A stretch of 64,000 nucleotides of DNA, from the NCBI RefSeq assembly GCF_004365175.1, contig NZ_SOCE01000001.1, positions 3,789,403 to 3,853,402 on the forward strand, in the 5' to 3' direction. The translations under genes and the position numbers were made by a program. The notes under the pieces were generated by a model. That model saw only the letters and a list, made by a program, of their open reading frames with translations. It was not told where the DNA came from and made no database searches. Source of the stretch: Kribbella voronezhensis. Lineage in GTDB: Bacteria; Actinomycetota; Actinomycetes; Propionibacteriales; Kribbellaceae. Positions 1-64,000 of the stretch are shown one piece after another. Numbering within the stretch: the first letter of the stretch is position 1; each line of letters opens with the position of its first letter.

Positions 1-498
1 CTGCTCGCGCTGGAGCACCCCGAGGACCGGATGAAGGCGAAGGGTTTCGTCGAGCGCTCCGGCATGGTGATCTGCGGCGGGCTGCCGCGCGCCGAGATGG
101 AGAACCTGACCGCCGTCGTACCGCTGTCGGGTGAGGAGCAGAACATGCTCATCGGCTGGCAGGACCCGCCGGCCTGGGACCCGGCCACCGGTGAGGAGGC
201 GGCGCCACCCGGACGAGGGAACTTCCTGGTCAAGGTCGGTGGCCGCCCGGGCATCCCGGTGCATGTCGCGCTGACCTCGGTCGAGCGCGAGATCAACGAC
301 ACGAACAAGCTGTGGAAGACCGGCGCGGACGGCCGGCCGCTGAAGGTGGAGATCGGCGACGACGGGACCGAGGAGGTCGTCGAGGAGTACACCTTCGACG
401 ACCCGACCATGCTGCCGCCGCCCGACCCGAGCACCCGGCTGGCCCCACCGCCCGACCCTGCCACCCGGATCGTCGCGAAGGCTGGAGTTGAGGAATAG
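1..498 (+). CDS. VirB4/TraC-like conjugation ATPase, C-terminal part (gene begins before the window)
   Basis: The reading frame is open from the first base, so the 5' end lies outside the window. The visible 166 residues contain an 'RGNFLVKVGGRPGIPVHV' stretch and a tail rich in Pro, Asp and Thr. This looks like the end of the large ATP-binding proteins found in chromosomal type IV secretion-like loci of actinomycetes. The gene overlaps the start of the coupling ATPase gene by one base (TAG/GTG), which implies one operon and translational coupling. The ATPase core with its Walker motifs is not in the window, so the family call rests on context and resemblance. Confidence 0.6.
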   Translation: MLALEHPEDRMKAKGFVERSGMVICGGLPRAEMENLTAVVPLSGEEQNMLIGWQDPPAWDPATGEEAAPPGRGNFLVKVGGRPGIPVHVALTSVEREINDTNKLWKTGADGRPLKVEIGDDGTEEVVEEYTFDDPTMLPPPDPSTRLAPPPDPATRIVAKAGVEE

Positions 499-2351
499 TG
501 GCCCAGGGCAAGAAGTCCACCGGTCCGGCCGGGTTGTCGGTCGAGTCGATCCTGGTGTTCGTCGGGATCGGCCTGTTCGTGATCGTGGTCGGTGGGATCT
601 GGTCGTCGCTGAAGATCGCCGCCGCGATCAACAACACCCGCGACGTCGGCGGGAACCCGGTCGGCGCGATCACCGACCTGATCGACGGCACCCTGGAGTG
701 GTCGGGCGCCGCGACCGGTGTCCTGCTGCTGGAGATCGTCCTGCTCGCCGTGCTCGGCGGTGGTGGGTACTACCTCGCCGTACGGATGGGCAGGCCCGGC
801 TCCCGGGTGGACCGGTCCGCCCAGTTGATGTCGAAGCGCACGGAGATCTACAAGCTCACCCGCGAGGGGGCTCAGGAGATCGCCAACCGGCTCGGCGCCG
901 GGCATGCGGGTCCGGGCGTCATGATCGGCCGCACGGTCCGCGACAACCTCGAGGTGTTCGGTTCCTGGGAAGACATGCACGTCGACGTCTGGGGCCCTCG
1001 GACCGGTAAGACCACGTCGCGCGCGGTGCCGGCGATCCTGGAGGCGCCGGGCTCGGTGATCGCCACCTCCAACAAGCGGGACATCGTCGACGCCACCCGC
1101 GATCCGCGCGCGGCCAAGGGGCCGGTCTGGGTGTTCGACCCGCAGGAGGTCTGCGGCGAGGAACCCGCCTGGTGGTGGAACCCGCTCAGCTACATCACCG
1201 ACGAGACGAAGGCACGCCAGTTGGCCGAGCACTTCGTCGCGTCGCAGCGGTCCGAGTCGGCCCGCACGGACGCCTTCTTCGATGCCGCCGGCACCGATCT
1301 GCTGGCCGGTCTGCTGCTGGCCGCGGCAGTGGCCAAGCGCCCGATCACCCAGATCTACAGCTGGCTGGCGGATCCCCGCAACGACGAGCCGGAGCGCATC
1401 CTGCGATCCACGCCTGGGCTGCAGCTGTCCGCGGACGCACTCGCCGGTGTGATCAGCGCACCGGACAAGCAGCGCGGCGGCATCTACGGAACCGCCCAGC
1501 AGAGCGCGCAGTTCCTGATCAACCGCAAGGTGACCCGCTGGGTCATCCCGAACGGACCGAACGACAACCGGCCGCAGTTCAACCCGTACCAGTTCGTCCG
1601 CGAAGGCGGCACGCTGTACAGCCTGTCCAAGGAAGGCGCCGGTACTGCGGGCCCGCTGGTCACCGCGTTGACGGTGGCCGTGGTCGAAGCCGCCGAGGAC
1701 TACGCGAAGACCTGTGCGGGCGGCCGGATGCCGAGTCCGCTGGTCGGCGTACTGGACGAGGCAGCGAACGTCTGCCGCTGGAAGGACCTGCCGGACCTCT
1801 ACAGCCACTTCGGCTCGCGCGGCATCGTGCTGATGACGATCCTGCAGTCCTGGGCCCAGGGGGTCGAGTGCTGGGGCGAGCGCGGCATGGAGAAGCTCTG
1901 GTCCGCGGCGAACATCCGCGTGTACGGCGGTGGTGTGTCCGACGCGAACTTCCTCGAGCGCCTGAGCAAGCTGATCGGCGACTACGACATCACGTCGAAC
2001 TCGGTGTCGTACAACAAGGGTGAACGCGGTACCAGCAAGCAGACCCAGCGGCACCACATCATGGAGGTCTCCGACCTCGCCTCGATGCCGCCCGGGCGCG
2101 CGGTCGTGTTCCCGTCCGGGATCCCGGCCACGATGATCAAGACGGTCCCGTGGATGGCCGGCCCGTACGCGGCGGCGGTGAAGGCCTCGTTCGCGCACCA
2201 CGACCCGGGTGCGTCGGCTCCTGCCATCACCCAGGGCGGCGCGGGCGCGTGGATCGCCGCCGGCCGCAACCAGCCCACTGCGCCGGTCGCTCCGAGCGGA
2301 CCGCCGGCACCGGTCTGGGAGCAGACCGAGGAGCAACGCCGTGGATGGTGA
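498..2351 (+). CDS. TraG/VirD4-like type IV coupling ATPase
   Basis: This 617-residue protein has two predicted N-terminal membrane helices (about residues 17-36 and 74-95). They are followed by a cytoplasmic P-loop NTPase with Walker A GPRTGKTT at 166-173 and Walker B LVGVLDEA around 415-422. That layout is the type IV coupling protein (TraG/TraD/VirD4) design, a hexameric motor that feeds DNA or protein substrates to a secretion channel. The start is the GTG that overlaps the upstream stop. The C-terminal 60 residues are Pro/Ala-rich and probably disordered. Relaxase, integrase and origin-of-transfer features are not seen, so I infer a resident chromosomal secretion-like system rather than an active conjugative element. 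Confidence 0.85.
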   Translation: MAQGKKSTGPAGLSVESILVFVGIGLFVIVVGGIWSSLKIAAAINNTRDVGGNPVGAITDLIDGTLEWSGAATGVLLLEIVLLAVLGGGGYYLAVRMGRPGSRVDRSAQLMSKRTEIYKLTREGAQEIANRLGAGHAGPGVMIGRTVRDNLEVFGSWEDMHVDVWGPRTGKTTSRAVPAILEAPGSVIATSNKRDIVDATRDPRAAKGPVWVFDPQEVCGEEPAWWWNPLSYITDETKARQLAEHFVASQRSESARTDAFFDAAGTDLLAGLLLAAAVAKRPITQIYSWLADPRNDEPERILRSTPGLQLSADALAGVISAPDKQRGGIYGTAQQSAQFLINRKVTRWVIPNGPNDNRPQFNPYQFVREGGTLYSLSKEGAGTAGPLVTALTVAVVEAAEDYAKTCAGGRMPSPLVGVLDEAANVCRWKDLPDLYSHFGSRGIVLMTILQSWAQGVECWGERGMEKLWSAANIRVYGGGVSDANFLERLSKLIGDYDITSNSVSYNKGERGTSKQTQRHHIMEVSDLASMPPGRAVVFPSGIPATMIKTVPWMAGPYAAAVKASFAHHDPGASAPAITQGGAGAWIAAGRNQPTAPVAPSGPPAPVWEQTEEQRRGW

Positions 2352-2715
2352 AGGCGAGCTCTTCTACCCCCACGTCGCCGCGTTCGTCGAGGACCGGCTG
2401 GTCTACCTGTACTGCCGGCGCATCGGGCAGCAGTTCGTCTGGTGCCCCGAGTGGTACCGGCACGCGGAGGCGCTGAGCCGGCTGGACTCGATCTGGCGGG
2501 CATGGGAGCACCTCCGGCTCGACCCGGCGACCGGGATGTCGGTGTGGTGGCGTGACCATGCCGACCCGCACATGATGGCGTTGCTCGACCCGGACGGGCC
2601 GTTCGCGGCCTGCCGTGGTTCGCACAGTGACTACCCGATCCCGCCGCTGCCGGTGCAGGAGCCACCGGCCGGCCTCTTCTTCGACCAGCGCCAGCCGAAC
2701 CTGCGCGGCGTCTGA
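2341..2715 (+). CDS. DUF4913 family protein
   Basis: This 124-residue soluble protein has the DUF4913 pattern: an aromatic-rich 'FVEDRLVYLYCRR' start, a 'WCPEWYRHAEALSRLDSIW' block and an 'SVWWRDHADPHM' block near the C-terminus. The GTG at 2341 is chosen because it overlaps the end of the coupling ATPase gene by 11 bases and removes a low-complexity extension. Function is unknown. DUF4913 genes recur beside VirD4-like ATPases in actinobacteria, so a role as a small accessory or substrate-recruiting factor of the secretion-like system is a reasonable inference and no more. Confidence 0.75.
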   Translation: MDGEGELFYPHVAAFVEDRLVYLYCRRIGQQFVWCPEWYRHAEALSRLDSIWRAWEHLRLDPATGMSVWWRDHADPHMMALLDPDGPFAACRGSHSDYPIPPLPVQEPPAGLFFDQRQPNLRGV

Positions 2716-2739
2716 GATTAGCGGTGCGGGGTGATGACC

Positions 2740-2770
2740 GAGGAGCTGGCGGCGGGTGTCGCCGCTCCTC
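2740..2770. terminator. Bidirectional hairpin between convergent genes
   Basis: GAGGAGC plus GGCG (2740-2751, one bulged T) pairs with CGCC plus GCTCCTC (2760-2770). It lies between the DUF4913 stop and the end of the facing TetR gene. There is no T-tract, as is usual in high-GC actinomycetes. Confidence 0.55.
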
Positions 2771-2771
2771 C

Positions 2772-3464
2772 CTAGGCGCTGGGTGCTGGTAGGCCGAGGG
2801 ATTTGCCGAGGCGGGTGAGTTGATGGTCGAGGTGGGCCGGGAACTGGGTGACGGTGTTGGTGAACTGTCCGAACAGCTCCAGGCTCACCAGGCCGCAGAG
2901 CGACGAGAAGGCCAGCAGACCGCGCGCCAAGATCTCCGGCTGGAGCTCGCCGGGCAGTGAGGGCCTCAGCCGGTCCAGCTCACGCCGGAGAGCAGCCGTC
3001 ATCGGTGGGTCGTCCTGAGACGGCTCCAGCTCGGCGTCTGCGAGCAGCCCGAGCAGGAGGAGGGGAACCCTGCTCCCGGCGGCAGTGGTCCGTTCAGGAG
3101 GCGCGTGGTACCCGGGGACCGGGCTGCCGTAGAGCAGGGCCCACTCTGCCGGATTGGCGACGGCCCACCGGCGTACGGCGCGTCCGATGGTCAGCCAGCG
3201 TCGGCCCAGGTCGCCGCGGTGGCAGCGAGCCTCGGCAGCCTCCACCGCGTCACCGAACGCGTTGTACGACTCCTCGATCAGCAGGGTGAGCAACTCGTCG
3301 CGGCTCGGCACGTACCGGTAAATGGCTGACGAGACCAGGCCGAGTTCGCGGGCGATCGCGCGCAGCGAGAGACCGGCCGAGCCCTCGGTGCGGAGCTGCT
3401 GGTGCGCGATCCGGAGGATGTCGGTCATCGTCTGCTGATGCGCGCGCTGTCTCGGCGTCGTCAT
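2772..3464 (-). CDS. TetR-family regulator, WHG-domain type
   Basis: This 230-residue repressor has an N-terminal helix-turn-helix (about residues 12-57; recognition part 'LGLVSSAIYRYVPSRDELL'). The ligand domain carries the 'WALLYGSPVPGYHAPPE' signature of TetR proteins with a WHG C-terminal domain. The ATG at 3464 is preferred over an upstream in-frame ATG because the latter would run through the operator region. It is divergent from the yrdB-like membrane gene, and two dyads of similar sequence lie between them, so it most likely represses itself and that gene. The ligand is unknown. Confidence 0.85.
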   Translation of the reverse strand: MTTPRQRAHQQTMTDILRIAHQQLRTEGSAGLSLRAIARELGLVSSAIYRYVPSRDELLTLLIEESYNAFGDAVEAAEARCHRGDLGRRWLTIGRAVRRWAVANPAEWALLYGSPVPGYHAPPERTTAAGSRVPLLLLGLLADAELEPSQDDPPMTAALRRELDRLRPSLPGELQPEILARGLLAFSSLCGLVSLELFGQFTNTVTQFPAHLDHQLTRLGKSLGLPAPSA

Positions 3465-3504
3465 CTGCTGATCATCACCGGTCGGTGGAGCAGTGGCAAC
3501 TTGA

Positions 3505-3571
3505 GAGAGCACTGCTCTTGCTTTCTGCTGGCTGATCGCCAATACTGGAAGCAAGAGAGAGCGGTGCTCTC
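3505..3571. promoter_or_regulatory. Twin dyads, predicted TetR operators
   Basis: GAGAGC-N3-GCTCTT at 3505-3519 and GAGAGC-N3-GCTCTC at 3557-3571 share sequence and arm spacing. Their centres are 52 bp apart, about five helical turns. They sit between the divergent TetR and YrdB-like genes. Confidence 0.65.
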
Positions 3572-3593
3572 ACAAATGTGAGGAGTGGGGACG

Positions 3594-3938
3594 ATGCAGG
3601 AGATCTGGCGCTGGAGCAACCTGGGACTGGCGTTCGCGGTCGAGCTGGCCGGGCTCGGGATCTTCGCGTGGTGGGGCTGGCGGACCGGCGGCAGTACGCC
3701 GATCAAGCTGCTGCTCGCGATCGGGCTGCCGGTGCTGGCCGCGGTCGTCTGGGGCCTCTTCGCCGCACCGACGGCGAACTACGGCAGCCCGGTCGTCACC
3801 ACGATCGTCAAGATCGCCTTCTTCGGCCTGGCCGGCCTGGCCCTGTGGAGCTTGGACCACTGGCTCCTCGGCACCGTCTTCGTCCTCGTCGTAGCCGCCA
3901 ACCTCCTGATCATCCGCGTCGGCCACATCACCGCCTGA
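3594..3938 (+). CDS. YrdB family (DUF2568) small membrane protein
   Basis: This 114-residue protein has four hydrophobic segments with the tryptophan-rich first helix and 'LLLAIGLPVLAAVVWGLF' second helix typical of YrdB/DUF2568 proteins. The biochemical role is unknown. The ATG at 3594 is preferred over GTG 3585 because an AGGAG sequence at 3581-3585 is well spaced from it and overlaps the GTG. It is divergent from a TetR repressor with paired operators, so expression is probably induced by whatever ligand that repressor senses. Confidence 0.8.
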   Translation: MQEIWRWSNLGLAFAVELAGLGIFAWWGWRTGGSTPIKLLLAIGLPVLAAVVWGLFAAPTANYGSPVVTTIVKIAFFGLAGLALWSLDHWLLGTVFVLVVAANLLIIRVGHITA

Positions 3939-3954
3939 GCGCGCAGCTGCACCC

Positions 3955-3984
3955 GCCCCGCACGCCGGCCCCCGCGTGCGGGGC
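3955..3984 (+). terminator. GC-rich hairpin terminator
   Basis: GCCCCGCACGC (3955-3965) pairs perfectly with GCGTGCGGGGC (3974-3984), giving an 11-bp stem and 8-base loop 17 bases after the YrdB-like stop. No U-tract is present. The convergent gene ends 40 bases further on, so it could serve both strands. Confidence 0.65.
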
Positions 3985-4023
3985 GCCCGGCGTACGGGCG
4001 GGTGTTGCAGGCGGCTCGGCGTG

Positions 4024-4722
4024 TTACTCGCCGAGGCCGAAGTCTCGGAGTTCCTTGGTTTTGGGTTTGCGGCTTCTGAGGTTCTTGCGGGCGCGCGGCG
4101 TTCGCTGCGGCGGGTTGCGGACGGCCTCCGCGGCGGGCGGTTGCTCGAGCCTTCGAACGTCGGCCTCGCGGCGGTGTTCGCGGGCGTCGGCGCTGTAGGT
4201 GTCGGCCGTGGCGTCGTCGCGGTTCGCCCGGGCGTTCTCGATCGACCCCGAAACCCGCGCTCGCCCCGCCTCGGCACGGTCCGCCTCGGCGGCAGGGTCA
4301 TCCCGCCCGGCAGCACCTGATTCCAACCCGGCCGCGCGACCGAAGTCCTGCCTGGCAAGCCGGCGCTCCGAGTCCGCGTGCGAACGGAAGTTGTCGCGCC
4401 CGCGCTCGTCCACATGCGCCAGCCGCAACGCCTCCGCCACCTCGGCCTCCGCCCGGTTCACGTCGAGCCGCCGCCGGCTGTCGAGCCGTTCGCGCTCGTC
4501 CCGGGCGTCCTGCTCGGCGTCCTCGCGATGCCGCCGCGCCTCGTCCTCGTCGGCTTCCTCGTCCAGGCCGGCGCCCTCCGCCTGCGCCAGGTCGGCACCG
4601 GCCTCCCACTCCTTGGCACGACGATCCTCGCCGGCGGCTTCCGCGCCGGGTGCGCCCTCGTCCTCACCCTTGGCGTACGCCGGGTCCAGCCCGACGCTCT
4701 GCTCGTCGTCCGTGTCGGCCAT
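4024..4722 (-). CDS. Highly charged, Ala/Glu/Arg-rich protein of unknown function
   Basis: This 232-residue protein has no recognisable domain. Nearly the whole chain is Ala, Glu, Asp and Arg with runs such as 'AEAEVAEALRLAHVDERGRD'. This predicts long charged helices or coiled coil, followed by a basic tail with Arg/Lys clusters. There are no membrane segments and no cysteine. A GGAAGGAG ribosome site sits just upstream of the ATG at 4722, which supports real translation. Such helical proteins can be stress-induced, nucleoid-associated or scaffold proteins, but nothing here decides. It is transcribed alone, divergent from a MerR gene. Confidence 0.6.
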   Translation of the reverse strand: MADTDDEQSVGLDPAYAKGEDEGAPGAEAAGEDRRAKEWEAGADLAQAEGAGLDEEADEDEARRHREDAEQDARDERERLDSRRRLDVNRAEAEVAEALRLAHVDERGRDNFRSHADSERRLARQDFGRAAGLESGAAGRDDPAAEADRAEAGRARVSGSIENARANRDDATADTYSADAREHRREADVRRLEQPPAAEAVRNPPQRTPRARKNLRSRKPKTKELRDFGLGE

Positions 4723-4824
4723 GCCGCTCCTTCCGTTCAGGGCTCCACGATGCCGCACGGACAGGTCAGCTGAACAGCAGGCATCCGGGGAAGATCGCGC
4801 CCGGAGCCGCTGTTGGAGCCGGGT

Positions 4825-5169
4825 ATGAAGATCGGCGCGGCCGCCAAGGCCAGCGGTGTGAGCGCGAGGTCCCTGCGGTACTACGAGGACGAGGGCCTGA
4901 TCGTCCCCGGCCGGTTCAGCAACGGCTACCGCGACTACTGCCAGTCGACCATCGACAGGGTCGCCGTGATCCGCTCGCTGCTCGAGTCCGGGCTTCCGGT
5001 CCGGCTGGTGCGAGAGTTGCTGCCCCACCTCGGCGCCGGCTCGGTCTGCTCCGAGTTCGTGGACGAGGTCGAGCAGTACCGCGATCGGCTCGCACGCCGA
5101 GTCGCCGTACTCACTGCACAGCAGGCGGCGCTGGACGAGTACCTGCGCGAAGTCGGCCGCATCGCTTGA
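4825..5169 (+). CDS. MerR-family transcriptional regulator
   Basis: This is a 114-residue MerR protein. The winged helix-turn-helix starts directly (MKIGAAAKASGVSARSLRYY, ending in the family's RYYE hallmark), followed by a dimerisation helix and a short tail. A single Cys (in 'GSVCSEF') does not make an obvious metal site. The ATG at 4825 has GGAG six bases upstream and matches usual MerR N-termini, so the TTG at 4813 is unlikely. It is followed after 36 bp by a quinone oxidoreductase gene in the same direction, whose upstream region looks like a MerR-type promoter. Confidence 0.85.
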   Translation: MKIGAAAKASGVSARSLRYYEDEGLIVPGRFSNGYRDYCQSTIDRVAVIRSLLESGLPVRLVRELLPHLGAGSVCSEFVDEVEQYRDRLARRVAVLTAQQAALDEYLREVGRIA

Positions 5170-5196
5170 CCTTGACGCCTGTGTGAGAGTTCTACG
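5166..5196 (+). promoter_or_regulatory. Candidate MerR-type promoter with 19-bp spacer
   Basis: TTGACC (5166-5171) and TCTACG (5191-5196) are separated by 19 bp, the overlong spacer that MerR proteins correct by DNA distortion. Dyad symmetry in the spacer is weak. It overlaps the MerR stop codon and lies 10 bases before the oxidoreductase ATG. Confidence 0.4.
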
Positions 5197-5205
5197 TTCC
5201 GCTGC

Positions 5206-6198
5206 ATGGAGAGCAACGAGACGATGCGGGCGCTGGTCCAGCGGTCGCACCGGGGACCTGACGACCTGATCCTGACCGACGTACGCCGACCCTCACCAGG
5301 CGCTGGGGAGTACCTCGTGCGAGTGGGAGCCGCCGGGGTCAACTTCGCCGACGTCATGCAGACGTATGGGCGCTACGGCGGAGGGCCGAAGCCGCCGTAC
5401 GCAGCAGGCTTCGAGGCTGCGGGGGAGATCGTCGGGATCGGTCCAGAGGTGCCCAGTGCGTTGCCGGTCGGCACACATGTCATCGGAGCGGGCACGGGAG
5501 CCTTCTCGGAGTACGTCGTCATGCAGGCGGCCGAGGTGCTTCCGGTACCGACGGGGTGGAGCGATGCCGAGGCTCTCGGGCTGGTGTTGAACTGGGCGAC
5601 TGCGTTGGCGGCGTTGAAGCCTCTGGGCGGTCTGGAGCCGGGGGAGACGGTCCTCATTCACGCTGCGGCTGGAGGCGTGGGGCAGGCTGCTGTGCGCCTC
5701 GCTCGCCACTACGGCGCCCGCGTGATTGCCACAGCTGCGTTGGCGAAGCACGACACCGTAAGAGCGCTCGGCGCCGACGAGGTGGTGGACAGTGCATGCT
5801 CCGACCTCGCAGCCGAGGTCGCCCGCCTCACTGGTGGCGTCGACCTGGTCCTGGAATCGGTCGGACGCACTACCTTCGCGGCCAGCATGTCCGCCGCCAA
5901 ACCGATCACCGGACGCGTCGTCGTGTACGGCGCTTCGTCCGGCGACGCTGCTGTGACTACTCACGACCTGGTCTTCACCAGTCCGGTGCAGCTCAAAGGG
6001 CTGCACATCGGCGCGTTCGCCGCCGCTGTGCCGACTGTCTATCGGTCCATGATCACAGAGCTACAGGAACTCGTTGCCCAGGGCGTCTATCCACCAGGCC
6101 GGTCGCAGCTTCATGCACTGGCCGACGGACCGGCCGTACTGCGTGAGCTCGAAGCTGGCCGGACCACTGGCAAACACGCGCTCGATCCCTGGCGCTAG
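5206..6198 (+). CDS. Zinc-independent NADPH:quinone oxidoreductase (MDR superfamily)
   Basis: This 330-residue medium-chain dehydrogenase/reductase resembles quinone oxidoreductases of the QorA/zeta-crystallin type. Visible are the GroES-like N-terminal domain with 'AAGVNFADVMQTYGRY', the Rossmann nucleotide site 'HAAAGGVGQAAVRLARHYGA' and 'GADEVVDS'. The structural and catalytic zinc cysteines of alcohol dehydrogenases are absent, as expected for this branch. It would reduce quinones or enones with NADPH in the cytosol. It lies directly after a MerR gene with a possible MerR-type promoter, suggesting induction by an electrophile or redox-active compound. Start could be ATG 5206 or 5224. Confidence 0.85.
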   Translation: MESNETMRALVQRSHRGPDDLILTDVRRPSPGAGEYLVRVGAAGVNFADVMQTYGRYGGGPKPPYAAGFEAAGEIVGIGPEVPSALPVGTHVIGAGTGAFSEYVVMQAAEVLPVPTGWSDAEALGLVLNWATALAALKPLGGLEPGETVLIHAAAGGVGQAAVRLARHYGARVIATAALAKHDTVRALGADEVVDSACSDLAAEVARLTGGVDLVLESVGRTTFAASMSAAKPITGRVVVYGASSGDAAVTTHDLVFTSPVQLKGLHIGAFAAAVPTVYRSMITELQELVAQGVYPPGRSQLHALADGPAVLRELEAGRTTGKHALDPWR

Positions 6199-6219
6199 CT
6201 GCTCACTGAGGCGCGGTGG

Positions 6220-7545
6220 TCAGCGGACGGCGCCGGTGACCAGCCAGCCGTCCCGGCGTTCTCGGAGCGTCAGCGTGAGGAACCGCAGCAGCATGTACCC
6301 ACCGAACGCCCACCACAGCGCGACGATGCCACGGTCGAACCACTGCACGCTCAGCGCGAGCGGCGCGAACAGGAGCAGCGCGATGATCCCTGCCACCGCC
6401 AGATAGGGACCGTCGCCGGCACCGATCAGTACGCCGTCCAGCACGAACACCACCCCGTTGACCGGCTGCCAGATTGCGGCAACCAGCAGGATCGCGGCCA
6501 GCGTGTGGCGCACCTCGGGGTCCTTGGTGAACAGCGGCACGTAGAGGTCGCGCAGTCCCCACAGAGCCAGGCCGCCCACCACTCCCGACGCCAGCCCCCA
6601 CCACATCATCCGGCGGGTGATCGCCCGGGTGCCGACGACGTCCCCGGCGCCCAGTGAGCGGCCGGTCAGGGCTTGAGCAGCGATGGCGATCGCATCGAGC
6701 GCAAGCGCAAGGAACGACCACAGTGTGAAGGCGACCTGGTGCGCTGCGACCGACGTAGTACCGAGTGAGGTGGCTACGAAGGTGGTGAGCACGATGGCTA
6801 CGCGCAGCGTGAGCGTCCGTACTACGAGCGGTACTCCGGCGTGTGCGGAAGCGAGGATTCCCGGGCGATCCGGGCGGAGCTTGGCGCCGTCTCTCCGAGC
6901 GCCGCGGACCACCACGACGACTAGTGCTGCTCCGGCGGCTGTCTGGGCGATCGCCGTACCGAGTGCTGAGCCTGCGATGTTCAAGTCGAGGCCGTAGACG
7001 AGCAGGAAGTTCAACGCGATGTTGGCGAGGTTGGCCGAGACAGCGACCACCATGGGCGTCTTGGTGTCCTGCAGACCGCGCAGTACGCCGGTAGCCGCTA
7101 GCAGCAAGAGCATGGACGGGATGCCGAGACAGGAGATCCGCAGGTAGGTCACTGCGTAGTCCGCCACGTCCGGCGAGGGGTGGAACCCAGCTATGGCGAG
7201 CGGAGCAAACAGCAGCCCGGCAACAGCCAGTACGACGCCCAGCAGCAGGGCCAGCCAGAGTCCGTCGATGCCCTGCGCGAGTGCTCCCTTGTGGTCGCCC
7301 GCACCGATGCGTCTGGCCACCGCTGAGGTCGTCCCGTACGCCAGGAAGACGCAGATCCCGACCAGCGTCTGCAGGATCGTTCCGGCGACTCCGAGTGCCG
7401 CCAGCTGCGGCGTACCGAGGTGTCCCACGATCGCCGAATCGGCCAACAGCATCAGGGGTTCGGACACCAGCGCGAAGAACGCCGGCACGGCCAGCCGGAG
7501 GATCTCCCGGTCCTGGGTCTTCCAGGTAAGGGGCATGGGGATCAT
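6220..7545 (-). CDS. MATE-family efflux transporter (DinF type)
   Basis: This 441-residue inner-membrane protein has about twelve hydrophobic segments in two similar halves, with 'LVSEPLMLLADSAIVGHLGTPQLAALGVA' features of DinF-like MATE pumps. These are H+ or Na+ driven exporters of cationic drugs or metabolites. It is divergent from dnaB, an arrangement I recall in other actinomycetes, so the link is positional conservation rather than shared function. The start may be 7545 or the in-frame ATG at 7536; neither has a strong ribosome site. Confidence 0.85.
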   Translation of the reverse strand: MIPMPLTWKTQDREILRLAVPAFFALVSEPLMLLADSAIVGHLGTPQLAALGVAGTILQTLVGICVFLAYGTTSAVARRIGAGDHKGALAQGIDGLWLALLLGVVLAVAGLLFAPLAIAGFHPSPDVADYAVTYLRISCLGIPSMLLLLAATGVLRGLQDTKTPMVVAVSANLANIALNFLLVYGLDLNIAGSALGTAIAQTAAGAALVVVVVRGARRDGAKLRPDRPGILASAHAGVPLVVRTLTLRVAIVLTTFVATSLGTTSVAAHQVAFTLWSFLALALDAIAIAAQALTGRSLGAGDVVGTRAITRRMMWWGLASGVVGGLALWGLRDLYVPLFTKDPEVRHTLAAILLVAAIWQPVNGVVFVLDGVLIGAGDGPYLAVAGIIALLLFAPLALSVQWFDRGIVALWWAFGGYMLLRFLTLTLRERRDGWLVTGAVR

Positions 7546-7560
7546 TGTGCCTGGCGGTGG

Positions 7561-7745
7561 CTGTGCACAGAGCAGCGGACCTGTGGGTATCGAATCTTTT
7601 TCTTCTCCACAGTTGTGGGTGGGGAAAACCGCAGGTCAGAGCAGGGTTGTGGATCTCTGTGCGCAGATATCCACAGGGATATGCCCAACCTGTGCACACC
7701 TGATCGGCGGGTTATGCACGGCTTGTCCACACCCCCTGTGGACGG
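7561..7745. promoter_or_regulatory. Cluster of DnaA-box-like sequences in the dnaB upstream region
   Basis: The 416-bp gap between the MATE gene and dnaB (7546-7961) holds no convincing gene. Its first half contains a perfect TTGTCCACA at 7723-7731, ATATCCACA at 7667-7675, TGTGGACGG at 7737-7745 and looser copies such as TGTGGATCT near 7649. DnaA may bind here to regulate dnaB or be titrated. It is not oriC, because dnaA and dnaN are absent. The second half (7750-7960) carries the presumed dnaB promoter and leader, with no motif I can name. Confidence 0.5.
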
Positions 7746-7961
7746 CTGGCTACCAGGGTTCGGGGTGTCGGGCGTACGGTCGCGGGACTGACGCCGTCCG
7801 GCCGCAGTCTCGGGGTGAGAACGCCTGCGGATGCTGTCGGTGAAATTGTCGGTGCGGCTGATTACGATTCGATCAGTTGTTCGAACGGGCCGGATCGCAG
7901 GTGTGCGGTGGGCGCGTGCGGGTGCGATGTGGTTCGGGTGGCGGACGAGGAGGTCGGACGA

Positions 7962-10900
7962 GTGAGCGTTGCGGAGTTCCGCGGGGGGCCTGGCGGCGGG
8001 AACGAAGAGCGCGACCCCCAGCTGGGTTTCGACCGGACCCCACCGCAGGACCTGGCCGCCGAGCAGTGTGTGCTCGGCGCGATGATGCTCAGCAAGGACG
8101 CCATCGCGGACGTCATCGAGACCCTGCGCGGAACGGACTTCTACCGGCCGGCGCACGAGATCGTCTTCGACGCGATCACCGACCTGTATGCCCGCGGCGA
8201 GCCGGCCGACGCGATCACCGTCGCGGCCGAGCTGACCAAGCGCGGCGAGATGACCCGGATCGGCGGCGCGCCGTACGTGCACACCCTGGTCGCCTCGGTC
8301 CCGCTGGCGGCGAATGCGGGGTACTACGCGCACATCGTCCGGGAGAAGGCGATCCTGCGCCGGCTGGTCGAGGCCGGCACCAAGATCGTCCAGATCGGGT
8401 ACGCCGGCGAGGGTGAGGTCGACGACGTCGTCGACCAGGCGCAGGCCGAGATCTACTCGGTCACCGAGAAGCGGACCACCGAGGACTACGCGCCCCTGAA
8501 GGACATCATGGAGGGCGCCCTCGACGAGATCGAGGCGATCGACTCCCGCGGTGACGCGATGGTCGGCGTACCGACCGGCTTCACCGATCTCGACGAGCTG
8601 ACCAACGGCCTGCACCCGGGCCAGATGATCATCGTCGCGGCCCGTCCGGCGATGGGGAAGGCGCTCGCGCTCGACACCCCGCTGCCGACGCCGACCGGCT
8701 GGACCACGATGGGCGAGGTCGCGGTCGGCGACGAGCTGATCGACGCCGACGGCCGGCCGACCCGGGTGGTCGCCGCCACCGAGGTGCTGGACGACCGGCC
8801 CTGTTTCGAGCTCACCTTCTCCGACGGGACCGCGTTGGTTGCTGACGGCAACCACCAGTGGGTGGTCGAGGACGGCGGCCAGTCCGTCGTGTGCACGACG
8901 CTCGACCTGCACAGCGCGATGTCGGCCGACTCCGGGCTGACCCCGCTGGTTCCGCGGTCCGCGCCACGCGAGGTCGTCGGGCACGGGGTGTCGACCGGCG
9001 TCATCGGCGACGCCGACCGCCGGCTGGAGCGGGTCGTGCCGGTCGCGAGCGTGCCGGTGCGCTGCGTGGAGGTCGACAACGCCGACCACCTGTATCTGGC
9101 CGGCAAGTCGATGATCCCCACTCACAACTCGACGCTCGGGCTGGACTTTGCCCGGTCGGCGTCGATCAAGCACGGGCTGACCTCGTGCATCTTCTCGCTG
9201 GAGATGAGCCGCAACGAGATCACCATGCGGCTGCTGTCCGCCGAGGCGAAGGTGCCGCTGCACCACATGCGCAACGGCAAGATGACCGACGAGGACTGGG
9301 CCCGGCTGGCCCGCAAGATGGGCGAGGTCTCCGAGGCCCCGCTGTTCATCGACGACTCGCCGAACCTCACGATGATGGAGATCCGCGCCAAGGCCCGCCG
9401 GCTCAAGCAGCGGCACGACCTGAAGCTGATCGTGATCGACTACCTCCAGCTGATGACATCGGGCAAGAAGGTCGAGTCCCGCCAGCTCGAGGTCTCCGAG
9501 TTCTCCCGCTCCATCAAACTCCTCGCCAAGGAACTCGAAGTCCCCGTCATCGCCATCTGCCAGCTCAACCGAGGCTCCGAACAACGCTCCGACAAACGCC
9601 CCATGGCCTCCGACCTCCGCGAGTCGGGTTGCCTGACCGCCGACACCAGGCTGATGCGGGCCGACACCGGGGCAGAGATCAGCCTGGGCGAACTGCTCGC
9701 CGCCGGTGCGCGGGACATTCCCGTCTGGTCGCTGGACGATCGGTTGAAGCTGGTGCCGCGCACGATGACGCACGTCTTCCCGAGCGGGGTCAAGGAGGTC
9801 TTCCGGCTCAAGCTCGCCTCCGGCCGCGAGATCAAGGCGACAGCGAACCACCCCTTCCTGACGTACGACGGGTGGAAGCCGCTCGGCGACCTGGTTCCGG
9901 GCACGCGCCTGGGCTCACTTCGGCATGTGCCGCCGCCGCTCGACCTCAAGCCGTGGGACGACGACGAGGTCACCCTGCTGGCTCACCTGCTGGGCGACGG
10001 GTCGTTCGTCAAGCGGCAGCCGATCCGCTACGCCAGCATCGACGAGGCGAACGTCGCGGCGGTGGGGTCCGCGGCCCAGCGACGCTTCGGCATCACGCCG
10101 ATCCGCGACGAGTACGCCGCTGCCCGGGTCACCACGCTGCGCCTACCCGCGCCGTACCGGCTGGCCCGTGGCAAGCGGAACCCGATCGCCGCGTGGCTGG
10201 ACGACCTCGGCCTCTTCGGACTCCGCAGCCACGAGAAGTTCATCCCGGCCGGCGTCTTCGGTCTTCCCAAGGAGCAGGTCGGCGCCTTCATCCGCCACCT
10301 CTGGTCCACCGACGGCTCAGTCCGCTGGGACGCCAAGGTCAAGCAGGGCAGGATCTACTACACCTCCACCAGCCGCCGCCTCGTCGACGACCTGGCCCGT
10401 CTCCTGCTCCGCTACAACATCTTCAGCCGGATCAAGGTGGCGAAGAAGGCCGGCTATCGCGATTCCTACCACCTGTACATCTACGGCGTAGAGAACCAAC
10501 TCCGCTTCTGCGACGAGATCGGCGTTCACGGGGACCGCGGCCTCAAGGTCGTCGAGGTCGCAACCGCGCTTCGCGATGTGCGCGCCAACACGAACCTCGA
10601 CACGATTCCCAAGGAAGTGTGGTCCCAGGTTCGCCAGGTGCTGAGCGAGCGCAAGGTGTCGCATCGCGAGTTCGCCGCCGCGAGGGGCACTCAGTTCTCC
10701 GGCTCCACGCTGTGGAAGCACGCGCCCAGTCGGCAGCGACTGGCGAAGGTCGCCGATGTTCTCGACAACGCCGACCTCGAGGTCCTCGCCACCAACGACA
10801 TCTTCTGGGACACGATCACCTCAGTCGAAAGCCTCGGCGACCAAGAGGTCTACGACGCCACCGTCCTGGGCACCCACAACTTCGTTGCCGAAGGCATCGC

Positions 10901-11096
10901 CACCCACAACTCGCTGGAACAGGATGCCGACGTTGTCATTCTGCTTCACCGTGAGGACGCCTATGAGCGGGAGTCCACTCGGCCGGGTGAAGCTGACTTC
11001 ATTGTTGCCAAGCACCGGAACGGGCCTACGGCGGATGTGGTCGTGGCGTTCCAAGGGCATTACTCGCGGTTTGTGGACATGGCGCACGACGGCTGA
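7962..11096 (+). CDS. dnaB: Replicative DNA helicase DnaB precursor with two inteins
   Basis: The translated product is 1044 residues; removing inteins of 156 and 427 residues leaves a 461-residue DnaB, the normal length. The host protein has the primase-binding N-domain ('PPQDLAAEQCVLGAMMLS'), the P-loop 'ARPAMGK-S' (interrupted by intein 1 after the Lys), Walker B 'LKLIVIDYLQLM' and 'DLRESG-S' (interrupted by intein 2). DnaB is the ring helicase of the fork. The GTG at 7962 has GAGGAGG eight bases upstream; further upstream codons lack DnaB similarity. Helicase activity must await splicing of both inteins, because intein 1 splits the ATP site. The end abuts a convergent MerR gene. Confidence 0.95.
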   Translation: MSVAEFRGGPGGGNEERDPQLGFDRTPPQDLAAEQCVLGAMMLSKDAIADVIETLRGTDFYRPAHEIVFDAITDLYARGEPADAITVAAELTKRGEMTRIGGAPYVHTLVASVPLAANAGYYAHIVREKAILRRLVEAGTKIVQIGYAGEGEVDDVVDQAQAEIYSVTEKRTTEDYAPLKDIMEGALDEIEAIDSRGDAMVGVPTGFTDLDELTNGLHPGQMIIVAARPAMGKALALDTPLPTPTGWTTMGEVAVGDELIDADGRPTRVVAATEVLDDRPCFELTFSDGTALVADGNHQWVVEDGGQSVVCTTLDLHSAMSADSGLTPLVPRSAPREVVGHGVSTGVIGDADRRLERVVPVASVPVRCVEVDNADHLYLAGKSMIPTHNSTLGLDFARSASIKHGLTSCIFSLEMSRNEITMRLLSAEAKVPLHHMRNGKMTDEDWARLARKMGEVSEAPLFIDDSPNLTMMEIRAKARRLKQRHDLKLIVIDYLQLMTSGKKVESRQLEVSEFSRSIKLLAKELEVPVIAICQLNRGSEQRSDKRPMASDLRESGCLTADTRLMRADTGAEISLGELLAAGARDIPVWSLDDRLKLVPRTMTHVFPSGVKEVFRLKLASGREIKATANHPFLTYDGWKPLGDLVPGTRLGSLRHVPPPLDLKPWDDDEVTLLAHLLGDGSFVKRQPIRYASIDEANVAAVGSAAQRRFGITPIRDEYAAARVTTLRLPAPYRLARGKRNPIAAWLDDLGLFGLRSHEKFIPAGVFGLPKEQVGAFIRHLWSTDGSVRWDAKVKQGRIYYTSTSRRLVDDLARLLLRYNIFSRIKVAKKAGYRDSYHLYIYGVENQLRFCDEIGVHGDRGLKVVEVATALRDVRANTNLDTIPKEVWSQVRQVLSERKVSHREFAAARGTQFSGSTLWKHAPSRQRLAKVADVLDNADLEVLATNDIFWDTITSVESLGDQEVYDATVLGTHNFVAEGIATHNSLEQDADVVILLHREDAYERESTRPGEADFIVAKHRNGPTADVVVAFQGHYSRFVDMAHDG
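8661..9128 (+). other. Intein 1 of DnaB: Ala1 mini-intein with WCT (class 3) signature
   Basis: This 156-residue insertion lies between the P-loop Lys and Ser of DnaB. It starts with Ala instead of Cys/Ser (ALALDTPLPTPTGW) and ends IPTHN before host Ser. It has Trp67 in the block B position (GNHQW), Cys135 in block F (PVRCVEV) and Thr154 in block G (PTHN). Trp, Cys and Thr at these sites are the published mark of class 3 inteins, where the block F Cys starts splicing. No homing endonuclease domain is present, so it is a mini-intein that can no longer spread by itself. Confidence 0.88.
9630..10910 (+). mobile_element. Intein 2 of DnaB: class 1 intein with LAGLIDADG homing endonuclease
   Basis: This 427-residue insertion lies within DLRESG/S of DnaB. 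It starts Cys1 (CLTADTRLM) and has the TxxH block B motif at 71-74. Two dodecapeptide endonuclease motifs appear at about 116-125 (LLAHLLGDGS) and 223-231 (HLWSTDGSV), and it ends IATHN followed by host Ser. Each dodecapeptide keeps an acidic residue before the final Gly, so the endonuclease may still be active. This is the site used by mycobacterial DnaB inteins. It is a selfish element that copies itself into inteinless dnaB alleles. Confidence 0.9.
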
Positions 11097-11774
11097 TCAA
11101 GGGGTGGTTGTGCCTGTGCCAGGGGGTTGGGTCCAGCGGTGGGCCGAGGTGGATTCCTGGGACAGGAGGCGGAGGGTGGAGATGAGGGTTTCGCCGAGGA
11201 TGGTGCCGATGATGACGCTTTCGGCGATCTGGTCGGGGGTGGCGCGGTCGGGGCGGGACGTGACGGCCGCGAGTTCGAGAGTGGTGAACTTCTCGACGGC
11301 GTCGGCGTAGGTCTCCAGCAGGCCGACGAGGTGGTCCTGGTCGAGGGAGCGCATGACGGCGATCGTCTCGATCAACGTGGTGAGCGCCGGGGCGTCGGGG
11401 GCGACCTTCCAGCCGCGTGAGTCGATCAAGGCCTCGACCTGAGCGGTCGCCGCGTCGGTGGCGGCTTCCGGTGGGTGCGATGCGAGTTGGCGTCGGGCGG
11501 TGATCGCCCGGTGGGCGCGGCCGATCTGGTCGTGCAGGGACAACGTGTCCGAGTCCAAGCCGTCCAACACCTCCTTCACCTGGGCGACTGGTACGCCGGC
11601 CAGGTCCACCAGAGCGCGCACGAGCCGCAACCGGCGTACGTGGAGGTCCCCGTAGCTCGCCTGGTTCGGGCTGGTCAGCTCGCCTGGGGGCAGCAGGTTC
11701 TCGCGCAGGTAGTACTTGATCGTCGGCACCGGCACTCCGGAGATCCGGCTCAACTCTGCGATCCGCATAATCAC
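11097..11774 (-). CDS. MerR-family regulator with long C-terminal sensor domain
   Basis: This 225-residue protein starts with a MerR winged helix ('IAELSRISGVPVPTIKYYLRENLLPPG', the KYYLRE variant common in actinomycete MerR proteins). It continues into a long helical region of about 130 residues that may bind an organic ligand. No metal-binding Cys cluster is seen. Start could be 11774 or the ATG at 11768. It is divergent from a small membrane protein gene, and two near-identical dyads lie between them, so mutual regulation is likely. Its stop directly abuts the end of dnaB on the other strand. Confidence 0.8.
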   Translation of the reverse strand: MIMRIAELSRISGVPVPTIKYYLRENLLPPGELTSPNQASYGDLHVRRLRLVRALVDLAGVPVAQVKEVLDGLDSDTLSLHDQIGRAHRAITARRQLASHPPEAATDAATAQVEALIDSRGWKVAPDAPALTTLIETIAVMRSLDQDHLVGLLETYADAVEKFTTLELAAVTSRPDRATPDQIAESVIIGTILGETLISTLRLLSQESTSAHRWTQPPGTGTTTP

Positions 11775-11796
11775 TTGCCTCTCGCTCGCTTGTGAT

Positions 11797-11836
11797 GGAT
11801 AGTATCAGTATCCATAAACGGATAGTGCGACTATCC
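11797..11836. promoter_or_regulatory. Two tandem dyads, predicted MerR operators
   Basis: GGATAGTATCAGTATCC (11797-11813) and GGATAGTGCGACTATCC (11820-11836) share arms GGATA...TATCC and lie 23 bp apart centre to centre, between the divergent MerR and membrane-protein genes. The second ends 19 bp before the membrane-protein start codon. Confidence 0.6.
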
Positions 11837-11855
11837 AAAGCTGAGGAGCGTCACC

Positions 11856-12263
11856 GTGACACTGAGCGACCCCTCCCGCATGATCGCGGGCGTCATCCTG
11901 CTGACCATCGCCACCATCGAGTTCGGTGGCTGGTTCATGACCAAGATCGTGCGCGGTGACGTGCCGATGACCGAGTTCCAGAAGTCGTTCGCGCGGGCCG
12001 GTCACGGGCATGCCGGCGTACTGGTGATCCTCAGCCTGGTCGGCCTGCTGTACGTCGACTCGACCAGCCTCGACGGATTCTTTCTCTGGGTCGGCCGGCT
12101 CGGCGTCCCGATCGCGGCGATCCTGATGTCCGGCGGCTTCTTCGCCTCGTCGGCGGGCAAGGACCGGACCAAGCCGAACCAGTTCATCTGGATCCTCGCC
12201 GTCGGCGCGGCCAGCCTCGCGGCCGGCGTCATCACCCTCGGCATCGGCCTCCTCACCGCCTGA
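11856..12263 (+). CDS. Small integral membrane protein, unknown function
   Basis: This 135-residue protein has four predicted membrane helices (about 9-28, 47-65, 74-95 and 107-132) and a short basic loop 'SSAGKDRTKPNQF' after the third. I do not recognise the family. The GTG at 11856 has a GAGGAG ribosome site nearby (11841-11846) and follows the paired dyads. The divergent MerR regulator suggests that this is its dedicated target, perhaps a small transporter or membrane-stress protein. That is inference from context only. Confidence 0.65.
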   Translation: MTLSDPSRMIAGVILLTIATIEFGGWFMTKIVRGDVPMTEFQKSFARAGHGHAGVLVILSLVGLLYVDSTSLDGFFLWVGRLGVPIAAILMSGGFFASSAGKDRTKPNQFIWILAVGAASLAAGVITLGIGLLTA

Positions 12264-12276
12264 CCGAGGTGGTCAG
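12260..12276. terminator. Short hairpin between convergent stops
   Basis: CTGACC (12260-12265) and GGTCAG (12271-12276) form a small hairpin spanning the stop codons of the membrane-protein gene and the facing TetR gene. The stem is short, so its strength is doubtful. Confidence 0.35.
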
Positions 12277-12833
12277 CGCCGAAGGCCGCTCAACGTGACT
12301 GCGACCAGGCGGTGAACGGCGGCCTTCGACGGCAGGGCATTGGCGGCGCCAAGAGCATGAAGACAGTAGGTCGCGAGCTCCGTGGCGGGTACGTCGGTGC
12401 GCAGGTCGCCGGTTGACCCCGCCTCGACGAGCAACTCGCGTATCAAGGTGTGCAGGTGCTGCCGTGCCTGGCTCACGTGAGCGGCTCGGTGCAGAGAGTC
12501 GGCCAGTTCGAATCGCGGGTGTTGGTACGACAGCACGGCGTACGCCGTCAGTACTGCGTCCAGTCGCTCAGAGGGGTCGGCGCGGTCGCGGACCTGCGTG
12601 AGCTCGTCCAGGTGGGATCGGACCTGGCGCTCGTGCCAGGCGGTGAGGATCGTGTCGACGTCGGGGAAGTACTTGTACAGCGTCGCGCGGCCGATCCCGG
12701 TCGCCTTGGCGATCTGCGACATCGTCACCGCGGCCGGCCCGTGCTCGGCGACCAGGTCCGCGGCCGCGTCCAGGGTCGCAGCACGCACCGCGTTGCGATG
12801 CGCTTCGATCGTGTCGTTCCACAGCTTCGGCAC
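12273..12833 (-). CDS. TetR-family regulator
   Basis: This 186-residue repressor has a typical N-terminal helix-turn-helix ('VTMSQIAKATGIGRATLYKYF', residues about 34-54) and a short helical ligand domain. The GTG at 12833 is chosen because upstream codons run into the operator region and lack similarity. It is divergent from a DUF2218 gene with a perfect dyad between them, so it probably represses itself and that gene. The ligand is unknown. Confidence 0.82.
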   Translation of the reverse strand: MPKLWNDTIEAHRNAVRAATLDAAADLVAEHGPAAVTMSQIAKATGIGRATLYKYFPDVDTILTAWHERQVRSHLDELTQVRDRADPSERLDAVLTAYAVLSYQHPRFELADSLHRAAHVSQARQHLHTLIRELLVEAGSTGDLRTDVPATELATYCLHALGAANALPSKAAVHRLVAVTLSGLRR

Positions 12834-12842
12834 GGCGACGAC

Positions 12843-12857
12843 TCTACTCGTAGTAGA
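12843..12857. promoter_or_regulatory. Perfect dyad, predicted TetR operator
   Basis: TCTACT-CGT-AGTAGA at 12843-12857 lies 10 bp upstream of the TetR start and 49 bp upstream of the DUF2218 start. A related TAGTAAGACA half-element follows at about 12870. Confidence 0.55.
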
Positions 12858-12905
12858 CAGATCGTCGGGTAGTAAGACACTCTGTATTGCAAAAAGGAGC
12901 TGTCG

Positions 12906-13259
12906 ATGACGACTGCGGAGGGTCTCGTGACGACCGGGCGGGCGGACCGCTATCTGGACCAGTTCGCCAAGCACCTGGCCCATCAGCCGGGTGGAATCCA
13001 GGCACGCTCCGACCCCGACGGCAGCCTGCTGGTCGACTTCGGCGGAGCGACCTGCCGCCTGCGAGCGACAGCCGACAGCCTGATCCTGTACGCCGAGGCG
13101 GCAGCCCCCGAGGAGCTCGGCGGACTCCAGCGCCGCCTCACCGAACGACTCGAACAACTCGGCCGACGGGACGGACTCGCCGTCCGCTGGAGCCCCGACT
13201 TCATCGCAGCAGCACCATCAGAAGCCGGCGATCATCGAGGTCACGGACACCACCGATGA
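12906..13259 (+). CDS. DUF2218 domain protein
   Basis: This 117-residue cytosolic protein matches DUF2218: 'GRADRYLDQFAKHLAHQPGG', a central beta region with a conserved Cys and Leu-rich segment, and the terminal 'DGLAVRWSPDF' block (first 100 residues). The last 15 residues are a Gly/His-rich tail (GDHRGHGHHR). Function is unknown; relatives often accompany siderophore or metal genes, and the His tail could bind metal, which is speculation. AAAGGAG lies eight bases before the ATG. It is divergent from a TetR gene. Confidence 0.8.
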   Translation: MTTAEGLVTTGRADRYLDQFAKHLAHQPGGIQARSDPDGSLLVDFGGATCRLRATADSLILYAEAAAPEELGGLQRRLTERLEQLGRRDGLAVRWSPDFIAAAPSEAGDHRGHGHHR

Positions 13260-13327
13260 GACGGGTTCCTCGAAGAGGCGACCCAAGAAGACCGCCGCGA
13301 TCCGCAGGTTCGCCGAGGCGACAGCAG

Positions 13328-14293
13328 TCAGTTCTGCAGTTGGCGGCCGACGGTCTTGATGAGATCGGCGAGGTCTGCCGACGGCTCGAGAGTGTAGGGC
13401 GCGCCGAGGGCGGCGACGCCCGCGACGTACTGGATCAGGAGCGAAGGCGAGTCGGCGGAGATCCGTAGTACGCAAGCATCCTCGGTCGTCGGCGTGAGCT
13501 GGCCCGGGATCAGGCCGAAGAACGCCGACCGCACGACCGATGCCGGTAGCTCGACAGAGATCCGGACCGAGTGCCGGTAGGAGGCGGTCGCGAAGGACTC
13601 GGCCAGGTACGACGCCGCGTCCGCGGCCGGGAGCTCACGTGCTTCGAAGTGATGCCGGGTCGGGGCGACGTCGGAGATCCGGTCCACCCGGAAGGTCCGC
13701 CAGTCGGCGCGATCCGGGTCGTACGCGAGCAGGTACCAGCGGCCGCGCAACGTCACCAGCCGATGCGGCTCGACCCGCCGTCGCGACGGCTCCCGCCGCC
13801 GGGTCGAGTAGCCGAAGGCAACGATCTCGAGATCCCGGCAACAAGCGGCCAGGACGGCGAGCAGCCCGGGATCCACCTGGGGAAGACCGTCGCGCACCAT
13901 CACCTCGGTCGCGCTCACCGCGGCCACCCGTGGACGCAACCGCGCCGGCAGCACCTGCTCCAGCTTGGCGAGCGCGCTCATCGAGCTCTCCTCGATCCCC
14001 GCTACGCCACCCGCCGCGGCGCCCGCGAGTCCGATCGCCACGGCGACGGCCTCGTCCTCGTCCAGCAGCAGGGGTGGCACGTTCTTCCCCGAAGCAAGCC
14101 GGTAGCCGCCGGCGGTCCCCGTCGTACCGGTGACCGGGTAGTCGAGCGCGCGGAGTCGGTCGACGTCACGCCGTACGGTCCGGTCGGTGACGCCGAGGCG
14201 CTCGGCCAGCTCGGCGCCGGACCACTCGCGCCGGCTCTGCAATAGAGCCAGCAGCCGGAGCAGCCGTCCGGGGAGATCCTTTCTCGCGCTCAC
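13328..14293 (-). CDS. WYL-domain transcriptional regulator (YafY/DeoR-like HTH)
   Basis: This 321-residue regulator has an N-terminal winged helix ('RLLRLLALLQSRREWSGAEL', then 'VTDRTVRRDVDRLRALDYPV'), a middle WYL domain ('RRVEPHRLVTLRGRWYLLAYD') and a C-terminal WCX-like extension. WYL domains are thought to sense ligands or nucleic acid. It is divergent from an FAD-linked oxidoreductase gene with 63 bp between starts, which is therefore its likely target. A second protein of the same family is at 28125-29087. Confidence 0.87.
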   Translation of the reverse strand: MSARKDLPGRLLRLLALLQSRREWSGAELAERLGVTDRTVRRDVDRLRALDYPVTGTTGTAGGYRLASGKNVPPLLLDEDEAVAVAIGLAGAAAGGVAGIEESSMSALAKLEQVLPARLRPRVAAVSATEVMVRDGLPQVDPGLLAVLAACCRDLEIVAFGYSTRRREPSRRRVEPHRLVTLRGRWYLLAYDPDRADWRTFRVDRISDVAPTRHHFEARELPAADAASYLAESFATASYRHSVRISVELPASVVRSAFFGLIPGQLTPTTEDACVLRISADSPSLLIQYVAGVAALGAPYTLEPSADLADLIKTVGRQLQN

Positions 14294-14356
14294 AGATCCA
14301 AGACTGGCAGATCTTTAGGACAAGATGAGTCCGGAAGGCCGTCTAGCGTCGTTCGT

Positions 14357-15661
14357 ATGACTACCGAACTCACCAACCTCGACGGTCCGGTCTGGACCCC
14401 CGACACGGACGGATATGACGAGGCCCGGCTGGGATTCCAGCGCCTCGATCCGCATCGCCCGGCGTACGTCGTGGGCGCTGCCAGCGCGAAGGACGTCCAG
14501 TCGGCCGTGCACTTCGCGCGGGAGAACGGCCTCAAGGTGGCGGTCAAAGCCAAGGGCCACGGTCACCTCAACCCGCTCGACGGAGGCGTCCTGATCACCA
14601 CGGACCGCCTGAACGACGTCGTCGTCGATCCGGACACCAAGACGGCGTGGATCGAGGCCGGCGCGACCTGGAAGCAGGTCATCGAAGCCGCCGCACCCCA
14701 CGGGCTCGCCCCGCTGTCCGGCAGCTTCCCCACTCTCGGTGCCGTTCCGTACATCCTCGGCGGCGGCCTCGGCCTGATGGCGAGGCAGTACGGGTACGCC
14801 GCCGACCACGTCCGCCGGATCGAGCTCGTCACCCCCGACGGCGTACTCCGGAACGCCGAGGACGACCCCGATCTGTTCTGGGCGCTTCGCGGCGGCATCG
14901 GCAATTTCGGCATCGTTACCCGGCTCCAGATCGACCTGTTCGAGGTGACAACGCTCTACGGCGGCAGCCTGTACTACGACCTCTCGGCGAACCCGGGGGC
15001 GCTCGAAGCCTGGCGCGAGTGGACCGAGACCGTCCCCGACAACGTCACCTCGGCGGTCGCAGTACTGAGGTTCCTCGACATCCCGCACGTCCCCGAGCCG
15101 CTGCGCGGGAAGCATGTCGCCCAACTCCAGCTCAGCATCCTCGACGGCGGTGAGGAGTTGGTCCGGCCGCTCCGGAAGATCGGTGAGCCGGTCGTCGACA
15201 CCGTCGGCGAGTTGCCCTACACCGAGTCGGCCAAGATCTTCGCAGAGCCGGATCGCGCCGACGCCTTCAGCTCGCGCAACGTCCTGCTGAGCGCGCTCGA
15301 CCCGCAGGCGCTCGACACCGTGCGGACCGGATCGGACGCGAACAAGTGCGTGCTCGCCATCCGGCACCTCGGCGGGGCGCTCGCCAAGGAGCCCGAGATC
15401 GCCAACGCGATGGGCCACCGCGACGCGCAGTACTCCGTGACCGTGCTGTCGATCGGCGAGCAGGACCAAAGCGTGCGGCATCGCGCGGTCCTCGAGCCGT
15501 TCGCCGATCAGGTGGTCGGCCGGCTGCTCAACTTCAGCAGCGCCTCGCTCGACGAGGCCGACCTCCGGGCCGCCTTCGACGAAGGAGACTACGCCCACCT
15601 GTGGGAGCTCCGGGCGCGCTACGACCCCGACGAACTCCTGCAGCCGAACCACCCGCTCTAG
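14357..15661 (+). CDS. FAD-linked oxidoreductase (BBE/PCMH type)
   Basis: This 434-residue protein has an FAD-binding PCMH domain ('VAVKAKGHGHLNPLDGGVLI', 'YILGGGLGLMARQYGYAADHVRRIELVTPDG') and a C-terminal berberine-bridge-like end ('RARYDPDELLQPNHPL'). The 'KGHGH' His is in the place of the flavinylated His of this family; the second, Cys-linked attachment is not obvious. Such enzymes oxidise alcohols, sugars or alkaloids and pass electrons to O2. There is no signal peptide, so it is probably cytosolic. It is divergent from the WYL regulator and ends sharing its stop region with the facing RidA-like gene. Confidence 0.85.
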   Translation: MTTELTNLDGPVWTPDTDGYDEARLGFQRLDPHRPAYVVGAASAKDVQSAVHFARENGLKVAVKAKGHGHLNPLDGGVLITTDRLNDVVVDPDTKTAWIEAGATWKQVIEAAAPHGLAPLSGSFPTLGAVPYILGGGLGLMARQYGYAADHVRRIELVTPDGVLRNAEDDPDLFWALRGGIGNFGIVTRLQIDLFEVTTLYGGSLYYDLSANPGALEAWREWTETVPDNVTSAVAVLRFLDIPHVPEPLRGKHVAQLQLSILDGGEELVRPLRKIGEPVVDTVGELPYTESAKIFAEPDRADAFSSRNVLLSALDPQALDTVRTGSDANKCVLAIRHLGGALAKEPEIANAMGHRDAQYSVTVLSIGEQDQSVRHRAVLEPFADQVVGRLLNFSSASLDEADLRAAFDEGDYAHLWELRARYDPDELLQPNHPL

Positions 15662-16053
15662 AGCGCAGCGGTGACGTCGATCTCGACAAGTTGGCCGGTG
15701 AAACCGAGCTGGGCGACGCCGAGCAGGGTGCTCGCCGTACTGAACGCCGGTGCGAGCGGCGAGTCGTTCAACCGGACCCACACGGCACCGAGGACGTCCC
15801 GATCCGGACTGGCCACGTAGATGACGGTCCGTACGACGTCCTCCGGGCGGGCGCCGGCCGACTCGAGAGCGACCAGGATGTTCCGCACCACCTGGTCGGT
15901 CTGCCCGTCGAACCCGCCCTCGGCCAACTGCCCGGACTCGTCCAGTGGGCACTGCCCGGCCAGGAACACCAGCCGTTCGGCCTCGACCGTGGTCACGTGG
16001 TGGTACCCGGGCGTCGCGTGCAGGCCGGCCGGGTTGGAGCGCTCAATGGTCAC
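15658..16053 (-). CDS. RidA/YjgF-family protein
   Basis: This 131-residue protein has the RidA fold pattern: 'RLVFLAGQCPLDESGQ', 'QVVRNILVALESAGARPEDVVRTVIYV' and the end 'GQLVEIDVTAAL'. RidA proteins hydrolyse reactive enamines and imines made by PLP enzymes and oxidases. The arginine that binds the substrate carboxylate in true RidA is not clearly present, so it may belong to a divergent subgroup. The GTG at 16053 begins the conserved domain. Its stop overlaps that of the facing FAD oxidoreductase by four bases. Confidence 0.8.
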   Translation of the reverse strand: MTIERSNPAGLHATPGYHHVTTVEAERLVFLAGQCPLDESGQLAEGGFDGQTDQVVRNILVALESAGARPEDVVRTVIYVASPDRDVLGAVWVRLNDSPLAPAFSTASTLLGVAQLGFTGQLVEIDVTAAL

Positions 16054-16096
16054 GCGCCGAGCCAACGGCACCACCCGGCCACCGTCAACAGAATAT

Positions 16097-16923
16097 TCAG
16101 GCGAACTCGGCGATCGCTTCGGCAAGCCGGCGCGGCTGGTCGAGGGGGATGAGCGTGTAACTGTCGTCCACCTCGATCAGCTTGCCCTGGGGAAGAAGGT
16201 CCGCCAGCCGCCGACCGTGCTCGGGCGGCATCACGCGATCCTGCGCGGCCCACACCACCAGAGCCGGCCGATCGAAGCCGGGCAGTGCCTCGGCGGCCTT
16301 GAGCAGAAGGCGTTTGTCGGCGAAGGCTGCTCGCAGTACCCGTACTACGTCTCGTCGGATCGCGGCGTCGCGCAGTACCGGCTTCAACCACCGGACCGTA
16401 GCGGCGTCGCCTCGCTTGGTCAGCCAGCCGAACGTGATCGGCAACCGCCGCATCGCGCGCATCCGGAGCTGCTGCAAGAAGAGGCCGAGAATGCCCGGCG
16501 AGAGCTTGCCGACCAGTGCGAGCGTCCTGCCGGTGAGTCCGGGCGGCAGCTTGTCGAACGCCTCGCAGGACACCAGGACGATCCTGCCGACCCGTTCGGT
16601 GTTTGCCCGCAGCAACAACTGGACGAGCGCTCCACCGGTGTCGTTGCCGACCAGCGTGACGTCGTCGAGGTCCAGCTGCTCGAGGAACTCCGCGACCAGC
16701 TGCGCGATCCCGGGCAGGGACAAATCGGCCTCGGGATGCATCGCCTGCCGAGCGCACCGAGCGGAAGAGTCGGTACTACGCAGCGGTGGCCGGCCGACAA
16801 CTCCGCGACCGTGCCGTCCCACAACGACGAGTCCATCATCAGGCCGTGCAGCAGGACGATCGTCGGTCCGGAGCCGACGTCGTCGTACTCGATCGTCCCG
16901 GCGGACAACGCGATCTCGTTCAC
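16097..16923 (-). pseudogene. Alpha/beta hydrolase gene with a one-base frameshift
   Basis: Read from the GTG at 16923, the protein begins as a normal alpha/beta hydrolase (oxyanion 'VLLHGLMMDSSLWDG') and loses frame after 'VVPTLPLGA'. The next frame then continues the family pattern without break: 'ADLSLPGIAQLVAEFLEQLDL', 'TLVGNDTGGALVQLL' with nucleophile-elbow position Asp, and 'DRVMPPEHG' to the stop. Inserting one base between 16751 and 16752 restores a single reading frame of about 275 codons. It is either a true mutation or a sequencing error. The start overlaps the upstream hydrolase stop (GTGA), so both were one operon. Confidence 0.8.
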
Positions 16924-17843
16924 GCTTGCAGCCGAAGGCGCGAAACCGCTGCGGGCTGGCTGAGCACGTGCTTGCGGAGGAAGTCGAGTTCGGCTTCGAC
17001 GACCGGCTCGTGCTGGTCGAGGAAGGGGGCGTAGTGGCCGCCGGGGACGCGGACGAGCTCGGCACGGGGTGCGCGGCGAGCTGCGGCGATCGAGGGGGCT
17101 GCGAGGGCGGACTGGTCCTGGTCGGCGACGACCACGAGCAGCGGCACCTTCACCTTCGACGCATACCGGCCGGGTCGGTAGAAGGTGACTCGGAGAGCTG
17201 ACCGCGCGGCGACGAGTTGCAGCCAGTCGGGGTACTTGTTGCCTGGGTTCAGCGCCTCGTTGGTCTGCTGCGAGTCCGGCGTGGTGAGCAGCGCGACCGT
17301 TCCCGGCTCGGCCACCAGTGGCACCAGGCGAGGCGGTCTGCCGACGAGACTCCCGAGCGCGTCGAGGAGCGCCCGACCGGTGAACCGCAGCATGGCCGAC
17401 GGCTTCTGATGGCGGGCCGCGTTCCGGGCCGCGGCCGGGCCGTCGGCGTTGGGCGTCTGCGCGATGGCAGCCGCGAGCTGTGGATTCCGCGCCGCCAGCG
17501 GGAAGATGTAGCCGCCCGAGAGCGAGAACGCCCAGATCGCGATCTCGCCCGGGTCGACCTCCGGCAGCGTTCCGGCGTACTCGATCGCGGCCTGCCAGTC
17601 GGCCAGTTGCTCACTGACGCGAGCCACCTGCCGAGGCTCGCCGGCGCTCTCGCCGAGATGCCGGTAGTCGAAGGCGAGCACGGAGAACCCGGCCGCGTGG
17701 AACCGCCGCGCGAACACGTCGGTCCCCGGCTCCTTCGTCACGGCGAAGCCGCCCGTCATGATCACGCAGCCGCCATTCGTCCCCGGGTAGTGCCAGGCCA
17801 CACATCCGTCCCCGAACCGCACCCGCACCCGCTCCTCCGACAT
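16920..17843 (-). CDS. Alpha/beta hydrolase
   Basis: This 307-residue hydrolase contains 'VIMTGGFAVTKEP' (oxyanion strand), a nucleophile elbow 'AFSLSGGY' with Ser, 'VADQDQSA' carrying the acidic residue and 'PGGHYAPF' with the catalytic His. It is similar to acetyl-xylan-esterase-like and dienelactone-type hydrolases; the substrate is unknown. ATG 17843 has GAGGAG upstream. It is followed with GTGA overlap by the frameshifted hydrolase, and a TetR gene lies upstream in the same direction with an inverted repeat just before this gene, so it may be TetR-controlled. Confidence 0.82.
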   Translation of the reverse strand: MSEERVRVRFGDGCVAWHYPGTNGGCVIMTGGFAVTKEPGTDVFARRFHAAGFSVLAFDYRHLGESAGEPRQVARVSEQLADWQAAIEYAGTLPEVDPGEIAIWAFSLSGGYIFPLAARNPQLAAAIAQTPNADGPAAARNAARHQKPSAMLRFTGRALLDALGSLVGRPPRLVPLVAEPGTVALLTTPDSQQTNEALNPGNKYPDWLQLVAARSALRVTFYRPGRYASKVKVPLLVVVADQDQSALAAPSIAAARRAPRAELVRVPGGHYAPFLDQHEPVVEAELDFLRKHVLSQPAAVSRLRLQA

Positions 17844-17871
17844 ACCCCACCAGCTCCTCTCAGCCCCGACC

Positions 17872-17889
17872 GTGGTTAAAGTGAACCAC
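17872..17889. promoter_or_regulatory. Inverted repeat upstream of the hydrolase operon
   Basis: GTGGTT-N6-AACCAC is a perfect dyad ending 29 bp before the hydrolase ATG at 17843. An overlapping GAACC-N4-GGTTC (17883-17896) gives a second dyad. It is a candidate site for the TetR protein encoded just upstream. Confidence 0.45.
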
Positions 17890-18025
17890 CCGGTTCGCAA
17901 AACTGTCCAGAGGCGTACCGACGGACAGGAGGTAGTCGGCCACGACCTAGTGCGTCCAGGCGCGACTGAGCACCGGCGTACGGCGTACAGGTGGTGCACT
18001 ACCTGTCGGTCGGTACGCCGATGGC

Positions 18026-18649
18026 TCAGTCGGCAGCGGCTTCTTCGTGGGTGAGGGCACGGTCGAGCGCGGCGAAACCGGCCTCGATGCCGTCGCCGTC
18101 GCCGCTGGTTCGCCATTCGACCAGGAAGCCGCGGAGCACGCCGAGGATCATCTCGGCGACCTCGTGTTTGCGGCGCGCGCTCCACTCGCCCGGGAGGATC
18201 GAGAGCAGTGACGGCAGGTACTGCTTCGAGGCTTCCCGTGCGAGTTGGGCATAGCGCGCCGAGTCGTACATCGCGAGGCCGATCGCCTGGTCGAGTACCC
18301 AGGCCTCCTCGCCGACGAGCACCGGCCACATCGCGCGCACCCGGCCGGCCAGCGTCCGGCTCGCGGAATCCTCGGCGGCAGCGGCCATGCTTCGGTCGAT
18401 TCGTCGGGTGCGAAGCCGGAGTACCGCCTGGGTGAGCAGGTCTTCGGGACCGTCGAAGTAGTAGAGCAGCACCTTGTGCGTGGTACCGGCCGCACGGGCA
18501 GCACGCCGAAGTGAGAAGTCCACGAGTCCGTTGGTGCCGAGGTCGTCGGTCACCCGTTCGAGCAGTTCGAGGCGCCGCGCCTCGCCCCGCGCCGACCCGG
18601 CCGACCGCCGGTAGCCCGCGCGCTCCTGCTCGGCTTCACCTTCAGACAC
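18026..18649 (-). CDS. TetR-family regulator
   Basis: This 207-residue repressor has the helix-turn-helix 'DFSLRRAARAAGTTHKVLLYYFDGPEDLL' at about residues 43-71 and an all-helical C-terminal ligand domain ('VLVGEEAWVLDQAIGLAMYDSARY'). The GTG at 18649 follows weak ribosome-site sequence. It lies upstream of the hydrolase pair on the same strand, 182 bp away. No other divergent partner is close, so the hydrolases are the likeliest targets. Confidence 0.82.
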   Translation of the reverse strand: MSEGEAEQERAGYRRSAGSARGEARRLELLERVTDDLGTNGLVDFSLRRAARAAGTTHKVLLYYFDGPEDLLTQAVLRLRTRRIDRSMAAAAEDSASRTLAGRVRAMWPVLVGEEAWVLDQAIGLAMYDSARYAQLAREASKQYLPSLLSILPGEWSARRKHEVAEMILGVLRGFLVEWRTSGDGDGIEAGFAALDRALTHEEAAAD

Positions 18650-18697
18650 GTCGACAGTATCCAGGTCGGAGCACTCGGGACCGCGTACCGACCGGGC

Positions 18698-19129
18698 TCA
18701 GCCGGCGAACCGGCGTACGAACCTCTTCTGCCAGAACGTCTCGACCGCTTTCGGATCGTAGTTCGCCCGGACGAACTCCACCGCTTCAGAAGCCGGTACG
18801 CCGTCGAGCACCGCAAGGCAGGCCAGGGCGGTCCCGGTCCGCCCCCGCCCACCGGCACAGGCGAACTCGACCCGCTCCGAACCGGCCCGGTCGAGCGCCT
18901 CCGCCAGCACGGAACGCGCCTCGGCCCGGTCCTTCGGCAACCTGAAGTCGGGCCAGACGATCCAGCGAGAGTCCCACTCCACCTGAGGTGGATGCTCACC
19001 CAGCAGATAGACGCCGTACGTCGGCAATTGCCCAGCGGGCAACGGATTCCGCAGGCCTCGGCCCCGCACCAACCGTCCCGACGGAAGCCGCAACACGCCG
19101 GCCCCAGCCTGGTCCCACTCGTCCGTCAT
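18698..19129 (-). CDS. Protein tyrosine phosphatase-like protein
   Basis: This 143-residue protein has the cysteine phosphatase loop C-x5-R (CAGGRGRTG, Cys91 and Arg97). About 30 residues earlier it has a WPD motif (59-61) whose Asp serves as general acid in tyrosine phosphatases. These two elements give strong support for a dual-specificity or tyrosine phosphatase fold. There is no signal peptide. Targets are unknown; actinomycetes have protein-tyrosine phosphorylation and phospho-sugar metabolites that could serve. Confidence 0.8.
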   Translation of the reverse strand: MTDEWDQAGAGVLRLPSGRLVRGRGLRNPLPAGQLPTYGVYLLGEHPPQVEWDSRWIVWPDFRLPKDRAEARSVLAEALDRAGSERVEFACAGGRGRTGTALACLAVLDGVPASEAVEFVRANYDPKAVETFWQKRFVRRFAG

Positions 19130-19150
19130 CGGGCCACGGTAGCTCGGCAG

Positions 19151-20050
19151 CTAGAAGGCGGCGCCGGGACGGATCGAATCGCTCATCAGGTCGAGCAAGG
19201 CGGTCACCGCCCGGCTCGGACGCTTGCCGCTGAGCGTGATCGCAGACAACGTCCAGGTCAGGTCGATGTCGGTCAGCCGCAACCGGGCCACCCCAGGTTG
19301 GTTGCCGAGGTCAACCTCCGGTACGACGGCGACCCCGAGTCCGGCCCGCACGTACTCCGGGACGGTGCTCAGGTCGGGGACCTCCACCTGCACCCGGCGC
19401 GGGATTCCGGCGTTGTCGAAGGCGTGGTCGACGGTGGTCCGGTTGCCGAACCCGCGCAGTTGATCGATGAACCGCTCGCCGGCCATGTCGCGCAGTTCGA
19501 TCCCGTCCCGGCCGGCCAGCCGATGAGCCGACGGCACCATCACCACGAACGGGACGGTGGCCAACTCGCGCGCTTCCAAGCCGGTCAACTCGGTGGGATT
19601 CAGACCGACCAGGGAGATGTCGAGCCGGCCGTGGCGGACGTCGTCGGCGAGCCCACTCGAACCGGTCGGCGAAGTGGTCACCTGCACCTCGACCAAGGGG
19701 TAGCGCTGGTAGAACGCTCCGAGCAGCGCGGCCAGGTCGACCAGCCCCAACCGGGTCATCGTGCCGATCCGGATGTTGCCACGCAGTCCGGTCGACGCCT
19801 CCTCGACCACCGCGCGTGCCCGGTCGAGCGCTTCCAGGGCCGCCTTCGCCTCCGGCAACAGCGCCTCGCCCGCGGCCGACAAGGTCACCCGCCGCGTCGA
19901 GCGATCGAACAGCGTCGTCTTGAGGTCGGACTCCAGCGCGCGGATGGCCGCCGACACGGTCGACTGGACCGCGAACTTCCGCTGCGCTGCCCGGGTGAAG
20001 CTCAGCTCCTCGGCCACCGCGACGAAGTACTCCAGCTGTCTCGAGTCCAC
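19151..20050 (-). CDS. LysR-family transcriptional regulator
   Basis: This 299-residue regulator has the N-terminal LysR helix-turn-helix ('SRQLEYFVAVAEELSFTRAA' to about residue 60) and a periplasmic-binding-like effector domain. The GTG at 20050 places the HTH at the protein start as is normal for the family; an upstream in-frame ATG would read through the operator. It is divergent from an MFS transporter gene and a LysR-type dyad lies between the two, so it most likely controls that pump. Confidence 0.87.
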   Translation of the reverse strand: MDSRQLEYFVAVAEELSFTRAAQRKFAVQSTVSAAIRALESDLKTTLFDRSTRRVTLSAAGEALLPEAKAALEALDRARAVVEEASTGLRGNIRIGTMTRLGLVDLAALLGAFYQRYPLVEVQVTTSPTGSSGLADDVRHGRLDISLVGLNPTELTGLEARELATVPFVVMVPSAHRLAGRDGIELRDMAGERFIDQLRGFGNRTTVDHAFDNAGIPRRVQVEVPDLSTVPEYVRAGLGVAVVPEVDLGNQPGVARLRLTDIDLTWTLSAITLSGKRPSRAVTALLDLMSDSIRPGAAF

Positions 20051-20058
20051 AGCAGCGA

Positions 20059-20077
20059 TTATCGGTCTGCTCGATAA
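20059..20077. promoter_or_regulatory. LysR-type box
   Basis: TTATCG-N7-CGATAA is a perfect dyad with the T-N11-A (ATC-N9-GAT) form of LysR recognition sites. It lies 8 bp upstream of the LysR start and 55 bp from the MFS start. Confidence 0.7.
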
Positions 20078-20132
20078 GTGCATGCAAGAAGATTCGTTGG
20101 ACTCGATAGATCAACCGAGACACCCTGAAGAC

Positions 20133-21371
20133 ATGACAACTCTGACCGACCGCCCCGGGCACCAGGTCGGCTCGCGCGTGCGCTTCGCTCATGGCACCGG
20201 CTTCTGGGTGATCGCCGCCGCCTTCCTGATCACGATGGCGTTCTCCACCGTGCCGACGCCGCTCTACGCGATCTACCAGCGCCGGGACGGCTTCCCGACC
20301 TTCATGATCACGGTCATCTTCGCCACCTACGCGGTCGGCGTGATGGCCAGCCTGTACCTCGCCGGTCACGTCAGCGACTGGCTCGGTCGGCGCCGGGTCG
20401 CGCTGCTCGCCGTACTGGCCGAGGCGGTGTCCGCGGCGATCTTCCTGATCTGGCCGGACGTCCCCGGGCTGCTGCTGGCCAGGTTCATCTCGGGAGTCGG
20501 TGTCGGCGCACTGACCGCGACGGCGACAGCGCACATCTCGGAGCTGCGCCAGATCGCCCGGCCGGACCAGGATCCGAGCCGGTCGGCGCTGATCTCCTCG
20601 ATGGTCAACCTCGGCGGGCTCGCCTTCGGTCCGCTGGTCGGCGGCATCCTGGCGCAGTACGTGTCGGCGCCGTTGGAGCGCCCGTACGAGGTGTTCCTGG
20701 TTCTGCTGCTGCTCAGTGCGGTCGGGATCACGCTGGTGCCCGAGACCGTCGAGCGGCTGGAGGAGCGGCCGGCCTATCGCCCGCAGAAGGTGGCTCTGCC
20801 GAGTGCTGCGAAGCCGCAGTTCTTCGCGACGGCAGCGGGAGCGTTCGCCGCCTTCGCGATCTTCGGGCTCTTCACCTCGTTGGCCCCGACGTTCCTGGCC
20901 GGAACCCTGCACCACACTTCGCGGCTGCTCGCCGGAGTGGTGACCTTCGCGGTGTTCGTCGCGGGCGCGCTCAGTCAGGTCGTCTTCGTGCGACTCAGCA
21001 GGCAGCGGCAGTTGCAACTCGGTCTGGTGCTGATGTCGACCGGCCTGCTCGGTGTCGCCGTCGGCGGACTGGCCCCCAGCCTGTGGGTGTTCGTCACCGG
21101 CGGAGTCGTCGCCGGTGCGGGCGTCGGCCTGGTCTTCCGCGGGGCGGTCGCGACCGCGGCCTCGCTCGCGGACGCCGGTTCGCGCGGCGAGGTGCTCGCC
21201 GCACTGTTCCTGATCGCGTACGCCGGCCTGGCGGTCCCCGTGCTCTCCATCGGAGTCGGGATCGCCTTCCTCCCCGATCAGGTCGCGCTGCTGATCTTCT
21301 CCGCGATCATCCTGGTGATGGTGAACGTCGCCGGCGTACGGATGCTGAAGGCGAATCAGCACCAGGGATAG
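20133..21371 (+). CDS. MFS-family efflux transporter
   Basis: This 412-residue protein has twelve predicted membrane helices. After helix 2 it has 'GHVSDWLGRRRVALLAVL', the signature loop of the major facilitator superfamily, and in helix 4-5 'ISGVGVGALTATATAHISEL'. It resembles drug:H+ antiporters. ATG 20133 is preceded by a weak GAAGA ribosome site. It is divergent from a LysR regulator and followed after 10 bp by a dienelactone hydrolase gene, suggesting a unit that exports and degrades a lactone or related compound. Confidence 0.87.
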   Translation: MTTLTDRPGHQVGSRVRFAHGTGFWVIAAAFLITMAFSTVPTPLYAIYQRRDGFPTFMITVIFATYAVGVMASLYLAGHVSDWLGRRRVALLAVLAEAVSAAIFLIWPDVPGLLLARFISGVGVGALTATATAHISELRQIARPDQDPSRSALISSMVNLGGLAFGPLVGGILAQYVSAPLERPYEVFLVLLLLSAVGITLVPETVERLEERPAYRPQKVALPSAAKPQFFATAAGAFAAFAIFGLFTSLAPTFLAGTLHHTSRLLAGVVTFAVFVAGALSQVVFVRLSRQRQLQLGLVLMSTGLLGVAVGGLAPSLWVFVTGGVVAGAGVGLVFRGAVATAASLADAGSRGEVLAALFLIAYAGLAVPVLSIGVGIAFLPDQVALLIFSAIILVMVNVAGVRMLKANQHQG

Positions 21372-21381
21372 CCTCGCGGAC

Positions 21382-22092
21382 ATGAGTATCGAAACGTCGA
21401 CTGTTTCCGTTGGGGATCTCACCGCTTATCTGGCCCGCCCGGCTTCGGCCGGTGCCGGGCCAGGGCTGTTGTTGCTGCCGATGATCACCGGGATCGGTGA
21501 GCAGGTCAGGGACTGGGCGGACGAACTGGCCGGCCGTGGCGTCACCGCGCTGGTCTGGGATCCGTTCAAGGGGCGCAGTACGGACAACTCGACCAGGGAA
21601 GAGCTGAGCGAGTTGCTGGCCGAACTCGACGACGACACCGCGATCGCTGAGCAGGTGGCGCTGCTCGACCATCTGCTGGGCGAACTCGGCTGTCCGAAGG
21701 CCGGGGTGATCGGCTGGTGCCTCGGTGGCCGGTTCGCTTTGTTGCTGGCGGCAAGGGATCACCGGCCGGCGAGCGTCACGGCGTACCACCCCACCACGCC
21801 GTCGGAGCTGCGGCCGAACCACTCGTACGACGCGATCGCCGAAGCAGCCGCGATCACCGCGCCGGTGATGGTGATCTACCCGGGCAACGACGCTGCCGTA
21901 CCGGTGGCCGACTTCGAGGCACTGCAGACCTCGTTGCAGGGAAGGTCGACTGGCGCGACCATCACCCAGTTCTATCCGGGCGCCGAGCACGGCTTCTCCG
22001 ACCGCTCACGGCAGGACAAGCAGGTCAACGCCGACGCCTTCACCCTTTCCTGGCCGCAAGCCCTCGACTTCATCCACACGACCACGACCTAA
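21382..22092 (+). CDS. Dienelactone hydrolase family protein
   Basis: This 236-residue alpha/beta hydrolase has the Cys nucleophile of dienelactone hydrolases (GWCLGG, Cys113), an acid in 'IYPGNDAAVP' and a catalytic His in 'PGAEHGFSD'. Its family opens cyclic lactones and dienelactones in aromatic degradation, but many members act on other esters. It starts 10 bp after the MFS stop with no visible terminator, so both are one LysR-controlled operon. Confidence 0.87.
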   Translation: MSIETSTVSVGDLTAYLARPASAGAGPGLLLLPMITGIGEQVRDWADELAGRGVTALVWDPFKGRSTDNSTREELSELLAELDDDTAIAEQVALLDHLLGELGCPKAGVIGWCLGGRFALLLAARDHRPASVTAYHPTTPSELRPNHSYDAIAEAAAITAPVMVIYPGNDAAVPVADFEALQTSLQGRSTGATITQFYPGAEHGFSDRSRQDKQVNADAFTLSWPQALDFIHTTTT

Positions 22093-22100
22093 CTGAGGCG

Positions 22101-23045
22101 TCAGGCCGACTGCAGGGTTGTGCGGCGGTGGGTGGTAGGGCTGGTGCCGCGGAGGCGTTTGAAGGCGACTGACAGGGCGAAGGCGTTCGCGTAGCCGACC
22201 CGGCGGGCGATCGCCTCGACCGTGTCGGTCGTCTCCCGCAGCATGTCGGCGGCCAACGCGATCCGCCAGCCGGTGAGGTACGCCATCGGTGCCTCACCGA
22301 CCAGCGCACTGAATCGCCGGGCCAGACTCGCCCGGGACACTCCGGTGCGATCGGCCAGTTCGACAACACTCCACGGGTACGCCGGGTCTTCGTGCAGCAG
22401 CCGGAGCGCCAAACCGACGACCGGATCGCTCTGCGCCTGGTACCACCCGGGCGCATGCGACTCCGGCCGGGCGAACCATGCGCGCAACGTGGTGATCAAC
22501 GCCAGGTCGAGCCATCTGTCCAGCACACTCTGCTGACCGGGCTCGTCGCGCTGGATCTCACCGAGCACCATCGACATCACATGGCCGGCCACCGCGTCAG
22601 CCGGTACGACCAGCACCGAAGGCAGGGCGGTCAGCAGCCGTCTGCTGACATCCCCCTCCAGCAGATAGGTGCCGCTGACAAGCATCGCGTCCCCGTCGAG
22701 ACGGCCGCCGTACGTCCGTACGCCGAGGCGCGCGCTGTAGTCGACAGGTGCCCCAGGCAACGGTTCGCAGATGCCGCCCGGGTGGATCCGCAGTTGGGGC
22801 TCGGTGGCCGGGTCGTCGGCCACGACGTACGGCTCGGGACCGTTGAAGATCGCCACGTCGCCGGTCTCCATCCGGGTCGGCTCGATCCCGTCCCGGACGA
22901 TCCAGGCGGAGCCCCGCACCAGCGTCGCCAGTGCCAGTTGTGCCCCGTCGCGGATGTCGAGCGCCCAGGGCGTGTCCATGATCGTCAGGTTGAACACGCC
23001 GCCCCGCGCGCGGGTGCCGGCGAGCAGATCGTCGAGCACGTCCAT
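22101..23045 (-). CDS. AraC-family regulator with cupin N-terminal domain
   Basis: This 314-residue protein has an N-terminal cupin-6-type sensor ('ALATLVRGSAWIVRDG', 'METGDVAIFNGPEPYVV') and a C-terminal AraC double helix-turn-helix ('VVELADRTGVSRASLARRFSALVGEAPMAYLTGWRI', then 'VEAIARRVGYANAFALSVAFKRLRG'). ATG 23045 gives the usual family N-terminus. It is divergent from a DUF1772 membrane protein gene, the presumptive target. It converges on the dienelactone hydrolase gene with 8 bp between stops. Confidence 0.87.
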   Translation of the reverse strand: MDVLDDLLAGTRARGGVFNLTIMDTPWALDIRDGAQLALATLVRGSAWIVRDGIEPTRMETGDVAIFNGPEPYVVADDPATEPQLRIHPGGICEPLPGAPVDYSARLGVRTYGGRLDGDAMLVSGTYLLEGDVSRRLLTALPSVLVVPADAVAGHVMSMVLGEIQRDEPGQQSVLDRWLDLALITTLRAWFARPESHAPGWYQAQSDPVVGLALRLLHEDPAYPWSVVELADRTGVSRASLARRFSALVGEAPMAYLTGWRIALAADMLRETTDTVEAIARRVGYANAFALSVAFKRLRGTSPTTHRRTTLQSA

Positions 23046-23140
23046 GGCGGCGAGCCTACCTCGGGGTGCTGAGACGCACGGACATGGAACTGCGCGGGAC
23101 AACCATGGTTTGTCTCAGCGATCACCGATGAACTTGAGCC

Positions 23141-23818
23141 ATGACCAACACACTGAACTTCACCAAGCTGCTCACCCTCACCGGCCTGGTCGGTACCGCC
23201 TTGATGGGCGGCGTCTTCTACGCGTTCGGGACGGCCGTGATGGGTTCGCTGCAGCGGATGCCGGCCGGTCAAGGGGCCGCCGCGATGAACCTGATCAACG
23301 TGCGGATCCAGAACCCACTGTTCCTGTTGATCTTCATGGGCACGGCGCTGGTGTGCGTCGCGCTCGGGATCATCGCGCTGGTCAAGGACGCGCCCGGCAA
23401 GTGGTGGCTGGTCGCGGGGGCGGCGCTCTACCTGGTCGGCGTGATCGTGGTCAGCTTTGCCGTCAACATCCCGCTGAACGACAAGCTGGCCACCTTCGAC
23501 CCGAACTCGGCCGCCGGTGCCGCGGAGTGGCTGAACTACCTGGCCAAGTGGAACCCGGCCAACAACCTCCGCGCCGTCTCCTGTGCCCTGGGCGTCGTCG
23601 CCTTCGGCCTCGCCCTCGCCTCCGGCGCCGGCTCGAAGACGACCGCCGCCCCGGCGATCGGCGCCGGCTCGATCGCCCGCGCCGACGGGGCTCACCAAGG
23701 CGCCCGGCCCGCCGGCGCACCGCAGTACGGCTCGACGCAGGGCCACCAGTTCCAGCTGCCTAACCCGGGCTGGCAGACGCCGCAGCAGGTAGCTCCCCGC
23801 CCGCAGTCCTGGCAGTAG
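23141..23818 (+). CDS. DUF1772 (anthrone oxygenase-like) membrane protein
   Basis: This 225-residue protein has four predicted membrane helices in its first 165 residues with the DUF1772 features 'GGVFYAFGTAVMGSL', 'VNIPLNDKLATF' and 'WNPANNLRAVSC'. The last 60 residues are a Pro/Gln/Gly-rich soluble tail that is not part of the family. Some relatives are anthrone oxygenases in fungal polyketide pathways, but bacterial members are mostly uncharacterised. It is divergent from the AraC gene and ends at a strong hairpin. Confidence 0.78.
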   Translation: MTNTLNFTKLLTLTGLVGTALMGGVFYAFGTAVMGSLQRMPAGQGAAAMNLINVRIQNPLFLLIFMGTALVCVALGIIALVKDAPGKWWLVAGAALYLVGVIVVSFAVNIPLNDKLATFDPNSAAGAAEWLNYLAKWNPANNLRAVSCALGVVAFGLALASGAGSKTTAAPAIGAGSIARADGAHQGARPAGAPQYGSTQGHQFQLPNPGWQTPQQVAPRPQSWQ

Positions 23819-23839
23819 CCGTCCGTGCCCACAACCCAC

Positions 23840-23871
23840 TGCCAGGCCGTCGCTCGCCGACCGGCCTGGCA
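23840..23871 (+). terminator. Hairpin terminator after the DUF1772 gene
   Basis: TGCCAGGCCG (23840-23849) pairs perfectly with CGGCCTGGCA (23862-23871) around a 12-base loop, 21 bases after the stop. No U-tract. Confidence 0.65.
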
Positions 23872-23934
23872 GAGCCCTGTCTACAGTGGATCCACATCCA
23901 CCGTGGGTACCGTCAGCGCTTCCCTGCTGAGGAG

Positions 23935-24789
23935 ATGGTGATGGAGCAACTGCTGAAGGTGCGTGGCGTCGAGTTGTGTGTCGAGACCTTCGGGACGAAG
24001 GACGACCCGGCGATTCTGCTGATCCACGGCGCCTCCGCCTCGATGGATTTCTGGGAGACGCCGTTCTGTGAGCGACTCGCGGCAGCCGGCCGCTTCGTCA
24101 TCCGCTACGACCACCGCGACACCGGCCGCTCGGTCAGCTACGAGCCCGGCAAACCGCAGTACACCGCGGCCGACCTCAGGGAGGATCCGATCGGCATCCT
24201 CGACGCTCTCCACCTCGGGCGCGCGAACATCGTCGGCCTCTCGATGGGCGGCGGCATCTCCCAGGCGCTGGTCCTCGACCACCCCGACCGGGTCGCATCC
24301 GCCACCTTCATCGCCACCAGCCCGATCGCCACCTCGACCCCGGTGGACCTCCCGCCGATGGCAGCTCACCTGCAGGAGGCGTTCGCGGCCGATCAGCCGC
24401 CGACCGACTGGTCCGATCCCGACGCAGCCCTCGACGCGTTCATCCAGGAAGAGCAGCTGTACGCCGGAACTTTCCCGTACGACGAACCGGCTCGCCGTGA
24501 GCTCGTCGCGCGGATGATCGCCCGCACGACCGACCTCGCCTCCGCCATGACCAACCCGTGGATCCTCGACGACGGCGACTCCAAGGACCGCGACCTCGCC
24601 GGCATCGCCGTACCGACGCTCGTCATGCACGGCACCGAGGACCCGATGTTCCGGCCGGCACACGCCGAGGCGCTCGCTCGGGAGATCCCGGGTGCGCGGT
24701 TGGTGCTGCTGGAAGGCGCCGGTCACGAGCTGCCTCAGCAGGTCTGGGACCAGGCGATTCCGGAGCTCGTCGGGATCAGTCGGCGCTGA
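23935..24789 (+). CDS. Alpha/beta hydrolase
   Basis: This 284-residue protein has a classic hydrolase core: 'LLIHGASASMDFWE' (oxyanion), 'VRYD-HRDTGRS', nucleophile Ser in 'GLSMGGG', Asp in 'GTEDPMF' and His in 'GAGHELP'. It is similar to haloperoxidase-like and acetyltransferase-like hydrolases in actinomycete genomes; the substrate is unknown. ATGs at 23935 and 23941 are both behind GAGGAG; the second fits the spacing better. A GTGGATCCAC palindrome at 23886-23895 lies upstream. Confidence 0.85.
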   Translation: MVMEQLLKVRGVELCVETFGTKDDPAILLIHGASASMDFWETPFCERLAAAGRFVIRYDHRDTGRSVSYEPGKPQYTAADLREDPIGILDALHLGRANIVGLSMGGGISQALVLDHPDRVASATFIATSPIATSTPVDLPPMAAHLQEAFAADQPPTDWSDPDAALDAFIQEEQLYAGTFPYDEPARRELVARMIARTTDLASAMTNPWILDDGDSKDRDLAGIAVPTLVMHGTEDPMFRPAHAEALAREIPGARLVLLEGAGHELPQQVWDQAIPELVGISRR

Positions 24790-24857
24790 GAAACCTCTGC
24801 CGGGACACGATCGAAATCTATGCTGACCGGAGTAGACATTCTCTGGAGGGCTGTGTA

Positions 24858-24908
24858 GTGTTCCTCGTGTTGACAGAGAAGAAGAGCGAAGCTGACGTGG
24901 ACAGCTAA
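24858..24908 (+). CDS. Candidate 16-codon leader ORF
   Basis: GTG 24858 begins MFLVLTEKKSEADVDS and a TAA stop. GGAGGG at 24845-24850 lies seven bases before the start, one of the best ribosome sites in the region. It precedes 500 bp of unexplained sequence before the small MerR-like gene, so it could be an upstream ORF that controls transcription or translation, or just a chance ORF. Its short length prevents a homology judgement. Confidence 0.35.
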   Translation: MFLVLTEKKSEADVDS

Positions 24909-25049
24909 CGACCTGTCCAAAAGTGTTTGTGCAGTGAGTGGGACGGCGGATCCCGCCGGGCCGATCAGTGAAGGGGCTCGGGTTTCACGCCAGGGTCAGA
25001 GTCGCGGAGCCGGTGGTAGGAAAGGGTTCCGGGCTTGACGAAGGAAGTA

Positions 25050-25160
25050 GTAGTTCGCAGTGCTGTAGTAGCAGTTCGTAGTTGTAGTTCGCGGTAAGAG
25101 CAGTTGTAGTTCGCAGTTTGTAGTTGCAGTGCAGCAGTTGTCAGATGCAGTAGTAGTTCG
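25050..25160 (+). repeat. GTAGTTCG repeat tract in the leader of the MerR-like gene
   Basis: Between 24909 and 25407 (499 bp) I see no convincing gene. The middle is C-poor and rich in GTAG/CAGTT. GTAGTTCG occurs at 25050, 25084, 25106 and 25153, with a variant at 25071. Spacing is irregular, which argues against a CRISPR array. Further on, CCGGCC-TCAC-GGCCGG (25322-25337) forms a small hairpin. The composition differs sharply from surrounding coding DNA and suggests an RNA leader. Confidence 0.5.
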
Positions 25161-25362
25161 AGACAAGAAGGGGAGGGATTACACCGTCGGATCGCCCGCC
25201 AGTGCCAGTACTTCGCCGGGCGGGTGCCGTAGTTCCATCAGTAAGGAAGGTGGTCTTCGGTTACGCATTCAGCGATCCCCGTAGTGGCAGCCTTCACGTG
25301 GCGCGCTACGGACAGGTAAGTCCGGCCTCACGGCCGGTAGATGGTGGAATATTCCCGACCCT

Positions 25363-25390
25363 GGGCCCCGGTGCTACGGCACCGGGGCCC
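25363..25390 (+). promoter_or_regulatory. Very strong GC hairpin just upstream of the MerR-like gene
   Basis: GGGCCCCGGTGC (25363-25374) pairs with GCACCGGGGCCC (25379-25390): 12 perfect pairs and a TACG tetraloop. It ends 17 bases before ATG 25408 and 8 bases before the ribosome site GGAGG. It could be an attenuator, an RNA-processing site or a terminator of a short leader RNA. Confidence 0.55.
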
Positions 25391-25407
25391 GTCGGCATGG
25401 AGGCGCG

Positions 25408-25755
25408 ATGACCCCAGATGTCCACACGGAGACACCGATGAGTTCAACCCCGACGACCGGCCCCGCCAACTTCGACGACGACGACTATCCCGCCTTCACG
25501 ATGGGCCGGGCCGCGGAGATGCTCGGGACCACGCCGGGATTCCTGCGCAGCCTGGACGAGGCGAAGCTGATCACCCCGCAACGGTCCGAGGGTGGTCACC
25601 GTCGCTATTCCCGGTACCAGTTGCGGCTGGCCGCTCGCGCTCGCGAGCTGGTCGACCAGGGCACCGCGCTCGAGGCCGCCTGTCGGATCATCATCTTGGA
25701 AGACCAGTTGGCCGAAGCGCTGCGCATCAACGAGGAGATGCGCGAGAAGGGCTAG
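25408..25755 (+). CDS. Small MerR-like helix-turn-helix protein
   Basis: This 115-residue protein has a MerR-type winged helix ('FTMGRAAEMLGTTPGFLRSLDEAKLITPQRSEGGHRRYSRYQL', about residues 30-72) and a short helical tail ('EAACRIIILEDQLAEALRINEEM'). It lacks a ligand domain, like HspR/BldC-type regulators. It is widespread in actinomycetes as far as I recall, and uncharacterised to my knowledge. ATG 25408 has GGAGG only four bases away; ATG 25438 also has a GGAG at good distance, so the start is open. Its long leader is described separately. Confidence 0.75.
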   Translation: MTPDVHTETPMSSTPTTGPANFDDDDYPAFTMGRAAEMLGTTPGFLRSLDEAKLITPQRSEGGHRRYSRYQLRLAARARELVDQGTALEAACRIIILEDQLAEALRINEEMREKG

Positions 25756-25809
25756 CTACCTGCATAAGATTTGCCCAACCCTGATGGACCCGGCCGGTAG
25801 CGTGGCCGG

Positions 25810-26241
25810 GTGATCACCATTGAACGTGCCGTCACCGTGGAGAAGCCCGTCGAGACAGTGTTCGCCTACCTGTCCGACTTCGAGACCACCGTCGACTGGG
25901 ATCCCGGGACGGTGTCGACGGTGCGGCTGGCGGGCGACGGCGGCGTCGGCACGAAGTACCGGAACAGGTCCTCGTTCGCCGGCCGCGAGACCGAACTGGA
26001 GTACGTCGTACAGCGGTTCGAGCCCGGCCGGATCTTCCAGGTGCGCGGCGAGAACAAGACCGTGGTCGCGCTCGACACGATGACGTTCCGCGAGACCGGC
26101 AGCGGTACCGAGGTCACCTACCGGGCCGAGTTCGAGTTCAAGGGCGTTGCCCGGGTGATCGAGCCGCTGTTCCGCGGCCAGTTCAAGAAGCTCGGCGACG
26201 AAGCCGAATCCGGACTTCGCGCCGCGCTCCTCGAACTGTAG
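25810..26241 (+). CDS. SRPBCC-family protein
   Basis: This 143-residue protein follows the START/Bet v1-like pattern: 'IERAVTVEKPVETVFAYLSDFETTVDWDPG', 'EYVVQRFEPGRIFQVRGEN', 'MTFRETGSGTEVTYRAEFEFKG' and the long C-terminal helix. These proteins bind hydrophobic ligands such as lipids or polyketides, and the exact ligand is not visible. GTG at 25810 is the only suitable start. It lies 54 bp after the MerR-like gene in the same direction and may be co-transcribed. Confidence 0.82.
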   Translation: MITIERAVTVEKPVETVFAYLSDFETTVDWDPGTVSTVRLAGDGGVGTKYRNRSSFAGRETELEYVVQRFEPGRIFQVRGENKTVVALDTMTFRETGSGTEVTYRAEFEFKGVARVIEPLFRGQFKKLGDEAESGLRAALLEL

Positions 26242-26253
26242 GTCGTTGACGAT

Positions 26254-27066
26254 CTAGCCGGCCGACCGCACCATCGTCCGGATGCCCACCGTCAGCCCGG
26301 CCGCCGCGGTGACGAGCGCGGCCAGCCAACCCCACAGCACAGCCGTCGAGCTCACATCACCCGCGAAGAGCGCGCGCTCGGCGTCGACCAGGTAGGCCAG
26401 CGGGTTGAACTTCGAGGCCACCTGCATCCATCCCGGTCCGGTCTCCAGCGGCAGCAGCATTCCCGACAGGATCATCAGCGGGAACAGGAAGGTCTGCTGC
26501 ACCACCCAGAACAACCAGTCCTGCTTGCGTACCGCGATCGCCAGCGCATAACTGAAGGCGCCCAGCCCGATCCCGAACACGGCCAGCAACGCGAGCCCGA
26601 CGACCGCGCCGCCGACATGCAGGTCGAAACCGAACGGCGTCATCACCGCGATCACGATCAGCGCCTGCCCGAACAGCGGCACCATCTCCTTCAGCGCCCG
26701 GCCGATCAGCAGCGACGAGCGGGACAGCGGCGTCACCATCATCCGTTCGTGCGCACCGGTCTGGAACTCGGACAACAGGTTCGCGCCGGTCGTCGAGGTT
26801 CCGAACAGCGTCGTCATCACCAGGATCGACGGCACGAACCACTGCCAGACGCCGTCGCCGAACGCCGCGCCCATCGAGCCGCGGAGCAACGGCCCGAACA
26901 GGCCGAGGAACACCAAGGGCTGGATCATCCCGAACAGCAGCGAGAACGGATCCCGCAGTACCGGCTTGAGTTCTCGTGTCATCACGATCCGGATGTCGCG
27001 CAGGAGGTTCCGCTGCGCCGGTGAGGCGGCCGGACGGGAGACGGTGGGGACGGTGAGGGTGGTCAT
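26254..27066 (-). CDS. ABC-2 type transporter permease (DrrB-like)
   Basis: This 270-residue permease has six predicted membrane helices, the N-terminal cytoplasmic segment 'IVMTRELKPVLRDPFSLLFG' and the conserved 'SEFQTGAHERMMVTPLSRSSLLIGRALKEM' coupling helix region typical of DrrB-like drug exporters. It pairs with the ATPase upstream (ATGA overlap at 27063-27066). Likely substrate is a drug, lipid or natural product. A WYL regulator is divergent from the operon and probably controls it. Confidence 0.87.
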   Translation of the reverse strand: MTTLTVPTVSRPAASPAQRNLLRDIRIVMTRELKPVLRDPFSLLFGMIQPLVFLGLFGPLLRGSMGAAFGDGVWQWFVPSILVMTTLFGTSTTGANLLSEFQTGAHERMMVTPLSRSSLLIGRALKEMVPLFGQALIVIAVMTPFGFDLHVGGAVVGLALLAVFGIGLGAFSYALAIAVRKQDWLFWVVQQTFLFPLMILSGMLLPLETGPGWMQVASKFNPLAYLVDAERALFAGDVSSTAVLWGWLAALVTAAAGLTVGIRTMVRSAG

Positions 27067-28037
27067 GCCGCTGCCTTTCCGTTGGCACCGGTCTCGCGCA
27101 GGCTGCGGCCGGTGAGGGTGAGGAACACGTCGTCGAGGGTCGGGCGATGCACTTGTGCCGCGGCCACCGGTACGCCGAGTTGCTGGGCGCCACCGAGGAG
27201 GACGGGCAACGCGGCCGGCCCGTTGGTCACACGAACCGAGATCTCGTCGCCCTCGACCACGAGGTCGCGCGCACCGGGCAACTGCCCCGCGAGCCGGCGT
27301 ACCGCCGAGTGGTTGCCGGGGGCAACAGTGAGGGCGAGCCGGTCGCCGGCGAGGTCGGCTTTCAGGGCGTCGGCGGTGTCGTCCGCGATCACCTGTCCGT
27401 GGTCGACCACGACGACCCGCTCGGCCATCGAGTCCGCCTCGTCGAGGTAGTGCGTGGTGAGCACGATCGTCATCTCGTACTGCGCGCGCATCCGCAGGAT
27501 GTGATCCCACAGGTTTGCCCGGTTCTGCGGATCGAGGCCGGTCGACGGCTCATCCAGGAACAGCAGCTTCGGCGCGTGCACCAGGCCCATCGCGACGTCG
27601 AGGCGCCGGCGCTGGCCACCGGACAGCTCGGAGACCTTGCGCCGGGCGAGGTCCTTCAGTTCGAGCGATTCGAGCAGTTCCCCGGCGCGCAGTTTCGCCG
27701 CTCGCCGGTCGAGCCCGTAGATGACGCCCTGCCCGGCGAGTTCGTCGGCGACGCGTTGCGCATGGCCGGCGCCGTTGCCCTGGCCGACGTACCCGATCTG
27801 CCGGCGGACCTGGTCCGGCCGCGCGACGACGTCGTACCCGGCGACCTCGGCGGTGCCGGCGGTCGGGGCGATCAGGGTGGTGAGCATCCGCAGCGTGGTC
27901 GTCTTGCCGGCGCCGTTCGGGCCGAGGACGGCGACGAGTTCGCCGGGGTCGACCGTCAGGCTGATGCCGCGGACCGCGTGCACGGTCTCGGTGCGGCTCA
28001 CCTCGAAGTCCTTGGTGAGCTCTCGGGTGCTGATCAC
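27063..28037 (-). CDS. ABC transporter ATPase (DrrA-like)
   Basis: This 324-residue ATPase has Walker A GPNGAGKTT (39-47), signature LSGGQ (138-142), Walker B LLFLDEP (158-164), an H-loop 'TTHYLDEADSMA' and the C-terminal domain of DrrA-type exporters ('VHRPTLDDVFLTLTGRSL'). The GTG at 28037 is chosen because GAGGAG lies five bases upstream; an ATG at 28073 has no ribosome site. It overlaps the permease start by four bases and together they form an ABC exporter. Confidence 0.9.
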   Translation of the reverse strand: MISTRELTKDFEVSRTETVHAVRGISLTVDPGELVAVLGPNGAGKTTTLRMLTTLIAPTAGTAEVAGYDVVARPDQVRRQIGYVGQGNGAGHAQRVADELAGQGVIYGLDRRAAKLRAGELLESLELKDLARRKVSELSGGQRRRLDVAMGLVHAPKLLFLDEPSTGLDPQNRANLWDHILRMRAQYEMTIVLTTHYLDEADSMAERVVVVDHGQVIADDTADALKADLAGDRLALTVAPGNHSAVRRLAGQLPGARDLVVEGDEISVRVTNGPAALPVLLGGAQQLGVPVAAAQVHRPTLDDVFLTLTGRSLRETGANGKAAA

Positions 28038-28124
28038 GATGTCTCCTCTGTCGGGGTCACTTGCCGACGACATTTCCAGTAGTAGCGGCCAGGTTCTGGC
28101 CGGTACTCGTGGCAATCTGAGGTC

Positions 28125-29087
28125 ATGTCCGAAACCTCGGCTCGACTTCTCTCGCTGCTGTCCCTGCTCCAGGCGCGCCGCGACTGGCCGGGCGCACTGC
28201 TGGCCGAACGCCTCGAGGTCAGTCCGCGCACGGTCCGCCGTGACGTCGACCGGCTCCGCGATCTCGGCTACCCGGTCCGTGCGACCAAAGGCCCGGACGG
28301 CGGCTACCGCCTCGACGCGGGCGCCGACCTGCCTCCGCTGCTGTTCGACGACGACCAGGCGATCGCGGTCGCCGTCGCGCTGCAGACCGCCACCACGACC
28401 GTCACCGGGATCGAGGAAGGCGCCCTTCGCGCGCTGGCCACGGTTCGCCAGGTGATGCCGGCCCGGCTGCGCCAGCGGGTCGACGCGCTGCAGGTGACGA
28501 CCGTCGACAAGTACGCCGACTCACGCCGTACGAAGGTGGATTCGGAACACCTGATCGCGATCGGGACCGCGCTGCGCGCCCACGAAGTACTGCGCTTCGA
28601 CTACGCGTCGCCGGGAGCGACCGAATGGGTCCCGCCGCGCAAGGTGGAGCCGCATCACCTGGTCACCTGGGGCGGCCGCTGGTACCTGGTCGCGTGGGAC
28701 CTGGACCGCAACGACTGGCGCACCTTCCGGGTGGACCGGATGTTGCCCAAGACGCCGACCGGGCCGCGCTTCACCCCGCGCGAACTGCCCGCGCCCGACG
28801 TCTCGACGTACATCTCGGGCAAGTTCACCGGGCAGAACCAATGGCCGTGCCGCGGCGAGGCGATCCTGCAGGCGAAGGCGGCGGACATCGCCCGCTGGGC
28901 CGGCCGCGACGCGATCGTCGAGGAGATCACCGAGACCAGTTGCCGGCTGATCCTGAACGGCTGGTCGTGGACCGGACTGGCCGCGACCTTCGGGATGTTC
29001 GAGTGCGAACTGGAGTTCGTGGGCCCGGCTGAGCTGAAGACCGCGGCTGCTCAGCTGGCCGTCCGGTATTCCAAGGCAGCTTCTTGA
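28125..29087 (+). CDS. WYL-domain transcriptional regulator
   Basis: This 320-residue protein has an N-terminal HTH ('LLSLLSLLQARRDWPGALLA', 'VSPRTVRRDVDRLRDLGYPV'), a WYL domain ('KVEPHHLVTWGGRWYLVAWD') and a C-terminal extension. It is a paralogue of the regulator at 13328-14293 with the same architecture, and the two proteins are alike in the HTH region. It is divergent from the DrrAB-like exporter operon across about 90 bp and most likely regulates it. ATG 28125 has weak upstream ribosome sequence. Confidence 0.87.
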   Translation: MSETSARLLSLLSLLQARRDWPGALLAERLEVSPRTVRRDVDRLRDLGYPVRATKGPDGGYRLDAGADLPPLLFDDDQAIAVAVALQTATTTVTGIEEGALRALATVRQVMPARLRQRVDALQVTTVDKYADSRRTKVDSEHLIAIGTALRAHEVLRFDYASPGATEWVPPRKVEPHHLVTWGGRWYLVAWDLDRNDWRTFRVDRMLPKTPTGPRFTPRELPAPDVSTYISGKFTGQNQWPCRGEAILQAKAADIARWAGRDAIVEEITETSCRLILNGWSWTGLAATFGMFECELEFVGPAELKTAAAQLAVRYSKAAS

Positions 29088-29130
29088 GTAAAGGACAGAA
29101 CCTGGCCGCTACCTTCGAGAGGCTGGGAGC

Positions 29131-29631
29131 ATGACGACAGAGCGGAAGTACCCAGGTGGCAAGGGAACTGTGACGCCGTACGTGGCCGTTCGGGGCGCGG
29201 CGGACTGGCTGAAATTCGTGGAGCGGGCCTTCGAGACCAAGGCGTCGTTCGCCGTACCCAACGAGGACGGCACCATCGGGCACGCGGAGATCACCATCGG
29301 CGACTCGGTCGTGATGGCCTTCGACGCCCAGCCGGACTGGCCGGACCTGCCGAGCCTGCTGAGTGTGTACGTCGACGATGCGGACGCCGCCGTCGCGCGA
29401 GCCGTCGAAGCGGGCGCCACGGTGATCACGCCACTGATCACCTCGAAGATCGTGGGCGACCGCGGGGCGCGGATCAGGGATCCGTTCGGCAACATCTGGT
29501 GGATCCAGGCGCACCTGTACGACGTGAACCCGGCGGACCTGCCGGCTCTGTTCGCCGACCCGGCCGAAGCCGCCGCGATGAAACAGCTCCAGGAGTCCTT
29601 CGCCGCCGAGATGCGCTCGCGCCGGGGTTAG
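29131..29631 (+). CDS. VOC-superfamily (PhnB-like) protein
   Basis: This 166-residue protein has the repeat of the glyoxalase/bleomycin-resistance fold: 'VTPYVAVRGAADWLKFVERAF', 'DGTIGHAEITIGDSVVMAFD', 'LLSVYVDDADAAVARAVEAGA' and 'DPFGNIWWIQAHLYDV'. This is the PhnB/YdcJ-like subgroup, whose members may bind or modify small molecules. The His of 'GHAEI' could be a metal ligand. Enzyme activity cannot be told. Its stop overlaps that of the convergent PhyH gene. Confidence 0.8.
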   Translation: MTTERKYPGGKGTVTPYVAVRGAADWLKFVERAFETKASFAVPNEDGTIGHAEITIGDSVVMAFDAQPDWPDLPSLLSVYVDDADAAVARAVEAGATVITPLITSKIVGDRGARIRDPFGNIWWIQAHLYDVNPADLPALFADPAEAAAMKQLQESFAAEMRSRRG

Positions 29632-30437
29632 TACAGAACGGGGTTCAGCGGCGAGGAGATACGGTCGCCGGGCCGGTTGCCGGGCATCCAGGTGGCCAGG
29701 TCGGCCTGCTGGAACGTGTTCACCGGTTCGACGATCTCCATCTCGGCGTCCACATAGATGATGGTCATCACGCGGCGCGGTACGTCGGTCTCGTTCGGCG
29801 CCGCGTGGTGGAAGGTCCAGCCCCGGTGGTAGCTGACCTCGCCCAACTCGAACGGCTCTGCCACTTCGGGGAATTCCTGCTCGGCCAGCGCCGCCTGCAG
29901 GACGCGCTCCGACTCGTCGCTGATCGGCAGATCCCGGCCGTGGTCGAACGACTGGCTCCCGGCGGCGAACGCGAGCGGGCCCATCGCCAACGGCGTTGCC
30001 TGCAACGGGATCCACGCGGTCACGCATCGATCGGTCGCGAACGGCCAGTAGTACTGGTCCGCATGCCACGGTGTCACCCCACCACCGGACTCCTTGTAGA
30101 GCGCCTGATCGTGGTACAGCCGAACCGACCGTACGCCGAGCAGTTGCGCCGCGATCCGGGCGAGCCGCGGCGACGACACGAACTCCAGCATCAGTTCGCT
30201 GTCCTGCCACAGGTTCATCACCTGCAGGAACGCCTTGCCGTACGTGTCCCGCTCCGCCAACGGGAGGTGCTGGGTGTTGAGTTCGATGACCTTGCCGGTG
30301 ATCTCCGGCTCGTACGCCGCGATCGTCGCCGGGCTCAGCACGTTCCGGAGTTTGACGAAGCCGTGGTCGGCGAAGTGGGCGATCGAGGCCCGGTCCAGGG
30401 CGTAGTCGATCTCGAGCTCAGCGCGGGTAAGCGTCAT
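29628..30437 (-). CDS. Phytanoyl-CoA dioxygenase (PhyH) family protein
   Basis: This 269-residue Fe(II)/2-oxoglutarate oxygenase has the HxD iron motif in 'TPWHADQYYW' (His125, Asp127), a distal His in 'WTFHHAAPNET' (His210 or 211) and Arg221/222 for 2-oxoglutarate. PhyH enzymes hydroxylate or halogenate acyl groups and natural products. It is the last gene of a three-gene minus-strand operon with a second 2OG oxygenase and a UbiA prenyltransferase, which suggests tailoring of a prenylated compound. Confidence 0.85.
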   Translation of the reverse strand: MTLTRAELEIDYALDRASIAHFADHGFVKLRNVLSPATIAAYEPEITGKVIELNTQHLPLAERDTYGKAFLQVMNLWQDSELMLEFVSSPRLARIAAQLLGVRSVRLYHDQALYKESGGGVTPWHADQYYWPFATDRCVTAWIPLQATPLAMGPLAFAAGSQSFDHGRDLPISDESERVLQAALAEQEFPEVAEPFELGEVSYHRGWTFHHAAPNETDVPRRVMTIIYVDAEMEIVEPVNTFQQADLATWMPGNRPGDRISSPLNPVLY

Positions 30438-30491
30438 CCCAACAGGGTGGGCGTGTCATCCATCGTTGTAAAGCGGTCGAGTGCCCGTCGT

Positions 30492-31178
30492 TCACGCGGC
30501 GTCGTGGAAGACCAGGCCCAGGGTGTGGCGGATGCCTGAGCGGACCGTGCTGACTCCGTGGCGTACGGGGGCCGCCGACCAGCCGCGGGCGGACTCCACC
30601 GGGCGGTCCCGGGTCGTGAAGATGAGCCCTTGGCCCTGCGGCAAAGGCGTGACGGTACCGCGGGACTGGGCGCGCGGGCGCTGCTCGACGAGCAGGAACT
30701 CACCGCCGACGTGGTCCACACCCGGCCGATCCAGGCCGATCACCACCTGCAGCGGGAACACCAGATCGCCGTACAGATCGCGATGGAGCGCGTTCCAGTC
30801 GCCCGCTTGGTACCGCAGGAGGATCGGCGTCGGCCGGGTCTGGCCCGCGTGATGGCAGTCGTCGAGCCATTCGTCCAACGTGTCCGGCCAAGGCGCGGGC
30901 TTGCCCAATCGATCGGCCCACTCGCGCGCGATCGGCAACAGGTGTGGATAGAACGCCGCCCGGAGCGCCGCGACCAACTCCGGCAGCGGGTGGTCGAAGT
31001 ACCGGTACTGCCCGGAGCCGAACCGGTAGCGCTGCATGTCGATCGTCGCCCGGAACCGCTCGACCTCGTCGTACAGGCCCGAGATCTCCGCGCACTGGGC
31101 CGGCGTGAGCAGCTGCGGTGTCAACGCGCAGCCGACCGAGTCGAGTTCCGCCGTCAGTTGCTTCCAGTCGAAGTCCAT
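30492..31178 (-). CDS. 2OG-Fe(II) oxygenase
   Basis: This 228-residue protein has the jelly-roll motifs HxD in 'ALHRDLYGDL' (His132, Asp134), a distal His in 'VRHGVSTV' (His207) and a 2-oxoglutarate Arg in 'SGIRHTLG' (Arg217). It is the family of 2OG-Fe(II) oxygenases that includes AlkB- and prolyl-hydroxylase-like folds. It follows a UbiA-type gene by 37 bp and precedes a PhyH-type gene by 54 bp on the same strand, so I read them as one operon. The substrate is unknown. Confidence 0.82.
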   Translation of the reverse strand: MDFDWKQLTAELDSVGCALTPQLLTPAQCAEISGLYDEVERFRATIDMQRYRFGSGQYRYFDHPLPELVAALRAAFYPHLLPIAREWADRLGKPAPWPDTLDEWLDDCHHAGQTRPTPILLRYQAGDWNALHRDLYGDLVFPLQVVIGLDRPGVDHVGGEFLLVEQRPRAQSRGTVTPLPQGQGLIFTTRDRPVESARGWSAAPVRHGVSTVRSGIRHTLGLVFHDAA

Positions 31179-31215
31179 ACCGATAGAACGCGCTCGGTCG
31201 CGGTCGTGTGAGGGC

Positions 31216-32175
31216 TCAGATGATGCCGACGTAGGTGAGCGCGAAGGCGACGCAGGGCGACAGGAACAGCGAGGCCACGACGACCACGCCCTTGAAGGTC
31301 TGGCCGGGCCCGATGAACCGCCGGTACGCCGCGATCAGCACCGGCACCATCACGATTTCCAGGGCGAGCATGCTCCGCGGAATCACCAGGTCGGCGGCCG
31401 CCAGGACGACAGACAGCCCGGCAGCCGCGATCCACGCAGCGAACCCCAGCCGGTACGTCGTACTCGCGCCAAGGCGAACCGCGATCGTCCGGTACCCGGC
31501 GGCCCGGTCCGCCTCCAGGTCGGCCAGCGTGGTCGGCAAATAGAGGCCAACGGCAACCAAGGTGCCCTGCAAGGCCATCAGCCAGGGGAATCCGCTCAGG
31601 TCATTCGTCACGGCGGCCCAGCCGGTCAGTGGTCCGAAGGTGCCCAGGGCAAGCGAATTCACGGCGACATCGAAACCGGCCCGGGTCTTCAGCCGCACCG
31701 GCGGAACGCTGTAGGCGTAGCCGAGAACGACGGCAAGCAGGACGCCGAGCGCGAAGACCACTCCGACCGCGAAACCGGCTGCCAGGGAGGCGGTTCCGGC
31801 GATCGCCGCGATCCCTTTCGCCGTCCGGACGGAAACGCGTCCGTCGAGCAACGGAGACTTCGACTTCCGCGGATTCAGCAGGTCGCCGGGCAGGTCGTGC
31901 GCGTCGTTGATCGCGAGCACCGACAGCCACAGCAACGGCCCCATCACCAGGGCTCCGAGCAACAGCCGCGCCCACTCGGAAGGTGCCGGGATCAAGCGAT
32001 GGGTGGCGAGCAGAACACCAACGTAATAAGGGACTACGGAAACCGCCCAGAACGCCGGCCGCCCCACGGCCAGGACATCGCGGACCCTTGGACGATGGTG
32101 AACGACGAGCGGCCCGCGGCCGGCCGAGCGTAGAACGGCGTGGGTCTGGCTGCTCTGCTCCACCCCTGTGGTCAC
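31216..32175 (-). CDS. UbiA-family prenyltransferase
   Basis: This 319-residue membrane protein has the two Asp-rich sites of UbiA enzymes: NDAHDLPGD (Asn90, Asp91, Asp94, Asp98) and DLEAD (219-223), with about eight membrane helices and 'YSVPPVRLK' (155-163) between them. These enzymes transfer isoprenyl chains to aromatic acceptors or similar. The acceptor is unknown. GTG start at 32175 (GGAG at 32187-32190). It leads the operon with two 2OG oxygenases, and a strong hairpin separates it from the Vgb-like gene upstream. Confidence 0.85.
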   Translation of the reverse strand: MTTGVEQSSQTHAVLRSAGRGPLVVHHRPRVRDVLAVGRPAFWAVSVVPYYVGVLLATHRLIPAPSEWARLLLGALVMGPLLWLSVLAINDAHDLPGDLLNPRKSKSPLLDGRVSVRTAKGIAAIAGTASLAAGFAVGVVFALGVLLAVVLGYAYSVPPVRLKTRAGFDVAVNSLALGTFGPLTGWAAVTNDLSGFPWLMALQGTLVAVGLYLPTTLADLEADRAAGYRTIAVRLGASTTYRLGFAAWIAAAGLSVVLAAADLVIPRSMLALEIVMVPVLIAAYRRFIGPGQTFKGVVVVASLFLSPCVAFALTYVGII

Positions 32176-32211
32176 GTCACCACAGTGCTCCCGAGTTGGC
32201 CGATCGCACCT

Positions 32212-32247
32212 CCCTCCTCGGAGTGAGTCCCCTCACTCCGAGGAGGG
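32212..32247 (-). terminator. Long perfect hairpin terminator
   Basis: The 16-base arms at 32212-32227 and 32232-32247 pair perfectly (CCCTCCTCGGAGTGAG) with a TCCC loop. It begins one base after the stop of the Vgb-like gene and blocks read-through into the UbiA operon. Confidence 0.8.
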
Positions 32248-32248
32248 C

Positions 32249-33127
32249 TCAGGCGTGAATGTGAGCAAGAGAACCCGACTCGAGCGCCACCCAGACCGAC
32301 CCGTCGGTCGCCACCGCGAGCCCGTGTGGTTCGGTGCCCTCGCCGAACGAGACCTCGTCGACAACCGCACCCTCGGAGTCCAGACGGACCGCGGAACCCG
32401 AACCCCACAAGGTGATCCAGCAACCCCCGTCGGCGGTCGCAACCACCGCGTGCGGCTTGGAAGTCCGGTCCGGCAGCGGATACTCGGTGATCTTGCCGTC
32501 CGCGGTGATGCGCCCCACCTGACCGGCGAGGAGTTCCACGAACCACACCCCGTCGCGACCCGCGCTGATCCCGACCGGCCCGGCGCCCTCGGTCGGCAGG
32601 GGATAGGTCGTCACCTCGCCGTCGACCGTCATCCGGCCGATCGCGTTGCCCTGGTTGAGCGCGAACCACAGCTCGTCGGCAGCGGTGATCATCGCCGGGA
32701 AGGCGCCCGCAGTACCGATCGGGTACTGCGTGACCTCGCCGTCCACCGTGACCCGCCCGATCCGGTCCACGGACATCAACGTGCTCCACAAGGCGCCGTC
32801 GGGCCCGACACACAACCCGTACGGCGAACCGCCGAGTTCGACAGCGCTCACCGTGCCGTCCGGGCCGATCCGCCCGATCCGGTCGTCGCCGTTCCGGCTG
32901 AACCAGACCCCACCATCAGGACCGGCCACGATCACACTCGGCTTGCTTCCCGTCGCCTGCAACTCGAACCGCTCCACCGCTGCGTTGTCAGTAGGCCCGG
33001 TCGCTGCCGCAAGCCGAGCGATGGCGTCGGCGTGGACCAGCGTGGTCCAGACCGCGTCGCCCGCCACCGTCACGCCGTACGGGCCGTCGCCGGCAGCGCC
33101 GACCCTGATTTCCGTCCACCGACTCAC
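32249..33127 (-). CDS. vgb: Virginiamycin B lyase-like (streptogramin B lyase) beta-propeller
   Basis: This 292-residue seven-blade propeller has repeats such as 'PYGVTVAGDAVWTTL' and 'PSVIVAGPDGGVWFS'. The catalytic residues of Vgb lyase are in place: His226 ('KPHAVV'), Glu266 and His268 ('EPHGLA') and a further Glu283, within a residue or two of the S. aureus Vgb His228/Glu268/His270/Glu284 as I recall. Vgb opens quinupristin-type streptogramin B rings by elimination at Mg2+, so resistance is plausible. GTG 33127 is preceded by GGAGG. A divergent TetR gene shares a dyad with it. Confidence 0.78.
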   Translation of the reverse strand: MSRWTEIRVGAAGDGPYGVTVAGDAVWTTLVHADAIARLAAATGPTDNAAVERFELQATGSKPSVIVAGPDGGVWFSRNGDDRIGRIGPDGTVSAVELGGSPYGLCVGPDGALWSTLMSVDRIGRVTVDGEVTQYPIGTAGAFPAMITAADELWFALNQGNAIGRMTVDGEVTTYPLPTEGAGPVGISAGRDGVWFVELLAGQVGRITADGKITEYPLPDRTSKPHAVVATADGGCWITLWGSGSAVRLDSEGAVVDEVSFGEGTEPHGLAVATDGSVWVALESGSLAHIHA

Positions 33128-33139
33128 GGAGCCTCCTGT

Positions 33140-33161
33140 TAATGCGACCGATGTTGCATTA
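33140..33161. promoter_or_regulatory. Perfect dyad, TetR operator between vgb-like and tetR genes
   Basis: TAATGC-N10-GCATTA lies between the divergent Vgb-like start (33127) and the TetR start (33172), 10 bp from the latter. It is AT-rich within GC-rich DNA, as a promoter-operator should be. Confidence 0.7.
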
Positions 33162-33171
33162 GGATCGTGCC

Positions 33172-33777
33172 ATGATCCAGCGCGACGACGCAAGCCCGAT
33201 TCCCCGCCCCGGCGGCCGAACGGCCCGGGTGCGCGCCGACGTCCTCGCCGCGGTCGAACGCGAACTCGCCGCGAGCGGCTACGACAACCTCACGATCGAA
33301 ATGGTCGCGGCATCGTCCGGCGTTCACCGGACGACGATCTACCGCCGCTGGGGAAGCGTCGCCGGCCTGCTGGTCGACCTGCTCGCGTCCGGTGCCGACG
33401 ACGACTGGCAGCCGGCCGACACGGGATCACTGGAAGCCGACCTGATCCGCCTCAACCGGGAGGTCCGCGACGCGCTCGCTCAGCAGCCCTCACTCACCGG
33501 GGCCGTGATCGCCGCCTCGTTCCGCACCGCCGAAGCGGCCGAGGCGCTCACGTCGTTCTGGCAGGATCGCTATGTCCGCAGCGAGGTCGTGGTCAGCCGT
33601 GCGATCGATCGCGGCGAGATCCCCTCGGACACCGACGCGCAGCGCTTGCTGATCGCGTGCACCGCGCCGGTCTACCACCAACTCGTCCTGCTCCGGCAGC
33701 CGATGACCCGCGCAGCCGCGGATCGCGCGGCCAAAGACGCTGCCGCTGCAGCTCGCGCCGGCGTGTATGTGCGCTAG
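33172..33777 (+). CDS. TetR-family regulator
   Basis: This 201-residue repressor has an HTH 'LTIEMVAASSGVHRTTIYRRWGSVAGLL' at about residues 41-68 and a TetR C-terminal domain of the type found in AcrR-like repressors ('RYVRSEVVVSRAIDRGEIP'). It is divergent from the Vgb-like gene and the dyad between them is its likely operator. By analogy with streptogramin-sensing TetR proteins such as VarR/Pip it might sense a streptogramin, which is inference. Confidence 0.83.
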   Translation: MIQRDDASPIPRPGGRTARVRADVLAAVERELAASGYDNLTIEMVAASSGVHRTTIYRRWGSVAGLLVDLLASGADDDWQPADTGSLEADLIRLNREVRDALAQQPSLTGAVIAASFRTAEAAEALTSFWQDRYVRSEVVVSRAIDRGEIPSDTDAQRLLIACTAPVYHQLVLLRQPMTRAAADRAAKDAAAAARAGVYVR

Positions 33778-33797
33778 CCGTCAGGAGCAAGTCGGTG

Positions 33798-34790
33798 CTA
33801 GCAGCCGCAGGAGCTGCGATGGACCAAGGTGGGGTCGAGCCGGATGCTGCGGGCCGGTTGATCAGGGTCGTCGATGCGCGACGTGATCAGCTCGACCGCT
33901 GTGGCGGCCAGTTCGTGATGCGGCTGTGCGATCGTCGTCAGGCGCGGCTCGAACAGGTCCGCCCAGGCGAAGTCGTCGAACGCCGCCAGCGCGATGTCCG
34001 CCGGCACCGACAAGCCGGCGTCGCGCAGCGCCCGCATCGCGCCGATCGTCATCTTGTTGTTCGCCACGACCAACGCGGTCGGCGGATCCGGCAGCTGAAG
34101 CAGTTGCGCCGTCGCCCCGCGGGCCGGCTCGGCATCCGAGGAGCCGCCCCGCAGCAGCTCCTCGTCGTACCGGAGGTTCGCCCGGTCGAGTCCGAGCCGG
34201 TAGCCCGCGACCCGCTCCTTCGTGGTCGCCAGTCCGGCCAACCCGCTGACCATCCCGATCCTGCGGTGACCGCGGCCGGCCAGGTGCTCGACCAGGTGCG
34301 ACGTCGCCTCGACATTCTCCGTGCCGACCTCATCGAGTCCCGACCCGATCAACCGGTCGACCAGCACCACGGGAACCCGGCTGCGGTGCAGATACTCCAG
34401 CGTCCGCTCCGGGGCCGGTGACGCCGCCAGGATGATCCCGTCGGCCCGGCGCTCGTGCAGATCCCTGGCCACCTTGAGTTCGTGCTCCGGATCGTCGTGG
34501 GTGTCGGCGATCAGGATCGAGTACCCGCGCCGTTCGGCCTCCGCCTGGAGATGGTGGGCCAGCTCCCCGAAGTACGGATTGGAGATCGACGACAGCGCCA
34601 GCCCGATCGTGTCCGTCTTCGACATCACCAGCGACCGCGCGACGGTGTTCGGCACGTACCCCGTCTCGCGGACCGCGGTGAGCACGGCCTCCCGGGTGTC
34701 CGGCGCCACGAACCGCGTCTCGTTCAGCACATGAGAAACCGTCGTCACCGAAACCCTGGCCCGCCTGGCCACATCCGCCATCTTCACCAC
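33798..34790 (-). CDS. LacI-family transcriptional regulator
   Basis: This 330-residue regulator has the LacI HTH ('MADVARRARVSVTTVSHVLNE') with hinge helix and a sugar-binding-protein-like effector domain. The GTG at 34790 begins MVKMADVA as in many relatives. It has no sugar operon beside it, and the nearest genes are TetR, convergent on one side, and LCP, upstream on the same strand. Its target is probably elsewhere, perhaps the secreted DUF4091 protein further on. Confidence 0.85.
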   Translation of the reverse strand: MVKMADVARRARVSVTTVSHVLNETRFVAPDTREAVLTAVRETGYVPNTVARSLVMSKTDTIGLALSSISNPYFGELAHHLQAEAERRGYSILIADTHDDPEHELKVARDLHERRADGIILAASPAPERTLEYLHRSRVPVVLVDRLIGSGLDEVGTENVEATSHLVEHLAGRGHRRIGMVSGLAGLATTKERVAGYRLGLDRANLRYDEELLRGGSSDAEPARGATAQLLQLPDPPTALVVANNKMTIGAMRALRDAGLSVPADIALAAFDDFAWADLFEPRLTTIAQPHHELAATAVELITSRIDDPDQPARSIRLDPTLVHRSSCGC

Positions 34791-34826
34791 AGGCCCATTC
34801 TCCTCTCGGGCCTGGTACTTCGGGCG

Positions 34827-36380
34827 CTACTGCGGGTCGTAGGCGCAGGAGCTCTCCAGGTCGCCGGCCTCGGTACCGGGCTTCCGCGGGGTGACCTTCC
34901 CGGTCGGCTTGCCGGTGGGCCGGTTGGTGGATCTGGCGACCGGATTCGTCTTCGGCGCCAGCGCGGTGGCAACGATCTCACGCATGGCCGCGTAGTTGGG
35001 GTTGCGGCCGTTCGGGAAGTTCTTCTGCTTGTCCAGGTCGACGTTGCTGATCTTGGCCGACTTGACCCGCTGGCCGAGGCCGACGAACTGGGGCAGCAGA
35101 TTCTGTGGGATGTCGGTACGGATCAGCTTCTCGCCGGCCTTGGCGATCGACTGGTAGTTGGCGAGGACGTTCTGCGGGGTGGCTCGTTCCACCAGCGCCT
35201 TGATGGTGCAGTGCTGGCGGGCCTGCCGGGCGAGGTCCGCGCCGGGCACCTGGTACCGGCCGCGGGCGAACCAGAGCGCGTCGAAGCCGTTCAGGTGGCG
35301 GTTGGGACCCGGCTTCAGATAGCGCCCCGGCGGGATGTGCTTGTCGTCGTCGCCACCGACCGGGACCGGGTAGTTGATGTTCACGGTGATCCCGCCGAGC
35401 GCCTCGACCATCTGCTCGAAGCCGGACAGGTTGATCTGCAGGTAGTAGTGCAGTTTCAGCCCGAGTGCCTCACCGACCGACACCTTCAGGATGTCGGCGC
35501 CCTGGTTGTCGGACGGTCCGAGAATCCCGTCGTGCAGTTTCGGGATGTTCCGGTACATCGCGTCCAGATAGAACGCGTCCTGCTCGACATCGCCCTTCTT
35601 CGGGTCCCAGAAGCCGGTCGGGTAGAACTTGTGCAGCGGCGAATCCTTCGGGAACGGCATCCGCATGAAGTTCCTGGTCAGCGAGATCAGCTTCGTGTCG
35701 CCGGTCCTGGTGTCGATGCTGGCGACCATCACCGTGTCGGTCCGGGTGCCTTGCCGCCCCGCCCCGTCGTCGGCGCCGAGCAGCAACAGGTTGAGCCGCG
35801 GCAGTTGCGCCCACGGGTCCTTCTTGTTCGCGATCGTCGGCCGGGTGGCGCTCTTGGAATTGCCGTCGGCGAACACGTGCGTCACCAGGTCGCGCTGGGC
35901 GAGCAGATTCTGCGCGCCCAGCGCTGTCCCGGACGCGATCGTGCAACACACCAGCCCGATCACGAACGACCCACCCAGCCGCGCCCCGAGCCCGGACCCC
36001 AACGGCCGCAGCATCTTGTACGACGTGACGACGATCGTCACCCACAAGAGCGCGACGACGGCGAGTCCGGCGATGATCCAGAGCAACAGGTTCGGGTCGA
36101 GCGCCCACTTGATCACATCGTCGCGCCGGGCCAACCCGACGTACGCGGCAGTGCCGAGAAACGCGACGGTGAGACCGGTGACGAAGACACCGAGCCGCGT
36201 CCGCCCGGCCACCAAGTACGCAGTACCAGGCACTGCGGCACCCAAGACGGCGAGCACCAGTGCACCGAGCGCGGACCGTTGCCGGCCGCTCGGTGCGGCC
36301 CGGCGGGCGGCTCGTGGCTTGGCCCGCCGCGCTCTGGTCGCCCTGCTGCTTTCGTGAATTCTGCTGCCTCTTGGGGACAT
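34827..36380 (-). CDS. LytR-CpsA-Psr (LCP) family protein
   Basis: This 517-residue protein has an N-terminal cytoplasmic basic segment, about four membrane helices (roughly residues 36-60, 65-85, 100-125 and 135-160) and an extracellular LCP domain ('LLLLGADDGAGRQGTRTDTVMVASID', 'LISLTRNFMRMPFP', 'ALGGITVNINYPVPV'). LCP enzymes ligate teichoic acids, arabinogalactan or capsule chains to peptidoglycan. The multi-helix N-terminus is unusual for LCP proteins, which mostly have one helix. ATG 36380 is preferred, while GTG 36437 is possible. The C-terminus is a Thr/Pro/Lys-rich linker ending in CAYDPQ. Confidence 0.87.
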   Translation of the reverse strand: MSPRGSRIHESSRATRARRAKPRAARRAAPSGRQRSALGALVLAVLGAAVPGTAYLVAGRTRLGVFVTGLTVAFLGTAAYVGLARRDDVIKWALDPNLLLWIIAGLAVVALLWVTIVVTSYKMLRPLGSGLGARLGGSFVIGLVCCTIASGTALGAQNLLAQRDLVTHVFADGNSKSATRPTIANKKDPWAQLPRLNLLLLGADDGAGRQGTRTDTVMVASIDTRTGDTKLISLTRNFMRMPFPKDSPLHKFYPTGFWDPKKGDVEQDAFYLDAMYRNIPKLHDGILGPSDNQGADILKVSVGEALGLKLHYYLQINLSGFEQMVEALGGITVNINYPVPVGGDDDKHIPPGRYLKPGPNRHLNGFDALWFARGRYQVPGADLARQARQHCTIKALVERATPQNVLANYQSIAKAGEKLIRTDIPQNLLPQFVGLGQRVKSAKISNVDLDKQKNFPNGRNPNYAAMREIVATALAPKTNPVARSTNRPTGKPTGKVTPRKPGTEAGDLESSCAYDPQ

Positions 36381-36645
36381 GGCTCCACTCGGTGGCCGGG
36401 AACAGGACGGTCGGACGCGTCCCCTGTTCGCGTCCACCCCCTCTGACTCGTTGTCGCGGCAGAAAGTTCGGCGCGATTTCCGGCGCGCTCATGCGCTCGC
36501 ACCGAGCCAGGCCTGGTTGGGAACTGCTCGGGGTGGGCACAAAGGCTGCGGTTCGGCGCTCGGGTGGGAGAAGGGTTTTGGGCCCGGCTGGCAAGTACGG
36601 GTGAGGACGCGCTCTTCCGAAGAGTGCGGCGTGAGGAGTTCTGGG

Positions 36646-37518
36646 ATGCGGATGACGAGGATCGCCATGCTCGGGATCGTGGTGGCGGTCGCGGGAGTGG
36701 CCCTGTACGGAGTACCGGCCAGTCCGTTCGACCACAAGGACGTTCCGATCCGGCCGGCCGCTCACTCGTCGGTCGATCCGGACGACTCCGCCGGCAAGAA
36801 CAGCCCCGACGGCACGGACGCCAGCGGCGAGCAGGACCCAGGCACGCCGGATCCAGATGCACAGTCAGGCGACCAGAAGCCGGGCTACCAGACGTCGGCG
36901 TCGACGCCGGGCGACGACTCGCGGATCACCTATCCGGATCGCGGCACCGTCTCGTACTCGGTCCTCCCCGGCGACCCCACAACCATCGGTAGCTCCGGTC
37001 GGCTGATGAAGTTCCAGATCGCCATCGAGGGTGGGATCCAGGGGGTCGACGGGCCGGCGTTCGCCAAGTTCATCCGCGACACGTACGGCGCCCCGCAGGG
37101 CTGGGCGTCAGCCGGCCGATGGCGATTCCGCCAGGTCGGCCCGGGACAGCCCGCCGACTTCAAGCTCCTGCTCGTCACGCCCGATACCCGCGACACCCTC
37201 TGCGGCGGCGGCCCGGACCGCTACACGAGCTGCCGGATCGCCGATCGCGTCGTACTGAACGTCGCGCGGTGGGCCCACGCAGTACCGAACTACGGCGCCT
37301 CGCTGACGGCGTACCGCCAGTACATGGTCAACCACGAAACCGGCCACCGCCTCGGCAACCACCACGAACTCTGCCGCGGCCCGGGTCAGCCGGCGCCTGT
37401 GATGGAACAGCAGACGCTCGGCTTACACGGGTGCGTCGCAAACTCGTGGCCCTACCTCAACGGCACCCGCTACAAGGGCCGCGCCGGGCAGTACAACGAC
37501 CCCATTCCGACCAGCTAG
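36646..37518 (+). CDS. DUF3152 secreted protein with metzincin-like zinc site
   Basis: This 290-residue protein has an N-terminal signal anchor (about residues 5-24), a low-complexity Asp/Pro/Gly linker to about 95 and a DUF3152 domain. The domain ends with HETGHRLGNHH (230-240), an HExxHxxGxxH zinc motif, and Met253 in 'PVMEQQT', the place of a Met-turn. DUF3152 is usually called unknown; the motif suggests a zinc metallopeptidase. GAGGAG sits seven bases before ATG 36646. It is divergent from the LCP gene, which also acts at the cell wall. Confidence 0.78.
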   Translation: MRMTRIAMLGIVVAVAGVALYGVPASPFDHKDVPIRPAAHSSVDPDDSAGKNSPDGTDASGEQDPGTPDPDAQSGDQKPGYQTSASTPGDDSRITYPDRGTVSYSVLPGDPTTIGSSGRLMKFQIAIEGGIQGVDGPAFAKFIRDTYGAPQGWASAGRWRFRQVGPGQPADFKLLLVTPDTRDTLCGGGPDRYTSCRIADRVVLNVARWAHAVPNYGASLTAYRQYMVNHETGHRLGNHHELCRGPGQPAPVMEQQTLGLHGCVANSWPYLNGTRYKGRAGQYNDPIPTS

Positions 37519-37884
37519 TTACTCCTGGATGATCGAGAGGATGTTGCCCGCCGGGTCCTTGAACCAGGCGATCAACGGGCCGCCACCGCGGACGATCCCC
37601 ACCTCGTCGTGCTTGTCGTTGTAGCGCTCGAACACGATGCCGCGAGCGATGAGTTCCTTCGCGGCGGCGTCGATGTCGTCCACCGGGAAGTTGAGAATCG
37701 TGTACTCCGCGGGAACGTGCTCCGACTTCGGGTAGACCAGGACCGGGATGCCGCCGGCGATCCGCAGCCGCAGCATCCCGTGCTGCTCGCTCACGTCCAG
37801 CCCGAGCGTCTCGCCGTAGAACTTCTTCGCCGCCGCGATGTCGTCCACCGCGAACCCGCTGAAAGCCTTCGTCTCCTTGAACAT
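37519..37884 (-). CDS. VOC-superfamily protein
   Basis: This 121-residue protein has the VOC fold: '[36 protein letters not shown]', '[21 protein letters not shown]' and '[17 protein letters not shown]'. It resembles the small glyoxalase-like proteins of actinomycetes with no known substrate. Metal ligand pattern is not clear. ATG 37884 is chosen for the usual family start. Its stop abuts that of the DUF3152 gene on the other strand. Confidence 0.8.
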
Positions 37885-38006
37885 CGCGCCCTCCACTCCC
37901 GAGGCGCCCCAGCGGTGCCTCTCACCCGAACGTCGAGACCACCACCAGAACTTCGACACGTTCCGGCCCGTCGCCTCGGTGCCGGTCAGTTCGGCTGCTG
38001 GGGTGG

Positions 38007-38549
38007 TCAGTTGTTGAGAGCGGTGGGATGTGTGACGGCCGCGGTGACCGCGGCGGATTCGAGGCCGTCGGCGACCGTGTGGAGGAGGCGGGCCAGCTGG
38101 GCGGCGTCCGCCGGGCCGAGGATGCCGGTGATGACGTCGAGGACGCGGACGGTCAGGGCGTCGAGCTGGGACAGCCGCGCCTGGCCGAGGCCGGTGACGG
38201 CGAGCTGCGGCGTCGTACGGACCAGGCCGAGGGCCGCGAGCTCCGCGATCGCCAGCTCCGCCTCGCCTGCGGTGGTGCCGACCTGCTCGGCGACTCCCGC
38301 GGCGGAGTCGCGGCCGTTGGAGATCGCGCTCAGCACCAGCGCGGCCGGCATCTTCATCCCGACGGCGTCCTGGAGGCCGAGGATCAGGGGGTGGGCGTGT
38401 CCACGGACCCGCTCCACCGCGTCGAGCAGCCGGAGCGCGTCACCGACGTCGCCGATCAGGTGCTCGGTCTGAACTGTGGCGATCCCGGTGGCCTGCACGA
38501 TCCGGTCAGGGACCGCCAGAGCCTTGGTTCCAGCGTCTTCGATGGTCAC
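38007..38549 (-). CDS. Putative winged-helix (MarR-like) regulator
   Basis: This 180-residue protein has helices and a winged-helix-like segment '[41 protein letters not shown]' (about residues 70-120), then '[25 protein letters not shown]' helices, resembling MarR proteins. GTG at 38549 is the best start. A divergent small gene lies 269 bp away. Target and ligand are unknown and the family call is weaker than for the other regulators. Confidence 0.5.
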
Positions 38550-38817
38550 GCCTTCCAGCCTACGGAGTCGTTCCGACAGCCCGGCGTGTCGAAGCTGAGG
38601 AAACGCTGTGAATTGCCGATGAATCTGCATCCGAAAAGACGTTCGAAAGGGATCGGAAAGAGTTTCAGATTTTCTGGACAACTGCCCAAAAAACGTCCGT
38701 GACTTACCGTCCGCGTCGTCCGTTGGACCTAACGTGACGGTGAACACACGGCGCACCGACACCGCGCTCGCCCGCGAATCCAGGCCGACCACCAAGAGAC
38801 ACCAGCCAGGAGGACCA

Positions 38818-39048
38818 GTGACAACCGCCACCGCCATCCAGACGTCTGAGCGCCGACGTGTACGCGTCTGGTTCGGTGAGCACGTGATCGCCGACTACAA
38901 CGCCGAGCCGGCGTTGGCCGAGCGGTACGCCCACGCCATGAGCCGTCGTTTCGCCGGACTGCGGGTCACCAACGACCCGATGCCCGCCGTCGACCGGCTC
39001 CCCGACCCCCTGCCCGGCGAGCGCATGTGGGATGTAGCCCCCCGCTAG
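38818..39048 (+). CDS. Small conserved protein of unknown function
   Basis: This 76-residue protein has 'RRVRVWFGEHVIADYNAEPALAERYAHAMSRRF', a short mixed sequence without membrane helix or cysteine. I recall similar small proteins in actinomycetes but not a function. GTG 38818 has an excellent GGAGG six bases upstream. It follows an AT-rich stretch (about 38630-38700) that may hold its promoter, and is followed by two hairpins, so it is a monocistronic unit. Confidence 0.6.
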   Translation: MTTATAIQTSERRRVRVWFGEHVIADYNAEPALAERYAHAMSRRFAGLRVTNDPMPAVDRLPDPLPGERMWDVAPR

Positions 39049-39058
39049 TCCAATGATC

Positions 39059-39100
39059 GGCGGCAAGCGAGTGCGGGCGCTCTGCCCCTCGCTTGCCGCC
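39059..39100 (+). terminator. Hairpin after the small gene
   Basis: GGCGGCAAGCGAG (39059-39071) pairs with CTCGCTTGCCGCC (39088-39100) around a 16-base loop, 10 bases after the stop. No U-tract directly follows. Confidence 0.65.
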
Positions 39101-39141
39101 CTCAATCCCCTGATGCGCCTGATCCCCTGTCCCCACGATCG

Positions 39142-39186
39142 ACGTCCGCACCGCCTCCAGCATGAAGCGGTGCGGACGTTCTTTTT
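39142..39186 (+). terminator. Classic intrinsic terminator with T-tract
   Basis: ACGTCCGCACCGC (39142-39154) pairs with GCGGTGCGGACGT (39167-39179) and is followed at once by TCTTTTT. A factor-independent terminator with a U-tract is rare in this GC-rich window and insulates the next VOC gene. Confidence 0.85.
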
Positions 39187-39294
39187 CGTACTGCGGCAGC
39201 CGGCTCCTGCCCCCGGGCATGTCGAGCCGCGTCGTGCGGCTCCGACGTCCAGCGCGTGAGCTGATCGTCAGCTCTCGTGACGGAGGAGATCGAG

Positions 39295-39660
39295 ATGGAC
39301 AAGCCTGTGCTGAACAGTCTGCTGCTGGGCAGTACCGATCCGGAGCGGTTGAAGAAGTGGTACGTCGACGGGTTCCACGCCGAGGTGAACGGTTACGGCA
39401 ACCTTGACCTCGGCGGCTTCGTCATGGTGATCGAGAAGCGCGACGACGTAGCCGCCGCGACCGTCGAGCCCGGGCGGGTCGTGCTCAACTTCGCCGTCGA
39501 GGACATCGAGGCAGCCGCCGCCCACCTGCGGACCCTCGCCGTCGACTGGCTGGTCGAACCCGAGGACCGCGGCGTCGGCTGGTTCGCCACGCTGGTCGAC
39601 CCTGACGGCAACTACGTCCAGTTGATCCAGATGAAACCCGAGTACTACGCCAACCTCTGA
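39295..39660 (+). CDS. VOC-superfamily protein
   Basis: This 121-residue VOC protein has 'NSLLLGSTDPERLKKWYVDGFHAEV', 'VVLNFAVEDIEAAAAHLRTLAV' and 'DPDGNYVQLIQMKPEY'. It is of the same fold as the VOC proteins at 29131 and 37519 but not obviously a recent copy. GGAGGA lies seven bases before ATG 39295, which outranks the GTG at 39277. The substrate is unknown. It is insulated by hairpins on both sides. Confidence 0.82.
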   Translation: MDKPVLNSLLLGSTDPERLKKWYVDGFHAEVNGYGNLDLGGFVMVIEKRDDVAAATVEPGRVVLNFAVEDIEAAAAHLRTLAVDWLVEPEDRGVGWFATLVDPDGNYVQLIQMKPEYYANL

Positions 39661-39666
39661 CCGGCC

Positions 39667-39695
39667 GGCCGGCCGGCTCACCCACCAGGTGAGCC
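39667..39695. terminator. Bidirectional hairpin between convergent genes
   Basis: GGCCGGCTCACC (39667-39678) pairs with GGTGAGCCGGCC (39684-39695), 12 perfect pairs with a 5-base loop, between the VOC stop (39660) and the end of the facing glycoside hydrolase-like gene. Confidence 0.75.
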
Positions 39696-39707
39696 GGCCC
39701 ACCGAGT

Positions 39708-42203
39708 TCAGTACACCTCGATGTCGTCCAGGAAGACGCCGTCGGCGCTGGCGGTGAAGGTGCGGGTGAAGGCCACCTTCACGTACCGGGCCTGCACCGG
39801 CGCGAAGCGAACTTCGTACCGGTTGCCCGAGGCATCGTTCGGCCGGGTCACTCCACCCCGGTCGGTCCACGTCTGGCCGTCGTCACTGGTCAGCACGCGC
39901 ATGGTGTCGGGGCGGTAGCCGGAGTACTCGACATACCCCTGCATGTCCGCCTCGCGCACCACCTTCGAGGCACCCAGATCGAACGAGACGTCGAACGCCT
40001 TCGTCTCACCCGGTCCGCCCTGGATGACGTACGGGCGGCCGTCGCCCCAGTTGTCGGAGATCACGCCGTCCGTCGACTCCAGCCCGGTCGCGTCCGGGAA
40101 CCGGTCCGGCGGCGTCCACGACTTCGTGTACGTCCTCCCGCCGACCAGGTTCGGCCGCGGCAACGCGAAGCCGGCCACCTTGAAGCCGACCAGGTCCGGC
40201 GCCGCCTCCTTGAGCCGCACGTAGCGAGCCTTCGCGTTGATCCCGACGAAGTCCTCACCCCCGTCGGTCGCCGTACGCCGGGCCGCGTCGACCCAGTTCA
40301 CGCCGTCGTACGACGTCTGGATCGTGTACGCCGTGGGATGCGTGGCGCCCCAGCGAAGGGAGACACCGTCGACCTGGTGCTGCGAGCCGAGATCCGCGGC
40401 CGCGCCGGTCTTGATCGTCGCCGCGAGGTCACGGGCTGCCAGCGGCTTCCCCGCGGCCGCGTCGAGGACGAGCGACCGGATCCGGTCGAGGAAGGTGACG
40501 TCGCCGGTGAACGTGCCCGGCTTGCTGGCCAGCGCCAGGGCCAGGTCCGTGGCGAGGTCCGGGTGGGTCTTCTTCAGGATCGTCACCACCTCCCAGTCCT
40601 CGATGCCGTCCCGCAGCGACTCCAGCCGGAGCGTGCGCTCGAGCAGGTTGTGCTCGCGGTCGGGATTGACCACCCAGTAGTCGCCCTTGACGTCCTGGTC
40701 GTCCATCGAGATGTTCCAGTTGTTGAAGGCCCACTGCAGATGGCCGTTCGCGTTCCGGGCGGCCGCGAGCCAGCCGATCAGCCGCTGGTAGTACTCCGGC
40801 TGGTCGATGAAGCGGTTGAGGTAGCCCAGCGTCGGGATGTTGCAGTTGTAGAGCCACAGGTCCTTGCCCTCAGCCCGGGCCTGGTCGAAGGGGCCGGGGT
40901 TCCACTCGTAGTTGAGCAGGTTGGGAATGGTGATGTCCTCGCGCTTGCTCACCTCGCTGGCGACCGGGTCGGAGAAGGTGGCGTCACCGATCTTCACGTC
41001 CGGCCAGATCGCCTTCACCTCGTCGAAGATGCCGTTCCAGCCGTTGCGGCCGGCGTCACCCTGCGGCTCGTCGCCGATGTGCATCCACCACAGCTTCTCC
41101 CAGCCCATCGCCTTCACGTGATCACGCAGCGCGGCGACGTACTGATCGACCCAGCTGGTGCCATCGGGTGAGTCCCACGGGACGAGCTTCTTCACCGCTT
41201 TGCCGTCCGGCCCGGCGGCCAGCGTCTCCATGTCCCAGTGGGTGCCGGAGTTCGGGCCGCCGTTCACCCAGAAGCCTTCGAGCCGGCTGACCGTGCCACG
41301 GTCGCGGAAGAACTTCACCACCTGGTCGATGGCGCTCCAGTCGAAATGAACCTTGCCGTCGGCATCGACCGTCGTCCCGCCCTGCAGCAACAAAGTTGCC
41401 ATCGGCAACGTGAGGTCGTTGTTCCGGTACTCCTTGCGGACCTTGGCGTAGTCCTCCATCAACTGCCACCACTTCGGGGTGAACGGGGAGTAGCCGTAGT
41501 TCGCGAGCATCGTCTCGACCGGCGGTTCCTGGTACGACACGGTGCCGAAGAACAGCGTCCACTCGACGTCGGTGAAGCCGCTGTCCTTCGCGTCGGGAAT
41601 GGTGACCGGCCGGACGTTCACCGACAGCGGGACGACCATGGTGCCCTGGTCGGTCTCGACCCGGACCGAGCCGCGGTAGACACCGCCGGCTGCGGACTTG
41701 GGGACGTGGACCCGCACCCAGATCGGCTGGGTGGTGTTCGCGGCGACCGTGGTACTGGGGGAGTTCGACAGGCCGTCGGGGAAGTTGTCCGGGGCCGGGC
41801 GGCTCGGCGCGTACACGTACTGGTTCCCGCCGAACACCGAGTTGTGGTTGAGCGCGGTGAACTTGACGAAGTTGTAGGTCAGGTTCGACGCGGGGATCTC
41901 GCGGAGCCCGGCCCGGAGTGGGCCGAAGCTGACGCGCTTGATCGTGAACGCCTTCGACCGGCGGACGGCGACCTGCCCGGCCTCGAACTCGTTCCGGGCG
42001 GTGTCGAGCGAGACCCCGGCGGTTGCTCCACTGTCGGACGGCAGCGAGTCGGGGAACAGGTGGGTCGAGGCCCTTGCGGCCCACACCTGGGTCTGTACTG
42101 CGGCTTCCGCGGCGGCGGCGCCGTTGGACCGATAGGTGGTCAGAGCGGTGATGCTGGCCGTCGCCACCAGGGCGGCGAGCACCTTACGACCGGTTGGATT
42201 CAT
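39708..42203 (-). CDS. Secreted DUF4091 glycoside hydrolase-like protein with C-terminal discoidin-like domains
   Basis: This 831-residue protein has a Sec signal (about residues 5-33), a beta-sandwich N-domain with 'TVAANTTQPIWVRVHVPKSAAGGVYRGSV', a TIM-barrel DUF4091 region with 'LWWMHIGDEPQGD' (GDEP at 377-380, matching the acid-rich site of GH123-like enzymes) and 'NYEWNPGPFDQARAEGKDLW'. It ends in two F5/8-type (discoidin) carbohydrate-binding modules (about 610-700 and 720-831). It probably cleaves an amino-sugar glycan outside the cell. ATG 42203 has AGGAGG upstream; an ATG at 42239 is less likely. Confidence 0.8.
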   Translation of the reverse strand: MNPTGRKVLAALVATASITALTTYRSNGAAAAEAAVQTQVWAARASTHLFPDSLPSDSGATAGVSLDTARNEFEAGQVAVRRSKAFTIKRVSFGPLRAGLREIPASNLTYNFVKFTALNHNSVFGGNQYVYAPSRPAPDNFPDGLSNSPSTTVAANTTQPIWVRVHVPKSAAGGVYRGSVRVETDQGTMVVPLSVNVRPVTIPDAKDSGFTDVEWTLFFGTVSYQEPPVETMLANYGYSPFTPKWWQLMEDYAKVRKEYRNNDLTLPMATLLLQGGTTVDADGKVHFDWSAIDQVVKFFRDRGTVSRLEGFWVNGGPNSGTHWDMETLAAGPDGKAVKKLVPWDSPDGTSWVDQYVAALRDHVKAMGWEKLWWMHIGDEPQGDAGRNGWNGIFDEVKAIWPDVKIGDATFSDPVASEVSKREDITIPNLLNYEWNPGPFDQARAEGKDLWLYNCNIPTLGYLNRFIDQPEYYQRLIGWLAAARNANGHLQWAFNNWNISMDDQDVKGDYWVVNPDREHNLLERTLRLESLRDGIEDWEVVTILKKTHPDLATDLALALASKPGTFTGDVTFLDRIRSLVLDAAAGKPLAARDLAATIKTGAAADLGSQHQVDGVSLRWGATHPTAYTIQTSYDGVNWVDAARRTATDGGEDFVGINAKARYVRLKEAAPDLVGFKVAGFALPRPNLVGGRTYTKSWTPPDRFPDATGLESTDGVISDNWGDGRPYVIQGGPGETKAFDVSFDLGASKVVREADMQGYVEYSGYRPDTMRVLTSDDGQTWTDRGGVTRPNDASGNRYEVRFAPVQARYVKVAFTRTFTASADGVFLDDIEVY

Positions 42204-42300
42204 CGGAGGAACCTCCTGCTGACGGTCAGGAATCCTCATTCTTGAAGCTGGGCACCAGCACGTCGACCAACCCGACTAGACCACTCAAGGGGAGCGGCAG

Positions 42301-43434
42301 ATGGAAGAGTTCAGGATTAGCGTCCCGCAGGCGGACCTGGACGACCTGCGCGACCGGCTCCGGCGCATCCGCTGGCCACGCGCTCTCCCCACGACCGGCT
42401 CCGCCTGGGATCGCGGCGTACCGGTCGACTACCTGCGGTCGGTGGTCGACCGCTGGCTGGCCTACGACTGGCGCGAGTGGGAGGAGCGCCTGAACACATT
42501 CCCGCAGTACGTGACCCGCATCGACGAGCAGACGATCCACTTCCTGCACGTCCGCTCGCCCGAGCCGGACGCGATGCCGTTGATCCTCACGCACGGCTGG
42601 CCGGGGTCCGTCGCGGAGTTCCTCGACATCCTCGGCCCGCTCACCGATCCGCGCTCGTACGGCGCCGACCCGGCCGACGCCTTCCACGTGGTCGCACCGT
42701 CCGTCCCGGGCCACGGCTTCTCGGTCCCGCTCGAACAACCCGGCTGGAACCATGAGCGGATCGCTCGCGCCTGGGCGGTGCTGATGAGTCGCCTCGGCTA
42801 CAGCCGGTACGGCGCGCAGGGCGGCGACACCGGGTCGGTGGTGTCACCCCTGGTTGGTGGCGTCGACCCCGACCACGTCGTCGGAGTACACATCAACGGG
42901 GGACTCGCTTTCCCGAAGGCGCGACCGGGCGATCTCGACGACCTCGGTCCGCGCGACCGAGCGAAGCTGGAGTTGGCCGAGCACATCCGCCGTACGGGGA
43001 CCGGATACGCCGAACAGCAGTCGACCAAACCGCAGACCGTCTCCTTTGCCCTGAGTGATTCGCCGGTCGGGCAACTGGCCTGGGTCCTGGAGAAGTTCCA
43101 CGACTGGAGCGACCCGACCCGAGCCCTCCCCGAAGATGCCGTTGCTCTCGGCCACCTTCTGACCGACGTCTCGATCTACTGGTTCACCAACACCAGCGCG
43201 ACCAGCGCGAACCTGTACTACGAGAACCGACTGGTTGCCGAGGGCACCGGTCGCTCCGGCGTGCCCACCGGCGTCGCGGTGTTTCCGACGGATCCGGCGA
43301 TCAGGCACATCCTCGAGCGTGAGCACACGATCACGCACTGGCAGGAGTACGACCGGGGCGGCCACTTCGCCGCCCTGGAGGCGCCCGACCTGCTGGTCGA
43401 CGACATCCGGACCTTCTTCCGCACCCTCCGTTAG
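42301..43434 (+). CDS. Epoxide hydrolase, EHN type
   Basis: This 377-residue protein has the epoxide hydrolase N-terminal domain ('FRISVPQADLDDLRDRLRRIRWP'), the oxyanion motif HGWPGS (98-103), nucleophile Asp176 in GGDTGS and catalytic His355 in RGGHFAAL, with 'PSVPGHGFS' between. It should hydrolyse epoxides to diols. ATG 42301 is 97 bp from the divergent start of the DUF4091 protein. It precedes the PHP metallohydrolase gene by 76 bp, so the two may be co-transcribed. Confidence 0.88.
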   Translation: MEEFRISVPQADLDDLRDRLRRIRWPRALPTTGSAWDRGVPVDYLRSVVDRWLAYDWREWEERLNTFPQYVTRIDEQTIHFLHVRSPEPDAMPLILTHGWPGSVAEFLDILGPLTDPRSYGADPADAFHVVAPSVPGHGFSVPLEQPGWNHERIARAWAVLMSRLGYSRYGAQGGDTGSVVSPLVGGVDPDHVVGVHINGGLAFPKARPGDLDDLGPRDRAKLELAEHIRRTGTGYAEQQSTKPQTVSFALSDSPVGQLAWVLEKFHDWSDPTRALPEDAVALGHLLTDVSIYWFTNTSATSANLYYENRLVAEGTGRSGVPTGVAVFPTDPAIRHILEREHTITHWQEYDRGGHFAALEAPDLLVDDIRTFFRTLR

Positions 43435-43510
43435 TTCATCGGGACAACACCTGGCGGTCACCAGGAACGGCGATGATTCCGCGGGAATCCGCCGTCCGAG
43501 AGGGAACACG

Positions 43511-45301
43511 ATGGGACACTCCCACGCCGGTCACCGCCACGACCACGACCACGGGGCCGGTCACGGCAACGGTCACGGGGCCGGTCACGGCCACGGGCAT
43601 GGTCATGGGCACGACCACGAGCACCACCACCCGAACACCGAGCTGGACGCGGCGACGACGGCCGCGCTGGACGAGTCGATCCCGGACAGCGACCTCTCAC
43701 CGACCGAGGTGTCCCGCCGTACGCTGCTCCGCTCGGCCGGCGTCCTCGGTGGAACCGCCGCGCTCGCCGTCAGCGGCGCAGGTGTCGCAGCCGCTGCGCC
43801 GAAGGGCGACTCGGTCCTCTTCAAGCACGGCAACAAGCCGCGGGTGTGGCTCGCCGGCGACCACCACATCCACACCCAGCTGAGCTCCGACGGCCTGTAC
43901 CGCGTGATCGACCAGGCGCGCCACGCCGCCGCGTTCGGTCTCGACTGGCTCGTCATCACCGACCACGGTGGCGCCACCCACGCCCGGATCGGCGTCGACC
44001 TGGTCAACCCGCAGATCAAGGCGGCCCGGACCGAACTGAAGGACACGCTGATCTTCCAGGGCCTGGAGTGGAACATCCCGGCCGCCGAACACGGCACGGT
44101 CTTCGTCGCACCCGGTTCGCGCGAGGTCGAAGTACTGAAGCAGTTCGAGAACAGCTACGACGGCAGCGTCAACAACGCTGGGGCGAACTCGCCGGCCAAC
44201 GAGCAGCTCGCGCTCGACGGCATCCACTGGCTCGGGCAGCAGGTGGATCGGCGTCGGGTCCAGGACGCGCTGTTCCTGGCGAACCACCCAGCCCGCAACG
44301 GCATCGACAGCCCGCACGAGATCCGGAACTGGCGCGACGCCGATCCGCGCATCGCGATCGGCTTCGAGGGTGCGCCCGGTCACCAGGCCGGCGGCCTGCC
44401 GAAGGGCATCGGCTCCGGCGGCGCCCGTGGTCTCTACGGCAACGCGCCGAACGCGAACTCGTTCCCCGGCTACCCGGCGGAGAGCTACCGCACCTGGGGC
44501 GGCTTCGACTGGATGACCGCGACCGTCGGTGGGCTGTGGGACAGCTTGCTCGCCGAGGGCAAGCCCTGGTGGGTCAGCGCGAACTCCGACTCGCACCAGA
44601 ACTGGAACGAGACCTCGCGTCGCCCCGACGGTTCGGACCAGGCGCAGTTCGATCGCGACGGCCGCTACATGGATCCGGTCTACGGCAACACCGTCAACGC
44701 GCTCAACAACGACTTCTGGCCGGGCTTCTACAGCCGCACGCATGTCGGCGCCGAGCGACGCGACTACCTGTCGGTGATGGAAGGCATGCGCAGCGGCCGC
44801 ATGTGGATCGACCACGGCATGCTCGCCAAGGGCGTCGAACTGGAGGTCCGCGAGGTCGGCCACCGGTACGGCGAACCGCTCGGTGGCGCGCTGGTCGTTC
44901 GGCGCGGCCGGCCGGTGGAGCTGGTCGTACGGATCACCACCCAGACGATGCCGAACTGGGCCAACTTCGTACCGCTCCTCAACCGGGTGGACGTGATCCG
45001 TGGCGCGGTGAAGGGTGCGGTCAGCGACCGGGACACCTTCACAGCGCCCGACACCAAGGTCGTCCGGCAGTGGGACACGTCCGGCAAGCGCGGCACCTTC
45101 GAACTCGTCCTGCCGCTGGGTAAGGCGGAGGAGCCGTACTACGTGCGCGTCCGCGGCACCGACGGCAACCGTAGTCAGCCCGGCTACTTGGGCGCGGCGA
45201 TCGACCCGCAGGGCCCGGCGCTCGACGTAGTCGGCGACGCCGATCCCTGGACCGACCTGTGGTTCTACACGAACCCGATCTGGGTCCTGCCGACCAAGTG
45301 A
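43511..45301 (+). CDS. CehA/McbA-like PHP metallohydrolase, Tat-exported, with His-rich N-terminus
   Basis: This 596-residue protein begins with 17 His in its first 40 residues in Gly/His/Asp repeats. Next comes a Tat signal (SRRTLLRSAG, RR at 69-70, hydrophobic to about 96) and a PHP domain with metal motif GDHHIHTQLSSDG (116-128) and VITDHG (148-153). PHP enzymes of the CehA/McbA type hydrolyse phosphate or carbamate esters with a tri-metal site. The His tract lies before the Tat signal, so it would stay in the cytosol or be cleaved off. ATG 43511 follows GGGA. The TGA stop overlaps the next gene's GTG. Confidence 0.82.
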   Translation: MGHSHAGHRHDHDHGAGHGNGHGAGHGHGHGHGHDHEHHHPNTELDAATTAALDESIPDSDLSPTEVSRRTLLRSAGVLGGTAALAVSGAGVAAAAPKGDSVLFKHGNKPRVWLAGDHHIHTQLSSDGLYRVIDQARHAAAFGLDWLVITDHGGATHARIGVDLVNPQIKAARTELKDTLIFQGLEWNIPAAEHGTVFVAPGSREVEVLKQFENSYDGSVNNAGANSPANEQLALDGIHWLGQQVDRRRVQDALFLANHPARNGIDSPHEIRNWRDADPRIAIGFEGAPGHQAGGLPKGIGSGGARGLYGNAPNANSFPGYPAESYRTWGGFDWMTATVGGLWDSLLAEGKPWWVSANSDSHQNWNETSRRPDGSDQAQFDRDGRYMDPVYGNTVNALNNDFWPGFYSRTHVGAERRDYLSVMEGMRSGRMWIDHGMLAKGVELEVREVGHRYGEPLGGALVVRRGRPVELVVRITTQTMPNWANFVPLLNRVDVIRGAVKGAVSDRDTFTAPDTKVVRQWDTSGKRGTFELVLPLGKAEEPYYVRVRGTDGNRSQPGYLGAAIDPQGPALDVVGDADPWTDLWFYTNPIWVLPTK

Positions 45302-46155
45302 TCATCGCCATCGACGCGGCCAGCCGCGACACCACCGAAGCCGAACACCTCCTCCACGAGCTGCTCGGCCCACTCCCCGGCGAGGTCGTCGCCTGCACCC
45401 ACACAATCTCAACCGGCGACCACCCCCACCTCGCCATCTCCCTCACCATCCCACCCGACCCCTCCACCACCTTCACCGGTTCGACCGCCTTCACCGGTTC
45501 GACCGCCTTCACCGGTTCGACCGCCTTCACCGGTTCGACCGCCTTCACCGGTTCGACCGCCTTCACCGGTTCCACCGCCTTCACCGGTTCCACCGCCTCC
45601 ACCGGTTCCACCGCCTCCACCGGTTCCACCGCTTTCACCGGTTCCGGCGGTTCCCGCGCCCTCACCACCTCCACCGGCTCGGCTGGTTCCGCCACCTCCG
45701 CCACCTCCGCCGGCTCGGCCGGTTCGGGGGTTGGGGGCGAGGGGGTGGTGGCTCGGGTGCGGGGGTGGTTGGGGGAGCGGGCGGTGGGGTCGGCGATCAC
45801 GTGGAGTGGCGCCTCCGAGCCGGAGTTGTCGGGGCCGAGTCAACTGGTTCGCGGCGCCTACGCGGCTGCGGTTGAGAGTGCGCTCGGGACGGCTGGACGC
45901 TTGGTGCGCTTCCCCGGCTCCGAGCACGTCCGCGGAGTGATGACCGCACTGCAACTACGCGACCTCTGCGGCATCGACCACATCGAAGCCTTGGGTGGAC
46001 TACCTGTCGACGACTACACGGTGATCGACACGCTCGACTTCATCCGTCCGATCCGCCGCGACGGCCGGGTGGTCCTGCTCGTCCAGCCGGCCGCAGGCGA
46101 CGTACTGATCCCCTTCGAAGTCGAACACCAGCAGAAGTGCTGTGCCGATCACTGA
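45298..46155 (+). CDS. Unknown protein with a FTGSTA minisatellite linker
   Basis: This 285-residue protein has an N-domain of about 55 residues ('IIAIDAASRDTTEAEHLLHELLG'), a Ser/Thr/Gly linker of about 85 residues containing ten 6-residue repeats, and a C-domain of about 135 residues with 'GVMTALQLRDLCGIDHIEALGG' and a CC-x-DH end. No domain recognised. GTG 45298 overlaps the PHP gene stop (GTGA), so it is probably translated with it and could partner it. Its end overlaps the facing helD-like gene by 7 bases. Confidence 0.6.
   Translation: MIIAIDAASRDTTEAEHLLHELLGPLPGEVVACTHTISTGDHPHLAISLTIPPDPSTTFTGSTAFTGSTAFTGSTAFTGSTAFTGSTAFTGSTAFTGSTASTGSTASTGSTAFTGSGGSRALTTSTGSAGSATSATSAGSAGSGVGGEGVVARVRGWLGERAVGSAITWSGASEPELSGPSQLVRGAYAAAVESALGTAGRLVRFPGSEHVRGVMTALQLRDLCGIDHIEALGGLPVDDYTVIDTLDFIRPIRRDGRVVLLVQPAAGDVLIPFEVEHQQKCCADH
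45472..45651 (+). repeat. Ten 18-bp in-frame tandem repeats
   Basis: Unit TTCACCGGTTCGACCGCC encodes FTGSTA: seven FTGSTA, two STGSTA and one FTGSGG in 180 bp. The early units are identical at the DNA level and the later ones share TCC and TCG Ser changes. Near identity points to recent slippage expansion, so strains should differ in copy number. Confidence 0.9.
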
Positions 46156-48398
46156 CCTCGGACATCCCAGCCGTCCGCGTCCCGTAGTACCGGCGGGAGC
46201 GGACCGATGACGCCGAGGCGCTGCGTGCAGCGAGTCAGGGCGACGTAGAGATCGCGTAGTCCGCGCGGGGACTCCACCATGATGCCCTCCGGGTCGACGA
46301 CCAGGACGGAGTCGAACTCGAGGCCCTTGGCACCGGCCACGGTCAGCACGGTGATGTCGGCGTGTTCGCCGATCGCCTCCTGGACCAGTTCGAGCCGCGA
46401 CCGCGAGGTGATCACGCCGACCTGGCCGTGGTGCACCTCCTCGCGCGCCACCTTCCCGACGTACTGCGCCTGGTCGGTCGGTCCGACCTCTTCGTACCAA
46501 GGCCGGACGCCGGTCGACCGCACCGACTCGGGCGCTTTCGCGTCCGGATCGACCTCGGTCAGCACGTGGGCCGCGAGGTCCATCACCTCGGCCGGGGTGC
46601 GGTAGTTGACCGTCAGCTCCGCCAGCCGCCAGCGATCTCCGAACGTCGGCGCGAGCGCCCGCCGCCAACTCGTCCCCCCACCGGCGGCACCGGTCTGGGC
46701 GACATCGCCGACCAGCGTCATCGACCGCAGCGGGCACCGCCGTCCGATCGCGCGCCACGCCATCGGCGACAACTCCTGCGCCTCGTCCACGATCACGTGC
46801 CCGTACGTCCAGCGGCGATCGGCCGCGGCCCGGTCGGCCAAGGTGCGATCGTCGTCGGCCTCGTACCGCTCGGCGAGCGCCTCGGCGTCGAGAATGTCCT
46901 TGGCCGAAAGGACTTCCGCCTCGTCGTCATCGTCGTAGTCGGTCGATCCGGAACCGCTCAGCACGTCCAAAGAGCCTTGTGCATAAGCGATTGCGCGGGC
47001 CCGCTCCGCCTTGCGGCGGGCAAGGTCCTTGTCGTCCTCACCGAGCAGCTCGGCCGCCTCGTCGAGCAACGGCACATCGGCGGGGCTCCAGTCGTCGCCG
47101 TACCGGAGCAGGTGTTCGCGGTCGAGCTCGCTCAGTTGCGGTGCCGCCGACGCGAGGCGCTTCTCGTCGCCGAAGAGATCGACCAGCAGATCCTGGGGGC
47201 TGAGCATCGGCCAGAGCAGGTCGAGCAGCCTGCGGATCGCGGGCTCGGCGAGGATCTCCTTGCGGAGCTCGGCCAGGTCGTACTCGTCGAGCAGGTTCTC
47301 CCCGTCGAGCGGATCGGTGCCGATCAGGTCGGCGTACTGATCGGTGAGATGGTCGACGACGTCCTTCAGGAAGAACGGCCGGGCCTGGTTGTGGGTGGTC
47401 TGGCGAGCCCTCGCGCTGCCGCGCGCGTCCTGGACGACGGCGGGGTCCAACCGCAGTACGGTCCGGTCGACCGTCACCTCGATGGGTTCGCTCGGCACCC
47501 ACTGGCGATCCGCGACGGCCTTCGCGATCACGTCGGCCATCACGGCGCGGCCCTTCACCTCGGTGACCTCGGCGGGCTCGGGGCGGGTCGCGGTGAGACC
47601 CGGGTACAGCTCTGCGAGCGTGACCAGGCGGACACCGTCCTCGCCGAGCGACGGCAGCACCTGACCGATGAACTTCAAGAACGTCGGATTCGGCCCGACG
47701 ACGAGAATTCCGCGCTTTTCCAGTTGGGCCCGATGGGTGTACAGCAGAAATGCCGCCCGGTGCAATGCGATCGCCGTTTTGCCGGTCCCCGGGCCGCCCT
47801 GGACGACCAGGATTCCGGCCAGGTCGGAGCGGATGATCCGGTCCTGGTCGGCCTGGATCGTCCGCACGATCGACTCCATCGTGCCGGTCCGTCGCGCGTT
47901 CAGCGCGCCCAGCAGGATCTGCTCGCCGACGACGCCGCGGCCAGGCTGCGAGGCCCCGGCCGCCGATCGCGTGTAGTCGAGCTGCTCGTCCTGTACGTCG
48001 AGCACTCGGCGCAACCGGGTCTGGATGTGCCGGCGCCGGACGACGCCGTGATTCTCGACCGCGGTGGCGATATAGAACGGCCGGGCGGCAGGCGCCCGCC
48101 AGTCGGTGAGCAGTGGTTCGTAGTCCTCGTCGTGCAGGCTGAGCCGGCCGATGTGCAGGACCTCGCCGTCGGCGTCGTCGAGCCGGCCGAAGCAGAGACC
48201 CTCCTCGGCCGCGTTCAGCCGGGAGAGCCGGGCGTTCAGGTCACGGACCCGGCCGTCGCGCTGGTGCAAGGCCTGCCGGTTCCGGGTGCCGGCGACCTGT
48301 TCGTCCGCCCGGCGGCGCTCGGTCAGCGCGCGCTCGTGGTCGAGCGTCGCGTAGAAAGCCGTCAGATGAACCTGTTCATCCTGGACTGGATTCAGCAA
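46149..48398 (-). CDS. helD: HelD-like superfamily 1 helicase (RNA polymerase-associated)
   Basis: This 749-residue protein has an N-terminal coiled-coil (about 10-70), a helicase core with Walker A GGPGTGKT (about 201-208), Walker B 'HVIVDEAQEL', a motif 'SMTLVGDVAQTGAAGGGTSWRR' and a C-terminal 'TVAGAKGLEFDSVLVVDPEG', the HelD arrangement. HelD pulls RNA polymerase off nucleic acid and some homologues (HelR) protect against rifamycin. TTG 48398 has AAGGGG six bases before it; an earlier TTG (48425) would begin inside the duplicated region. No rifamycin-associated element was visible upstream. Confidence 0.87.
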   Translation of the reverse strand: MLNPVQDEQVHLTAFYATLDHERALTERRRADEQVAGTRNRQALHQRDGRVRDLNARLSRLNAAEEGLCFGRLDDADGEVLHIGRLSLHDEDYEPLLTDWRAPAARPFYIATAVENHGVVRRRHIQTRLRRVLDVQDEQLDYTRSAAGASQPGRGVVGEQILLGALNARRTGTMESIVRTIQADQDRIIRSDLAGILVVQGGPGTGKTAIALHRAAFLLYTHRAQLEKRGILVVGPNPTFLKFIGQVLPSLGEDGVRLVTLAELYPGLTATRPEPAEVTEVKGRAVMADVIAKAVADRQWVPSEPIEVTVDRTVLRLDPAVVQDARGSARARQTTHNQARPFFLKDVVDHLTDQYADLIGTDPLDGENLLDEYDLAELRKEILAEPAIRRLLDLLWPMLSPQDLLVDLFGDEKRLASAAPQLSELDREHLLRYGDDWSPADVPLLDEAAELLGEDDKDLARRKAERARAIAYAQGSLDVLSGSGSTDYDDDDEAEVLSAKDILDAEALAERYEADDDRTLADRAAADRRWTYGHVIVDEAQELSPMAWRAIGRRCPLRSMTLVGDVAQTGAAGGGTSWRRALAPTFGDRWRLAELTVNYRTPAEVMDLAAHVLTEVDPDAKAPESVRSTGVRPWYEEVGPTDQAQYVGKVAREEVHHGQVGVITSRSRLELVQEAIGEHADITVLTVAGAKGLEFDSVLVVDPEGIMVESPRGLRDLYVALTRCTQRLGVIGPLPPVLRDADGWDVRGQ

Positions 48399-48437
48399 TT
48401 CCAACCCCTTGTGATAAAATTCCAACCCCTTGTGATA
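48397..48437. repeat. Tandem direct repeat across the helD-like start
   Basis: AATTCCAACCCCTTGTGATA occurs at 48397-48416 and again at 48418-48437, a 21-bp period. On the minus strand each copy carries AAGGGG followed by a TTG, so the ribosome site and start region are duplicated. Confidence 0.85.
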
Positions 48438-48561
48438 GACTGCGTGCGCAGGAGCCCGGGAAATACTTGAGGGTGGATTCCTTGGTGGGCCACAAATGCG
48501 AAAGTTTAACGCATTTCACCTTTGCTGGGCAGACCGCCGATGACCTTGGCCGGTGCCGGGT

Positions 48562-48592
48562 TTGACCTCAAGTCTTGTTGAGGTACTAGCGT
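48562..48592 (+). promoter_or_regulatory. SoxR box with MerR-type promoter
   Basis: TTGACC (48562-48567) and TAGCGT (48587-48592) are 19 bp apart, with the dyad CCTCAAGTCTTGTTGAGG (48566-48583) overlapping. The sequence has the form of the classic SoxR operator (E. coli soxS CCTCAAGTTAACTTGAGG as I recall). Transcription would start near the GTG at 48600, so the message is likely leaderless. Confidence 0.88.
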
Positions 48593-48599
48593 CCAGGAC

Positions 48600-49133
48600 G
48601 TGACTGTCCATCCGCTCGTCGTGGCCGTGGTGGTGCGTTCGACCGAGCCCGGGCGGTTCGGGACGGTCGCGACCGCGTGGTTCGCGCGGCAGGTGGAGCG
48701 CCGCGACGACTTCAAGCTCGATCTGATCGACCTCGCGACCACGTCGCCCGACTCGCTGCGAGAGCGGATCGACACTGCCGACGCGGCCGTGATCGTCTGT
48801 CCGGAGTACAACCACTCCTTCCCCGGCGAACTGAAGACCGCGATCGACTCCGTCCGCCGGCCCTGGTACGCGAAGCCGGTCGCGTTCATCGTGTACGGCG
48901 GTCGCTCGGGTGGACTCCGTGCCGCTGAGCAACTCCGCCTGGTCTTCGCCGAACTCCACGCGGTACCGATCCGCGAGACGCTCAGCTTCCACCAGGTGCC
49001 CGACTGCTTCACCGCCGAAGGTGAACCGCTCGAGCCCGGTACGACGGAGGCGGCCGCCACCTTGCTCGACCACCTCGCCTGGTGGGCCCGAGCGTTGCGG
49101 GACGCCCGCGCGAGTACGCCGTACCCGGGTTGA
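48600..49133 (+). CDS. NADPH-dependent FMN reductase, SoxR regulon member
   Basis: This 177-residue flavodoxin-like reductase has 'VIVCPEYNHSFPGELKTAIDSV' (flavin-phosphate loop of the NADPH-dependent FMN reductase/azoreductase family) and 'VAFIVYGGRSGGLRAAEQLRLVF'. It reduces FMN, quinones or dyes in the cytosol. It lies directly after a SoxR box. The Streptomyces SoxR regulon includes a gene of this type (SCO2478, as I recall). Such genes respond to redox-active antibiotics. GTG 48600 is the first codon of a leaderless message. Confidence 0.88.
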   Translation: MTVHPLVVAVVVRSTEPGRFGTVATAWFARQVERRDDFKLDLIDLATTSPDSLRERIDTADAAVIVCPEYNHSFPGELKTAIDSVRRPWYAKPVAFIVYGGRSGGLRAAEQLRLVFAELHAVPIRETLSFHQVPDCFTAEGEPLEPGTTEAAATLLDHLAWWARALRDARASTPYPG

Positions 49134-49211
49134 ATCTTCGATCGAAGCTGAGCGATCGGTGGAATAGGTGGCGATGGGTGTGGGTTGGCTTTGGAAGTGA
49201 GCCCTGAACCG

Positions 49212-50216
49212 ATGCCCCTGTCCGTGCTCGACCTGTCGCCGGTGCCGACCGGGACGCGACCGTCGGAGGCGCTGCACGAGACACTGGAACTTGCCCGTAC
49301 GGCGGAAGCCGCGGGCTATCAGCGCTTCTGGCTCGCCGAGCACCACAACATCCCCAGCGTCGTGAGTTCGAGCCCTGAGGTGATGATCGCGGCCGTCGCG
49401 GCCGCCACCTCGACCATTCGCGTCGGCTCGGGCGGCATCATGTTGCCGAACCACTCGCCGCTCAAGGTCGCCGAGTGGTTCCGCGTTCTCGGTGGTCTCT
49501 ATCCCGACCGGATCGACCTCGGCCTCGGTCGCGCGCCCGGCACCGACCAGCGGACCGCGCTCGCCTTGCGGCGCAGCCGTGAGACGCTCAGCGCCGACGA
49601 CTTCCCCGAGCAGTACGCCGAGCTTCGCGGGTACGCCGAGGGCTTCCCGGCCGGCCACCCGTTCGCGCCGATCTCCGCGCAACCGGCGGACGTCCCGTTG
49701 CCGCCGGTGTGGATCCTCGGTTCCAGCACGTACGGCGGTCAGGCGGCCGCTGCCCTCGGGACCGGCTTCGCCTACGCCGGCCACTTCGGCACGCTGGACC
49801 CGGCCGAGGTGATGGCGACCTACCGGACACTCTTCCAGCCGTCGCCCCAGCAGGCCGAGCCGCACGCGATCCTCGCGCTCGCCGCGATCGTGGCCGAGAC
49901 CGAGGAGCGCGCCCAGGAACTCGCCCTCGCGAACGCCTTGTCGATGCTCCGCCTGCGCTCCGGCCGCCCCGGTCCGCTCCCGTCGCCAGAGGAAGCCGCG
50001 GCCTACCCGTGGTCCGACGGCGAACGCGCCGCCGTCGAAGAGTGGACCGGCCTCGTCTCGGTCGGCACCCCCGACCAGGTCGCCGCCGACCTCCACCACC
50101 GCGCCCGATCCGCCGGCGCCGACGAACTCATCATCACCACCTCCATCCACAACCCCACCGAACGTCGCCACTCCTACACCCTCCTAGCCGAAGCCTGGGG
50201 CCTCAAACCGCGCTGA
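49212..50216 (+). CDS. LLM-class flavin-dependent oxidoreductase (luciferase-like)
   Basis: This 334-residue TIM-barrel protein has the luciferase-like signatures 'LDLSPVPTGTRPSEALHETLELA', 'WLAEHHNIPSV', 'IRVGSGGIMLPNHSPLKVAEWFRVL' and 'IDLGLGRAPGTDQRT'. Enzymes of this class use FMNH2 or F420 for monooxygenation. ATG 49212 fits the family start; GTG 49197 has a weak GGAA upstream. It lies about 80 bp after the FMN reductase gene, which could supply reduced flavin. A palindrome CTTCGATCGAAG is at 49136-49147. Confidence 0.87.
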   Translation: MPLSVLDLSPVPTGTRPSEALHETLELARTAEAAGYQRFWLAEHHNIPSVVSSSPEVMIAAVAAATSTIRVGSGGIMLPNHSPLKVAEWFRVLGGLYPDRIDLGLGRAPGTDQRTALALRRSRETLSADDFPEQYAELRGYAEGFPAGHPFAPISAQPADVPLPPVWILGSSTYGGQAAAALGTGFAYAGHFGTLDPAEVMATYRTLFQPSPQQAEPHAILALAAIVAETEERAQELALANALSMLRLRSGRPGPLPSPEEAAAYPWSDGERAAVEEWTGLVSVGTPDQVAADLHHRARSAGADELIITTSIHNPTERRHSYTLLAEAWGLKPR

Positions 50217-50285
50217 ACCCCCGCCCTCACCACCGCGTGAACCGCGCAGGTAGAGCCCCGTCGTCTGGAAGGTATCCGGATGGGG

Positions 50286-50801
50286 TCAGGGGCTGGCGGG
50301 GTTTTCCACAGGGGTGCCTCGGAGGTGTTCGAAGATGAGACTGGTTTCGGCGTGGATGACGGCGGGGTCCGCGGTGAGGTGGTCCAGCACGAAGTCGCGA
50401 AGAGCGTCGGGCGAGGCGGCGGCGACGTGGAGCAGGTAGTCGTTGGCGCCGCTCACGTGGTACAGGGCCAGTACGCCGGGTAGGCGCGGCGCCTTCGTGC
50501 GGAAGCGGTCGATCTCGTCGCGGGAGTGGGCGCCGATCCGGATCGCGACCATCGCCTGCAGCGGCAGGCCGAGTGCGCCGAGATTCACGTCGGCGTGGAA
50601 GCCGCGGATGACGCCGCGGTCGCGGAGCGCGCGGACCCGGGTCAGGCAGGTCGACGGCGCGATCCCGGTCGCCTCGGCCAGCGCGTTGTTCGGCATCCGC
50701 CCGTCGGCGGTCAGCAGCCGGACCAGCTCCTGATCGACCTCGTCGAGCGCTGCCGGTACCGGCCGGGGGGCCGGTCCGGGCGTCCGGCGATCCTTCGGCA
50801 T
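50286..50801 (-). CDS. Lrp/AsnC-family transcriptional regulator
   Basis: This 171-residue protein has the AsnC HTH ('ALDEVDQELVRLLTADGRMPNNALAEATGIAPSTCLTRV', about residues 18-57) and an RAM effector domain ('PGVLALYHVSGANDYLLHVAA'). ATG 50801 matches the family start. It is divergent from a PLP-dependent sulphur-amino-acid enzyme gene across 126 bp that hold DnaA-box-like sites. Regulation of the partner by an amino acid such as Met or Cys is likely. Confidence 0.87.
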   Translation of the reverse strand: MPKDRRTPGPAPRPVPAALDEVDQELVRLLTADGRMPNNALAEATGIAPSTCLTRVRALRDRGVIRGFHADVNLGALGLPLQAMVAIRIGAHSRDEIDRFRTKAPRLPGVLALYHVSGANDYLLHVAAASPDALRDFVLDHLTADPAVIHAETSLIFEHLRGTPVENPASP

Positions 50802-50817
50802 GTCCCCACTGTAAGTC

Positions 50818-50859
50818 CCATCCACAGAATCCACAGCGTGTGGACAAGCCTGTGGACGA
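50818..50859. promoter_or_regulatory. Four DnaA-box-like sites in 42 bp
   Basis: CCATCCACA (50818), GAATCCACA (50827), TGTGGACAA (50839-50847, a perfect reverse TTGTCCACA) and TGTGGACGA (50851-50859) lie in the Lrp/PLP-enzyme intergenic region. Further perfect boxes fall inside the PLP-enzyme gene at 51294, 51465 and 51764. DnaA binding is a prediction. Confidence 0.55.
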
Positions 50860-50927
50860 ATTTTCTTCGGAACTATTGCCCTCGATCAGCACAAGATTCC
50901 ATTCTCGGTCCCAACCGAGGAGGCTTG

Positions 50928-52079
50928 ATGACCCGACTGGACACCCGTTCCGTGCACGCCGGCCGCGACGACCTGACCGCGCTGGGCGTGCACGTCCCGC
51001 CGATCGACTTGTCCACGACCTACCCGCTCCCGGGCGTGGAGGCCGGCGGAGCGTCGTACGACGAACTGGCGCTCGGCAACGGCCCCGACGGCGGCAGCCT
51101 GGTCTACCAGCGGCTGTGGAATCCCACAGTTGCCCGCCTGGAAGAGGCGCTCGCCGAGCTCGAGCACTGCGACGGCGCGGTCGCGTTCGGCAGTGGCATG
51201 GCCGCGCTCACGGCCTGCCTGCTCGCGACCGTCGCGGCCGGCAAACCGCACGTGGTCGCCGTCCGCCCGCTGTACGGCGGCTCGGACCACCTGTTGTCCA
51301 CAGGCCTACTCGGTACGTCGGTCAGCTGGGCGACCCCGAGTGGTGTCGCCGCGGCGATCCGGCCGGACACCGGTCTGGTACTCGTGGAAACTCCGGCCAA
51401 CCCGACCGTGGAGCTTGTGGATATCGCGCAGGTGGTTCGCCAGGCCGGCCCGGAGGTTCCGGTGCTTGTGGACAACACCTTCGCGACTCCGGTGCTTCAG
51501 CAGCCGGTGGACCACGGCGCGACGCTGGTGTTGCACTCGGCAACGAAGTACCTCGGCGGTCATGGCGATGTGATGGGCGGACTCGTCGCCGGGACGACCG
51601 AGTGGGTCGCGCGACTCCGGCAGGTGCGTGCAGTGACCGGCGGCCTGCTGCACCCGCTGGCGGCGTACGAACTGCACAGAGGGCTGCAGACCTTGCCGGT
51701 GCGCGTCCGGGCGCAGCAGTCGGTGGCGTCCAAGGTTGCCGGTTGGCTGTGCGATCACCCGGCTGTGGACAAGGTGTTCTACCCCGGTCTGCCCGAGTGC
51801 GACCCGCTAGGACTCGTCGGGCGGCAGCAGGCCGGGCCGGGCGCAGTACTGGCGTTCACTACGAAGGAAGCGGCGCGGGTGGCGGCGTCGCTGCGGTTGA
51901 TCACTCATGCGGTGTCGCTGGGCGGCGTGGACACTCTGATCCAGCACCCGGCAGGTTTGACGCATCGGCTCGTAGCGGCCGAGGCCCGGCCGGATCAGGA
52001 CCTGCTGCGCCTCAGCGTCGGGCTCGAGGACGCAGAAGACCTGATCAGCGATCTGGCCCAGGCACTCGAGCGCGCCTGA
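50928..52079 (+). CDS. Cys/Met-metabolism PLP-dependent enzyme (cystathionine gamma-synthase/lyase type)
   Basis: This 383-residue enzyme has 'SLVYQRLWNPTVARLEEALAELE', 'VLVDNTFATPVLQQP' and the PLP lysine in 'LVLHSATKYLGGHGD' (Lys207). It is a member of the MetB/MetC/methionine gamma-lyase family; the subtype cannot be told by eye. GAGGAGG is four bases before ATG 50928. It is divergent from an Lrp regulator, a pairing that fits a catabolic or transsulfuration role under amino-acid control. Confidence 0.87.
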   Translation: MTRLDTRSVHAGRDDLTALGVHVPPIDLSTTYPLPGVEAGGASYDELALGNGPDGGSLVYQRLWNPTVARLEEALAELEHCDGAVAFGSGMAALTACLLATVAAGKPHVVAVRPLYGGSDHLLSTGLLGTSVSWATPSGVAAAIRPDTGLVLVETPANPTVELVDIAQVVRQAGPEVPVLVDNTFATPVLQQPVDHGATLVLHSATKYLGGHGDVMGGLVAGTTEWVARLRQVRAVTGGLLHPLAAYELHRGLQTLPVRVRAQQSVASKVAGWLCDHPAVDKVFYPGLPECDPLGLVGRQQAGPGAVLAFTTKEAARVAASLRLITHAVSLGGVDTLIQHPAGLTHRLVAAEARPDQDLLRLSVGLEDAEDLISDLAQALERA

Positions 52080-52109
52080 CAACCGCAGTACGGCGACCCG
52101 TAGTACCGG

Positions 52110-52685
52110 TCAGCTCACAGGCACCGGCGCGGTCAGGACCTTGTCGACGATGCCGTACTCGAGTGCTTGGTCGGCGGTGAACCAGCGGTCGCGGTCGAAG
52201 TCGGTCTCGATCCGGTCCAGCGGCTGGCCGGTGCGCTCGCTGATCAGCTTGGCCAGGTTCTGCCGGGCCAGGATCGCCTGCTCGGCCTGGATCTTGATGT
52301 CGGTCGCGGTACCGCCCATGCCGCCGGTCGGCTGGTGCATCATGATCCGGGCGTGCGGCAGCGAGAAGCGCTTGCCGGGAGCGCCGCAGGTCAGCAGTAC
52401 CTGCCCCATCGACGCGACCAGACCCATCGCGTACGTCGCCACGTCGTTGCTGATGAAGCTCATCGTGTCGTAGATCGCCAGCCCGGCCGAGACCGAGCCG
52501 CCCGGTGAGTTGATGTAGAGCGAGATGTCCGCCTTCGGGTCCTCGGCGTTCAGCAGCAGGAGCTGGGCGCAGAGGGCGTTCGCGTTCTCGTCCTTGATCT
52601 CGTCGCCGAGCACCAGGATCCGCTGCCAGAGCAGCCGCTGGTAGATGTGGTTGTCGAGGGCATTCGGGAGGTTCGTCTCGCTCAT
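52110..52685 (-). CDS. clpP: ATP-dependent Clp protease proteolytic subunit
   Basis: This 191-residue ClpP has catalytic Ser92 ('GLVASMGQ'), His117 ('RIMMHQPT') and Asp162 ('IETDFDRDRW'), and the ring-forming helices. It forms tetradecameric degradation chambers with Clp ATPases. Unlike the usual clpP1-clpP2 pair, this clpP stands alone beside a PopR-like regulator. ATG 52685 is chosen; an upstream in-frame extension is not conserved. The operator of the PopR type lies in the divergent spacer. Confidence 0.9.
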   Translation of the reverse strand: MSETNLPNALDNHIYQRLLWQRILVLGDEIKDENANALCAQLLLLNAEDPKADISLYINSPGGSVSAGLAIYDTMSFISNDVATYAMGLVASMGQVLLTCGAPGKRFSLPHARIMMHQPTGGMGGTATDIKIQAEQAILARQNLAKLISERTGQPLDRIETDFDRDRWFTADQALEYGIVDKVLTAPVPVS

Positions 52686-52725
52686 GCTCTCCAGCGTGAC
52701 CCCGGCCGGCGCCGGAGTCGCGGGA

Positions 52726-52757
52726 ATCTGCCCGTGGCAGATCTGCCCACCGCAGAC
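52726..52757. promoter_or_regulatory. PopR-type operator
   Basis: ATCTGCCCGTGGCAGAT (52726-52742) is a perfect 7-3-7 dyad; a weaker second copy shares ATCTGCC at 52741-52747 (with CGCAGAC at 52751-52757). It lies between divergent clpP and XRE genes. The form TCTGCC-N3-GGCAGA agrees with the S. lividans PopR operator as I recall it. Confidence 0.75.
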
Positions 52758-52808
52758 CCGGCGGGGATGGCACACTCGGTACAGGACCAGAGACCAGGAG
52801 GGCCAGAC

Positions 52809-53168
52809 GTGTTGCTACGCCAGGTGATCGGGAACGTCTTCCGCCGGCTGCGGCGCGAGCGGGGGATCACCCTGCGCGAGCTCGCCGAGCAGGCCCAGGT
52901 GTCGGTGCCGTACCTCTCCGAGATCGAGCGCGGTCGCAAGGAGCCCTCGTCGGAGATCCTGGCGGCCATCTGCCGGGCGCTCGACCTGGAGCTGGCCGAC
53001 CTGCTGCACGAGGTCCAGTACGACCTGGCCACGGTCGCGCGTACGGCGCTGCCGATCCGCCTGCAGACCGCGGCGATCCAGGTGCGCGAGTCGGAGTCGG
53101 TCCGGGTCTCGTCGTCCGTGTCGAACTCGTACTCCACGACCGCACAGGCGTTCGCGCTGGTCGCCTAG
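52809..53168 (+). CDS. PopR/ClgR-like XRE-family activator
   Basis: This 119-residue protein has an XRE helix-turn-helix ('ELAEQAQVSVPYLSEIERGRKEPSSEILAAICRALDLEL', about residues 24-62) and a short C-terminal tail ending AFALVA, which resembles a ClpP degron such as the ssrA LAA. In Streptomyces, PopR controls clpP3-clpP4 and is itself a ClpP substrate. GTG 52809 has GGAGGG about six bases upstream. It is divergent from clpP, shares an operator, and ends right at the start of the next gene. Confidence 0.82.
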   Translation: MLLRQVIGNVFRRLRRERGITLRELAEQAQVSVPYLSEIERGRKEPSSEILAAICRALDLELADLLHEVQYDLATVARTALPIRLQTAAIQVRESESVRVSSSVSNSYSTTAQAFALVA

Positions 53169-54182
53169 GTGCTCTGGTACCACCACCCTGCCGCCCGGGA
53201 CTGGCGGTGTTCGGCCGCGCCTACCGAAGTACAGGCGTTTCATCACAGGCTGGCTGACTACGCGCCGACGCCGTTGACCGACGTGCCTTCGTTGGCGGCG
53301 GAGCTGGGGGTTGGCCGGGTCCTGGTGAAGGACGAGTCCGAGCGATTCGGACTGGGAGCCTTCAAGGCGCTCGGAGCGTGGTGGGCGATTCACTGCGCGG
53401 TCGAGGAACACGACGGACCTCTGGAGCTCGTCACTGCCACCGACGGCAATCACGGCCGGGCGGTAGCCAGGATGGCGGCGATGCTCGGCCTGCCGGCGCA
53501 CGTGTTCGTGCCAGACGTCATCAGCGACCGAGCTGTCGACGCGATCCGCGCAGAGGGCGCGACCGTCACGGTCGTACCTGAGTCGTACGACGCTGCGGTG
53601 GCTGCCGCGGCCGACTCTGCAACGGGTAGCCGGGTGCTCATCCAGGACGCGGCCTGGCCGGGGTACGAGGTTGTGCCACAGCGCATCGTCGACGGCTACT
53701 CGACTTTGTTCCGGGAGATCGACGTGGAGCCGGATCTCGTCGTGGTGCCGATGGGAGTCGGCTCTGTCGCGCAGGCGGCGGTGACGTACTACCGAAGCGG
53801 CGCGGCGGCGCCCGTAGTACTGGGTGTCGAGCCGGAACGCGCTGCGTGTGTCACTGCGAGCCTGCTGGCCGGAGAGCTCGTCTCTGTCAGCACGAGCACG
53901 ACTGTGATGGCCGGACTCAACTGCGGTACGCCGTCCAGCCTCGCTTGGCCTGTACTACGTGCAGGGCTGAGCGCGGCAGTAACGGTCGAGGAGGACGAAG
54001 CGCTGAGGGCCGAGCGAGACCTTGGGGCAGCAGGGATCTCGTCTGGCCCCAGTGGAGCCGCCACCTTGGCCGGTCTTCGTGCCGCGTTGGCTGCGGGTCA
54101 TCGTGAAGACCTCGAGCTCACTGAAGCCAGCACTGTCGTTTTGATCAGCACCGAAGCCTCACCTGGACACGTCGCGAGCTGA
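53169..54182 (+). CDS. Diaminopropionate ammonia-lyase-like PLP enzyme
   Basis: This 337-residue fold-II PLP enzyme has 'APTPLTDVPSLAAELGVGRVLVKDESERFGLGAFKALG' with PLP lysine 66, and the phosphate-binding 'TATDGNHG' loop. It resembles diaminopropionate ammonia-lyases and related threonine synthase-like enzymes. It would release ammonia from a diamino acid. The GTG begins directly after the PopR-like stop, so the two genes are co-transcribed, an odd pairing of protease regulator and catabolic enzyme. Confidence 0.8.
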   Translation: MLWYHHPAARDWRCSAAPTEVQAFHHRLADYAPTPLTDVPSLAAELGVGRVLVKDESERFGLGAFKALGAWWAIHCAVEEHDGPLELVTATDGNHGRAVARMAAMLGLPAHVFVPDVISDRAVDAIRAEGATVTVVPESYDAAVAAAADSATGSRVLIQDAAWPGYEVVPQRIVDGYSTLFREIDVEPDLVVVPMGVGSVAQAAVTYYRSGAAAPVVLGVEPERAACVTASLLAGELVSVSTSTTVMAGLNCGTPSSLAWPVLRAGLSAAVTVEEDEALRAERDLGAAGISSGPSGAATLAGLRAALAAGHREDLELTEASTVVLISTEASPGHVAS

Positions 54183-54200
54183 CCAGGCAGGCTCGTAACC

Positions 54201-54593
54201 GTGGAGATCAGAGTTCGGTTTGCTGTGGACGACCGCGAACTGTCGCGACTGCACGCGCTCGCGTTCGGGTCGGCCGTCGAGGTGCAGCCGTGGGCCGCTC
54301 GGCTCGAACGGCACGCCCTCACGTGGGTCGGTGCCTTCGACAACGACTTGCTGATCGGGTTCGTCCAGGTGTGTTGGGACGGCGGCGCCCACGCGTTCGT
54401 GCTCGACACCGCTGTGCATCCGGAGTACGGCCGTCAGGGCATCGGCAAGCGGCTGGTGTGGGCCGCGGCCGCGGAGGCGAGAGCTGCGGGATGCGAGTGG
54501 TTGCACGTGGACTTCGAGCCGCACCTCGCTGACTTCTACCTGAAGGCCTGCGGCTTCTCGCACACCGACGCGGGGCTGCTCAAGCTGCGTTGA
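54201..54593 (+). CDS. GNAT-family N-acetyltransferase
   Basis: This 130-residue acetyltransferase has 'ALTWVGAFDNDLLIGFVQVCWDGGAHAFVLDTAVHPEYGRQGIGKRLV', with the acetyl-CoA-binding Q/R-x-x-G-x-G/A motif (RQGIGKRLV), and 'WLHVDFEPHLADFYLKACGF' at the end. Small-molecule substrate unknown. GTG 54201 is 18 bp after the previous stop, so it may be in the same operon. Its end overlaps the facing gene by 14 bases. Confidence 0.85.
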   Translation: MEIRVRFAVDDRELSRLHALAFGSAVEVQPWAARLERHALTWVGAFDNDLLIGFVQVCWDGGAHAFVLDTAVHPEYGRQGIGKRLVWAAAAEARAAGCEWLHVDFEPHLADFYLKACGFSHTDAGLLKLR

Positions 54594-55461
54594 GTGCGGT
54601 CAGCCGTTCCGTCGAGACGCACGAGATCAGGCATCGCTCCTTGGCGTCGCCGAGCAGGTCGGCGGTCCAGCGAGTGAAGCCGCCGTCGCCGAGCTCGGCT
54701 CCGGCCTGGCCGATCCCGAGCGCGATGCCGGCGTAGTAGTTCGACCCCTTGGTCCGCTCCGGATCCTCCACGAAGTCCACCTTCAGCTCAGGCCGCACAG
54801 TGTCGTCGATGCGCTCCCGTACTGCGGTCGGCGCGAGCGTGGTGAAGGTCAGCTCCGCCCTGTCGCCGAGGACCTCGGCCCAGAAGCCGAGGTGATCGAG
54901 CAGCATCTCGGCCTCGGCCCGGCCGGACCCGGTGTCCCGGGTGCTCGACACCAGCGCGAACAGCTCGAAGTGCGCGAACATGCCGGGTGCGTCGACCGCC
55001 TGGGCTCGCACGACCCGCTGGCAGGTGGCCAGATCCACCCGCGCCAGGCCGGCCTTCCGGCGTACGGCGGCTTCGATCGCGAGCTCGTTGGTGGGGTCGC
55101 TGGCCACCTCCGTACCGCGGTTGGTCGTCACCACCTTGTTCTGGTCGACCGTCGCGATGGCGGAGCACGTTCCGAGCGGGGTCAGCGGGGACAGCTCCAC
55201 GCCGGCGAACTTGTCCGGCAGTCGATCCCACAGCATCGTCTGGGTCTTCACCAGCTGCCGGGGGTCGACAGTGGACAGCTGGACGAAGCGGTCCTGGCGC
55301 CAGCGCTGCATGACTCGGGCCGGCGTCACCTTCGCGGCCCTTGCGCGGCTCACGTCCAGGAGGGCGCTCTGTAGCTCCGACTGGCTCAGACCGTCGATCA
55401 GTGCCTCACGGCTTCCTGTCGGCAGCCGTCGCCAGATCCGCTCGGTCACGTCACTCATCAC
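54580..55461 (-). CDS. Conserved protein of unknown function
   Basis: This 293-residue soluble protein has 'RLPTGSREALIDGLSQSELQSALLDVSRARAAKVTPARVMQRWRQDRFVQ', 'TPLGTCSAIATVDQNKVVTT' and a Gly-rich 'GGFTRWTADLLGDAKERCLISC' end. The final part recalls the class II aminoacyl-tRNA synthetase/HisZ-like fold, but this is a faint impression. The sequence lacks clear catalytic motifs. ATG at 55461 or 55458. It is convergent with the GNAT gene and divergent from the DUF4865 gene. Confidence 0.6.
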   Translation of the reverse strand: MMSDVTERIWRRLPTGSREALIDGLSQSELQSALLDVSRARAAKVTPARVMQRWRQDRFVQLSTVDPRQLVKTQTMLWDRLPDKFAGVELSPLTPLGTCSAIATVDQNKVVTTNRGTEVASDPTNELAIEAAVRRKAGLARVDLATCQRVVRAQAVDAPGMFAHFELFALVSSTRDTGSGRAEAEMLLDHLGFWAEVLGDRAELTFTTLAPTAVRERIDDTVRPELKVDFVEDPERTKGSNYYAGIALGIGQAGAELGDGGFTRWTADLLGDAKERCLISCVSTERLTALNAA

Positions 55462-55563
55462 CCAAGCTTGCCGGGTGTTGCTGCTCTCCGCCTGCTATTT
55501 GTTGCCTTCGAGGGCTCTGTACCTACTAGTATGTATGGCGACGCCCGACGCAGAGGAGTGGCC

Positions 55564-56139
55564 GTGTACGCGATGCAGTACGAGATCAATCTGCCGACCG
55601 ATTACGACATGGGGATCATCCGGCACCGGGTGGAGACGCTGGGAAATCGCACGGACGACTTCGACGGTCTGGGGATCAAGGCGTATCTGGTGCAGGACCG
55701 GGCGAACGGCGCGATGGTGAACCAGTACGCGCCGTTCTACCTGTGGAACGATCCGGCCGGGATGAGCCGGTTCCTGTGGGGAGGCGGGTTCTTCACCGGC
55801 ATCTGCAAGTCGTTCGGGCGTCCTCTCGTTTCGCACTGGACCGGTGTGGAGGTCCGGCCGGGTGAGGCGGTTGACCAGCCGGCGCTGGCGGCGACGAAGC
55901 ACGTCCAGTTGCTGCCGCCCGATGTGGATCCGGCGGAGCCGGTTGCGGCGGCGGTCTCGCTGTTGGAGAAGACCGTCGGTCTGGAGGGCGTCCACAGCTC
56001 GGCGATCGCCGTGGATCCGAGCCGGTGGGAGCTGGTGCACTTCACCTTGTGGAGCGGCGAACCGGGAATCGTGCCCGGCACGCGGTACCAGGTGCTGCAC
56101 TTGTCCACACCCGGCACAAAAACTCTGTTGAGCCGGTGA
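55564..56139 (+). CDS. DUF4865 family protein
   Basis: This 191-residue protein matches DUF4865: 'VYAMQYEINLPTDYDMGIIRHRVETLGNRTDDFDGLGIKAYLVQD' and 'MVNQYAPFYLWNDPAGMSRFLWGGGFFTGICKSFGR'. The fold may be related to small dimeric monooxygenases, but function is unknown. GTG 55564 has GAGGAG six bases upstream. A TACTAGTA palindrome at 55524-55531 may be a regulator site. A perfect DnaA box (TTGTCCACA, 56101-56109) lies near the end of the gene. Confidence 0.82.
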   Translation: MYAMQYEINLPTDYDMGIIRHRVETLGNRTDDFDGLGIKAYLVQDRANGAMVNQYAPFYLWNDPAGMSRFLWGGGFFTGICKSFGRPLVSHWTGVEVRPGEAVDQPALAATKHVQLLPPDVDPAEPVAAAVSLLEKTVGLEGVHSSAIAVDPSRWELVHFTLWSGEPGIVPGTRYQVLHLSTPGTKTLLSR

Positions 56140-56144
56140 CTTCG

Positions 56145-56173
56145 CGGATATCTTCTAAGGCATGAGATATCCG
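56145..56173. promoter_or_regulatory. Perfect 9-bp dyad before the MFS gene
   Basis: CGGATATCT (56145-56153) and AGATATCCG (56165-56173) are separated by 11 bp in AT-rich DNA. It lies between the DUF4865 stop and the damaged start of the MFS gene and looks like an operator. No regulator gene is adjacent, so its binding protein is not identified. Confidence 0.5.
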
Positions 56174-56200
56174 AGCCCACATCTTTGACGTCCTGACCGC

Positions 56201-57427
56201 CTGACTCTCCGCATCGTCGCCTATGCGGCGCTGCAGGACTTCATCCCGTTGTATCCGCTGTACCAGTTGCTGTTCACGGATCACGGGCTGTCGGCATCGC
56301 AAGTGTCGACGCTGTTCATCATCTGGTCGACGACCGCGTTCCTGTTCGAGGTGCCGTCCGGTGCCTGGGCGGACACGTTCTCGCGCCGCAAACTGCTGAT
56401 GCTCGGTTCAGCGCTGAGTGGCCTCGGCTACGCCAGCTGGATCGTGCTGCCCACGTACGCCGGGTTCGCGCTCGGCTTCGTCCTCTGGGGCATCAGCTCC
56501 GCGCTGATCTCCGGAACTTTCGAAGCCCTCGTGTACGACGAGTTGGCCGCGCGTGGGCGCACCGGCACCTACGCCGGACTGATCGGCCGGTCCAAGGCGG
56601 CCGCGCTGGTCATGAATCTCGCGGCGACCGCGCTGGCAGCTCCGCTGTTCAAGCTCGGTGGGTATTCCCTGGCGGGTGCGGTCAGCGTGCTCAGCTGCGT
56701 CGCCCACCTGTTGGTGGCACTGTCCTTACCCGAGGCGGCTCCCGTCGCCACGGCCGACGAAACGGAGGAGGTGGAGCCTGGCGCCAGGCACGGTGCCCTC
56801 GGACGGTACCGGTTGATGCTGCTCTCGGGATTGGCCGAGGCAGGGACCAGCCGGACGGTTCGCAAGGCTGTTGCCCTGGTCGCGTTGCTGGCTGGCTTCC
56901 TGGCATTCGACGAGTATTTTCCCTTGCTGGCCAGGGATGTCGGCGCGTCGACGACCCTGGTGCCGTTGCTCATCGCGGGCACGGTGGCCGCGCAGGCGAT
57001 CGGCGGTGCGCTCGCGGGAGCGGCGTACAAGGTGCGTGCTTCGGTGTTCGCGGTCGGGTTGGCGGCGACGGCCGTGCTGATCGCCTGGGGATCGTTGAGT
57101 GGGACGGCGCTCGGGTTCGTGCCGATCGCGGTGGGCTACGGGGTGATGCAGTTGGTCATCATCGTTGCCGAGGCGCGGTTGCAGGACGCGATCACCGGAC
57201 CGGCCCGGGCGACGGTGATCTCGGTGTCGGGGCTGTTCGCCGAGGTGTTCGCTGTCGCTGTGTACGCCGGCTTCGCGGTCGGGTCGGTCTGGTTCACGCT
57301 GCCGGTGCTGGTCGCGGGTCTGACCGTGCCGGTGCTGCTGACCGCCTTCCTGACCCCGTTCGCCCTACCGGCACCTGCTGGTGAGGACGCGGGGGTCGGT
57401 GGGGAGGTGGGCTCAGAGCGCGAGTAG
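56201..57427 (+). CDS. MFS transporter with an unusual or damaged start
   Basis: The frame encodes about 408 residues of an MFS transporter: eleven or twelve helices, 'TTAFLFEVPSGAWADTFSRRKLLMLGSALSGLGYASWIV' in the second and third, 'GFALGFVLWGISSALISGTFEAL' in the fourth. The first helix (LRIVAYAALQDFIPLYP) has no ATG, GTG or TTG upstream after the in-frame TGA at 56186-56188. CTG 56201 is the only near-cognate start there. A TTG at 56249 would cut into helix 1. The gene may be partly inactivated. It converges on the ATP-grasp gene (15-base overlap). Confidence 0.65.
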   Translation: MTLRIVAYAALQDFIPLYPLYQLLFTDHGLSASQVSTLFIIWSTTAFLFEVPSGAWADTFSRRKLLMLGSALSGLGYASWIVLPTYAGFALGFVLWGISSALISGTFEALVYDELAARGRTGTYAGLIGRSKAAALVMNLAATALAAPLFKLGGYSLAGAVSVLSCVAHLLVALSLPEAAPVATADETEEVEPGARHGALGRYRLMLLSGLAEAGTSRTVRKAVALVALLAGFLAFDEYFPLLARDVGASTTLVPLLIAGTVAAQAIGGALAGAAYKVRASVFAVGLAATAVLIAWGSLSGTALGFVPIAVGYGVMQLVIIVAEARLQDAITGPARATVISVSGLFAEVFAVAVYAGFAVGSVWFTLPVLVAGLTVPVLLTAFLTPFALPAPAGEDAGVGGEVGSERE

Positions 57428-58225
57428 GTCGGTCAGTGACTGGGCCATGCGCTGGACGAAGCGGGTGCGGGTCGTGTCGTCGGTGAGTTCGAGGGACAGG
57501 AAGGGGTTGAGGTCTTCGAGTTCGACCAGGAGGAGTTCGCCGGTGGCGGTCCGGCAGGCGTCCACGCGCTGGATGCCGTGGTCGATCGTGTTCCAGTCGA
57601 CGAACCGCTGGGCGAACGCCCGGTCGGCGTCGGTGGGTTCGTAGCGTTCGAGTTCCCAGCGCTGGGCGGGATCCGGCACGTACAAGGCGTACTGGAAGTC
57701 GTGATCGATGAAGTAGAACGACACCTCGTAACGGAAGTCGATCAAGGGCTGGGCGAGCAGGCCGTCCAGAGAAAGGTGGGTGAGTTCGTCGCGGGAGACT
57801 TTCCGAAGTCCGATCGAGTCGGAGCCCAGCTTCGGCTTGACGACATAGCTGGTTGCCTCGGGCAATGAGTCTGGCGTGCTGTCGGTCGTCGGTATGACCG
57901 GATAGCCGGCTTCGCTCAGGTCCACCAGGTACTGCTTGCCGATCATGTCCGCCTTGCCGGTCAGCTGGGTGAACACGCGGGTCCCCCGGTCGATCGCGGC
58001 TGCCCGGAATTCGTCGTACCCGGTCTGGTAGTGGATGACCGGTCCGCTGTTCCGCACGACGACGGCGTCGAAGGCGTCCATCAGCGCGGCGGCGTCGAGC
58101 GGGTGGCAGAGCGCGAGGTCGAAGTGTTCACGGAGTCGGCCGGTGAGGTAGACGTCCTCGTCGCCGTACCGCCTGCCCTTGGCGGGGTAGCTGAGGTCGG
58201 TGACGTACAGGATCTTCGCGCGCAT
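57413..58225 (-). CDS. ATP-grasp family protein
   Basis: This 270-residue protein has an N-terminal pre-ATP-grasp domain ('ILYVTDLSYPAKGRRYGDEDVYLTGRL') and an ATP-grasp region with 'SYVVKPKLGSDSIGL' (lysine-binding of ATP) and 'LLLVELEDLNPFLSLE' (metal-binding Glu/Asn). Such ligases join carboxylates to amines or thiols, often in natural-product or peptide synthesis. The partner substrate is unknown. It is divergent from an EamA exporter gene; a ligase and an exporter side by side could make and release a small metabolite. Confidence 0.82.
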   Translation of the reverse strand: MRAKILYVTDLSYPAKGRRYGDEDVYLTGRLREHFDLALCHPLDAAALMDAFDAVVVRNSGPVIHYQTGYDEFRAAAIDRGTRVFTQLTGKADMIGKQYLVDLSEAGYPVIPTTDSTPDSLPEATSYVVKPKLGSDSIGLRKVSRDELTHLSLDGLLAQPLIDFRYEVSFYFIDHDFQYALYVPDPAQRWELERYEPTDADRAFAQRFVDWNTIDHGIQRVDACRTATGELLLVELEDLNPFLSLELTDDTTRTRFVQRMAQSLTDLLAL

Positions 58226-58283
58226 ACACGCCTCCGGTCCGGTGCGGTGCGGGGTGGTGGACGGTGGGAGGACTGATTATTCG

Positions 58284-59318
58284 GTGTCGGCCGAAGTGAC
58301 CGGCGCATACGGTCGGCTGGTGATCAGGACTGAGAAGCGGCAAGGCGTGCTGGCTGCGGGTGCGGCGGCAGTGACGGTAGTGCTCTGGGCTTCGGCGTTC
58401 GTGGCGATCAGGCATGTCGGTGAGGAGTTCTCGGCCGGTGCACTCTCACTCGGGCGACTGCTTGTCGGCAGCCTGGTGCTGGGCCTGTTCGTCTTCGTCC
58501 GGCCGGGCAGCTCTGGCGACCGTCTGGCCGGCTCGGCTTCCCGGCGGTCGCGGATTCGTCGTACGCCGCAGTGGCCGGTCAAGAGCGATTGGAAGCTGCT
58601 GCTGGTCTGCGGTCTGCTGTGGTTCGGCGTCTACAACGTCGCGTTGAACGCCGCCGAGCAGCGGCTCGATGCCGGTACGGCGGCCATGCTCGTGAACATC
58701 GGCCCACTGTTGATCGCGTTGCTCGCCGGCCTGCTGCTCGGCGAGGGGTTTCCGCGGCAACTGGTGATCGGCAGCATTGCCGCGTTCGGTGGCGTCGTCG
58801 TGATCGGCATGTCGTCGTCGGAGGGCGAGGCCGAGACCTGGGGAGTGGTCCTCTGTTTGGTCGCCGCGGTCGCCTACGCGATCGGGGTGGTGGCGCAGAA
58901 GCCGTTGCTCGGTCGCCTTCCGGCGCTCGAGGTGACCTGGCTGGCCTGCACCATCGGCGCGGTGGCCTGCCTGCCGTTCGCTCCAGCCCTGATCCGCGAG
59001 GCCGGTGCGGCCCGGCCGTCGACGATCTGGTGGGTCGTGTTCCTGGGTGCCTTTCCGACCGCGCTGGCGTTCACCACCTGGGCGTATGCGCTGGCCAGGA
59101 CGAGCGCGGGGAAGATGGGCGCGACGACGTACCTGGTGCCGCCGTTGGCGATCTTCCTCGGCTGGCTGCTCCTCGGCGAGACGCCGGCGCCGCTGGCCTT
59201 CGCCGGTGGAGCGTTGTGCCTGCTCGGGGTTGCCGTGTCCCGCTACAAGCCGAAGCGCGCGGCGATGCCGTCGGCGAACAAGCTCAGCCCGGTCTCGAAG
59301 CCGTCGTCGAACTCGTAG
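58284..59318 (+). CDS. EamA/DMT-family transporter
   Basis: This protein of about 344 residues has ten predicted helices in two EamA repeats ('AVTVVLWASAFVAIRHVGEEFSAGALSLGRLLVGSLVLGLFVF', 'GAFPTALAFTTWAYALARTSAGKMGATTYLVPPLAIFLGWLLLGE'). It belongs to the RhtA/EamA group of amino acid and metabolite exporters. The start is uncertain: GTG 58284 has GGAGG 12 bases upstream, GTG 58320 has none but would begin closer to helix 1. Its end overlaps the facing TetR gene by 76 bases. Confidence 0.83.
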   Translation: MSAEVTGAYGRLVIRTEKRQGVLAAGAAAVTVVLWASAFVAIRHVGEEFSAGALSLGRLLVGSLVLGLFVFVRPGSSGDRLAGSASRRSRIRRTPQWPVKSDWKLLLVCGLLWFGVYNVALNAAEQRLDAGTAAMLVNIGPLLIALLAGLLLGEGFPRQLVIGSIAAFGGVVVIGMSSSEGEAETWGVVLCLVAAVAYAIGVVAQKPLLGRLPALEVTWLACTIGAVACLPFAPALIREAGAARPSTIWWVVFLGAFPTALAFTTWAYALARTSAGKMGATTYLVPPLAIFLGWLLLGETPAPLAFAGGALCLLGVAVSRYKPKRAAMPSANKLSPVSKPSSNS

Positions 59319-59947
59319 TGCAACCCGTCCGCGCCGAGGATCCCGACGATCTTCGCCAGTGTCGGGGCCTGCCCGGGCTGCAGCTTGCTCACTCGCTCCA
59401 GCAGGTCGGGCGCGAGTTCGAAGGTCTCCGAGCGCACTGACGCCTCACCGAGGCTGAAGCCGTGGATGAAGTCGATCAACGTGTTCACGGCTTCGAAGAT
59501 CTGCCGCGGTGTCAGGCCGGCCCGATCGAGTGCGCGGTAGAACGGCTCGACCGTCACCACGACGACCTCCGACACGCCCGCGGCATCTGCCAGCACCTGC
59601 AACGCCAGATTCGGATGCGCTCGCAAGGCGTTCCGGTAGGCGTGGGCCGCGCCCGTCAGTTCGGTTCGCCAGTCGACTTCGTCGTCGGCGGCAGCGGAGT
59701 TACCCATGCCGGCGAAGACGAGTTCGACGAGGCCGGCGAAGACCGCGGCCTTGTTCGGGAGGTGGTGGTAGAGCGACATCGGGTTCACGCCGAGGGTGGT
59801 GGCGAGGCGGCGCATGGTCATCGCTTCGAGTCCTTCGGCGTCGACGATCCGCAGCGCGGCCTCGAGAATCGCCTGCCGGCTCAACCGCTCCTCGCCCGCC
59901 CGTGGCCGTCCCGACCGCCCGGCTCCCGGCTTGCCTGCATTAACCAT
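59243..59947 (-). CDS. TetR-family regulator (TetR_C_1 type)
   Basis: This 234-residue protein has an HTH 'LEAMTMRRLATTLGVNPMSLYHHLPNKAAVFAGLVE' at about residues 40-75 and a C-terminal domain of the type seen in tetracycline-type repressors. ATG 59947 is chosen because upstream codons run into the dyads. It is divergent from an SDR gene 50 bp away, with two matching operators between the start codons, so it should repress itself and the SDR gene. Confidence 0.85.
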   Translation of the reverse strand: MVNAGKPGAGRSGRPRAGEERLSRQAILEAALRIVDAEGLEAMTMRRLATTLGVNPMSLYHHLPNKAAVFAGLVELVFAGMGNSAAADDEVDWRTELTGAAHAYRNALRAHPNLALQVLADAAGVSEVVVVTVEPFYRALDRAGLTPRQIFEAVNTLIDFIHGFSLGEASVRSETFELAPDLLERVSKLQPGQAPTLAKIVGILGADGLHYEFDDGFETGLSLFADGIAARFGL

Positions 59948-59980
59948 ACGCCGTATGGTAGCCAAATCATACAGCGTATG
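59944..59980. promoter_or_regulatory. Two palindromic TetR operators
   Basis: CCATACG-C-CGTATGG (59944-59958) overlaps the TetR start codon. CATAC-AGC-GTATG (59968-59980) is a second copy 23 bp further. Both share CATAC...GTATG arms and lie before the SDR start at 59998. Confidence 0.78.
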
Positions 59981-59997
59981 GATCACCGGGAGGCGGG

Positions 59998-60909
59998 ATG
60001 AAGTCGTTGGCGGGGAAGGTGGCCCTGGTGGCGGGGGGCACGCGGGCGGCTGGGCGCGGGGTGGCGGTGCAGTTGGGCGCCGCGGGGGCGACGGTGTACG
60101 TGACCGGGCGGAGCACTCGGGCGGAGCGGTCCGAGATGGATCGGCCGGAAACGATCGAGGAGACGGCAGAGCTTGTCGACGCGGCCGGCGGGCGCGGCAT
60201 CGCCGTACGGGTTGATCACACGGATCCGGAGCAGGTTCGGGCACTGGTCGAGCGGATCGAGCAGGAGCAGGGTGAGCTGCACATCCTGGTGAACGACATC
60301 TGGGGTCAGACCGGAGAGCCCGACTGGGACAAAACGGTCTGGGAGTCGTCACTCGACAGCGGGCTGCGCCTGCTGCGGCTGGGCGTGGAGACGCACGCGA
60401 TCACCAGCCACTTCGCGTTGCCCTTGCTGCTCAAGACTCCGGGCGGACTGGTCGTCGAGATGACCGACGGCACCGACGAGTACAACGCGTCCAACTACCG
60501 CGTCTCGTTCTTCTACGACGTCGCGAAGGGCGCGGTGAGCCGGATGGCGTTCGCGCTGGCACACGAGGTCGGTCCGCGCGGCGCGACGGCCGTCCTGCTC
60601 ACGCCGGGCTGGCTGCGCTCGGAGGCGATGCTCGACGGCTTCGGCGTCACCGAGGAGAACTGGCGGGACGCGACGAAGAGCATCCCGCACTTCGCCATCT
60701 CGGAAAGCCCTTCGTACGTTGGACGTGCGGTCGCCGCCCTCGCCGCGGATCCCGACCTCCCGCGCTGGAACGGCAAGTCCACCTCCAGCGGCGAACTCGC
60801 GAAGCTCTACGGCTTCACCGACCTCGACGGCAGTCAGCCGGATGCCTGGCGCTACCTCGTCGAAGTAGAAGGCCGCGGCAAGCCGGCTGACACCACCGGC
60901 TACCGCTGA
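59998..60909 (+). CDS. SDR-family oxidoreductase
   Basis: This 303-residue short-chain dehydrogenase has a cofactor motif GGTRAAGRG (residues 14-22), acidic 'DHTDPEQ' and a Tyr-x3-Lys pair in 'FFYDVAKGAV'. The C-terminal extension of about 50 residues ('GKSTSSGELAKLYGFTDLDGSQPDAW') is common in atypical SDR proteins of actinomycetes. GGAGG is seven bases before ATG 59998. It is controlled by the divergent TetR, so its substrate or product may be the repressor's ligand. Confidence 0.85.
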   Translation: MKSLAGKVALVAGGTRAAGRGVAVQLGAAGATVYVTGRSTRAERSEMDRPETIEETAELVDAAGGRGIAVRVDHTDPEQVRALVERIEQEQGELHILVNDIWGQTGEPDWDKTVWESSLDSGLRLLRLGVETHAITSHFALPLLLKTPGGLVVEMTDGTDEYNASNYRVSFFYDVAKGAVSRMAFALAHEVGPRGATAVLLTPGWLRSEAMLDGFGVTEENWRDATKSIPHFAISESPSYVGRAVAALAADPDLPRWNGKSTSSGELAKLYGFTDLDGSQPDAWRYLVEVEGRGKPADTTGYR

Positions 60910-61703
60910 CCCAGCCGACAGTGCAGGTTGGACAGGTCCTGCGCACTCGCAGTACCGGTCAAAGCAGTGTGGGGATGGGCGGCGGCGAGGGGAAGGCCGG
61001 TCGCAGCGGCGAGGGCCAGTACGTCGCGACGGGAAGTGACGGCGACAGCTGGGTCGCGTTCGTAGACGTAGACGAGCTCCGGCCAGCGGGCCTGGGCGGG
61101 GTGGACCAGGACGTCTCCCCCGAGGATCGCCACGGCAGTGACCACGCACTGGTGACCGGGAGTATGTCCAGGAGTCAGTAGTAGTCGGAGGTCACCCAGA
61201 GCGCCGGAGCCCCGCATAGCGCGAAGCTGACCGGCCGCGGCGATCGGCTTCAGGTAGCGCTCGTACGCCGGCCCGTCGCCGAGGTGGTCCAGTTCGGCCT
61301 GCTGCACGACGTACGTCGCGTTCGCAAAGCGCGGTCGGCCGGACTCGGTGGTGTTCCAGCCTGCATGGTCCAGGTGAACGTGGGTCAGGATCACCGTGTC
61401 GATGTCGTCAGCACCCACCCCAGCCGCGGCGAGCAGCGTCGGCAGCCTTCCCGCAGTGCCAAGCCACTGGGCTGCATCACTGCCGGCGGGCCCGATTCCT
61501 GTGTCGACCAGGACCGCGCCGCGTTCCGAGGTCACCAGATAGCAGTGGAAGTGCAGTAGCCATCCACCGTCTGCGGCCACGTTCCCTGGGAGGTTCGCTG
61601 CCGTCCATTCCTGGTGTTCAGCAGACCACCCAGGCAGCGCCGTCTCCACGGGCTCCGGGAACACAGCAACGGCATCGCACAACACCGTGACGTCCATCCC
61701 CAC
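60900..61703 (-). CDS. MBL-fold metallohydrolase
   Basis: This 267-residue protein has the zinc motif THVHLDHAG (107-115), 'TPGHTPGHQC' with the next His and 'VHPAQARWPEL'. It resembles N-acyl-homoserine lactone lactonases and related MBL esterases, although the substrate is not shown. GTG 61703 or ATG 61697 is the start. It lies 19 bp after the LysE-type exporter gene on the same strand, so they may form one transcript. Its end overlaps the convergent SDR gene by 10 bases. Confidence 0.83.
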   Translation of the reverse strand: MGMDVTVLCDAVAVFPEPVETALPGWSAEHQEWTAANLPGNVAADGGWLLHFHCYLVTSERGAVLVDTGIGPAGSDAAQWLGTAGRLPTLLAAAGVGADDIDTVILTHVHLDHAGWNTTESGRPRFANATYVVQQAELDHLGDGPAYERYLKPIAAAGQLRAMRGSGALGDLRLLLTPGHTPGHQCVVTAVAILGGDVLVHPAQARWPELVYVYERDPAVAVTSRRDVLALAAATGLPLAAAHPHTALTGTASAQDLSNLHCRLGQR

Positions 61704-61722
61704 AGTGTGCTGCGGCAGCCGG

Positions 61723-62322
61723 TCAGGCGGGGATGACCATCCAGGTCGCGAGGGTCGCCATCACCAGTGCGATCCCGCCGTCCAGGAACTGCCAGGCGCG
61801 CGGCCGGGCGAAGATCGGCCCCAGCTTGCGAGCGAGAAACCCCAGCGCGAAGAACCATCCGAAGCTCGCGGCGACCGCACCGAGTCCGTAGAGCCACCGC
61901 CCGTCGGCACCGCGCTGGTTGGCCAGCGATCCGAGCAGTACGACGGTGTCGAGGTACACATGCGGATTGAGATACGTGAACCCCAGACAGGTCAGTACTA
62001 CGCTCCGCAGCGCCGCCGGCGCATGATCCGCGGGCCGCATCGCCTCCGGATGAAACGCCCGCCGGGCGGCGATCGCGGCGTAGGTGAAGAGAAAGGCGGC
62101 ACCGCCGTACTTCGCGATGTTCAGTGCGAGCGGGCTGCTCTCTATCAGGGCGCCGAGGCCGGCGATGCCACCGGAGATGAGCAACGCGTCCGAGAGTGCG
62201 CAGGTCAGCACCACCGGCAGGATGTGCTCGCGACGCAGCCCCTGCCGCAGTACGAAGGCGTTCTGCGCTCCGATCGCGACGATCAGGGAAAGTGATGTGG
62301 CAAAGCCTGCTAGCAGGGGCAT
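61723..62322 (-). CDS. LysE/ArgO-family amino-acid exporter
   Basis: This 199-residue protein has five or six helices and the LysE signature 'VAIGAQNAFVLRQGLRREHILPVV' in the first. It exports Lys or Arg and related basic amino acids when they build up. It is divergent from a LysG/ArgP-type regulator gene, the classical arrangement of lysE-lysG in Corynebacterium. Confidence 0.9.
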   Translation of the reverse strand: MPLLAGFATSLSLIVAIGAQNAFVLRQGLRREHILPVVLTCALSDALLISGGIAGLGALIESSPLALNIAKYGGAAFLFTYAAIAARRAFHPEAMRPADHAPAALRSVVLTCLGFTYLNPHVYLDTVVLLGSLANQRGADGRWLYGLGAVAASFGWFFALGFLARKLGPIFARPRAWQFLDGGIALVMATLATWMVIPA

Positions 62323-62394
62323 GCCTCGACGGTAGGTCTCTGCCGTCGAACAAACCAGCTAAAGATTCTTCAGCAGGATTAGCATTGCTTCATC

Positions 62395-63282
62395 ATGCAG
62401 ATCGACTCGGCACAGCTCGACACCTTCGCCGCCGTGATCGACGAGGGCAGCTTCGACGCGGCCGCCCGGCGGCTGCGGATCACTCCGTCCGCGGTGAGCC
62501 AGCGGATCAAGGCGCTGGAGAGCCGGCTCGGTCAGGTCTTGATCCAGCGGACGAAGCCGACCCGCAGTACGGAGGCGGGGGAGGCGTTGTTGCGGCTGGC
62601 CCGGCAGGTGGACCTCCTCGAGGTCGAGGCGATCGCCGCGGTCAAGGGCAAGGTGGAGGGACTCCGGCTGCCGGTCGCGGTGAACGCGGACTCGTTGAAC
62701 GGCTGGTTCCTGCCGGCCCTGCTCGACGTGCCGCCGGAGTTGGTGACGGCTTTCGACCTGCGCCAGGAGGACCAGGATCATTCCGCCGAGTTGCTCCGCA
62801 ACGGGACCGTCCTCGCGGCGGTGACGGCTGACCCGCGGCCGGTGCAGGGCTGTCGCGTCCGAGCGCTGGGGAAGATGCGGTACCTGTCGATCACCACGCC
62901 CGAGTTCGCCGAGCGCTGGCTGACCGGGCGCCCGCTTGCCGAGGCACTCGCAACCGCTCCGATGATGGCCTTCAACTCCAAGGACAAGTTGCAGGAACGG
63001 CTGATCCGCAAGGTGACCCGGCGCCGCCTCGATCCGCCGGTGCACTCGATCCCGGCATCGGGGCCGTTCGTGCGGGCGATCCGGCTCGGCCTCGGCTGGG
63101 GCATGATCGAGGAGGACGCCGTCGAGGCGGATCTGGCCTCCGGCCGCCTGGTAGAAGTTGCCCCCGGCAAGCATGTCGACGTACCGCTGTACTGGCAGCA
63201 CTGGAAGCTCGACTCCGCCGTTCTCGACGCACTCACCGCTGCCGTACTGCGGGCTGCCGCGGCGGGGCTGCGTAGTCCCTGA
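62395..63282 (+). CDS. lysG: LysG/ArgP-family LysR-type regulator
   Basis: This 295-residue regulator has the ArgP/LysG HTH ('LDTFAAVIDEGSFDAAARRLRITPSAVSQRIKALESRLGQ') and an effector domain. In Corynebacterium LysG activates lysE with Lys, Arg or His as co-inducer. Start ATG 62395 gives the family N-terminus, and the 72-bp spacer to lysE should contain its binding site. The 3' end overlaps the gene remnant on the other strand by 50 bases. Confidence 0.87.
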   Translation: MQIDSAQLDTFAAVIDEGSFDAAARRLRITPSAVSQRIKALESRLGQVLIQRTKPTRSTEAGEALLRLARQVDLLEVEAIAAVKGKVEGLRLPVAVNADSLNGWFLPALLDVPPELVTAFDLRQEDQDHSAELLRNGTVLAAVTADPRPVQGCRVRALGKMRYLSITTPEFAERWLTGRPLAEALATAPMMAFNSKDKLQERLIRKVTRRRLDPPVHSIPASGPFVRAIRLGLGWGMIEEDAVEADLASGRLVEVAPGKHVDVPLYWQHWKLDSAVLDALTAAVLRAAAAGLRSP

Positions 63283-63553
63283 GATCGACCTTGTTGCCGA
63301 CCTTCAGCGGCAGTTCCTCGATCACCTTGCGCCACGGCAGGTAGGGCAGCAGCCGGAAGTTCAGGTTCCGGAACGCCGCGAACCAGCGGCTCGCCGGGAT
63401 GAACCACTTCGCCCCGTCCGCTCCTTGCTTCTGGCAGGCCTCGACGAACTCGCGCATCACCGCGTCGTACTCGCCGAACGCCCGGACGTGGTCACCGTCG
63501 GCCGCGTGGAGTTCACCGGCCAGGACGTAAGCGCCGACCGTCGGCTCGGTCAT
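63233..63553 (-). pseudogene. Internally deleted FAD-dependent monooxygenase
   Basis: The 106 residues begin MTEPTV, as normal group A flavin monooxygenases do, and then jump to their C-terminal block: GAYVLAGELHAADGDHVRAF, then 'RNLNFRLLPYLPW' and 'DLRDY'. The FAD domain, catalytic core and substrate domain are missing, so about 280-300 codons were lost in frame. The ribosome site GAGGAG before ATG 63553 is intact. The last 15 residues read into the lysG gene from the other strand, so the 3' end is also altered. Non-functional as an oxygenase. Confidence 0.72.
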
Positions 63554-63599
63554 CTCGAACTCCTCACTCGTTGTCGGGTGAGCACGACTGTACGACAGT

Positions 63600-63617
63600 C
63601 TTAGACATTTGTACAAG
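63600..63617. promoter_or_regulatory. Imperfect dyad, possible TetR operator
   Basis: CTTAGACATTTGTACAAG (63600-63617) has six of eight arm positions matched. It lies between the divergent TetR gene and the monooxygenase remnant in AT-rich DNA. It may be a surviving operator of the original pair. Confidence 0.45.
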
Positions 63618-63651
63618 ACGTTTGTGTCAGACGACCGCTAGGCTGACGGGC

Positions 63652-64000
63652 ATGGGAAATCGCGAGGCTTTGATCGAGGGTGCCAAGACCTGCCTGATGG
63701 AGAAGGGCTACCACCGCACGACCGCCCGGGACATCGCGACCGCGGCCGGCGTCAGCCTCGCCGCCATCGGCTACCACTTCGGGTCGAAGGACGACCTGAT
63801 GAACGAGGCGATGCGGGCGGCCCTGGACGAGTGGGGCGCAGAAGTCGGTACGGCGATGGCTGCCGGGCTCGGCGCCGATGCGACCGCTCGCGAGCGCTTC
63901 GTCGAGACGTGGCGGCTGGCAGTGGGCACGCTGTCGACGCCCAGCACGCGGGCGTTGTGGGTCACCCAGTTCGAGGTACTCAGTGCAGGCGCGCCGGAAC
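63652..64000 (+). CDS. TetR-family regulator, truncated by the window end
   Basis: The first 116 codons are seen: the HTH 'TARDIATAAGVSLAAIGYHFGSKDDLM' (about residues 24-50) and the start of the ligand domain ('RERFVETWRLAVGTLSTPSTRALWV'). ATG 63652 is the plausible start. It is divergent from the flavin monooxygenase remnant and was most likely its repressor, now without its original target. Confidence 0.83.
   Translation, partial: MGNREALIEGAKTCLMEKGYHRTTARDIATAAGVSLAAIGYHFGSKDDLMNEAMRAALDEWGAEVGTAMAAGLGADATARERFVETWRLAVGTLSTPSTRALWVTQFEVLSAGAPE

Follow-up and report, generated by a model that had tools for sequence, protein, structure and literature searches.

What occupies the long gap between two genes in the window, the 64,000-nucleotide stretch of Kribbella voronezhensis DNA analysed here (source genome of 8.0 Mb in 4 contigs)? 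An alpha/beta hydrolase gene ends at 24789 and the gene of a MerR-family regulator begins at 25408. The preliminary description had seen no convincing gene in between, and we agree; nor was any tRNA or tmRNA found in the window. The following features define the setting:

24790-25407, + strand: leader region, the gap between the alpha/beta hydrolase gene and the MerR gene
25399-25403, + strand: Shine-Dalgarno-like GGAGG of the MerR gene, read from the sequence
25408-25755, + strand: MerR-family regulator of 115 aa

The regulator carries a MerR HTH domain (Pfam PF13411, E 5e-11; PF00376, E 8.5e-10), and Pfam matched no effector domain in its 115 residues. Its best named match is a Kribbella monticola protein, 97% identical, and only two weak relatives with solved structures were found (E 0.007). 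There are two candidate starts, at 25408 and 25438, and several relatives align only from about residue 11; the true start codon is uncertain. The upstream gene (23935-24789) resembles macrolide esterases (NF052610, 289.9 bits, below the cut-off of 420), while the gene that follows MerR (25810-26241) encodes a Polyketide_cyc2-type protein with a weak match, below cut-off, to the Rv0910 toxin model. The most likely reading of the gap is a transcription-attenuating, riboswitch-like RNA of a new family. More specifically, we consider it probable that the region encodes a long 5' leader RNA dedicated to the small MerR regulator, that it belongs to a new actinomycete RNA family and that it works by attenuation under the control of a structured core.

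This core lies in the gene-proximal part of the leader and is composed of six helices:

25182-25346, + strand: structured RNA core, 165 nt, based on an 82-sequence alignment and pair counts (model R1, 145 bits here)
25182-25188/25340-25346, + strand: P1, which closes the core
25189-25195/25272-25278, + strand: P2, GGATCGC/GCGATCC
25196-25200/25219-25223, + strand: P3
25226-25229/25258-25261, + strand: P4
25279-25284/25306-25311, + strand: P5, CCGTAG/CTACGG
25322-25327/25332-25337, + strand: P6

The alignment, A1, contained 82 of the 84 distinct cores defined by a sequence pattern; L068 and L128, wrongly bounded by the pattern, were left out, and the window sequence was used in place of L001. 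RNAalifold gave a branched structure closed by P1; before pairs were counted, it was edited by hand to include P5 and a further P6 pair and to omit a weak pair of P6. Standard pairs fill 97.1% of the 3003 cells of the 82 sequences, compared with 24-42% when the 3' partners were slid by 1-3 columns as a control. Cells changed on both sides numbered 130 against 50 in shuffles, and further pair types 42 against 34.8; none of 500 shuffles reached either value. Pairs with a double change were 8 against 5.9, a number reached by 38 of the 500 shuffles. The double changes are confined to P3, P5 and P6, changes in P1, P2 and P4 being one-sided or absent. P2 (GGAUCGC/GCGAUCC) hardly varies and therefore does not lend itself to a covariation test. 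Covariance among homologous leaders, which the preliminary description had named as a check on its proposal, is thus borne out by the pairs kept and by the excess of two-sided changes. Several joins of the core are near-invariant (GGURCCGYAG, GGAAGGUGGU and CGGUYACGCAU), which would be in keeping with ligand-binding RNAs. Core length ranges from 149 to 173 nt among homologues. The window core and the predicted transcript fold better than shuffles, with z-scores of -2.50, a modest value, and -2.71, respectively. An open reading frame at 25202-25411, which overlaps the core, was rejected as coding because the lengths of homologous cores differ by non-multiples of three and their variation follows the base pairs.

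A second conserved element separates the core from the gene:

25363-25390, + strand: 12-bp GC hairpin with perfect pairing and a 4-nt loop, a probable terminator lacking a U-tract

It follows the core by 16 nt and leaves 17 nt to the start codon of merR. Among 143 distinct copies, 141 have a hairpin with 10 or more net bp that starts no more than 45 nt after the core, and 136 of these hairpins are fully paired when G-U is counted. Their 5' arms are of 54 different sequences, so pairing is kept while the sequence changes. This is the GC-rich, perfectly paired hairpin expected of an intrinsic terminator. No U-tract follows it, with 0-4 T in the next 8 nt. A Streptomyces avermitilis study describes transcript ends without U-rich sequence as bona fide, although weaker than U-rich ones (PMC8780764), and on this basis the missing U-tract need not prevent the hairpin from acting as a terminator.

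To determine how widely the RNA occurs, genomes were searched with R1, without using the MerR protein. The source genome contains a single copy (145 bits). Own genome included, matches were found in 58 of the 296 genomes sampled from the class and in 29 of 245 from the order, 28 of the latter among the 38 of the genus; in a sample of 296 genomes of the phylum there were 9, all within the class. The leader DNA itself was matched in 30 of the 38 genomes of the genus. Three copies are present in G018 and four in G055. The gene-proximal part of the leader also occurs, by BLAST and by the model, in Streptomyces, Kitasatospora, Actinomadura, Actinoallomurus, Streptosporangium, Actinocrinis, Frankia and others. 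Relatives share a common plan, in which the promoter is followed by the 5' hairpin, a variable linker, the core, the GC hairpin, a ribosome site and MerR.

The association with MerR was then quantified on the 81 copies that the class sample holds outside the own genome, in a listing of which four rows (L156, L169) repeat loci present twice. A MerR gene lies downstream of 75 of the 81 copies, and in 73 of these the MerR match starts within 200 nt of the core. In the other two the match lies at 694 and 1273 nt, and each of these copies is the first of a tandem pair. For the remaining 6 copies, no MerR was found within 2.5 kb of the core. The gene is thus preceded, on its own strand, by a conserved, aptamer-like structure, as is the case for riboswitches. 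Conversely, among 80 loci selected by MerR protein similarity alone, 63 have the RNA at an E-value of 0.01 or better. It is missing at 17, one of which has only 50 bases upstream. Several of these 17 keep the promoter with a short leader, and therefore MerR can do without the RNA. Variants of the plan were also seen. At three Nocardia loci (L028, L034, L065) the promoter region and the 5' hairpin are kept and a different, smaller folded core precedes the end hairpin, possibly a swap or strong reduction of the sensor. Upstream of five Kribbella MerR copies (L010, L129, L130, L131, L132) the promoter region is kept and the core was not found by the model; L010, L129 and L130 show only remnants of the 5' and end hairpins.

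The promoter is the third shared element of the leader:

24814-24861, + strand: AAATCT/GTAGACAT promoter, a motif found upstream of 109 of 143 distinct cores
24814-24819, + strand: AAATCT box, followed by 13 nt to the -35
24833-24838, + strand: -35 box TAGACA, with a 17-nt spacer to the -10
24856-24861, + strand: predicted -10 box TAGTGT

The strict pattern, AAATCT-N13-TAGACAT followed by TANNGT, accounts for these 109 copies; it missed 34, one of which has only 102 bases upstream. In the own genome, the motif has one exact site and, elsewhere, one site with three mismatches, and beyond the latter no other gene was found under it. In 10 other genomes, a search allowing up to two mismatches gave 15 matches, while the reversed control gave none. 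Each of the 15 has an R1 match on its own strand no more than 0.6 kb downstream, and together they cover 15 of the 18 R1 copies in those genomes. Since every match stands in front of the RNA, the promoter motif seems to be dedicated to the leader RNA loci. The AAATCT and AGACATT boxes can be read as an imperfect inverted repeat, which might by inference be an operator for MerR.

Between promoter and core, the leader is made of hairpins and repeats:

24898-24919, + strand: 5' hairpin TGGACAG-CTAACGAC-CTGTCCA, 7-bp perfect stem, from a hairpin search and reading of the sequence
24957-24980, + strand: hairpin module copy 1, CGGGCC-GATCAGTGAAGG-GGCTCG, of the GGRRCC..GGYYCC module
25006-25030, + strand: hairpin module copy 2, GGAGCC-GGTGGTAGGAAAG-GGTTCC, of the same module
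25046-25164, + strand: C-poor repeat tract of AGTAGTAGTTCGCAGT-like units, 5 copies of 16 nt

The 5' hairpin and the 12-bp hairpin near the gene are the two perfect hairpins already noted in the preliminary description. In other genera the 5' hairpin often reads GGCAG-ANANGAA-CTGCC with a varying outer stem. The search found a hairpin in 93 of 109 leaders; many of these share the inner stem and loop, and some picks are other hairpins. The GGRRCC..GGYYCC module is present in 28 copies in 21 of 61 leaders, against 0.67 expected from shuffles. The C-poor tract is confirmed as well: C makes up 34% of the window but 13% of 25034-25180 and 17% of 24870-25180, the break in composition that had first been remarked upon. 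The word GTAGTTCG has 4 copies in 25050-25160, which is 4 of the 9 matches in the window; 1.02 were expected there, and none of 100 shuffles reached 9. As an element of the whole genome it was rejected: the two strands have 118 and 116 matches, and the reversed control has 107 and 123. Among 91 leaders, GCAGTAC is present in 44 and was observed 106 times in all, against 2.9 in shuffles; GCAGTTCG was observed 17 times against 0.8. The GTAGTTCG tract is probably a local lineage version of this wider GCAGTAC/GCAGTTCG repeat. Thus, with regard to conservation in relatives, the core and the end hairpin are kept, whereas the GTAGTTCG repeat is a local feature. Pairs of GCAGTAC also occur outside the leaders: across 8 genomes they gave 33 matches, as did the reversed control, and 13 of the 33 are, by reading, in such leaders. 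The leaders of one family (L221, L202, L203, L210), whose part upstream of the core is about 390 to 700 nt long, carry long arrays of similar hairpins with GCAGTAC-like single strands between them.

These elements suggest the following mechanism. Transcription would start at about 24868, as predicted from the locus-specific promoter motif, and RNA polymerase would pass through the 5' hairpin, the linker of hairpin modules and GCAGTAC-type repeats, the 165-nt core and the GC hairpin. From this promoter, merR would be made only by read-through of the GC hairpin, since the short distance from hairpin to gene could scarcely accommodate another promoter. Whether transcription stops or reads through would depend on the state of the core, in the manner of a riboswitch or attenuator. 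Under such control in cis, we would give a small ligand an even chance of being the trigger; the level of an RNA chaperone or temperature appears less likely, and MerR itself or another protein the least likely of the three. An anti-terminator was sought between core and hairpin. The window contains a perfect complement of 10 nt, between the core (25223-25232) and the loop and 3' arm of the hairpin (25374-25383). Over 141 copies, own and swapped terminators pair equally well with the core (p 0.32 and 0.95), which gives no sign of a co-evolving anti-terminator pairing. The switch may accordingly use folding kinetics or a bound factor, or differ from the mechanism proposed here.

The fate of copies without MerR bears on whether the RNA acts on its neighbour at all. 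Six Kribbella copies (L093, L098/L120, L103/L125, L116, L117 and L100/L127) retain the core and end hairpin where MerR is gone, truncated or frameshifted; in L093, L120 and L125 the sequence diverges immediately downstream of the hairpin. All six are in genomes that have further copies. Their median score is 141.3 against 139.7 for the other 30 Kribbella copies (p 0.55, kinship ignored; among the 30 is one genome from a different family, G343, and MerR intactness was checked for part of the group), and in linker and core they resemble their nearest copy about as much as the others do. This parity favours either a MerR-independent role or a recent loss. In the class sample, the 8 copies that are not directly before MerR score lower than the 73 others (102.6 against 123.3; p 0.0013, kinship ignored), which favours a role in cis, since weaker cores away from MerR are expected if the RNA serves the neighbouring gene. 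Tandem units of promoter, core and hairpin were observed in L171 (1663-2278), L172 (2344-3096) and L173 (1376-2745). The first unit of each is not directly before MerR, and in L171 neither unit is, no MerR being found there within 2.5 kb.

Two readings take such copies as their starting point. In the first, which we regard as doubtful, the leader would exemplify a modular RNA class with a private promoter and end hairpin, built from the 165-nt sensor core, hairpin modules and GCAGUAC repeats, and acting in cis on MerR and in trans from stand-alone or tandem copies. In the second, an unlikely one, the promoter-RNA-hairpin unit would be an RNA gene that acts in trans, for instance on other mRNAs or with its GCAGTAC repeats serving as a protein sponge, and MerR would be a partner reached by occasional read-through. 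The enrichment of the repeat word fits such an RNA gene, as do the 6 of 81 class-sample copies without MerR, the two upstream copies of tandem pairs, the two complete units of L171 and the Kribbella copies that score like the rest despite a damaged MerR. It is harder to reconcile with the fixed position before MerR in most copies and with the weaker cores away from MerR in the class sample, and the Kribbella losses may be recent. Attenuation in cis remains our preferred reading.

A special case of control in cis, less likely again, is a cold-shock leader like that of E. coli cspA, in which temperature or CspA-type chaperones would melt the hairpin or core and let transcription proceed into merR. 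In E. coli, CspC and CspE act in antitermination, which would provide a precedent. Evidence for this idea comes from the neighbourhood of MerR. Genes for cold-shock proteins (CSP), DEAD-box helicases, CBS or SCO5918-family proteins are present at 26 of 80 and 21 of 80 loci in two partly overlapping sets. CSP alone is found at 17 loci of one set and 13 of the other, whereas its density in seven genomes (52 CSP genes in 58.2 Mb) would predict about 0.4 and 0.3. MerR relatives are also found on plasmids (93 records, 62 from Streptomyces and 24 from Rhodococcus), and on annotated Streptomyces plasmids the gene order is MerR, cold-shock protein, DEAD-box helicase, CBS, SCO5918 family. The core lies upstream in five of the six plasmid loci examined (L135, L136, L138, L139, L140) and not in L137; three of the six combine MerR with a cold-shock protein, a helicase and the SCO5918 family. 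However, in the first set (L005-L084) these neighbours are commoner where the RNA is missing (10 of 17 loci, against 16 of 63 with it), and the same holds for CSP alone (8 of 17 against 9 of 63). Cold-shock-type neighbours are therefore linked more closely to the MerR gene than to the RNA. Furthermore, one plasmid has them without the RNA, no gene of these four kinds adjoins the leader or MerR in the window, and the Rfam cspA model gave no match at its cut-off.

A leader-peptide attenuator, in which translation of a short ORF would control transcription, is highly improbable. The preliminary description had reported a 16-codon ORF with a strong ribosome site, and this frame (24858-24908) exists in a formal sense only: its GTG start is inside the predicted -10 box (TAGTGT, 24856-24861), and the supposed ribosome site (24845-24850) is in the promoter spacer, upstream of the predicted transcription start. 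Among 75 other leaders with the promoter motif, a start codon at the same place opens a frame of 14-18 codons in 10 (8 from Kribbella, 2 not), which speaks for a leader peptide; the rest have other ORF lengths or no start there. A Shine-Dalgarno-like word occurs in the spacer of 3 of the 75, never together with the ORF, so that none of the 10 keeps the ribosome site. The 16-codon ORF is thus probably not a gene. A 13-codon GTG ORF could begin at the predicted transcript start, but many Streptomyces leaders have TAGCC or TAACC at this point, and the core lengths of 149-173 nt vary by non-multiples of three. The conserved, translated short ORF expected of such an attenuator was therefore not found, start and length recurring in only 10 of the 75 leaders. 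As for a decaying repeat or functionless remnant of a mobile element, the variable linker and the multiple copies in G018 and G055 could be so explained, but the compensatory changes in core and hairpin across several families leave it practically negligible.

Is the RNA already known? No Rfam 15 family matched in the window at its gathering cut-off, in line with the earlier statement that no known riboswitch is present, and all matches obtained for eight loci and three leaders with lax filters were below the cut-offs. Two of these, to the cspA thermoregulator RF01766, reached only 24.6 and 19.1 bits against a cut-off of 78; both fall outside the core, on the minus strand, at places occupied by csp genes. 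Among the matches listed in the open-access literature, none describes the leader RNA, which is not a proof of novelty. In the main texts of two structured-RNA surveys, MerR has no occurrences. Transcript data of S. avermitilis comprise 188 cis-regulatory units, 15 of them named from Rfam, and the leader RNA could therefore be one of the unnamed entries. The suggestion that the region is a new regulatory RNA or a long 5' UTR is supported by the conserved core with its compensatory changes, by the hairpin in 141 of 143 copies, by the 15 of 15 motif matches in front of the RNA and by the lack of an Rfam 15 match. An RNA this large whose joins vary so little is often a sensor for something that matters to the cell. 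The present one is found on chromosomes and plasmids of Streptomyces and related actinomycetes, and it precedes a regulator at whose loci cold-shock proteins and DEAD-box helicases are over-represented; identifying the trigger would open a regulatory route in these bacteria, for which the conserved core offers a defined 165-nt molecule for probing.

Among known systems, the leader is comparable to riboswitches that use transcription terminators: it shares with them a compact multi-branched core with near-invariant joins, followed by a GC hairpin and one gene family. It differs from them in having no Rfam match and no demonstrated anti-terminator pairing, and in being long, with repeats and modules. 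With the cspA leader (RF01766) it has in common a long structured leader, and cold-shock genes are near part of its loci; yet its scores are below the cut-off, it precedes MerR instead of a csp gene, it has its own promoter and hairpin, and in the present loci cold-shock neighbours are commoner where the RNA is missing. The dauA, livJ, pntA and asfR motifs from a survey of 50 Streptomyces genomes (PMC11109978) are likewise structured leaders recognized by comparative genomics; as far as the main text of that survey goes, they precede other genes, and MerR is not mentioned there. On the protein side, the regulator is comparable to HspR and other small MerR regulators, being a small MerR HTH protein with no matched effector domain, although its 49 bits with the HspR model NF047375 are below the curated cut-off of 105. 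Because neither Rfam 15 nor the matches listed in the literature contain it, the leader RNA would represent, as judged from sequence comparison, a new family within a known kind, the structured leader RNAs, unusual in its length and modularity and in having a private promoter.
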